From the IMG/VR virus record IMGVR_UViG_3300037264_000423, positions 1-29,668 of that record: a stretch of 29,668 nucleotides of DNA; one strand, given 5' to 3'. The translations under genes were made by a program, and so were the position numbers. The stretch is from a virus. Within the stretch, counting starts at the first letter, position 1, and each line of letters opens with the position of its first letter. The notes below the pieces were generated by a model. It was given only the letters and a program-made list of their open reading frames with translations, did not search any database and was not told the origin of the DNA. Shown here piece after piece: positions 1 through 29,668 of the stretch.

Positions 1-199
1 GTGTTGGTTTTCATGTGATGTTTTTAGTTACGGAGCTTGTCTGGTTCAAGAACAACTAAATGGTTCCATTCGTTCTTGAAATTATGCTAGAAGATTAAGT
101 GACAAGTGAATTCGCACGCCTCCGCGTGCACACCACTTGGCGGTTAATCTTCGTATGCAGAATAGGACAAGTGACGTGCATCACATGAAAAACATACAC
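1..199. other. Branched inverted-repeat structure (candidate structured RNA or DNA element)
   Basis: No gene is visible here. The segment can fold into one branched structure. The closing helix pairs 8-20 with 179-191 (13 perfect base pairs), and is extended by 1-6 with 193-199 around a bulge. A second helix pairs 36-42 with 165-171. Inside it are two arms. Arm one is a 9-bp perfect hairpin, 45-53 with 72-80. Arm two pairs 90-98 with 144-152, then 103-108 with 134-139, and is capped by 114-119 with 124-129 around a CTCC loop. The order is that of a three-way junction. Which strand, if any, is transcribed is unknown, and the element starts at the window edge, so it may continue to the left. 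Confidence 0.6.
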
Positions 200-213
200 C
201 AAATGGAGAAGAA

Positions 214-268
214 CGATATTCGCAACTAGTGTTATGGATATTGAGCGGATATAAAACGGATAATATGT
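214..268. repeat. Helically phased 11-bp direct repeats (iteron-like)
   Basis: Three adjacent 11-base units start at 236, 247 and 258 and read GGATATTGAGC, GGATATAAAAC and GGATAATATGT. A fourth related unit, CGATATTCGCA, starts at 214, exactly two unit lengths before the first. The 11-bp spacing places all copies on about the same face of the helix, as expected for cooperative binding of a protein. They lie just upstream of the T7-like promoter. An initiator or regulator binding array is an inference. Confidence 0.5.
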
Positions 269-278
269 TGTAAGGTGT

Positions 279-300
279 TAATAATAAACACTATAGGAGA
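279..300 (+). promoter_or_regulatory. T7-type (single-subunit RNA polymerase) promoter
   Basis: The 17 bases TAATAATAAACACTATA precede GGAGA. Against the T7 consensus TAATACGACTCACTATA, 13 of 17 positions match. The mismatches are at -12, -11, -9 and -8, which include the specificity-loop contact bases that differ between T7, T3 and SP6 promoters. The predicted start is G296. The downstream GGAGAGAG resembles the T7 initial transcribed sequence GGGAGA. It would drive the packaging and virion genes to the right. I saw no second good copy in the window, and no RNA polymerase gene is present here. Confidence 0.65.
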
Positions 301-309
301 GAGTTAAGG

Positions 310-390
310 GGTTATTATTAAATTATTGGAGAAGAGAATTATTTGGGACATCGTTAAAAAAATATCAAAATGTCTAATAATTTAATAACC
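310..390 (+). other. Hairpin in the 5' leader downstream of the T7-like promoter
   Basis: The stem pairs 310-317 with 383-390 (8 bp) and 321-327 with 376-382 (7 bp), separated by a 3-base bulge at 318-320. A further pairing of 347-351 with 370-374 (GACAT/ATGTC) sits inside. It begins 14 bases after the predicted transcription start at 296. An RNase III-type processing site, a stabilising 5' hairpin or an origin element would all fit. Confidence 0.5.
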
Positions 391-1046
391 GTAATAACAG
401 TGCACAGAGTATTATAAGGGGAATGATATTTGCGTAATATCTGGCAGTAATAACTTTAATATCTTTTTACGATGCTTGCATAGGGTCGTGAATCGTGTTG
501 GCACTAATCTGCCCGTCACTATTTTCGAATGCAGGAGAACAGGATGACTATGAGTCCCTGACTGTACTATCGTGATGATGAATGACGGTGATGGTATTGG
601 CGTCCACATGTAGTGCACCTCATCACTCAGTCCTTGACTCATTGTGCGTGTGCCTCATGTACTCTCCCTCACAAGACAAGGCACATAGCACACATGTCCA
701 TGCTCCCTGAGGCATCAGCTGCTTGGGTACGGTCATCGCGTCATGCAACATGGCCAGGGGGCCCGAAAATGACCGTACCTCAGTAGACACCATGTCATCC
801 ACCTAACTTCCTCGTTTCATGTCGCTTGCAGCAAGTAACTAGCAAGTGGGTAATGTGGAACAAGGTTCGCCCTCGCCAGGATTTCCGGCGGATATAATCG
901 GGCAACGATAACCTAATAACAGGGCCCTAAGTCGAGCGGAAGCAGTTGGTAGATAAGAACTTAGAGGGTATTGGCGTGCTAATTAGATACTTTCCCGCAA
1001 AAAAGATGTTTACATATACCATGCGACGTGATAGGATGGCACACAG
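391..1046. other. Non-coding leader with several stem-loops, no supported gene
   Basis: I find no convincing coding region in these 656 bases. Several inverted repeats can be seen: 540-543 and 546-549 with 553-556 and 557-560 (loop ATG); 649-655 with 679-685 (TGTGCCT/AGGCACA); 727-736 with 769-778 (10 perfect pairs, GTACGGTCAT/ATGACCGTAC), clasped further out by 707-710 with 780-783; and 926-932 with 959-964. The small terminase gene starts at its end, with AGGAT at 1033-1037 as ribosome binding site. The stretch may be a long untranslated leader, a packaging or terminal-repeat region, or a site of unannotated small RNAs. Confidence 0.4.
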
Positions 1047-1529
1047 ATGGCGACACGCATACCAAGTCCAGATGAAATCCGCGCAATGATGACGGGTAAG
1101 CCCATGCAGGCACCAGTCATGATCGACCAGGTCCATGACTTGCAATCCAAGATGGAGGCAATGCACCAATCCCTGTCCAAGCTGAGCAGGTCGACGCCAG
1201 CGGATCTTAGGAAGGTCATGATGCACCTTTTTGAGACGAATGATTTCTCACCGGCCGAGGAGTTAATTAGCATGGCGCTGGGTAGGGAGTGCAGGGATGG
1301 TAGGACGTACGAGTTGACGGCAGACCAGCGCGTGAGGATATTGTCGGAGCTGAATAGTTACGTAATGCCAAAACTCCGGTCGGTCGAGGTCAAGGGCGAG
1401 GTGGAGCACAAGCACCGCGTCGTGATTGTTCGGTACGGTGATGATGGTAATACCCGCCAGGAGGAAATGGCCGCGCCGAAGCAACGTGACGCAATCGACG
1501 TAATCGCAACACCATCACCACCAGAATGA
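1047..1529 (+). CDS. Terminase small subunit (probable)
   Basis: This 160-residue protein is probably the DNA-recognition subunit of the packaging terminase, which binds the phage genome and loads the large subunit. The support is position (it directly precedes and overlaps the large terminase by four bases, ATGA), length, and a C-terminal stretch, roughly residues 95-135, that ends in MPKLRSVEVKGEVEHKH, a pattern I associate with phage small terminases. Residues 26-60 are helical in character. The ATG at 1047 has AGGAT nine bases upstream. It is the first gene after the long leader and so the first likely product of the T7-like promoter at 279. The product call rests on family resemblance and context, not on a catalytic motif. 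Confidence 0.65.
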   Translation: MATRIPSPDEIRAMMTGKPMQAPVMIDQVHDLQSKMEAMHQSLSKLSRSTPADLRKVMMHLFETNDFSPAEELISMALGRECRDGRTYELTADQRVRILSELNSYVMPKLRSVEVKGEVEHKHRVVIVRYGDDGNTRQEEMAAPKQRDAIDVIATPSPPE

Positions 1530-2878
1530 GCGACATCGTCCTACCATACAAGTGGAAGCCGCGCACATACCAGATGAACGTTTGGCGTTACATGCAGGGC
1601 CCACAGGAGGGGAAGCGTGCTGCCTGCGTATGGCATCGTCGCGCTGGTAAGGACTTGTTGGGGATAAATTTGGTGAGCGTCAAGGCGCAGGAGAGAATTG
1701 GGACTTACTGGCATTTGCTCCCGACTTACAAGCAAGGGCGCGCAATCGTATGGAACGGCTCAACGAGGGACGGGCGGAGATTCCTCGACCACTTTCACCC
1801 AGACTTAGTGCAAGGTGAGAACAACACGGAGATGCGCGTCACGTTCTCGAATAACTCGAATTATCAAGTCGTTGGCACCGACGACGTGAATTCACTTGTA
1901 GGCACGAATCCAATAGGGTGCATATTCTCGGAATACTCTCTCCATGACCCGGCCGCCTGGGATTACATTCGCCCGATCCTCAAGGAGAATGGCGGCTGGG
2001 CTCTCTTCATCTACACCGCTCGCGGTCACAACCACGGCTGGACGCTTATCGACATGGCGAAGCGTAATAAGCTCTGGTTCAGCGAAATACTAGTAGCTGG
2101 CGATAACGGCACCAAGAGGTCCGACAATAACCCAGTCTTCTCCGACCAAGACATCGAGGAAGAGCGCCAATCGGGAATGCCCGAGGAGATGATTCAGCAG
2201 GAGTATTACTGCAGCTTCGACGCGAGTATGGTTGGTTCGTACTACGGTTCTCAGATGAAGCGCGCTGATGACGAAGGTCGAATACTCGAATTCATGCCAT
2301 ATGACCCCAGAGTCCCTGTCGACACCTTCTGGGATTTGGGTATGGACGACGTCACTTCGATTTGGTTCGCACAATTTGGACCACACGAAGTTCGCATACT
2401 AGACTACTATGAAAATTCCGGCGAGGGACTTACGCACTACGCGAAGGTACTACGAGGACAAGTGTCTGGTGGTGAACATCGCGCTGAGTACTTGTATGGT
2501 AAGCACTATGGACCTCACGATATCGAAGTGAGGGAGCTGTCTGGCGACGGTAAGTCTCGTAGAGAACTCGCCAAGGACATGGGAATCAAATTTAATGTCG
2601 TTCGTAAACATGAGGTCGCCGACGGCATTGAGATGGTAAGGTCGACCATACCGAAATGCTTCTTCAACCTGAAATATGCACATCGAGGAATCGAGGGCTT
2701 GCGCACATACCGCAAGCAGTGGGACGAAAAACGAAAGGTGTTTAGCTCACAGCCACTCCACGACTGGTCGTCTAACCCAGCTGATGCTTTCAGAATGCTC
2801 GCAATGGCAAAGCGTTCGACCGGACGCAAGGAGAGTCAAATGCAAGCAGTCGCTATCGACAACTACAAATATCTATGA
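1526..2878 (+). CDS. terL: Terminase large subunit (packaging ATPase-nuclease)
   Basis: This 450-residue motor protein pumps DNA into the prohead and cuts concatemers. The N-terminal ATPase shows the Walker A-like motif WHRRAGKD (residues 36-43), a Walker B with catalytic glutamate in CIFSE (132-136), and the coupling motif TARG (164-167). The C-terminal RNase H-like nuclease shows candidate metal-binding acidic residues in FWDLGMDD (268-275), a mid-domain Asp near 293, and a late Asp in NPADAFR (417-423). The length is usual for the family. The start overlaps the small terminase stop. A strong AAGGAGAG at 2828-2835 inside the 3' end probably serves reinitiation into the next gene. Confidence 0.95.
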   Translation: MSDIVLPYKWKPRTYQMNVWRYMQGPQEGKRAACVWHRRAGKDLLGINLVSVKAQERIGTYWHLLPTYKQGRAIVWNGSTRDGRRFLDHFHPDLVQGENNTEMRVTFSNNSNYQVVGTDDVNSLVGTNPIGCIFSEYSLHDPAAWDYIRPILKENGGWALFIYTARGHNHGWTLIDMAKRNKLWFSEILVAGDNGTKRSDNNPVFSDQDIEEERQSGMPEEMIQQEYYCSFDASMVGSYYGSQMKRADDEGRILEFMPYDPRVPVDTFWDLGMDDVTSIWFAQFGPHEVRILDYYENSGEGLTHYAKVLRGQVSGGEHRAEYLYGKHYGPHDIEVRELSGDGKSRRELAKDMGIKFNVVRKHEVADGIEMVRSTIPKCFFNLKYAHRGIEGLRTYRKQWDEKRKVFSSQPLHDWSSNPADAFRMLAMAKRSTGRKESQMQAVAIDNYKYL

Positions 2879-3170
2879 GACAATCGCCGCAATATACGCC
2901 GACCACCCAGAAAGAAACTGGGGAGATGACCTTGTCGAGTACATGCAGCATGGTTACGTTTTCATCACGCCAACGTATGCACTCCTTGGAAAAGAGTTGT
3001 GTGGCGGATGGTTCATTCACCTCGCGGTAGGTAAGGGATGCTTAGCCACGTTCGCATCTCTTATGCCATACTACCTGCCCAAAATCGGGTGGGCGCGAAA
3101 CAACGGTAAAATAATGTGGCACAAAACAGAAAGAGTGATAAGTTATGCGAATCGTACTGAAATATCGTAA
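2784..3170 (+). CDS. Conserved phage protein between terminase and portal (start uncertain)
   Basis: The frame encodes a compact protein whose clearly protein-like part runs from about 2871 (IYETIAAIYADHP) to the stop at 3170. It includes WFIHLAVGKG and LPKIGWARNNGKIMWHKTERV. I recall short proteins of this type beside terminase genes in other podoviruses, but no function is known to me. The start is unclear. ATG 2784 lies inside the terminase gene without a ribosome binding site and adds residues unlike the rest. ATG 2943 lies 16 bases after GGGGAG but would cut off the part that looks conserved. No ATG, GTG or TTG lies between them. The strong AAGGAGAG at 2828-2835 serves an ATG (2840) in the wrong frame. 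Confidence 0.6.
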   Translation: MLSECSQWQSVRPDARRVKCKQSLSTTTNIYETIAAIYADHPERNWGDDLVEYMQHGYVFITPTYALLGKELCGGWFIHLAVGKGCLATFASLMPYYLPKIGWARNNGKIMWHKTERVISYANRTEIS

Positions 3171-3177
3171 GGAATAC

Positions 3178-3372
3178 ATGCAGGGTGGATTTGGTGGTTC
3201 GAAACCTCCGGAACCTCCTAAGCCTCCGGCTCCTCCATCGAAAGCTCAAGCTGCTGACAGTGTCGAGGGTGGCAAGAAGAAACCGCGTGGTTTCTCATCT
3301 ACTATCCTCACTGGTACAAGTACCAGTAGTGATGCGGCTTCAACCATTACAAAGTCCCTGTTGGGCCAATAA
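3178..3372 (+). CDS. Small Gly/Pro-rich phage protein before the portal
   Basis: This 64-residue protein has a Gly- and Pro-rich start (FGGSKPPEPPKPP), a basic middle (GGKKKPRG) and the ending FSSTILTG...TITKSLLGQ. Small proteins with a glycine-rich start and an RGFASTILTG...KTLLGQ ending are familiar to me directly upstream of podovirus portal genes. Their role is unknown, and a minor virion or assembly role is a guess. ATG 3178 is preferred over ATG 3145 because AAGGA lies five bases upstream and the glycine-rich start follows at once. The portal gene begins three bases after its stop. Confidence 0.7.
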   Translation: MQGGFGGSKPPEPPKPPAPPSKAQAADSVEGGKKKPRGFSSTILTGTSTSSDAASTITKSLLGQ

Positions 3373-3375
3373 CCT

Positions 3376-4977
3376 ATGGAACCAGATCGCGTAACAGCTA
3401 TATCCGCAAAACTTTCTTTGATGAAGTCTTTGCGGTCGCCGTTTGAAAAGGATTGGAACGACATACGTGACTACGTTAGACCAATTACGTTGTCGTTCAA
3501 TCAACTGACCGGACAGTTTCAGAACCTGTATCCGGAAACAATGTATGATGGAACCGCACCACAAGCTCTTGAGGACTTGTCGGGAGCTCTTATGTCGTAC
3601 CTCACAAACCCAGCTGAGCGGTGGTTTGAGATACAAGTGCACGGAATGCAAACCAAGGACCCGCAGATTCTTGAGTGGCTTGATATAGTCACCGAGATTA
3701 TTTACGCACAGTATCAAGACCAAGATGTGAATCTGAATCCGACTCTTCACGAGGCGTATTTGGATATCGCTGGATTTGGTACGGCTTGTATCAGTCAAGA
3801 GTGGAATGCCGATAAGGGTTCGTTACTATTTAGTGCGAAACCTTTGGCTCTCTGCTTCTTCAGTGAGAACAACCAGGGTTACGTTGATACGTTGTATCGC
3901 GTAATGCATTGGACTCTTCGACAAGTGAAACAAGAGTTTGGTGGGGTACTTCCAAAGAAGTTGATGGAAATCAAGGACCAGGAAAAACTCATCGAAGTTG
4001 TTCATGCTGTTTATCCGAGAACTGACCGCATTTCAGGTCTTCTCACCAAGACGAATAAAGCATTCGCTTCGGTTTGGATAAGCAACACCACGATGGAAGT
4101 GCTGGAAGAGTCTGGTTATGACTCCTTCCCCTACCACGTTGGGCGTTGGACGAAACTGGCTGGTGAAATCTATGGTCGTGGTCCAGCTCGTAAATGTCTT
4201 CCTGACATCAAGATGTTGAACGCCATGGAGAAGACCCTGCTCAAGGCTGGTCAGAAGCAAGTTGACCCTCCGCTCGTGTTACGTAATGAGGGATTCATGC
4301 TTCCGATCAGAACGTCGCCTGGTTCCATTATCTTCAAGGAAGAGGAAGATGCGGCAATCACTCCATTGGAAATTCGTGGTAATCTTCCGTGGGGTGAGGA
4401 TAAAGCTCAACAGAAGCGTGAGTTCATTAACAAGTGTTTTTACGCTGACTTCATTCGTATGGAGAAGGAAAATGTCCAGATGACGGCGTACGAAGTCCAA
4501 GACCGTCGTGATGAGAAACTCAGGATGCTTGCTCCTATGTTGGGGCGTATGGTTGCTGAGTTGCTCTCTCCGATGATATCTCGGTCGTATCAGTTGCTGG
4601 CAACTCATAACAAGATACCTCCGGCTCCTCCTGCTATTGTTGGTAAGAGGTTGTCTGTTGGATACGTCTCTCCAGCTGCGAGAGCACAAATCGGTGCTAA
4701 GGCACTTCTCATCAGTCGATACCTCCAAGACTTGCTTCCGTTCGCTCAAGCTACTCCGGACATTCTTGATGCGATTGATATGGACAGTGTTGCTCAAGAA
4801 CTGGCCATCTGCCGAGGTGTACCTCGTGCAGTTCTTCGCACCAAGGAAGACATTGATGGTATTCGTGCTGGTAAACAAAGAGCTGCACAGATGCAACAAA
4901 TGACTGCTGTGGCTGAACCTGCCAGTAAGGCGATTAAGAATCTCGCCGATGCTGGTGCATTGGGAGGTATGCAATGA
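3376..4977 (+). CDS. Portal (head-to-tail connector) protein, T7 gp8 type
   Basis: This 533-residue protein forms the dodecameric ring at the capsid vertex through which DNA enters and leaves, and to which the terminase and tail bind. The N-terminus (LMKSLRSPFEKDWNDIRDYV) and the following stretch with TMYDGTAPQALEDLSGALMSYL and NPAERWFEI are typical of the podovirus head-tail connector family. The length matches T7 gp8 (about 536 residues). A segment near residues 350-400 with AYEVQDRRDEKLRMLAPMLGR is also characteristic. Its last four bases overlap the next gene. It is followed by scaffold and capsid genes in the usual T7-like order. Confidence 0.93.
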   Translation: MEPDRVTAISAKLSLMKSLRSPFEKDWNDIRDYVRPITLSFNQLTGQFQNLYPETMYDGTAPQALEDLSGALMSYLTNPAERWFEIQVHGMQTKDPQILEWLDIVTEIIYAQYQDQDVNLNPTLHEAYLDIAGFGTACISQEWNADKGSLLFSAKPLALCFFSENNQGYVDTLYRVMHWTLRQVKQEFGGVLPKKLMEIKDQEKLIEVVHAVYPRTDRISGLLTKTNKAFASVWISNTTMEVLEESGYDSFPYHVGRWTKLAGEIYGRGPARKCLPDIKMLNAMEKTLLKAGQKQVDPPLVLRNEGFMLPIRTSPGSIIFKEEEDAAITPLEIRGNLPWGEDKAQQKREFINKCFYADFIRMEKENVQMTAYEVQDRRDEKLRMLAPMLGRMVAELLSPMISRSYQLLATHNKIPPAPPAIVGKRLSVGYVSPAARAQIGAKALLISRYLQDLLPFAQATPDILDAIDMDSVAQELAICRGVPRAVLRTKEDIDGIRAGKQRAAQMQQMTAVAEPASKAIKNLADAGALGGMQ

Positions 4978-5264
4978 TAATTCGTCGGGGAAGACAATTA
5001 CTCGACATATTGCGCGATAAGGCACTGTTACATGGTGCCTATCAGCGCTTATTCGATAGTTCGGACGGTAAAATCGTCCTGAGAGATTTGATGAAGAAGG
5101 GGTTCGTTACAACGTCAACATTTGTAGCAAATGACCCACATCAAACGGCGTTGAATGAGGGCAGTCGTAGACTGGTCCTATCAATACTGCGGTTCGTAAA
5201 CACACCACACGCAAAAATGGTAAACCAAATAGAAGAGGCAATACAAGATGAACATACTACGTGA
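4974..5264 (+). CDS. Bbp19-like phage protein
   Basis: This 96-residue protein resembles the small Bbp19-type family found between portal and scaffold genes in podoviruses. The visible features are a helical start (GRQLLDILRDKALLHGAYQRLFDS), a central FVANDPHQTALNEGSRRLVLSIL block that resembles the family pattern around a conserved N-E-G-x-R, and a charged tail. The family's function is not established; its fixed position suggests a role in head assembly or packaging. Its start overlaps the portal stop (ATGATAA), and its 3' end overlaps the scaffold gene by 17 bases, so translation is probably coupled. Confidence 0.65.
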   Translation: MIIRRGRQLLDILRDKALLHGAYQRLFDSSDGKIVLRDLMKKGFVTTSTFVANDPHQTALNEGSRRLVLSILRFVNTPHAKMVNQIEEAIQDEHTT

Positions 5265-6075
5265 TCCGAATGGCGGTGATGGCGGGTCTATACCCGTTCC
5301 GTTTGACCCGAAATCGTTACCTGCGGATCTGGCTGGAAACCCATCTATCCAGAACTTCAAGACAGTGCCTGACCTGGTGAAGAGTTTCATCAGTGCCCAA
5401 GCGATGATTGGTCAGAAGCGTTTACCTGCTCCGGAACCCAATTGGACTGAGCAGCAGTATAACGATTTCTACAAACAGATTGGTCGTCCTGATGCTCCTG
5501 AGGCTTATGATTACAAGGACATCAAGACTCCCGAGGGTCTGCAAATCGACAAGGACCGCATGAAGGCAGCAAGTGAGACCTTTCACAAATTGGGACTCAC
5601 TCCGAAACAAGCACGCGGCCTCATGGAGTATTATGGCGGTATTCTCCACCGTGATGTCACGGCTGCTACTGAGAAACAAACCAATGCCCGTGCGGCATCT
5701 GAACAGACACTCAAATCTGAGTGGGGTGACAAGTACGATGCCAGTGTTGGTATCGCGAAGTCTGTCATTCAGAAGTTCGGTGGTGAAGACGTCATGAAGT
5801 ATCTCGATGAATCTGGGCTTGGAAACAATCCGGAACTCGTCAAGATGATGCACAAAATCGGTCGTTCACTTCTCGAAGATACCACTCGTGGCGGCACAGC
5901 TGGTGGTGACTTACATCTCAGTGATGGGACGCGAGCTGCTTCTGAGATTGAAAACCTCAAGTTGGATGCAACGTTTCTTGCAGCTCTAACTGATGCTCAA
6001 AATCCAGGTCACCGAGCAGCTGTTGATCGCTGGACGAACCTCCACAAAGTTGCTCATCCGGGAACACAGGAATAA
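5248..6075 (+). CDS. Capsid scaffolding (assembly) protein
   Basis: This 275-residue protein sits just before the major capsid gene, in the place of T7 gp9. It contains a run typical of phage scaffold proteins: FKTVPDLVKSFISAQAMIG, followed by RLPAPEPNWTEQQYNDFY and IGRPDAPEAYDY. A helical, charged middle (about residues 95-180) and a low-complexity end follow. Scaffolds guide capsid subunits into a procapsid and are then lost. The ATG at 5248 has AGAGG about eight bases upstream. It overlaps the preceding gene by 17 bases and is followed by a structured 192-base leader. Confidence 0.82.
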   Translation: MNILRDPNGGDGGSIPVPFDPKSLPADLAGNPSIQNFKTVPDLVKSFISAQAMIGQKRLPAPEPNWTEQQYNDFYKQIGRPDAPEAYDYKDIKTPEGLQIDKDRMKAASETFHKLGLTPKQARGLMEYYGGILHRDVTAATEKQTNARAASEQTLKSEWGDKYDASVGIAKSVIQKFGGEDVMKYLDESGLGNNPELVKMMHKIGRSLLEDTTRGGTAGGDLHLSDGTRAASEIENLKLDATFLAALTDAQNPGHRAAVDRWTNLHKVAHPGTQE

Positions 6076-6078
6076 AAT
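6050..6078 (+). promoter_or_regulatory. Weak sigma70-like promoter candidate before the capsid leader
   Basis: TTGCTC at 6050-6055 and TAAAAT at 6073-6078 are separated by 17 bases. The -10 box matches the consensus at five of six positions, the -35 box at only three. The position, at the end of the scaffold gene and before the capsid leader, would suit extra expression of the capsid gene, but a match this weak can occur by chance. Confidence 0.25.
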
Positions 6079-6103
6079 AATCCCGTAAAAAAGAAGTGTA
6101 CAG

Positions 6104-6211
6104 CAGGTCCACTGTGTGATACAGTGGACCTGTAAAGTTTGGTGGGTAGTTGTGATACGTCGCAATCCACCTATGTTGGTGAATCCAACAAGCCAAGCGA
6201 CTAAATTCGCT
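6104..6211 (+). other. Four consecutive hairpins in the major capsid leader
   Basis: Hairpin 1 is a perfect 12-bp stem, 6104-6115 with 6121-6132 (CAGGTCCACTGT, loop GTGAT). Hairpin 2 pairs 6141-6145 with 6167-6171 and 6150-6155 with 6160-6165, closed by a TACG tetraloop. Hairpin 3 pairs 6175-6179 with 6185-6189 (GTTGG/CCAAC). Hairpin 4 pairs 6196-6200 with 6207-6211 (AGCGA/TCGCT). None is followed by a T-run, so intrinsic termination is unlikely. mRNA processing, stabilisation or translation control of the capsid gene is more plausible. Confidence 0.6.
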
Positions 6212-6267
6212 AGGTGAAATCCGCAAGGACAACTTCTCCGCCGTTAGTTCAATGAGAGAGAAACACT

Positions 6268-7161
6268 ATGAGTTTTCAGATTGATACGGCACTAGTTCAG
6301 GCGTATCGCTCCAACATTGAAATCAAGTTCCAGCAGTCTGGTTCTCGGCTTCGCCCCTCGGTGCGAGTCGAAAGTCAGCGTGCGGAATACGAGTTCTATG
6401 ATCGTATTGGAGCGGTAGACGCTGTGGAAGTGACGAATCGCCACGCTGATACGCCGCTGATTAGCACTCCGCATGATCGCCGGCGCGTTGGTTTGCGCGA
6501 CTTCGATTGGGCAGACCTGATTGATGACAAGGACAAAATCCGCATGTTGGCCGACCCGACGTCACCTTACGTGACGAACGCGGTTATGGCTCTCGGTCGG
6601 AAAATGGACGACGTCATCATCCAAGCTGCGTTTGGTACCGCCTACACCGGCAAAACTGGTTCCACGTCTGTTACATTCCCGGCTGCGAGTGAAATCGTGG
6701 TCAATGCGACTGACACTGGTACGGGTTCCAACTCTAACTTGACCATCGCGAAACTGCGCCGTGCGCGGTATCTCATGGGCAAGGCTGAAGCGACCACTGA
6801 GGGTCAGTATGACCTCTACGTCGCGGTTGACCCCGCTCAGATTCAGTCGCTCCTGCGTACGACTGAGGTGACCAGTTCGGACTACAATGTCGTCAGGGCG
6901 TTGGTCAACGGTGAAGTGAACACGTTCATGGGCTTCAAGTTTATTGTGAGTAACCGCTTGCCGGTTGCTTCCAGCATTCGTGAATGCATCTGTTACGAAC
7001 GCCAAGGTCTGCTGCTCGCGGTTGGTATGGACATCAAGGTTGATGTCGGTACTCGGCGCGATAAGCGGAATTCCGCCCAAGTGTACGTGTGTGGTTCGTT
7101 CAACTCCACGCGCATGTGGGAAGAGAAGGTGCTTCGCATCAAGTGCGACGAAACCACGTAA
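6268..7161 (+). CDS. Major capsid protein
   Basis: This 297-residue protein is the probable shell subunit of the head. It follows the scaffold gene and precedes a decoration-like gene. The text resembles phage capsid proteins of this group: a start with ALVQAYRSNIEIKFQQ, then RLRPSVRVESQ, STPHDRRRVGLRDFDWADLI, a central block rich in short strands with LRRARYLMGKAEATTEGQYDLYV, and FMGFKFIVSNRLP near residues 215-235. An HK97-like fold is expected for the family but cannot be seen directly. The ATG at 6268 is preceded by GAGAGAG. Its base composition is somewhat GC-richer than its neighbours, with more strongly preferred codons, as expected for the most abundant virion protein. Confidence 0.85.
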   Translation: MSFQIDTALVQAYRSNIEIKFQQSGSRLRPSVRVESQRAEYEFYDRIGAVDAVEVTNRHADTPLISTPHDRRRVGLRDFDWADLIDDKDKIRMLADPTSPYVTNAVMALGRKMDDVIIQAAFGTAYTGKTGSTSVTFPAASEIVVNATDTGTGSNSNLTIAKLRRARYLMGKAEATTEGQYDLYVAVDPAQIQSLLRTTEVTSSDYNVVRALVNGEVNTFMGFKFIVSNRLPVASSIRECICYERQGLLLAVGMDIKVDVGTRRDKRNSAQVYVCGSFNSTRMWEEKVLRIKCDETT

Positions 7162-7173
7162 TCAAACAAGGTT

Positions 7174-7419
7174 ATGACTGGATTGCGTATTCTGATTCAA
7201 CGGGTTGACATTAACCAAAAAGGTGCTCAACGCTGTGATGAAAACACGTCAGAGTTACCAATTGACGTAACTGTCAAGTCGAACAATGATTCGGATATTA
7301 TTGTGTTAAAGCAGTTGCTAGTGACAATGTTGAGGAATTCAGCGACGACAACTTTAAGTGTCGAAATTGACCCTCAAACAACAATAGCGGATGCTATTTA
7401 CGCGGTGTATGCGTCCTAG
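7174..7419 (+). CDS. Hypothetical protein between capsid and decoration genes
   Basis: I do not recognise this 81-residue protein. It has an amphipathic, strand-like start (LRILIQRVDI), an acidic and polar middle with DVTVKSNNDSDIIVLKQLLVTML, and a second strand-rich half ending IADAIYAVYAS. It has no signal peptide, membrane segment or cysteine pair. ACAAGG lies close upstream of the ATG at 7174. It is 12 bases after the capsid stop and 28 before the next start, so it is probably translated from the same mRNA, and a minor structural role is possible from position only. Confidence 0.6.
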   Translation: MTGLRILIQRVDINQKGAQRCDENTSELPIDVTVKSNNDSDIIVLKQLLVTMLRNSATTTLSVEIDPQTTIADAIYAVYAS

Positions 7420-7447
7420 TCAGTAACCAAAAAGAGAAAGAACAAAT

Positions 7448-7969
7448 ATGGCTGCAACAGTGATTGATGCATGGTCCAACGAACTCGTTGGTGCTGTGCC
7501 CGTGTCCTACGCGCCCCTACCTGCTAACAAGCACTATGGGCGAGTCCGCTGCTCGACGTTTTCCGTCACTCTCGCTTCCCAAGCGAGTGGTACGGATATC
7601 GCGTTGTGCAAAATCCCCAAAGGTGCTCGCATCGTTCAAGGTGAAATCATTGCCTCCGCTACGCTGGCTAATTCCGCGACTCTCGCGATTGGTCTGGCTG
7701 GTGCGGACGGCAGCGGTACCATCGATGATGTGCCAACCGGTTCGTCCATCGGGGTCGACGGTGCTGCGGTGACCAGCGCGGTGTCTGACGCTGTCGCGTG
7801 CCTCAAGGCCGCGGCTGCTCAAGGTGCTGCGAAGGTGGCGTTCGGCATTACACAAGCTCTGGGTTTCCTCTACGAGACCCAGAAGGAAGTGTACTTGACT
7901 GCGACGACCGGCACGGGTACGGTGGCGACCGAAAAGGTGACTGGCTATGTGAAATACATAGTCGATTAA
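7448..7969 (+). CDS. Probable capsid decoration or stabilising protein
   Basis: This 173-residue, Ala/Gly/Thr-rich protein has a repetitive strand pattern. It contains the block SVTLASQASGTDIALCKIPKGARIVQGEIIASATL and a later LYETQKEVYLTATTG. Proteins with an IPKGAR core of this sort are common right after podovirus capsid genes, where they are predicted to coat the head or form a head-associated beta-barrel. That assignment is by family resemblance and position. AAGAGAAAG upstream is a plausible ribosome binding site. Codon use is similar to the capsid gene, which suggests high expression. A GC-rich hairpin follows its stop. Confidence 0.6.
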   Translation: MAATVIDAWSNELVGAVPVSYAPLPANKHYGRVRCSTFSVTLASQASGTDIALCKIPKGARIVQGEIIASATLANSATLAIGLAGADGSGTIDDVPTGSSIGVDGAAVTSAVSDAVACLKAAAAQGAAKVAFGITQALGFLYETQKEVYLTATTGTGTVATEKVTGYVKYIVD

Positions 7970-7984
7970 CCAAAACGGCCTACG

Positions 7985-8015
7985 GCCGGGTGGTGCCTAA
8001 TAAGTGCCACCCGGC
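7985..8015 (+). other. GC-rich hairpin between decoration and tail tubular A genes
   Basis: GCCGGGTGG (7985-7993) pairs perfectly with CCACCCGGC (8007-8015). A competing small hairpin, GGCC-TAC-GGCC, overlaps its left arm at about 7977-7987. No T-run follows, and the next ATG is only nine bases away, where a ribosome binding site would be expected. The place corresponds to T7's Tphi terminator between genes 10 and 11, but the form does not fit an intrinsic terminator. A brake on readthrough or on translation of the next gene is an inference. Confidence 0.5.
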
Positions 8016-8023
8016 TCACTACC

Positions 8024-8644
8024 ATGGCAACCACACAACTCGACATAGCCAATCTTGCTCTAACAGCGATTGGTACTCGTAATATCCTCAGCATGGATGA
8101 GCAAACCAAGGATGCTCGTGCGTGCAAAATGCATTACGACGATTCTCGTAAATCGGTGCTCAGACTTCATCCTTGGAACTTCGCAATTAAGCGAGCTATT
8201 CTCAACACAGTCCTGTCCACGGCTCCCACATTTGGGTACACTTACGCTTTTCCATTGCCTGATGATTTTTCACGTGTACACACGGTTTATGATGCGGATG
8301 CCAATGTTCCACTTTCCAAGGATGCTTACCGTGTTGAAGGTCTCACTCTCGTTTCCGATTATTCTACGTTACACCTGAAGTATGTTTCTGATGAACAGGA
8401 TGTGGTGAAGTTCGACCAACTGTTTGTTGAAGCCGTGGCATATCATCTTGCCGCAAGAATCTGCTACCTTCTTACTGGGTCTGATTCGATGAAGGAACGT
8501 CTTACCATCGACCTTAAGTCAGTTATGCAGAAAGCCAGGTTCGTGGATTCAGTGGAAGACCCGTCAGAGGAACTCGATGCAGACGTCTGGTGTCGAAGTC
8601 GTGTGTCACCAGCAAGTGGTTTTGTTCGTGACCCAATGACGTAA
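8024..8644 (+). CDS. Tail tubular protein A (T7 gp11-like)
   Basis: This 206-residue protein forms the ring below the portal that connects the head to the tail nozzle. The hallmarks are the start TTQLDIANLALTAIGTRNI, the block CKMHYDDSRKSVLRLHPWNFAIKRA and the YAFPLPDDFSRVHTVYD motif, followed by FVEAVAYHLAARICY. Its length is close to T7 gp11 (196 residues). It is followed one base later by the tail tubular B gene, the fixed order of this family. No clear Shine-Dalgarno sequence precedes the ATG at 8024, where the hairpin at 7985-8015 sits. Confidence 0.93.
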   Translation: MATTQLDIANLALTAIGTRNILSMDEQTKDARACKMHYDDSRKSVLRLHPWNFAIKRAILNTVLSTAPTFGYTYAFPLPDDFSRVHTVYDADANVPLSKDAYRVEGLTLVSDYSTLHLKYVSDEQDVVKFDQLFVEAVAYHLAARICYLLTGSDSMKERLTIDLKSVMQKARFVDSVEDPSEELDADVWCRSRVSPASGFVRDPMT

Positions 8645-8645
8645 T

Positions 8646-11399
8646 ATGGCGCGTGTAAACCCAATTCAGACCAATTTCACGTCTGGGGAATTATCTCCCC
8701 GGATGTACGGTCGAGTTGACACGACGAAATACTTCAACGGTGCACGCAAACTTCGTAACTTTATAGTTGCTCCTCAGGGTGGTATTTATCGTCGTCCAGG
8801 GACTCGTCATGTGATAAATTCGCTTGACGAAGCTGGAGAACCTTCCAGACTCCAAGAATTCCAATTTTCAAATCAGCAAGTTTATTTGCTGGAATTCGTT
8901 AATAACGAATGTCGTGTACTTCGCGACGGTGTGGTTAAAGCTACGTTGGCTACACCATGGGATAATACGGAGATGTGGAATGTTCGTTTTACCCAATCTG
9001 CTGACATCATGTTCTGCGCACATCCGGACCATGCTCCTCGCAGGATACTTCGTACAGCTGATACATCGTGGGCAATTGACTTGTACAAATTTGAAGATGG
9101 TCCGTACATTGGGACACCGAACGAAATCAAAGACGCTTATTTGACGCTTACAAATGTTGTGTCAACGGCAAGCGTGGAATCACCGATTGCTTTGTTTGGA
9201 ACATCTGTTACCGGGTTCACTGCTTCAGATCATTCCTTCAGTGGCGACGACCGCGTTAAAATAACGAAGACTGCTCATGGATTAACTACTGGTAACACTA
9301 TCACAATAACAGGTCTCAAACTTGACGCTACTAGAGCTCCTCGTTCGTACCCATATGATAATGGTACATATGCGATCACTGTTATTGACGCAAATAATTT
9401 TTACTGTCCTGCATCTCAAGATGCTGATGATTCGTACGATGAAAGTACTGCTTACTATACCCTTGCTACAGCGTTAACTACGTATGTTGATTTTCGAGAA
9501 GATGATGAGTGGAAACTAGCGAAAGTTTTATCGTTTCAGGATAGTACTCATGCCACAGTCGATATTATCGATGCTATTAAAGACACGGACCCGACTGTAG
9601 TACTATCCGTTGCCAGTTATCCCACCATGAAAAGTACATCGCACAGCGGTGTATTTAGTCGAAACGATGTTAATAAGTATATTCGTTTGCGCACAACTGG
9701 AGCTTGGTACAAGATAACTGCTTATACGAGTGGAACTGAGGTTACAGTGTCTACAGTGACGAAATACGATTATTCGTATCCAACAAATCTTTTGAAGGTT
9801 GGTGAACGTTTGATTTATGGTACCGTCACAGCGACTCTTGACACCTTTGTCTCTACTGACCTTGATAGACACATCCGCTTGAATTTTTCTGGTTCTCAAC
9901 CATGGGGAAAAATTACTTCATTTGTTAGTGCGAAAATTGTTACCGTTGAGTTTTACACGCCAATACCACTTGATGATTACACGAACACCTATATTAAGAA
10001 CGATGGAATAACGAACAAGTGGAGATTAGGTTCGTGGTCTACTACTACTGGCTGGCCATCTGTTTTTGGCTTTCATCAACAACGATTTGTTGCTGCAAAC
10101 ACCATAACTGAACCGCAGACACTGTGGATGACTGAGAGTAGCGATTATTACAGTTTCAAACCGAGTTCTAATGATGATTCGGTTGTTCTTGATACACATG
10201 CGGTTAACATTACACTCGCAAGTGGTGAGGTTAATCCCATCATGTGGGTTAAATCAGGTCCAGTGCTACTTGTCGGAACAACCAGTAATGAATACCAGGT
10301 TAAACCGCAAAATGTGAACCAGGTGGTGACACCAACGAACGTGTCAGCGACTGTTCAAACTACCTTTGGTTCCGAGAGCTTTGAGTGTGGTGTACGCATA
10401 GGTACACAGACGATTTTTGTCCAACGTGGTGGAATCAAGTTACGCGAAATGAATTACGACTTTTCGCTTGACGCGTTTGTTTCTAAGGACATCTCGATTA
10501 TCAGCGAACACATTGGTCGAACGTATGGTGGTTTCATCGACATAGCTGTTCAATACAATCCATTTACGATTTTATGGCTTCTCACTGGGGATGGAAAACT
10601 TGTTGGTGTTACTTATGACCGTGAACAAGAAGTCGTAGCTTGGCACATTCACCAGTTGGGTGGTAGTGGTTTAATTAAGTCGATTACTTGCTTGCCATCA
10701 CTCGGTGGTGAACAGGATGAGTTGTACTTGTCAGTGAAACGTGGTGACTATACCACCATCGAGGTTCAAACGAATCTAGCTGTATCATCTGAAATTACAG
10801 GTGCTGATACAATTTCTTACGTTGACGATTTTGTGTCTACTGATACTGGTTTGCTTTTAGACTACGACAACCAAGATCCGAATACTCCACTAACTGTTAG
10901 CGGAATACCATATCCAAATAGTACTGCGGTTCAGTTCATGGTTAATGGTTGGTACGTTGGAAATTTTACCGTTAACTCTGGTGTTTTCGAAACACCGCTA
11001 TTTAAGATTACTGGAAAATGCTTTACTGGATTCCAAATGCCGTGTACATTGGAAGTGGTTGATTACGAGGGTGGTTCAGGCGCTGGAACATCACAAGGTA
11101 AGAAGAAACGGATTTTTCAATCTGACATTCGTGTGGAAAACACTATCCAGCAATTTAAGCAGGGTATTACGGATGCTGAAATGTATCACACGACGCAGAT
11201 TATTCCGTATCCAACAGAAAAAGTCTTAATTGTAGATGGCATTTACGGACTCAAGACTCCAACTATGACGCTTCTCAGTGAGGATATCCGTATTTCACTC
11301 GATACAATGCACAGTGATTCAAGATTTCAACTTGTCATGGATTTACCGTATCCGTTGAACATTGTGTCCGTAATGCCCATAATGAACACGAATGAATAG
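8646..11399 (+). CDS. Tail tubular protein B / tail nozzle (T7 gp12-like)
   Basis: This 917-residue protein forms the tail nozzle through which DNA exits. The N-terminus carries the hallmark NFTSGELSPRMYGRVD, followed by YFNGARKLRNFIVAPQGGIYRRPGTRHV (about residues 28-55). The C-terminal half has family-like blocks such as WPSVFGFHQQRFVAANT and LWMTESSDYYSFK. It is longer than T7 gp12 (about 794 residues). Extra strand-rich, Thr/Asp-rich sequence at roughly residues 165-450 may hold inserted domains exposed on the tail. It starts one base after the tail tubular A stop and overlaps the next gene by eight bases. Confidence 0.92.
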   Translation: MARVNPIQTNFTSGELSPRMYGRVDTTKYFNGARKLRNFIVAPQGGIYRRPGTRHVINSLDEAGEPSRLQEFQFSNQQVYLLEFVNNECRVLRDGVVKATLATPWDNTEMWNVRFTQSADIMFCAHPDHAPRRILRTADTSWAIDLYKFEDGPYIGTPNEIKDAYLTLTNVVSTASVESPIALFGTSVTGFTASDHSFSGDDRVKITKTAHGLTTGNTITITGLKLDATRAPRSYPYDNGTYAITVIDANNFYCPASQDADDSYDESTAYYTLATALTTYVDFREDDEWKLAKVLSFQDSTHATVDIIDAIKDTDPTVVLSVASYPTMKSTSHSGVFSRNDVNKYIRLRTTGAWYKITAYTSGTEVTVSTVTKYDYSYPTNLLKVGERLIYGTVTATLDTFVSTDLDRHIRLNFSGSQPWGKITSFVSAKIVTVEFYTPIPLDDYTNTYIKNDGITNKWRLGSWSTTTGWPSVFGFHQQRFVAANTITEPQTLWMTESSDYYSFKPSSNDDSVVLDTHAVNITLASGEVNPIMWVKSGPVLLVGTTSNEYQVKPQNVNQVVTPTNVSATVQTTFGSESFECGVRIGTQTIFVQRGGIKLREMNYDFSLDAFVSKDISIISEHIGRTYGGFIDIAVQYNPFTILWLLTGDGKLVGVTYDREQEVVAWHIHQLGGSGLIKSITCLPSLGGEQDELYLSVKRGDYTTIEVQTNLAVSSEITGADTISYVDDFVSTDTGLLLDYDNQDPNTPLTVSGIPYPNSTAVQFMVNGWYVGNFTVNSGVFETPLFKITGKCFTGFQMPCTLEVVDYEGGSGAGTSQGKKKRIFQSDIRVENTIQQFKQGITDAEMYHTTQIIPYPTEKVLIVDGIYGLKTPTMTLLSEDIRISLDTMHSDSRFQLVMDLPYPLNIVSVMPIMNTNE

Positions 11400-11844
11400 G
11401 AAAATCACCAGTTTATTCGAAGTGGACACCAAGCAACTTGTTGCTCTTGGTGAGAAGTTCTATGCACTTTCTGGTTTTCCTGGTACATTTCACAAAGAGA
11501 CGTTCTTGTCATTTTGGGAACAATACCTGCAGATGGGTTTGGGTTCCATGTGGGTGCACGAAACCGACACCAAGATTGATGGAGCTATTGGAATGTTCCT
11601 GAACATGTCGATAATGGACGGTGCTGTGGTAGCCGAAGAAGCATTCTGGTTCGTCAATGAAGAAGCACGAGGTAAAGTCGGTTTGTCCCTGTTCGATGCT
11701 GTTGAAAAGTGGGCAACTAACCTTGGAGTTTCTAGAATCGTTATGACTCACCTGCACTCAGTAATGCCTGAAAAGGTCGCAACGTTTTATGAGCGTAAAG
11801 GATTCAAGAAACTGCAAACCGATTATATGAAGGTGTTGAAATGA
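11392..11844 (+). CDS. GNAT-like acyltransferase-fold phage protein
   Basis: This 150-residue protein looks like a GCN5-related N-acetyltransferase. A strand with DGAIGMFL is followed by VAEEAFWFVNEEARGKVGLSLFDAVEKWA, where the pyrophosphate-binding loop is one residue shorter than the usual R/Q-x-x-G-x-G/A. Then come SRIVMTHLH and a C-terminal VATFYERKGFKKLQTDYMKVL. Proteins of this type often lie between the tail nozzle and internal virion genes of podoviruses. Whether they acetylate anything there is unknown, and the altered loop leaves activity in doubt. The gene is coupled to both neighbours by overlaps. Confidence 0.7.
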   Translation: MNRKITSLFEVDTKQLVALGEKFYALSGFPGTFHKETFLSFWEQYLQMGLGSMWVHETDTKIDGAIGMFLNMSIMDGAVVAEEAFWFVNEEARGKVGLSLFDAVEKWATNLGVSRIVMTHLHSVMPEKVATFYERKGFKKLQTDYMKVLK

Positions 11845-12416
11845 GCCCTGATTTCAAACAATGCTTGATACAAGCAAAAAAGATTGTCGATGACCACAAG
11901 TTGTCGAGTGGCTGTGACCCGCAAGCTGGTTACTTGACAGCCACTGCTATTGGTTTAGCTATTGCATCAGCTGCTATTGGAGCATACACGTCGTACCAGT
12001 CTGGTCAAGCACAGAAAGATGCGGCTAAGTATAACGCGAAAGTAGCCACTAACAACGCTGATGCCGCAGTTCAACAAGCTCAGTTCGACGCTCAGCAAAT
12101 ACGTTCTAAGAACAAGCGTATTCTTGCTGCTCAGAAAGCTATTTATTCTGGTTCAGGAATTGACCTTGCTTCTGGTTCATCTGGCGATGTTGCATATGAT
12201 TCTTCGATTGAAGGAGAAATGGACGCGTTGAAAGCAATCTATACTGGTCAAACGAATGCTCGTTCTTTTGCCGCCAGTGCTGCATTGGATAAGTCTCGTG
12301 CGAGCAATGCTGAGACCATTGGTAATTACGGTGCTGCAGGTTCAATACTTGGTGGAGCTTCTAGTGCCACAGGTATTTATGCGGACTATGTAAACTCGAA
12401 ACCACCCAAGAAATAA
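11841..12416 (+). CDS. Internal virion protein B-like (T7 gp14 type)
   Basis: This 191-residue, Ala/Ser/Gln-rich protein probably belongs to the ejection apparatus, which is released into the cell envelope to form a DNA channel. A hydrophobic helix lies at about residues 33-52 (ATAIGLAIASAAIGAYTSY). A long polar, Ala/Gln-rich helix follows (AQKDAAKYNAKVATNNADAA), then SGSGIDLASGSS, a pattern common to this family. Its size is close to T7 gp14 (196 residues). It overlaps the preceding gene by four bases and precedes the large core proteins, as in T7. The assignment rests on helix pattern, size and gene order. Confidence 0.75.
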   Translation: MSPDFKQCLIQAKKIVDDHKLSSGCDPQAGYLTATAIGLAIASAAIGAYTSYQSGQAQKDAAKYNAKVATNNADAAVQQAQFDAQQIRSKNKRILAAQKAIYSGSGIDLASGSSGDVAYDSSIEGEMDALKAIYTGQTNARSFAASAALDKSRASNAETIGNYGAAGSILGGASSATGIYADYVNSKPPKK

Positions 12417-12417
12417 T

Positions 12418-14742
12418 ATGCCAGTTCCAACCATAGTAAGCGACGACAAAATAAGCGGTCAGTTTATTCGTGTGCAAGCTGACCCGGGTGATTTTTCTAT
12501 CGCGCCTGGTTTTGCTGCTGTAGGCCAGTCTATTGGTCGAACAGCTAGCATGGTAAACACGCTTGACGGTCAACGGAAAAACCTCGACAATTCTCGTTGG
12601 GTAACTGAGTCGATTAACCAGGAACTTAATTACCACAGTGAGTGGATGAACGATCCCGCAAATAACACAAGCGAGGATTATGCGAAGAACTATAAGGAAT
12701 TGGCTGACAAGCGAATCACTGAGTACGAGAAGAGCGCTCCAAGCGTCGAGGCGATGGACCAATTTCGCCAAAGGTACTATGGGTTTACTGCCTCTCGTTA
12801 TAATTCGGCCTTGGATACGTCGGCTGCAACCACAATTTCAAACGTAAAATTAGGAATCACTAACGGCACAGAACAACTACAAGCCACCTATCTTCGTGAC
12901 CGAGGTATTCCAGGATTAGACGCAAATGTCGAACTTGAAGCAAACATCGAGAGTCATGCTCTGATGATTGACCAGCAACTTGGCACAGTCGCTCCAACGC
13001 TTGCAGCACAACTCAAGGAACAACTCTACATTGACAGCATCTACACGGCGGTGGATGTTGCACCCGATTTCGCACAAAACTTGCTTAATAAGAGTAAGCT
13101 TGATGGTCGCACCAGACACACAATCCAAAACACAATAGATCGTGCGTTAGATTCCAAAAACGTCATGAACGAAGCTATTGGTGACAAGGCCGTGGACAAT
13201 TGGAAAGCTGCTTTGCGAAGCGGTAAGACACTGGCAAAATTTGACAAGGTGATATTACAGTCTTTTTACTCCCGTGACAAGGCGCAACGCCTAGATGTAG
13301 AGCTGAATGCCTATTATGACAAGGTTGTCACAGCCAACTCAGTGGTGGAAAAGTCATCTGGTTGGAATATCCAGGCGTTGGAACAATTTGATAGTGAGAC
13401 CAGGGCGAAAATCGGCACTGATATGGAAACTGCTGATAGGGATGAATTTGTTTCCAAGTACGTGAGTGATGTTGTAAAGCGCAAAGTTGAAACGATTACA
13501 CATGACCAAGTTCGTTATCTCGCTACTGAGAATCCAGTGATTAAGTCCCTGGCTACCGCATACTTTAACAGTGGTGGTCGGGATACGTCTGCAAAAATCA
13601 ATTACTTCGCCGCCATCAAGAAATTCCAGGGTCCAGCTCCAGATGGTACTTCTGATGCCGACCGTAAATTGTATCTCAACTTGCCGAGAAACGCTTGGGC
13701 AATTACGACCGCTGAGGAAGCTGAGACGAACGCCAAAACTATTCGTGAAGGAAGTCCAAACGAAATTGCTGGTAAGTTTGCCAAGATGCAGCAACAGTAT
13801 GCGAGTCAGGAAGACTTTCAAATGGCGTATCAGGACATGGTGAGACTTCCTCCCAGCAAGGGAATACCTGGTGAATACCAACTTGGTATCTTGCACATCA
13901 ATCCCGATGGCACGCCTGATGAGGTCGCAAAGGACTTCTTTGGAGTGCTCTCAAGCAAGGACGCAATTAAGCCAGTCGATGGTGAGACGGCGAGCAACTA
14001 TCGCAAGGCACTCGACTCAAGTGGGACGTGGAACCTCTATGAGCGTACTCTCCCATCTGATAATTTTCAGAATCAAATGGTGCTGGACCAGTATCGTAGT
14101 GGCGTCATTAAGTACGCCATGGCTCTTGCACAGCGTGACGGCATGTCTCCGGAAAAAGCTGTACCAGTATCAATATCACAGTTGTTGGAAACCAAGATGC
14201 ACCACGCCTCAGTTAACGACAGGCCGCTCATGTTATCACGTGAACGCGGCATCGGTCGTCCATCGAGAACTGACGCTGATATTGAGCAAATTGGCGCACG
14301 TTTGGATTTGGCGTTGCAACTGATTGACCCACTGAAAGTTGCTTGGAAGGATGAATTTGGTCGTCCGCATCTTCCTCAGGCAGAGTTGCCAATATCCCCA
14401 GGATTGAAAGTCCAGTTTCTACGTGACCAAATCACAAATTACGGAATCTACCAACAAAGTCCGGATGGCAAGAGCGCGTCTGTGTACATAGCGAATGGTA
14501 AACATTCGCCGTACGAACTTCGTGACACCAAGGGAAGAGCATTCGTGATTAATCTCGATGATATTGAGAAAACGGACTTGTTCGACACCACATACGTGGG
14601 AGCAGCATTTCCTGGAATGTCTGGTGGCGTGCATATTCCAAAATATCGTGGAATTAACCTCGATGAGAATCAGTCGTACGACTATAACGCCACTCATTGG
14701 CCAATTGACCAAGACCTGTTTAAGTTAACCCCGAGAAAATAA
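12418..14742 (+). CDS. Large internal virion protein (T7 gp15-like position)
   Basis: This 774-residue, mostly helical protein has no signal peptide or membrane segment. The order after the gp14-like gene and the size (T7 gp15 is 747 residues) support an internal core protein that forms part of the periplasmic DNA conduit. N-terminal text such as GFAAVGQSIGRTASM and a long region of charged helices (about residues 50-350) fit this class of ejection protein. No enzymatic motif was recognised. The ATG follows the upstream stop by one base, and the stop overlaps the next start (AATG), so the genes are translated as a unit. Confidence 0.72.
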   Translation: MPVPTIVSDDKISGQFIRVQADPGDFSIAPGFAAVGQSIGRTASMVNTLDGQRKNLDNSRWVTESINQELNYHSEWMNDPANNTSEDYAKNYKELADKRITEYEKSAPSVEAMDQFRQRYYGFTASRYNSALDTSAATTISNVKLGITNGTEQLQATYLRDRGIPGLDANVELEANIESHALMIDQQLGTVAPTLAAQLKEQLYIDSIYTAVDVAPDFAQNLLNKSKLDGRTRHTIQNTIDRALDSKNVMNEAIGDKAVDNWKAALRSGKTLAKFDKVILQSFYSRDKAQRLDVELNAYYDKVVTANSVVEKSSGWNIQALEQFDSETRAKIGTDMETADRDEFVSKYVSDVVKRKVETITHDQVRYLATENPVIKSLATAYFNSGGRDTSAKINYFAAIKKFQGPAPDGTSDADRKLYLNLPRNAWAITTAEEAETNAKTIREGSPNEIAGKFAKMQQQYASQEDFQMAYQDMVRLPPSKGIPGEYQLGILHINPDGTPDEVAKDFFGVLSSKDAIKPVDGETASNYRKALDSSGTWNLYERTLPSDNFQNQMVLDQYRSGVIKYAMALAQRDGMSPEKAVPVSISQLLETKMHHASVNDRPLMLSRERGIGRPSRTDADIEQIGARLDLALQLIDPLKVAWKDEFGRPHLPQAELPISPGLKVQFLRDQITNYGIYQQSPDGKSASVYIANGKHSPYELRDTKGRAFVINLDDIEKTDLFDTTYVGAAFPGMSGGVHIPKYRGINLDENQSYDYNATHWPIDQDLFKLTPRK

Positions 14743-16484
14743 TGTTCTCACTACCACAAGTTGACCCAGAGACGCAGGGCACAGCCACGCGAGTGTACGT
14801 TCCCTTTGGTCGTTACATGTCAACATCTCTTGCGCAAGGGTGGCACGATAGTGCGTTCGATTCAATCATGCGTCTCGAGGAACGTCGATTGGAAGACAAC
14901 TCTGAGTATGCCAAGAAGATTACTCCTGAAGAAGCTAACCAGCAATATGGCATTCCAGGTCAATTGACGTTTGATGCGCCAATCAATAACACCGTCGCGA
15001 GATTGATGCGCGATAGGAAGCAAGCGGAAATTGACCGCATGTTCGTTCTTTCTGAAGGTTCTTCCGCGAAGAGATTTTTGCCCGGTATGGCAGCCGGTAT
15101 GCTTGGAGCAACCGCGAATCCGCTCGACCTTGGACTCAGCTTCATGCCGATATTTGGGAGTCAGAAAGTCGCTGCATCACTTGCTAAAACGGGCGCAGGT
15201 GCATTCCGCCAATCCCTGGCCAGGGGCTTGATGAGTGAAGAAGCTTTAGTTCAGACTGGAATGGTTGCTCCAAGATTAACGTCATCTGTGATGAACGGCA
15301 CTGCATTCATGGTAGTTGATCAGATTCCACACTTAGTTGCCGCACACCTTGACCAAGAGGAGTTTACAGGCAAGGAAGCGGCGATTAACGCAGTCATGGC
15401 TGCTGGATTTGGCGCAGTCATTCATGGAGCAACTCGCGCCTGGTCCAAGATGAGTCAAGCAACGAAGGAAGTCATGGCAAAACAAGCCATGGAGAACTTC
15501 TTACGTGATGAATCTTCAGATGTTGCAAAATTCGCCAAAGTCGATAAGTCGCACATCATTGAGTCGATGAAATTTGATGCTGAGAAAGCCAGAGCTGAAG
15601 CAACAGCAGCTATCACGCTCAAGGACATCCAGAAGGCAGTATTCGAAAAATATAAGGAACGTCCGATTTCTACTGCATATAAGCTCAGTGATGGAACCAT
15701 TATAAGCGGTTCACCGTTACATGATAAGTTGGTTGTTCCTCCAGACGTGACGGTAAATTTGGCTAATGAGGCACTTCCAAACAGACCATCGCGAGCAACA
15801 CTTCGCGCCGAAGCAGATGCTGCTGGAACGCGGTACATCCTGGAAGAAGGATTTACCACAGATAAGGGCAGATTTGTTAGTCGTGATGAGGCTAGTGCGT
15901 TGATGGGTGTCGAAGCACCATACAATCACCTCACGATGGAGAATGATGCGGCCCTCTATGGTGAGACCCCAGGTCAAACAGCTGACCCCGAATACCTCGG
16001 CAGTAATCCAGAGGAACAATTTTACCGTGATTTAATCGAACTTGGCGACACACACGAACAGGCACTTGACAAGGTACGTGTTCGTAGAGAAACAATTCGC
16101 AACAAGTATCTTGAGACGATTCCTGAAGTTCAGGATGAAATTAAGGCGCGCCACGAACAAGCTGTTCAAGCATTTATTGACGCTGAGAAAGTGAAGCACG
16201 AGCAGAAGGTCGCGGCTACCATCAAGGAACTTGACGACACTGGGATGTTGAAGCCTGAGGAAGTGCGAAAGAATATCCCGCCGGAGAATTTCGAGGAAGC
16301 TGACACCGCGGCAATCCAGGAAGATATCAAGGCGCTCGAGGCGAGTGAGAAGGTCGCGTTGAAAGAGGAACAGAAGACGAGCATCATCGATGACTTGGTC
16401 GCCAAGATTGAAGCTGAACCAATTAAGCCAGCAGTCAAATCAATCGAAGTTGCACTTGAGTGCATCATAAGGAAAATCGCATGA
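14742..16484 (+). CDS. Internal virion protein, N-terminal part of a gp16-like pair
   Basis: This 580-residue protein probably belongs to the large ejection proteins. It contains YVPFGRYMSTSLAQGWHDSAF near the start. A hydrophobic stretch at about residues 105-135 (FLPGMAAGMLGATANPLDLGLSFMP) resembles the membrane-active segment seen in large internal virion proteins. Another Ala/Gly-rich hydrophobic region lies near 210-230. The C-terminal third is a charged coiled-coil (EVQDEIKARHEQAVQAF). No lysozyme or transglycosylase motif was seen, unlike T7 gp16. Its stop overlaps the start of the next gene. Together the two products total 1,436 residues, close to T7 gp16 (1,318), so they may be two halves of one ancestral protein. 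Confidence 0.7.
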   Translation: MFSLPQVDPETQGTATRVYVPFGRYMSTSLAQGWHDSAFDSIMRLEERRLEDNSEYAKKITPEEANQQYGIPGQLTFDAPINNTVARLMRDRKQAEIDRMFVLSEGSSAKRFLPGMAAGMLGATANPLDLGLSFMPIFGSQKVAASLAKTGAGAFRQSLARGLMSEEALVQTGMVAPRLTSSVMNGTAFMVVDQIPHLVAAHLDQEEFTGKEAAINAVMAAGFGAVIHGATRAWSKMSQATKEVMAKQAMENFLRDESSDVAKFAKVDKSHIIESMKFDAEKARAEATAAITLKDIQKAVFEKYKERPISTAYKLSDGTIISGSPLHDKLVVPPDVTVNLANEALPNRPSRATLRAEADAAGTRYILEEGFTTDKGRFVSRDEASALMGVEAPYNHLTMENDAALYGETPGQTADPEYLGSNPEEQFYRDLIELGDTHEQALDKVRVRRETIRNKYLETIPEVQDEIKARHEQAVQAFIDAEKVKHEQKVAATIKELDDTGMLKPEEVRKNIPPENFEEADTAAIQEDIKALEASEKVALKEEQKTSIIDDLVAKIEAEPIKPAVKSIEVALECIIRKIA

Positions 16485-19030
16485 GTTCACCATGTAATAG
16501 GAATGTGGCTGGAGCGGGAGATAACCTCAGTGAGATTGAGGCGGAGAAACTTCTTCAGCGCATGAAGAATCTGTCCGAGGAGCGTGCCAAGAAGAAAAAT
16601 ATCCCACTCAACGAAGCGTTGAAAGAAATCGCTGGGGAACTCAAGGCTGAGGAAGAGACGATGACGCTCATCTACAAGCGTAATAGCTTGTTGAACATTT
16701 CGACTCGACGCAACATGAAGAATTTTGCGAAGAGTGCGATTTCTCAAATTAACGGAACTATGGGTGAGGGCTTACGTGCGTTCCTGCAAGGCACCAGCAA
16801 GCTGTTGCAAGGTGGTCGCAAATCAGTGGACGCGCAGAGTAAGGCGATAAACGGACAATATTTTGGTCGATTGGTCGCTGGCCTTGAGAAGGAAGACTTA
16901 CTCAGGGACTTCATTCGCGCTGACGAGGCGATGGTGAAAGACATCTTCCTGGAGATGGGAGCACAACACCCTGGGATGCCTGCCAAACAAGTCACTCAAA
17001 ATCCGAAAGCTTTTAAGATTGCCCAAATCGTGGATAATCTCACCGCTGAATTGATTGCTCGTGAAAATCGCGCCGGTGCATACATCACGAGGTTGCCTGG
17101 GTACATCATCCGCCAGACACACGACCAAGCCGCTATTCGCGCACTTGGACGTTTAGGTAACAACCGACTCAGTAAGGACGAATCTTACCGCGTGTGGAAG
17201 GAGTTCGTGATGCCACTCCTGGATGCCGAGAAGACTTTCAAGGGCGCTGACCCAGAACTTGTTCTTCGTAATATGCATGAGGGTCTCTACTCTGGAATCC
17301 ATGGTCCCGCCACTGACGAAGCCACAACTCTCGGTGTTACTGTGCGTGGTTCCCTCGCTGGCAAGGCGTCTAGGGAACGTCTCATTCACTTCAAGGACGC
17401 TGAAGCGGCGTACAAGTATAATCAGGCGCTTGGCGTCAAGAATTTCAAGGAAGCGGTTATTCAGGATATCCACCAGCGGTCGCGTAATATAGCACTCATG
17501 GAAAATCTTGGGCCGAATCCCGAGGCGAACCTCGACCTAGCCATACGTGAATTACAGGAAGAAGCGCGTACGCGCGATGATGCGGCCGTGCAGAAAGACT
17601 CCCTCGACTCGTGGAGAATCAAGGCGGCGTATAATGAAATCAGTGGCAAGAATGAGGTTTCCTCAAATCCGTCATTGAGCAATATGATGTCGACCGCCAA
17701 GGTCGTTTTACAGCTCAGCAAGATGGGAGCAGTAACCTTATCGTCCCTGTCTGACCGAGCGTTCATGCACACGGAGATGGCGTACCAGGGAATGAGCAAT
17801 TTGAGCACATTCGTGGATTCACTGCTGTGGATGGCAAAGAAATCCCCAGATGAAAAACGACTGCTTCGCATGATGGGTGTTGCGATGGACGGCTTACTTG
17901 GCAATTCACTTTCACGTTATGCGTCACACTCATCCACGTCTGGTTGGTCACACGAGTTACAGAAAAACTTCTTCAACCTGAATGGACTGAACCTCTGGAC
18001 GGATGCCAATAAGGGAGCCATGGGACTCTTGATGGCAAACCACCTTGGAGAAAATTCTCACCTGAAGTTTACCGAACTGCCGGCAGAATTATCTAAGGTC
18101 TTATCACAGTATGACATAACCCCGTCACGCTGGGAGACACTGAGGTCACACGTCGTTGAACTAGAGGGCAACAAGTTCTTAACACCTGAGGATTTGAGGA
18201 CAATACCCGAGGAGAAAATTCGAGCGTTGTTATCCGAACGAGATGTGCGACCAACTGCAGCAAATATCATGAGGGAGCGAGATGCCCTTGAAACTGCGCT
18301 AAGGACGTATTACCAGGACCGCATTGATATCGCAGTTCCAACACCTGGTGCAGCTGAACGAAAATATGCTACCTGGAACACCAAGGCCGGTGAGCCGCTC
18401 GGTGAGGCCGTGCGTCTGCTGATGATGTTCAAGAGTTTTCCGATTACAGTGATGAACAAGGTCGTTGGTCGTTCCGTGTATGGCAATGGTGCCAATTCAA
18501 TCGGACAGTGGATGCTTCACGACCACAAGGGCAAGTTAAATCTCGCAGCTCTAATTGCGATGACAACAATGGCTGGATATGTATCTGGCGCATTGAGGGA
18601 CGCACTCAAGGGAAGAACACCAAAACCCCTGGTGAAGGACGGTAAAGTGAACATGGTAGCGGTTAATGATGCAGCTATTCGCGGTGGAGCCCTTGGAATA
18701 CTTGGTGACGCGCTATTCATGGAATATGACCACCAATATCGCTCATTCCTTGAGCAAGCTGCTGGACCAGCATTTGGTCAACTCAATACCGCTTTCGCCA
18801 TGAAGTCACAGATGCAGCAAGGTAAGCCATGGATGGATAGCGCGGCAAAATTATCACTGGATAATACTCCGTTCATCAATTTGTTTTACACCCGACCAAT
18901 CTTGGATTACTTTGTACTCTGGAACCTTCAAGAGATGGCAAGTCCTGGTTCCCTGAGAAGAATGGAATCCTCGGTTGAACGTCGTACTGGACAGGGATTC
19001 TTTGTGCGGCCATCAGAAACAGTGAAATGA
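16481..19030 (+). CDS. Internal virion protein, C-terminal part of a gp16-like pair
   Basis: This protein has 849 residues from ATG 16481. That start is preferred over the GTG at 16460 because TAAGGAAAA lies just upstream and the ATG overlaps the previous TGA. The N-terminus is a charged coiled coil, and mixed helical sequence follows. The C-terminal half carries a pattern I associate with large phage ejection proteins: LSKMGAVTLSSLSDRAF, FFNLNGLNLWTDANKG, and VRLLMMFKSFPITVMNKVVGR followed by a hydrophobic helix (LNLAALIAMTTMAGYVSGAL, late in the protein). A DNA-ejection role is inferred from family resemblance and order. Confidence 0.75.
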   Translation: MSSPCNRNVAGAGDNLSEIEAEKLLQRMKNLSEERAKKKNIPLNEALKEIAGELKAEEETMTLIYKRNSLLNISTRRNMKNFAKSAISQINGTMGEGLRAFLQGTSKLLQGGRKSVDAQSKAINGQYFGRLVAGLEKEDLLRDFIRADEAMVKDIFLEMGAQHPGMPAKQVTQNPKAFKIAQIVDNLTAELIARENRAGAYITRLPGYIIRQTHDQAAIRALGRLGNNRLSKDESYRVWKEFVMPLLDAEKTFKGADPELVLRNMHEGLYSGIHGPATDEATTLGVTVRGSLAGKASRERLIHFKDAEAAYKYNQALGVKNFKEAVIQDIHQRSRNIALMENLGPNPEANLDLAIRELQEEARTRDDAAVQKDSLDSWRIKAAYNEISGKNEVSSNPSLSNMMSTAKVVLQLSKMGAVTLSSLSDRAFMHTEMAYQGMSNLSTFVDSLLWMAKKSPDEKRLLRMMGVAMDGLLGNSLSRYASHSSTSGWSHELQKNFFNLNGLNLWTDANKGAMGLLMANHLGENSHLKFTELPAELSKVLSQYDITPSRWETLRSHVVELEGNKFLTPEDLRTIPEEKIRALLSERDVRPTAANIMRERDALETALRTYYQDRIDIAVPTPGAAERKYATWNTKAGEPLGEAVRLLMMFKSFPITVMNKVVGRSVYGNGANSIGQWMLHDHKGKLNLAALIAMTTMAGYVSGALRDALKGRTPKPLVKDGKVNMVAVNDAAIRGGALGILGDALFMEYDHQYRSFLEQAAGPAFGQLNTAFAMKSQMQQGKPWMDSAAKLSLDNTPFINLFYTRPILDYFVLWNLQEMASPGSLRRMESSVERRTGQGFFVRPSETVK

Positions 19031-19329
19031 TTATGAAAAAGCTAACGATACTGCTATACCTCATTGCAACGCTCCCAATCTGTGCGCTGACCTTGTATTG
19101 GGATTACCCGTACGACAAGACCGACCTGACGTTCGTCGCTTACAGATCCGTTGACTCCACTAACTGGTCAAGGTTTGCTGTTACCACAAACCTGTACACG
19201 CCGATTACTACAAACACGCTCTATTACTATGTGACAGCGTCGAATGTCGTTATTGGTCTTGAATCTGACCCGTCACCATACGGTTATTCAGGCTGCAGAG
19301 CGCCTACTGGTATTCGAATTGGTAAATGA
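19027..19329 (+). CDS. Small exported fibronectin-III-like protein
   Basis: This 100-residue protein begins with a lysine pair and a hydrophobic signal-type segment (KKLTILLYLIATLPICA), with likely cleavage after ALA-like residues near position 20. The rest reads as one short fibronectin type III-like domain: WDYPYDKTDLTFVAYRS, then NLYTPITTNTLYYYVTASN and GLESDPS, the strand pattern of such folds. ATG 19027 overlaps the previous stop; ATG 19033 gives a more typical signal peptide. A secreted single-domain protein placed between ejection proteins and the fibre could act at the cell surface. Its role is unknown. Confidence 0.6.
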   Translation: MIMKKLTILLYLIATLPICALTLYWDYPYDKTDLTFVAYRSVDSTNWSRFAVTTNLYTPITTNTLYYYVTASNVVIGLESDPSPYGYSGCRAPTGIRIGK

Positions 19330-20828
19330 CAACTGAGCAACAAATAGCGGCGTTACTTGAGAAGATAGCGACTCTTGAGAAAAGAGTTGATGCTGCGTTG
19401 GCGTTGCCGTCTAGTGTTGAGGTATCGAATTCAGTTGTTCATGTTCACGATGAAAAAGTCGATGCTCAAGCAGTGGTTTACGACGCAGCTGGAGTCAGGT
19501 GGAAGCAAGTGGCTTTTCCCAGTGGTTCTTCACAGTGGGATGATGTAACAGGAGGCATCAACTACGCTGGTGGGTATGTTGGCATCGGTGTTCCTACTGA
19601 TGATGGCAGTCAAGCATATCTGCAATTTCCCGATGCTGTAATTGAAACCACGAACGAGGTTGATGGTGTAACTGGTACGCAAGTGGTTGGTAATTCCACA
19701 AACGGGTGGGTTAATAATCAAGCTGAATTGTGGACGATAGAAATTAGACCATATAGAATCGTCGATGGTATTAAAATTTTGGGCGAGGATAACACGGGTG
19801 GCATCGAGGAGTGGCAAGACGATGGTGCTGATGATGGTTATTACTACATAAATGTGGATTGGCTTGAAACAGATGGAGCAACAGGTTATTTACTAGTAAT
19901 CATTAGCGGTGGAATAACTGGAACTAAGGACGTAGGTAACGTACTAACTTATGACGTTACTAAAACGATGTCTTTGAATTTTTCAGGAAGTACGTCGAAC
20001 CATTATCACTACCCGACACTAAATGGAGCGAGTGAAGTAGTCATTGGTTCAACCGGTGACATCACTTTCAAGCCTCAGGTAGGTTCAGGCTCATCAGCCA
20101 GTCAAACCATTAAATTTGGCAAGGATGAAAAGTTTTACATTAAGCCGCAGTGGTATAGTGGTGGAGCGACTTGGATAAACATGCCAACCGATGGACCAAG
20201 TGGTTTAGGTTCAGGTGGAGAAGGAACTGACCCTTGGATTGCATTCGTAGCAGCAACTAATCAGTGGTTCACTGGTGCCGCTATTGCAGATATTGCGTAT
20301 CGAAACACGAAGGGTGCATTACGATTTGGAAATGACAGTGGAAACGCTGCCATGTCAATAATTGGTAACGACGTTATTTTTACTGATGCTGGTGGCGGAT
20401 TACTTTATGGTGCAGCTTATGGAAAAGACATCGCTTGGACACAAGCATCTGCTGCGCAAAACACCTGGTACAAGGTAAGCGACGTTGACATGGTCGATGG
20501 TCCATTGAATCTGATTACCCACGATGGTTCAGGCAAGTTGACCGTCACTAAGGCCGGCACGTACAAAATCGACATGGCGATTTCACACGAGAATAACGGC
20601 ACAGACAAGCACACAGAATACGGCGTGTCAATCGATGGAGCTTCACCCACCATGTATCAGAGGGAATTCTGTGCAACAATTTTGGAAGAGCAGCATGGCA
20701 GTCTGTCGCGGATAATCACTTTAACGGCCAATCAAACAATCGAATTAGCAATCAGAACAACCGATACTGGAACACCGACACTAACAGTAAACAATTTATC
20801 CATAACAGTCGTTATGATAGGCGGATAA
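19326..20828 (+). CDS. Tail fibre / receptor-binding protein
   Basis: This 500-residue protein begins with a short coiled coil (EQQIAALLEKIATLEKRVDAAL, residues 4-25), typical of trimeric fibres. A Gly/Ser/Asp-rich, strand-dominated shaft follows, with NHYHYPTLNGASEVVIGSTGDITF near the middle. The C-terminal 131 residues (from about 370) look like a C1q/TNF-type jelly roll: WYKVSDVDM, GKLTVTKAGTYKIDMAISH, RIITLTANQTIELAIRTTD and a final strand NNLSITVVMIGG. Such tips bind receptors. The fold call is by pattern and the receptor is unknown. The start overlaps the previous stop (ATGA). It lies last among virion genes, as fibres often do. Confidence 0.78.
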   Translation: MTTEQQIAALLEKIATLEKRVDAALALPSSVEVSNSVVHVHDEKVDAQAVVYDAAGVRWKQVAFPSGSSQWDDVTGGINYAGGYVGIGVPTDDGSQAYLQFPDAVIETTNEVDGVTGTQVVGNSTNGWVNNQAELWTIEIRPYRIVDGIKILGEDNTGGIEEWQDDGADDGYYYINVDWLETDGATGYLLVIISGGITGTKDVGNVLTYDVTKTMSLNFSGSTSNHYHYPTLNGASEVVIGSTGDITFKPQVGSGSSASQTIKFGKDEKFYIKPQWYSGGATWINMPTDGPSGLGSGGEGTDPWIAFVAATNQWFTGAAIADIAYRNTKGALRFGNDSGNAAMSIIGNDVIFTDAGGGLLYGAAYGKDIAWTQASAAQNTWYKVSDVDMVDGPLNLITHDGSGKLTVTKAGTYKIDMAISHENNGTDKHTEYGVSIDGASPTMYQREFCATILEEQHGSLSRIITLTANQTIELAIRTTDTGTPTLTVNNLSITVVMIGG

Positions 20829-20829
20829 C

Positions 20830-21090
20830 ATGGAAAAAATACTAACAGATGCGCTTACACAGGCACCATCACTAGTTGTACTGGTGATTGTGGTTTACAT
20901 TTTCATTAAGCATTTGCAATGGCGCGACAACATGCTTAAAGAAGAGTTTCGATGCATTCATGAAGAACACCTGGATGCACGAAACCAAATGCGTGTCGTG
21001 TTATCTAATCACGAATCTGCTATGCGTGAATTAGCTACTGCTGTAATTCGCTGCAACCTCTCCAACATAAACAAACCAACAGGACTATAA
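20830..21090 (+). CDS. Small membrane protein, possible holin
   Basis: This 86-residue protein has one transmembrane helix at residues 12-28 (APSLVVLVIVVYIFIKH) followed by a charged, probably coiled-coil tail (WRDNMLKEEFRCIHEEHLDARNQ). Small single-helix proteins with this layout are often annotated as holins or spanin-like lysis proteins in tailed phages, and the place after the fibre supports that. No partner endolysin is visible in the window. It begins one base after the fibre stop and its own stop overlaps the next ATG (TAATG). The membrane call is firm; the lysis role is inference. Confidence 0.6.
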   Translation: MEKILTDALTQAPSLVVLVIVVYIFIKHLQWRDNMLKEEFRCIHEEHLDARNQMRVVLSNHESAMRELATAVIRCNLSNINKPTGL

Positions 21091-21593
21091 TGAACTGGAA
21101 AAAATACGGTATCGGATTAGTGTTAGTGTGTCTATTGTTTGCAAGTTGCAAACAACTCGATTCACTCGTTCTTAAACCAACAGCACCACCTGCTGTGATT
21201 GGTACTAACATCGTCATTACTCCATCGCCAATGGATGGAGTACCAGCAGTGACGAATTACTACCCAATCCTGGCATCGCCGGAGTACACAGTGAATCCAA
21301 TCGCGACAGGTGCTGCTACTGTCATCAGCGGACTGCCTATCCCGTTTGCTGGGACTGCTAGTCTCGTACTAACGACACTTCTCGGTCTGTACTCAAGTTA
21401 CAGGAACAAGAAGATTGCTGTTGGTGTGATTCAATCGGTCGATGCTGCACGTATTTGGTTGCGTCAAACTCCTGAAGGCATAAAAGCTGACGCTGGGTTA
21501 CTGGCAGTAATCGAGAAACACCAGGAGGAAGCGAAGATTTACAACGCGGTATCGTCGCTAGTGGATAAGTACACTGGTAAAACGATCGAATAA
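21090..21593 (+). CDS. Lipoprotein with a second hydrophobic segment
   Basis: This 167-residue protein has a lipoprotein-type signal: basic start (NWKKYG), hydrophobic core and the lipobox FASC with Cys20. A Pro-rich linker follows, then a second hydrophobic stretch at about 78-104 (VISGLPIPFAGTASLVLTTLLGLYSSY) and a charged C-terminus (RNKKIAVGV...VDKYTGKTIE). Lipid modification would anchor it in the envelope of a Gram-negative host. With the preceding membrane protein it could form a lysis or spanin-like pair, or act in superinfection exclusion. Neither is shown. It is the last rightward gene, directly before the convergent hairpin. Confidence 0.6.
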   Translation: MNWKKYGIGLVLVCLLFASCKQLDSLVLKPTAPPAVIGTNIVITPSPMDGVPAVTNYYPILASPEYTVNPIATGAATVISGLPIPFAGTASLVLTTLLGLYSSYRNKKIAVGVIQSVDAARIWLRQTPEGIKADAGLLAVIEKHQEEAKIYNAVSSLVDKYTGKTIE

Positions 21594-21597
21594 CCTT

Positions 21598-21669
21598 CTG
21601 GCCGTCTAGCTTTGTTTGTTGACGTTCGGTCTGGTGGCCCGGGCGTTTGCGTGTTGGCTGGACGGCCAG
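21598..21669. terminator. Convergent inverted repeat, possible bidirectional terminator
   Basis: CTGGCCGTC (21598-21606) pairs perfectly with GACGGCCAG (21661-21669), with a 54-base loop that contains a GGCCCGGGC palindrome. It fills the gap between the two converging operons, beginning five bases after the lipoprotein stop (21593) and ending two bases from the helicase stop. The position is that of a bidirectional terminator. The long loop and short T-stretches make an intrinsic terminator less certain than the pairing itself. Confidence 0.5.
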
Positions 21670-21670
21670 T

Positions 21671-23131
21671 TTAGTTTAGTACGTCTCGGATTTTATCGAG
21701 CACGTTGTGTGCGAGGTCTTCCTTACTTGCGAGTGACTTGTGAATCGCTACATCTACTGTTCCACGGCATATTAGGTCGATGATGGTAACAGCGTTCTTC
21801 TGACCATTACGATGTAGTCGATCTTCTGATTGGAGTCTGTCTTCCAGATTGTAGGAATTCGAATAGTAAATTTGGTAGTCGCAAACATCTTGCAATCCGT
21901 CAATGCCCTTACCACCAGTTGCAGCAGTACCAACGAACACCTTACAGTACGGGTTGTGCTTGAACGATATGAGGTTCTTGGACCGCTCGTCATCTGTAGT
22001 CTTGCCATAGTAGTGAACTGCGAACATGTCACTGCCCTTGAACAGTTCTCGTAGAGCCATCATTATTTGCTCGACATCTCTCTGATGAGCACACCATACC
22101 ACGCACTTGCGACCAATGTTCTCGATGAGGTCCACTAGTGCGGGGAGTCTCCCACTAGGAATATCCACTTGCGTGCCATCATCTAGTTTCACGTGACCGC
22201 AGTTAATCTGGTGTAACTTGTTAATCGTGGTTATGGCTGACGTAGAAGTAAGTAGTCCCTGTTCCAACTGTAACAGGGCTTCAGTCTTGAGCTTGTTATA
22301 GAGTTCTGCTTGTTCTATCGTGTGTTCGACAAAGACTTCTTCGTATACCTTCTCAGGCAAGTCAAGACATTCAGCCTTGGTGATTCTTGAACTGAATGGT
22401 GCGATAGACCTGGTCAGATGTTCCATGTGTCGGTAACCAACAATTTTGTTGAATGCCCTTGGTCCGAGTCTCACTAACTGCATCTCAGCGTAGAAGGACC
22501 TGAATGCTACGAAACTCTTGAAGCCCAATATTCCTGGATTTAGGAACTCACATTGTGCGAACAAGTCAAGTGGTGACTGTGTGATTGGCGTCCCAGTAAG
22601 CACTCTGCGATAGTCACACATGTGTCCAAGTCGTAGTGCCTCCTTGGTTCGTTGCGCCTTGGGATTCTTGATGCTCGTGGACTCATCAACTAGGAACAAA
22701 CAGTAGTGCGCCTTGATGAATCGTTCCAAATATGCGATTGCTCTTGGCGATGTCAGGGATTCAGTGTTGATGCACAAGATGTCAAGTTTGTTGTCTACCG
22801 CCTTTAGAAGCTGTTCACTTTTCCATCGAGCGTCTGACTTCATCGAACTACTCCAATAAGCGAGACGATATTCGATGTTACCAGGCATGTGCTTAGCAAA
22901 TTCTCTGTCATGCCAGTTCATGTAACAGCCCTTATCTGACATGATGACCACACCGTCGATTTCCTGCTTAAGGAATAGGTATGCTGCAGTGTCGGTAATT
23001 ACTTTACTTTTACCGGTTCCCATCTCCCACCACAGGGCAAAGAACCTTCTATCACGAGACTCCTTAAACGCATCGTCTTGATGCTTATATGGCGTGGTCT
23101 TATATTCGTGTATGCCTAGGGTGGTTCTCAT
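21671..23131 (-). CDS. SNF2-type superfamily 2 helicase / ATPase
   Basis: This 486-residue ATP-driven DNA translocase or helicase shows Walker A EMGTGKS (36-42), the motif II variant DEST (149-152), motif III TGTP (179-182) and an SNF2-type motif VI QSEDRLHRNGQ (434-444). Motif V-like VGTAATGGKGIDGLQ precedes it. The length and domain order fit small phage helicases of the SNF2 group, which act in replication, recombination or DNA remodelling. The ATG at 23131 has no Shine-Dalgarno sequence. A TATAAT at 23165-23160 (minus strand) and a pair of 13-bp repeats lie upstream, so the gene may have its own promoter. It is the last gene of the leftward cluster. Confidence 0.9.
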   Translation of the reverse strand: MRTTLGIHEYKTTPYKHQDDAFKESRDRRFFALWWEMGTGKSKVITDTAAYLFLKQEIDGVVIMSDKGCYMNWHDREFAKHMPGNIEYRLAYWSSSMKSDARWKSEQLLKAVDNKLDILCINTESLTSPRAIAYLERFIKAHYCLFLVDESTSIKNPKAQRTKEALRLGHMCDYRRVLTGTPITQSPLDLFAQCEFLNPGILGFKSFVAFRSFYAEMQLVRLGPRAFNKIVGYRHMEHLTRSIAPFSSRITKAECLDLPEKVYEEVFVEHTIEQAELYNKLKTEALLQLEQGLLTSTSAITTINKLHQINCGHVKLDDGTQVDIPSGRLPALVDLIENIGRKCVVWCAHQRDVEQIMMALRELFKGSDMFAVHYYGKTTDDERSKNLISFKHNPYCKVFVGTAATGGKGIDGLQDVCDYQIYYSNSYNLEDRLQSEDRLHRNGQKNAVTIIDLICRGTVDVAIHKSLASKEDLAHNVLDKIRDVLN

Positions 23132-23227
23132 ATAATAACGGGGATATTTTGACCATGTGATTATATTGGGTTAATACCCCCGTTTTCATTAGGGCATACC
23201 CTAGGTTCACTGTCGCATACCCTAGGT
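23115..23227 (-). promoter_or_regulatory. Candidate promoter and operator for the SNF2 helicase gene
   Basis: On the minus strand, TATAAT (23165-23160) lies 29 bases before the helicase ATG with only a poor -35 match. Upstream are two exact 13-bp copies of GCATACCCTAGGT (plus-strand 23194-23206 and 23215-23227), spaced 21 bp or two helical turns. A third CCTAGG in a partly inverted context is at 23115-23120, inside the start of the gene. AACGGGG (23137-23143) can also pair with CCCCGTT (23178-23184), which would enclose the promoter or fold the leader. Binding of a repressor or activator is inferred. Confidence 0.35.
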
Positions 23228-23349
23228 GGTTGTTTATCATGTGTCAGAGATGACATTGTGTGTAAGAATTCCAATTCATTATCAGGCACAAACTCTCCTG
23301 AGAATACGGTTTGCCCACGGTCATTGATGGCGTTTTCTGTTATTATCAT
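23161..23349 (-). CDS. Small hypothetical protein coupled to the UvrD-type helicase
   Basis: This 62-residue protein starts at ATG 23349 inside the stop of the upstream helicase (ATGATAA overlap) and has no Shine-Dalgarno sequence, so translational coupling is likely if it is made. It has an acidic middle (GEFVPDNELEFLHTM). Its C-terminus contains a duplicated PRVC (PRVCDSEPRVC) because the tandem 13-bp repeats lie in its coding frame. No family is recognised. It may be a genuine small phage protein, or an open frame that persists because the region holds regulatory repeats. Confidence 0.45.
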   Translation of the reverse strand: MIITENAINDRGQTVFSGEFVPDNELEFLHTMSSLTHDKQPPRVCDSEPRVCPNENGGINPI

Positions 23350-24863
23350 AGTTGGTAGTGTTTGTTTGTTTTCGGTGATAGTATAAACAGGTTCTCTCTT
23401 GCGCGTGTTACTGCAACATACCAGACGCGGTGTTCATCGTCTGGTAAATTCTGAAATTCGTTAAAGGTCCTATCCGCCATGTCAGTTTGAACTACGACAT
23501 TATCTGCCTCACCGCCCTTAACTCCATGAATGGTGTTGATGCGAATACGTGGTTCAGAGAAAGATTCTCCCTTCGCCATAGCGTCCTTGAAGTAAACTCG
23601 CTCATGCTCTGGTATCTTGTCTAGTGCGTCATCCCAGGGTTTGGTTGTCAATAACCCGAAGTCCTTCCTGAGTTGTGCGAGACTTATCTTAGCGGCGTCA
23701 TCGACCTGGTCAAGTTTCGTCTTGAAGCCATATGCGACACCAACCTTCACAGACATGTGCTCGTAAATTACCTTGGCTTGTGCAGCTGTTATTTCATTGC
23801 CAGCACGCAGTTGTTCCCAGAACCTGATTGCTCTGTAGGCGGCACCAGATATTGGAGACCCTGTTGATGCCTCAAAGATGAGTCCGTTACTCACACAATG
23901 TTGAACGTAGTAGTCAAGTAGGAATACGTTCCTGGCAATGAGGAGCCAGGTACCTTTCGACATATCTATGTTCTCTATTCCCGTCTCATAGTTGACGCTA
24001 CCCTTCGCATCACGCGCTTTCCACAACTTATCAACTCTTGCTTCTGGTGTTATGCGACTGATGACTTCCACGGCAACATACTGCACTGATTCAGGACACC
24101 GATAACTCTGCTCCAATATCCTGCGAGTACCAACTGTCTTGATGAACTTGTCGCTGTCTGCGCCCGCCCACTTAAATATCGATTGGTCGTCATCGCCAGC
24201 GATATAAACTTCTTCGACATTTTCCGATAACTTCTCAACTACTTTCCACTGTAACGGCGTTAAGTCCTGTGCTTCGTCAACAATCAGGACTTTGATGGGT
24301 GGCACTACTCCCTCATCGAGGAACCGGTACATCATGTCGGTGAAGTCGATTTTGGAATGGTCACGCTTGTAAGCAGCAATCGTGTCTCGTAGTTGGATGA
24401 GTTCGTAACATACCACGTCCTCGTCTGGATGTCCTTCCCAATAGGTGCGAATGTCTTGCATTGTCGCTCGCGCCATATTCTCCATGAAGAAGAGCTTGTC
24501 ACCACGACTCATTCCCGTAAAGGTTCCATCTTCTGCTACCATCTTGAACGTTATACGAATACCAAGAGTTTCAGCAATCTTAATGTAGTCCTTGATGCCC
24601 ATCACGTCGGAACGATTCAATCCCAACTGGAAGAACGCGAGTGAATGTATGGTCCTGAACCACGGTAACTGGTCTTGATGAAACTTGAATTTCTGTATCG
24701 CCCTATCACGCGCTTCATTAGCTGCTTTGCGAGTAAACGATACAAAGCAAAGTTCGTGTGGTGCAAACCCAGACTCAAGTAGTGAGTCTACGATATTTAG
24801 TAGTTCCGTTGTTTTTCCAGTACCGGGTGGTCCGAATATCAGGTGCGTGTTATCTTCGTTCAT
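23346..24863 (-). CDS. UvrD/PcrA-type superfamily 1 DNA helicase
   Basis: This 505-residue protein has the full SF1A motif set: Walker A GPPGTGKT (11-18), motif Ia-like CFVSFTRKAANEARDR (39-54), motif II DEAQD (196-200), motif III GDDDQSIFKWAG (223-234), motif IV-like EQSYRCPESVQ, motif V INTIHGVKGGEADNVVV (442-458) and motif VI YVAVTRARE (482-490). It should unwind DNA 3' to 5' in replication or repair. It is shorter than cellular UvrD (about 720 residues), which is common in phages. AAGGA precedes the ATG at 24863, and the start overlaps the upstream gene by 14 bases. Confidence 0.92.
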   Translation of the reverse strand: MNEDNTHLIFGPPGTGKTTELLNIVDSLLESGFAPHELCFVSFTRKAANEARDRAIQKFKFHQDQLPWFRTIHSLAFFQLGLNRSDVMGIKDYIKIAETLGIRITFKMVAEDGTFTGMSRGDKLFFMENMARATMQDIRTYWEGHPDEDVVCYELIQLRDTIAAYKRDHSKIDFTDMMYRFLDEGVVPPIKVLIVDEAQDLTPLQWKVVEKLSENVEEVYIAGDDDQSIFKWAGADSDKFIKTVGTRRILEQSYRCPESVQYVAVEVISRITPEARVDKLWKARDAKGSVNYETGIENIDMSKGTWLLIARNVFLLDYYVQHCVSNGLIFEASTGSPISGAAYRAIRFWEQLRAGNEITAAQAKVIYEHMSVKVGVAYGFKTKLDQVDDAAKISLAQLRKDFGLLTTKPWDDALDKIPEHERVYFKDAMAKGESFSEPRIRINTIHGVKGGEADNVVVQTDMADRTFNEFQNLPDDEHRVWYVAVTRARENLFILSPKTNKHYQL

Positions 24864-25290
24864 AGTTCCTTTCGTAATCTAAAACATTGATGGCGAACTG
24901 GTCAAGGTCTGCTTGCGTCTTATGTCTTGCATTTGGGTGGTGACAACTCATTGTAACAACGCCCTTAGCGTAGATGGAACGATTGATGGTCTCCATTGCG
25001 AGTTGTCCAAACGTGAGAATCAAATCAGGTCGTATCTTCTCGATTAACGCCTCAACGTGGTTCATGTCAACCTCGGTCTTTGCCGATGCTTCATTGGCAT
25101 GGTCTGTTGCGACATTATCCCAGTGGATTCTCCAGAATGCGCTGCCAAAAGCATGTGACAACCGATATCCCGACATGGTTCGAGACAGTAACTTCCTGTG
25201 GTATTCCTGGTCCTCACGATACTTACGAATTACTTCTGCATCCGTATTATCTGGGAACCACGGGTTTTGCATGAAGGCTAGTATCTTCAT
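24850..25290 (-). CDS. Uracil-DNA-glycosylase-like phage protein
   Basis: This 146-residue protein has features suggestive of the uracil-DNA glycosylase fold: an N-terminal strand and loop, MKILAFMQNPWFP (1-13), in the place of the catalytic loop; a central TFGQLAMETI (about 93-102); and a late HHPNAR (117-122) in the place of the UDG motif HPSP. The usual GQDPY and HPSPLS sequences are absent, so the substrate may differ or activity may be lost. I recall related proteins with MQNPWFPP starts in other phages. The start is three bases after the primase stop without a clear Shine-Dalgarno sequence, so coupling is likely. Position supports a DNA-metabolism role. Confidence 0.55.
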   Translation of the reverse strand: MKILAFMQNPWFPDNTDAEVIRKYREDQEYHRKLLSRTMSGYRLSHAFGSAFWRIHWDNVATDHANEASAKTEVDMNHVEALIEKIRPDLILTFGQLAMETINRSIYAKGVVTMSCHHPNARHKTQADLDQFAINVLDYERNYERR

Positions 25291-25292
25291 AA

Positions 25293-26810
25293 TCAGAACG
25301 GTTTTGCGTCTCCTATTTTCGGAACATCAAACTCGCTTGTTTGCTTATTGTTGAATTCCGGAATCATCAAGCAGTTAACGCCCTTGCCCTTGACGTTGAA
25401 GAATTTCTTTTCCGCTCCCATCTCCTTGATGTGCATGGCGATGTGGTTGAGTCGTAATAGCGTAAATTTCTGTCGCTCAAGATATGATAGGAAATCACGT
25501 ACACGGAAATAGTGGAATCCATTGTTTGTCCATGGTTTCCCAGCAAGCAGTTCATCGTGCGTCTTACCTTGAACTCTAGTAGTGCAGAAGTCTTCCAGGT
25601 GCTGGGTCAGCATTCCAATAGGTGTTGCTTCAGGCGGCACGTCTATTACCGTCACGTCCTCCATCAAACCCTGTATAAGTTCTTCCCAACCATCTCGCTT
25701 CATCATTGCTGGCATCAGGTTCATGACTTCCATGCAGCGACGTTGGAATGCGAGTTGATTCTGAAGTTCCTCGGTTGTGAGTTCGAGTCGTCCACCACCA
25801 TCGATATCAATGAACCACAATGGCGGACTGGTTGCGAGTTTTGTGAGTGACCCAAGTTTAGGTAAACCACTAGCACCACCGCCGATACCATATTTGCAGT
25901 GCCTACATTTCGGCATGTTACAGTATTGTGCAATCGGTGGTTGCTTGCACATGTACTCAAACGACTTTTTCTGCAACGACTTAATTACACCAAGAACCTC
26001 AGTTGTGGTAAGTGGCGGGTCCATGAACTTGGTATTCATTTCTTCAAGAAGATGCGGCCAACCATCGGGATTAACTTTTTGACAGTATACCCCAAGGTTA
26101 AACAACCCGTTATTCCTCGTGCCCTCTGGGAACCCCATCGCTGCGAGGTGGTTCAAGCATGGTGGTCCATCTGGTATGGCATCAATTGGCTTAATCGGGA
26201 AATTCGCTAAGTGAAGCGGACTAATGATTCTCGAATACGCTAACTTGATAAACTCTTCCAGGGACAGGGCTTCATTAGTTGGGCCATAAGCGTAACGTGT
26301 GGTCTTTGCGGAATTGAAGTATGGCATGTTAATCCACTGCCCGATATCGCCACGTTCAACGATAATCTTAGATTGCTTGGGAAAGATTTCGGAACCACCA
26401 AAGCCGAGTGCTGCGGCAAATTCCCTCAACTGCTTCTGCACTACGCCAGCGTCATGAAATTCAGTCAGGAACAAATACAAGTGAACACCGCCCGATTTCG
26501 TCCTGCAAGGAACTAGTGGGTAGTTACGTTTTATGATTACGCCATTAAGATCAGATACGTTAATCGGATAGATGTCAACGTCGATAACTCCGAATTTTAC
26601 TTGACTGTTCTCATTGATTGGAATAATCCCAAGACCCTGTTCTCCCTTGATATGTCGTAACCAGTGGTCATGCGTAACTTCTTTAACTATCGTTGCTGCT
26701 TTACCTTTAAGTTTTCCGCTGTCTTCTGGATTCAGGTCTTTTGAATAAATTCCGTGGGCTTTCTTGTAGCCCTCAAAGAGCGTCATTAAGTCCTGTAATA
26801 TGGGATGCAT
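25293..26810 (-). CDS. Archaeo-eukaryotic-type (AEP) DNA primase
   Basis: This 505-residue protein shows the AEP catalytic motifs: DVD in KFGVIDVDIYP (77-79, metal-binding acidic pair) and SGGVHLY (106-112, the nucleotide-contact G-x-H region), followed by GSEIFPKQ. A cysteine group, with MCKQPP and YCNMPKCRHCKYG, suggests a zinc- or iron-sulphur-binding element after the catalytic domain. It would lay down primers for phage replication. ATG 26810 has no ribosome binding site; ATG 26786 has AGGA four bases upstream but removes part of a helix before LFEGYKKAHG. I keep the longer form. A 114-base gap with two hairpins precedes it. Confidence 0.8.
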   Translation of the reverse strand: MHPILQDLMTLFEGYKKAHGIYSKDLNPEDSGKLKGKAATIVKEVTHDHWLRHIKGEQGLGIIPINENSQVKFGVIDVDIYPINVSDLNGVIIKRNYPLVPCRTKSGGVHLYLFLTEFHDAGVVQKQLREFAAALGFGGSEIFPKQSKIIVERGDIGQWINMPYFNSAKTTRYAYGPTNEALSLEEFIKLAYSRIISPLHLANFPIKPIDAIPDGPPCLNHLAAMGFPEGTRNNGLFNLGVYCQKVNPDGWPHLLEEMNTKFMDPPLTTTEVLGVIKSLQKKSFEYMCKQPPIAQYCNMPKCRHCKYGIGGGASGLPKLGSLTKLATSPPLWFIDIDGGGRLELTTEELQNQLAFQRRCMEVMNLMPAMMKRDGWEELIQGLMEDVTVIDVPPEATPIGMLTQHLEDFCTTRVQGKTHDELLAGKPWTNNGFHYFRVRDFLSYLERQKFTLLRLNHIAMHIKEMGAEKKFFNVKGKGVNCLMIPEFNNKQTSEFDVPKIGDAKPF

Positions 26811-26823
26811 GGGACATAAATGC

Positions 26824-26882
26824 GGCAGACTATTCTTTCCGGTCTGCCAGCGGAGCGCGCGAGTAGCAGTTGTGGTCGCTCC
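26824..26882 (-). other. Two hairpins in the gap upstream of the primase gene
   Basis: GGCAGAC (26824-26830) pairs with GTCTGCC (26842-26848), and GGAGCG (26852-26857) pairs with CGCTCC (26877-26882). Both lie in the 114-base gap (26811-26924) between the possible ssDNA-binding protein gene and the primase gene. No T-run follows in the leftward direction, so a terminator is not supported. RNA processing or dosage control between the two genes is possible. No gene is seen in the gap. Confidence 0.45.
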
Positions 26883-26924
26883 CTACACCAGCTCATGTTA
26901 AGTGGGACTGAGCATCCCAATCCG

Positions 26925-27677
26925 TTAGTAGTTCTCGGGGTTACCAGCGGGCAGGGCTGGACGAGTATCGGCAGCACGTTTTGCAAGCTCGATGGATTTC
27001 GTTATGACTTCCGTGTCTTGCGAGACGCCGCGAACCTCGACCTTCCAACCAAACCAACTACCTTCCTGATTGGATTCAGGAACTGTGGTGATGTTGTAGA
27101 TGTGGGAGAATGCCGGAGGATTAACGCCGTTAATCTTCAGGCTCGTCATGGTGTTGAGCCACTGACGCGACTTCTTCAACTGGGTTGAGGACATGCCGAT
27201 GATGGCCGGTTGCCACTCACCATCAATGAGGGCGAGACCAGAGAAGTAGGCTGTGGTAACGATGAGGTTTCCATTCGGAAGTTCATCTTGACCGCGGTCA
27301 TTCTTCTTGGTGTCACTCAGCACCATCGCATTGCGATGCATGCGAATGATTCCACCGCCCTTGGTCCTAGGAGTCCACTCAACCCAGCACTTCTCGAAAC
27401 TGCATGGGATGAATTGCAGAGGTTCCTTGCCCTGCGAATACAACACGCGGTTGCTGATATTCTGGATGATGTCGCCCTCACCAGCACCTTCGATTTTCTT
27501 GGTGGCGTATGCTGGGTCGGTCTTCTTGATTTGTGGACTTCCACTCTGGAGGACTGCGAGGAACGGAATACCAAAGTCTTCCGCTCTCGCGTGTTCCAAA
27601 CCAGTTACCTCTGTTGGCTTACTCCAATCGTAAGCTGCAACAGCCTGCGTGTTTTCTGTTTTTGTTTGTTTTGCCAT
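26925..27677 (-). CDS. Conserved phage replication-region protein, possible ssDNA-binding protein
   Basis: This 250-residue protein starts at ATG 27677, chosen because AAAGG lies about nine bases upstream; a longer in-frame start at 27755 would overlap the upstream gene. After a polar N-terminus (KQTKTENTQ) it contains FGIPFLAVLQSGSPQIKKTDPAY, EGDIIQNISNRVLYSQG, a basic-aromatic CSFEKCWVEWTPRTKGGG segment and a strand-rich second half. The end is DTRPALPAGNPENY. Similar proteins lie in phage replication modules and have been proposed to bind single-stranded DNA. That role is inference from neighbours (primase, helicases) and from abundant aromatic and basic residues. Confidence 0.6.
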   Translation of the reverse strand: MAKQTKTENTQAVAAYDWSKPTEVTGLEHARAEDFGIPFLAVLQSGSPQIKKTDPAYATKKIEGAGEGDIIQNISNRVLYSQGKEPLQFIPCSFEKCWVEWTPRTKGGGIIRMHRNAMVLSDTKKNDRGQDELPNGNLIVTTAYFSGLALIDGEWQPAIIGMSSTQLKKSRQWLNTMTSLKINGVNPPAFSHIYNITTVPESNQEGSWFGWKVEVRGVSQDTEVITKSIELAKRAADTRPALPAGNPENY

Positions 27678-27681
27678 AGTG

Positions 27682-28233
27682 TTATGCCTTTGCTGGAGCA
27701 ACTTTCGTTTTGTTCCCAACATATGCTCCAAACAAGTCTGTTGGGAAAGGTTCACCAGATTCCATCTGCTCTTTCACGAACGATTTGAGGGTCTGCGGAT
27801 GAACTGAAGTCTTGTCAATTGGCAACACGCCAATCGTCTTCAGTTGCTCTATCACCATGCCGGCGACAGCATCCTCACCCTTACCGAACAAGCACTTGAC
27901 TTCGCGCTTGATGATTGATTCGTGTCCATTCTTCCGTAACCAATCAAATGCTTCTGATTCCAGGGGTTGTGGTATCTTGGCTGAGTAGAACTTCGATACT
28001 GTTATTGACTCGCCTGTGGATAACTTGAATGCAGTCATTCCAACCTCAAGCATCGCTTCAGGCAGCATGACTTGGCTCACGTTCAGAAGTTTTTCAGTAA
28101 GTTCAGAAAGTTGCTGTTCAAGCGTTTCTTTCTTGGCTTCAAGGTTGAGTTGTAACTTTGCCAATGATGAGATGTTGGAAAGCTGCTCATCGTTTATTGG
28201 CAAACCAGTTAAGGAATTAGTGGTATTTTCCAT
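27682..28233 (-). CDS. Conserved phage protein of unknown function
   Basis: This 183-residue protein starts at ATG 28233 (a GTG two codons upstream is less likely). The N-terminal third is a coiled coil (LQLNLEAKKETLEQQLSEL). A globular part follows, with EAMLEVGMTAFKLSTGE, FDWLRKNGHESIIKREVKC, GKGEDA and the C-terminal VHPQTLKSFVKEQMESGEPFP. I recall this C-terminal text from proteins next to the possible ssDNA-binding protein in other phages. No enzymatic motif is seen. It has no Shine-Dalgarno sequence but a sigma70-like promoter that would start the mRNA at its ATG. Its stop is four bases before the next ATG. Confidence 0.7.
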   Translation of the reverse strand: MENTTNSLTGLPINDEQLSNISSLAKLQLNLEAKKETLEQQLSELTEKLLNVSQVMLPEAMLEVGMTAFKLSTGESITVSKFYSAKIPQPLESEAFDWLRKNGHESIIKREVKCLFGKGEDAVAGMVIEQLKTIGVLPIDKTSVHPQTLKSFVKEQMESGEPFPTDLFGAYVGNKTKVAPAKA

Positions 28234-28239
28234 TGTCAC

Positions 28240-28268
28240 ATTATAAGACGGATTGTATTATGAGTAAA
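28240..28268 (-). promoter_or_regulatory. Sigma70-like promoter giving a possible leaderless mRNA
   Basis: On the minus strand TTTACT (28268-28263) and TATAAT (28245-28240) are 17 bases apart. The -10 box is perfect, and the -35 box matches TTGACA at four of six positions. The expected start, seven bases after the -10 box, falls on the A of the ATG at 28233. That gene lacks a Shine-Dalgarno sequence, which fits leaderless translation. It would provide host-polymerase transcription of the downstream replication genes. Confidence 0.45.
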
Positions 28269-28277
28269 CTTCAAAAT

Positions 28278-28661
28278 TTACTTTCTGAACAGGATTGTTT
28301 TTAACAGTTTCGGATCTTTCACAATCTCACAATATGCTGCAAGATTCACTTCCAAATACTTGCCGTGTTGTTTCACGTAGACGTCAGGATACTTCCAAAC
28401 AAGTATGCCATCTGGAGCATCACAGACTAACACCACTAAGCCACCCGCCTCAGCAAGGCGATGACCCCACGCAAATTGTTCTTTACGAATCAAGCACTTA
28501 CCAGCATGTAGGACCTTGAGTTCCCACCAAACAATGATTCCCTGGTAACAGGCGCAAACGTCTGGTATGCCGTTTGATGTGACTGATTCCACTCGTTGTA
28601 AGACCGCCTCGACTGGCATCTGCGACTTTAACCAGTGATAGAAGTCTTGTTCAGGTTTCAT
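28278..28661 (-). CDS. VRR-NUC-type nuclease
   Basis: This 127-residue protein is a PD-(D/E)xK nuclease of the VRR-NUC group. The motif residues are GIPD (31-34), then WWELK with E47 and K49, and a following Gln62 (EQFAW). The short single-domain form is typical of phages, where such nucleases are thought to act in recombination or resolve branched DNA. ATG 28661 is preferred over a start ten codons upstream because AGGAG lies seven bases before it and it overlaps the preceding stop (ATGA). It lies upstream of the leaderless-type promoter at 28240, within the same leftward cluster. Confidence 0.88.
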   Translation of the reverse strand: MKPEQDFYHWLKSQMPVEAVLQRVESVTSNGIPDVCACYQGIIVWWELKVLHAGKCLIRKEQFAWGHRLAEAGGLVVLVCDAPDGILVWKYPDVYVKQHGKYLEVNLAAYCEIVKDPKLLKTILFRK

Positions 28662-28882
28662 TTCGTTTCTCCTATCATGTCCGCAACCCAATTCTTACGG
28701 AAGTCGAGTTCGATTTGATGGTTGCGCACTTGGATGTAGATGATGCGACCACCCCAGAAGCGTTTGACTAGAAACCACTGTTTCCAGAGGAAACTGGGCA
28801 CGCCCGGTTGCTTGCGCCAGTTAGTGTATGAGATTTTCGGCAGGATTCTCCACCGATTGGCTTGGGATTTATCAATGTTCAT
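28658..28882 (-). CDS. Small basic, Trp-rich hypothetical protein
   Basis: This 74-residue protein from ATG 28882 is chosen because AAAGGAGA lies eight to nine bases upstream; the longer open frame to 29047 runs through the preceding gene and is not supported. It is basic and aromatic (NWRKQPGVPSFLWKQWFLVKRFWGG) and ends with IIYIQVRNHQIELDFRKNWVADMIGETK. No family is recognised. Small basic proteins just before nuclease genes may be DNA-binding accessory factors, but this is only a possibility. It overlaps the nuclease start by four bases and is clearly coupled to it. Confidence 0.65.
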   Translation of the reverse strand: MNIDKSQANRWRILPKISYTNWRKQPGVPSFLWKQWFLVKRFWGGRIIYIQVRNHQIELDFRKNWVADMIGETK

Positions 28883-28895
28883 GGCTTGTCTCCTT

Positions 28896-29195
28896 TCAGC
28901 ACTCAAGACGGTTAATGATAATGTTGATGTCATTTGAAACCTGCTGCACTTGAACACGCGCCGTTTTTGTTCTTTCAGCAATCGGCGCAAGTTGACGCTC
29001 TGGGGCGCAGCATTTTTCCTCACACGGGCCTGTTCTTGTATGCTCAATCGCCATGACTGGCGTCAGTCTGTCCAACAGCACAGCAAGCAGCTTTCTCAGG
29101 TCATCTATGCTTGAATTAAGTGCATCTAGTTCTTGGTGGCATTGTTGCCGTTTGATTTCGGTTACTGGATTAGTTTGGTTTTGTTTTTGTTCCAT
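28896..29195 (-). CDS. Hypothetical coiled-coil protein with a cysteine cluster
   Basis: This 99-residue protein from ATG 29195 has AAAGGAA about ten bases upstream. An N-terminal charged helix (VTEIKRQQCHQELDALNSSIDDLRKLL split over two turns of heptads) suggests a coiled coil. A central GPCEEKCCAPERQ has three cysteines and may bind metal. A second helix, RVQVQQVSNDINIIINRL, closes the protein. No family is recognised. The longer open frame to 29477 is rejected because it overlaps the next gene and has no ribosome binding site. It sits 13 bases before the following gene. Confidence 0.6.
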   Translation of the reverse strand: MEQKQNQTNPVTEIKRQQCHQELDALNSSIDDLRKLLAVLLDRLTPVMAIEHTRTGPCEEKCCAPERQLAPIAERTKTARVQVQQVSNDINIIINRLEC

Positions 29196-29241
29196 GTTGT
29201 GTTGTTCCTTTGTGTTGTTGTTGACGTGATGCCCAACCATG

Positions 29242-29538
29242 TCACTGAAGCGAACCCGGCGGATTGACCGGGCCGCTCCACAATGCGCCTTCCCATTCAT
29301 GCATCTCCCAAGGAACACACCAAGCGATGCGTCTGTCAGGTGCGCTCGGCAGTGGCGACCAGTAGGCGCAGACACAGTGCATGTATCCGTAAACCTTGCC
29401 GTCCCCTTCTTTGGTTGTCCATGCGAGCCAGTTGCCGGGGCAGTCTGGAGGTTCACGACGCCATACCGCCGAACCACGCGCTCCAGCCAACGCGGGCGGG
29501 CGCTCTGGGTTGTTCTCTTGAGTCTCAGGTTGTTTCAT
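29242..29538 (-). CDS. Hypothetical Trp-rich protein with a repeat-derived N-terminus
   Basis: This open frame of 98 residues starts at ATG 29538, with GGGAA eight bases upstream. Residues 9-28 (NNPERPPALAGARGSAVWRR) are encoded on the strand opposite the NHALQPTRAGALGC text, so this part seems to derive from a repeated DNA element. The remainder is rich in Trp and Cys (CPGNWLAWTTKEGDGKVYGY, MHCVCAYWSPLPSAP, WCVPWEMHEWEG) and looks like a real small domain I cannot name. Its bases are richer in G and C than the rest of the leftward cluster, a sign of transfer. It may be a phage gene whose start was replaced by an insertion, or a spurious frame in imported DNA. Confidence 0.4.
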   Translation of the reverse strand: MKQPETQENNPERPPALAGARGSAVWRREPPDCPGNWLAWTTKEGDGKVYGYMHCVCAYWSPLPSAPDRRIAWCVPWEMHEWEGALWSGPVNPPGSLQ

Positions 29539-29580
29539 ATATTCAGTTCCCGCATGGCTGAGCTTAGTCGTTAGCCTGCT
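29470..29580 (+). repeat. NHALQPTR-type dispersed bacterial repeat (candidate)
   Basis: Plus-strand translation around 29470-29515 reads PPNHALQPTRAGALGC, and MAELSR plus a stop follows in another frame at about 29554-29574. I recall NHALQPTR text as very common in hypothetical proteins of some environmental bacteria, where it reflects a dispersed DNA repeat mis-annotated as genes. The stretch is clearly GC-richer than the phage genes around it. Ends and mobility cannot be set from the window. The recollection is from memory and needs a database search. Confidence 0.4.
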
Positions 29581-29668
29581 TGCGCTCTTGCTCTTTGACG
29601 GCTTCCTTCATCCATTCCCATCCCGGCCATTCACCCGCCAGCTTTGCGGTGGCGCATCCTAATTCGTC
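29564..29668 (-). CDS. C-terminal end of a gene cut by the window edge
   Basis: An open frame enters from the right edge and stops at 29564, giving 34 residues: DELGCATAKLAGEWPGWEWM, then KEAVKEQERKQAND. The Trp-rich part followed by a charged helical tail looks like a real protein end. It is in the same direction as the rest of the leftward cluster and 25 bases before the next start. The function cannot be judged from so short a piece. Confidence 0.45.
   Translation of the reverse strand, partial: DELGCATAKLAGEWPGWEWMKEAVKEQERKQAND

Follow-up and report, generated by a model that had tools for sequence, protein, structure and literature searches.

A conserved branched fold, most likely a non-coding RNA, at the divergent junction of podovirus genomes and over the start of a small gene

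Cis-antisense RNAs that lie over a start codon are known from type I systems of the SymR/symE kind. In plasmids, single-strand initiation sites and single-strand origins are represented by the ssi of RSF1010 and by sso, and in phage HK022 the put RNA consists of two simple stem-loops near a promoter. Two further points of reference are the packaging RNA of the phi29 type (Phage_pRNA, RF00044), whose partner ATPase packages DNA without a TerS, and the autoregulatory leaders of ribosomal-protein and phage RNA-binding genes. Here we describe a branched fold from an uncultivated phage that resembles each of these in part. Structured RNAs of phages and other viruses have been surveyed in print; among the papers searched, which did not include that survey, no description of the element was found.

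The stretch analysed, referred to as the window, is the whole IMG/VR record IMGVR_UViG_3300037264_000423: 29,668 bases, linear and without end repeats, so that position 1 is a contig end. By gene content the genome is that of a podovirus-like phage. Its rightward genes encode the terminase large subunit (TerL, 1526-2878, + strand), which served as the query for relatives, a portal-type connector, a protease, the major head protein and tail proteins. A TerS-like gene (1047-1529, + strand) is recognised by its position and by alignment with relatives, and has no Pfam or PHROG match. After the rightward block follow leftward genes for SNF2- and UvrD-type helicases and an AEP-type primase. The primase (25293-26810, - strand), which lies beside the helicases, weakly matches the archaeo-eukaryotic primase domain found in TOTE conflict systems. 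Near the right contig end there is a short TTGTTCCATGTTGTG tandem repeat (29187-29219).

The element occupies positions 1-199 of the + strand, and its counterparts in relatives are about 180-230 nt long. All six helices proposed in the first-pass annotation are found in the minimum free energy (MFE) structure: a closing helix of 13 perfect pairs (8-20/179-191), which extends outward to 1-4/196-199 and thus to the contig end; a second helix with one G-U pair (36-42/165-171); and 45-53/72-80, 90-98/144-152, 103-108/134-139 and 114-119/124-129. Together they form P1-P2, a three-way junction and two arms, P3 and P4/P5. The left arm of P1 (1-21) overlaps, in relatives, the first codons of a leftward gene, orfL1, and is followed by TTTTTA in the internal loop J1 (21-26). 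A GGAGC loop motif and the left strand of P2 (35-42) make up positions 31-42. P3, with a variable loop, covers 45-80. The P4/P5 arm (82-160) contains TAGAAGATT (88-96), TGACA (101-105), the terminal hairpin (114-129), TTGGCG (137-142) and TCTTCG (148-153). The right strand of P2 and the right internal loop (GTGACGTG in the window, GTGAGCAG in most relatives) take up 164-177; the right arm of P1 (178-199) closes the fold.

Such nesting had been called unlikely by chance, and in 200 dinucleotide shuffles no sequence reached an equally good fold. The + strand RNA has an MFE of -78.1 kcal/mol, where shuffled sequences give -46.7 +/- 4.2 (z -7.40); with the same number of shuffles z is -7.22 for the - strand RNA and -9.59 with DNA parameters. 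A tRNA search of 1-199 found none. In Rfam, the window has no family match at the gathering threshold and only two unrelated chance matches at E <= 10; the copy in one relative, L002, likewise has no match.

The same fold is found in the same place in nine relatives, all uncultivated podoviruses with TerL 60-69% identical. The TerL search led to L002, L004 and L005, where the fold lies about 1.3-1.5 kb upstream of TerL and the left arm GTTTTCATGNNNNNTTTTTA is common to them; alignment of TerS added L231, L233, L236, L240 and L243. A DNA search with the short motif GTTTTCATGNNNNNTTTTTA returned 120 stretches, in which the real copies were those already known, and a search of viral and genome contigs for TAGAAGAT...TGACA...TGGCG gave no further copy. 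The record of L002 (IMGVR_UViG_3300005563_000050, also L402-L404) is listed as linear, with 42,974 bases, but represents a complete circular map, since both contig ends fall in one tail gene and sum to its full length. There the element stands at the point where a leftward replication operon and a rightward late operon diverge. Throughout this podovirus clade the fold sits at such a divergent junction, between leftward replication genes and rightward packaging and structural genes.

In relatives the element is normally internal to the contig. An assembly artefact can be ruled out, as the fold occurs in nine relatives with differing sequence and several times well inside contigs. So can the terminal hairpin of a linear genome: the element is internal in L002, L004, L236 and L243. 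At the other end of the window no fold was found.

The topology is kept in all copies despite much sequence change, and in L240 and L231 the closing helix is built of other bases. This is the opposite of the case named beforehand as refuting the fold, in which sequence would be kept and pairing lost. RNAalifold on nine sequences gives 55 pairs, with compensatory changes in 41. A covariance model built on the nine recovers them and in addition L347, a copy outside its training set, with 70.4 bits and an E-value of 8.5e-14; the window scores 165.5 bits, as a member of the training set. In the ten-sequence model alignment 45 of the 55 pairs change on both sides, among them 17 of the 18 pairs of helix 1 (P1), and all six pairs of helix 4 (P3) covary. 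Paired cells make up 93.1% of the alignment against 66.5 +/- 1.3% after shuffling, and double-changed cells number 143 against 42.6 +/- 4.8; when the partner is slid by 1-3 columns pairing falls to 37-48%. Fitting the alignment to the structure favours the pairing counts, and the sample is ten sequences from one clade; the margin is still very large.

Against this variation a few parts are nearly constant. In the TGACA/TGGCG motif the G-C, C-G and A-U pairs are invariant and the U-G pair is found in nine of ten copies. The same goes for the GG of the three-way junction; TAGAAGAT and GGGAGC/GTGAGCAG are nearly constant in most copies. The covariance model that the first-pass annotation had proposed as a check thus reveals strong covariation in every one of the six helices, and its suggestion of a phage non-coding RNA gains support from this covariation, from the independent match to L347 and from the G-U asymmetry described below. 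From comparative sequence evidence, the fold at 1-199 is truly conserved and most likely an undescribed non-coding RNA.

Which strand is functional can be judged from the pairs that are tolerated. Read on the + strand, the pairing contains 35 G-U cells and a single A-C cell, A-C being what a G-U pair of the other strand becomes. Without three U-G-rich columns the ratio is 13 to 1. As a control for bias the structure was predicted without G-U on either strand; the ratio is then 8 to 1 (one-sided p about 0.02, in a small test). Further, the + strand is the more stable in nine of nine copies and also in L347, and the consensus energy is -62.2 kcal/mol for the + strand against -45.2 for the - strand. 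Because G-U falls on the + strand and this strand is more stable in all ten, the functional molecule is probably a + strand RNA, that is, from the terminase strand, with + strand single-stranded DNA as a possible alternative.

Positions 1-199 had been described as free of genes, which needs correcting: positions 3-14 encode, on the - strand, MKTN, the start of orfL1, cut here by the contig end and identified by its homologues in relatives. Directly left of the element, orfL1 runs leftward for 85-132 amino acids; it is complete in L002, L004, L005, L231, L233, L236, L240 and L243 and cut by the contig end in L347. In every copy its ATG lies within the closing helix P1. A matching ribosome-binding site, AAAAAGGA, is visible in L240 and L347, and for this reason the TTTTTA of J1 is best explained as the complement of the presumed orfL1 ribosome-binding site.

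By tblastn, orfL1 is found in the nine loci that carry the element and in no relative without it, while the neighbouring orfL2 also occurs in relatives that lack the element (L006, L205). Both element and orfL1 are absent from L344/L232 (TerL 64%) and L006/L007 (61%), in a comparison made among relatives with TerL at least 60% identical and enough upstream sequence. The co-occurrence is a result of detection, in which an orfL1 below about 30% identity could be missed. Since orfL1 is detected only in fold-bearing loci, the RNA and orfL1 appear to form one linked module of two parts, placed where early and late genes diverge. Neither this co-occurrence nor the start codon in the closing helix figured in the first-pass annotation.

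Two observations concern the neighbourhood. In L006, which has neither fold nor orfL1, nested direct and inverted repeats (TGAGATGTGGTCATG / CATGACCACATCTCA) are seen at 2316-2658, about where the element would be, and the same is true of L007. The leftward gene orfL2 (3530-4159, - strand, in L002) is conserved in relatives, and many of them have short leftward genes in which its C-terminal motif (TKQDPWRIFQYYRP) is seen again; orfL2 has no Pfam or PHROG match above threshold.

Judged by its conservation in sequence, OrfL1 is a real protein, for which Pfam and PHROG gave no match. Its AlphaFold model is beta-beta-beta-alpha (pLDDT 80.8). Foldseek with this model found nothing significant; its weak PDB matches include several dsRNA-binding domains, so that a dsRNA-binding-like OrfL1 is only a hint.

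Our preferred reading, to which we give a probability of about 35%, is that the + strand RNA acts on orfL1 as a structured antisense or partner RNA and, by controlling translation, sets the level of OrfL1 at the early-to-late switch. The RNA would be made from the strand opposite orfL1 and would then cover its ribosome-binding site and start codon. The conserved internal loops (GGGAGC/GUGAGCAG and UGACA/UGGCG) would form a protein-binding body, perhaps for OrfL1 itself, and RNA and orfL1 together would determine how much OrfL1 is made as transcription goes from early to late. The reading is favoured because it uses most of the facts: the covariation, the L347 match, the + strand asymmetry, the start codon in P1, the co-occurrence with orfL1 and the weak dsRBD-like matches. 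Counted against it are the lack of a recognised fold or family for OrfL1 in Pfam, PHROG and Foldseek, the possibility that the RNA lies over the start codon only because the genes are closely packed, and the outcome of a promoter search: a sigma-70 ranking at both edges of the element gave no consistent promoter on either side.

The promoter result bears equally on an explanation from the - strand, which is possible but rather unlikely. Transcripts would start to the right of the element, so that a leftward transcript would carry its complement as a structured 5' leader; P1 would keep the start codon of orfL1 locked up to the point at which the fold is opened or stabilised by a host factor or by a protein that may be OrfL1, as in the autoregulated leaders of ribosomal proteins. 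This fits the layout: the start codon is inside P1 in all copies with the ribosome-binding site in J1 or P1, fold and orfL1 co-occur, the - strand also folds well (z -7.2), and in L002 the - strand carries a good extended -10 promoter immediately to the right of the element. It does not fit the G-U pattern. The asymmetry between G-U and A-C is the opposite of that expected and the - strand is less stable in every copy; moreover, with its 14-26 pairs P1 seems too stable to act as a switch.

The + strand asymmetry would also fit a 5' RNA element of the late + strand operon, such as a put-like antitermination RNA or a processing signal, with its promoter left of the element. The position ahead of a rightward operon about 21 kb long suits this proposal. 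T7-like promoters were considered and rejected: some sites look alike, but a search of five relatives gave no single-subunit RNA polymerase (T7 control 1e-109); since no phage RNA polymerase was found, transcription is presumably by the host enzyme, which also agrees with it. However, no clear + strand promoter is seen to the left, a gap of 630-1150 nt, AT-rich and mostly non-coding, separates the element from the terminase, the fold differs from the two-hairpin put RNA, and the co-occurrence with orfL1 is left unexplained. We regard this explanation as improbable.

The gap contains a second conserved intergenic block (window 726-779; about 5307-5330 in L002 and 2822-2845 in L236), which reads ACATGGCC(C)AGGGGGCCC, followed in relatives by GACACCAACCCAC..TCTCTGG. 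In the window it lies within a perfect GGTACGGTCAT/ATGACCGTACC inverted repeat. It may be a pac site or what remains of a small gene whose frame is open in L006. More distant relatives have another conserved element (GCGCCAAGTCAGTSGWTCTGCGGGGG ... CGGCAAAAATCCG, then AGTATAGGGAAAA) about 450 nt upstream of TerL, with copies in L010 (5418-5545), L016 (5420-5545), L026 (889-1014) and others of the relatives L009-L027. It is found in 31 stretches of IMG/VR and its sequence is conserved. As a counterpart of the fold this element (GCGCCAAGTCAGTSGWTCTGCGG) was rejected: it has no covarying fold on either strand and is treated as separate.

Immediately to the right of the fold lies an AT-rich trough (250-399, 25% GC), a possible promoter or origin region, with TTGTAA (268-273), a palindrome (275-291) and TAATAAC repeats (383-389, 392-398). 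A trough of 19-28% GC adjoins the element in all ten copies, and TTGTAA with the palindrome and the TAATAAC repeats are present in most. Here the fold might act as single-stranded DNA at a replication origin, a hairpin recognised by a primase or initiator, with OrfL1 as a small initiator or binding protein. The trough, palindrome and repeats in relatives, the z of -9.6 with DNA parameters and the AEP-type primase among the leftward genes all point this way, and a co-inherited pair of protein and site would fit. Nearly conserved U-G pairs and tolerance of G-U on one strand are more typical of RNA, however, and the same gene layout is kept in relatives without the element. We regard an origin structure as unlikely too.

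About as improbable is a trans-acting sRNA or packaging-type RNA that is independent of orfL1 and does no more than overlap it, for which the compact fold, the conserved loops and the place next to the terminase genes can be cited, against the perfect co-occurrence with orfL1, the absence of an Rfam match and the presence of a TerS-like gene.

Going beyond the antisense or partner RNA of orfL1, we tentatively propose a new RNA-protein module. It would consist of a branched + strand RNA, about 190 nt long, and a divergently encoded small protein whose start codon lies in the closing helix. The protein would bind the RNA, and the pair might serve as an early/late switch, a counter-defence particle or a replication initiator. 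Structured RNAs this rich in covariation and with a near-invariant core usually have a definite job, and to our knowledge few have been described from lytic phages. The candidate protein partner and the constant arrangement around its start codon should make the function testable by one small construct. If such a control module does exist, the balance between early and late would be set here in a manner new for phages.

Among the described systems, Phage_pRNA is similar in size, in its closing helix of 5' and 3' ends, in its three-way junction with two arms and in its place near packaging genes, and the first-pass annotation had drawn this analogy. The tests made do not bear it out. The element has no match to any Rfam model including that of pRNA, and is linked to an unrelated small gene. 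Here a TerS-like reading frame stands beside TerL in the window, L002, L004 and L005, and the relatives of TerL are annotated as terminase large subunit. Further, pRNA has complementary left and right loops for ring assembly, whereas the P3 and P5 loops of the two copies inspected by eye are not complementary and show no 4-base match (AACTAAATGGTTCCATTC / CTCC in the window, CTCCCTAATCTTT / CTTC in L002). With the HK022 put RNA the element shares a position, as a structured phage RNA, upstream of long operons, but it is a closed three-way junction far from the operon. Like ssi and sso it appears to be a large, strand-specific hairpin structure beside an AT-rich, repeat-bearing region; unlike them it is a much larger three-way junction with RNA-like G-U pairs.

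The autoregulatory leaders are likewise structured RNAs around the start codon of a co-inherited small gene, and in all copies with flanking sequence the start codon or ribosome-binding site of orfL1 is inside the conserved fold. The evolutionary signal, however, is on the strand opposite the mRNA: pairing is not conserved on the orfL1 mRNA strand, and G-U is tolerated on the other. RNA binding by OrfL1 is, in addition, only putative. With the SymR/symE-like cis-antisense RNAs the element appears to share a place opposite a small gene and across that gene's ribosome-binding site and start codon; both layout and strand asymmetry would fit an RNA opposite the start codon of orfL1. It differs in a conserved fold that is far more elaborate and in that no consistent promoter was found at its edges; toxicity of OrfL1 would be hypothetical. 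Set beside these systems, the element appears as a candidate new RNA family and, together with orfL1, as a candidate RNA-protein module.
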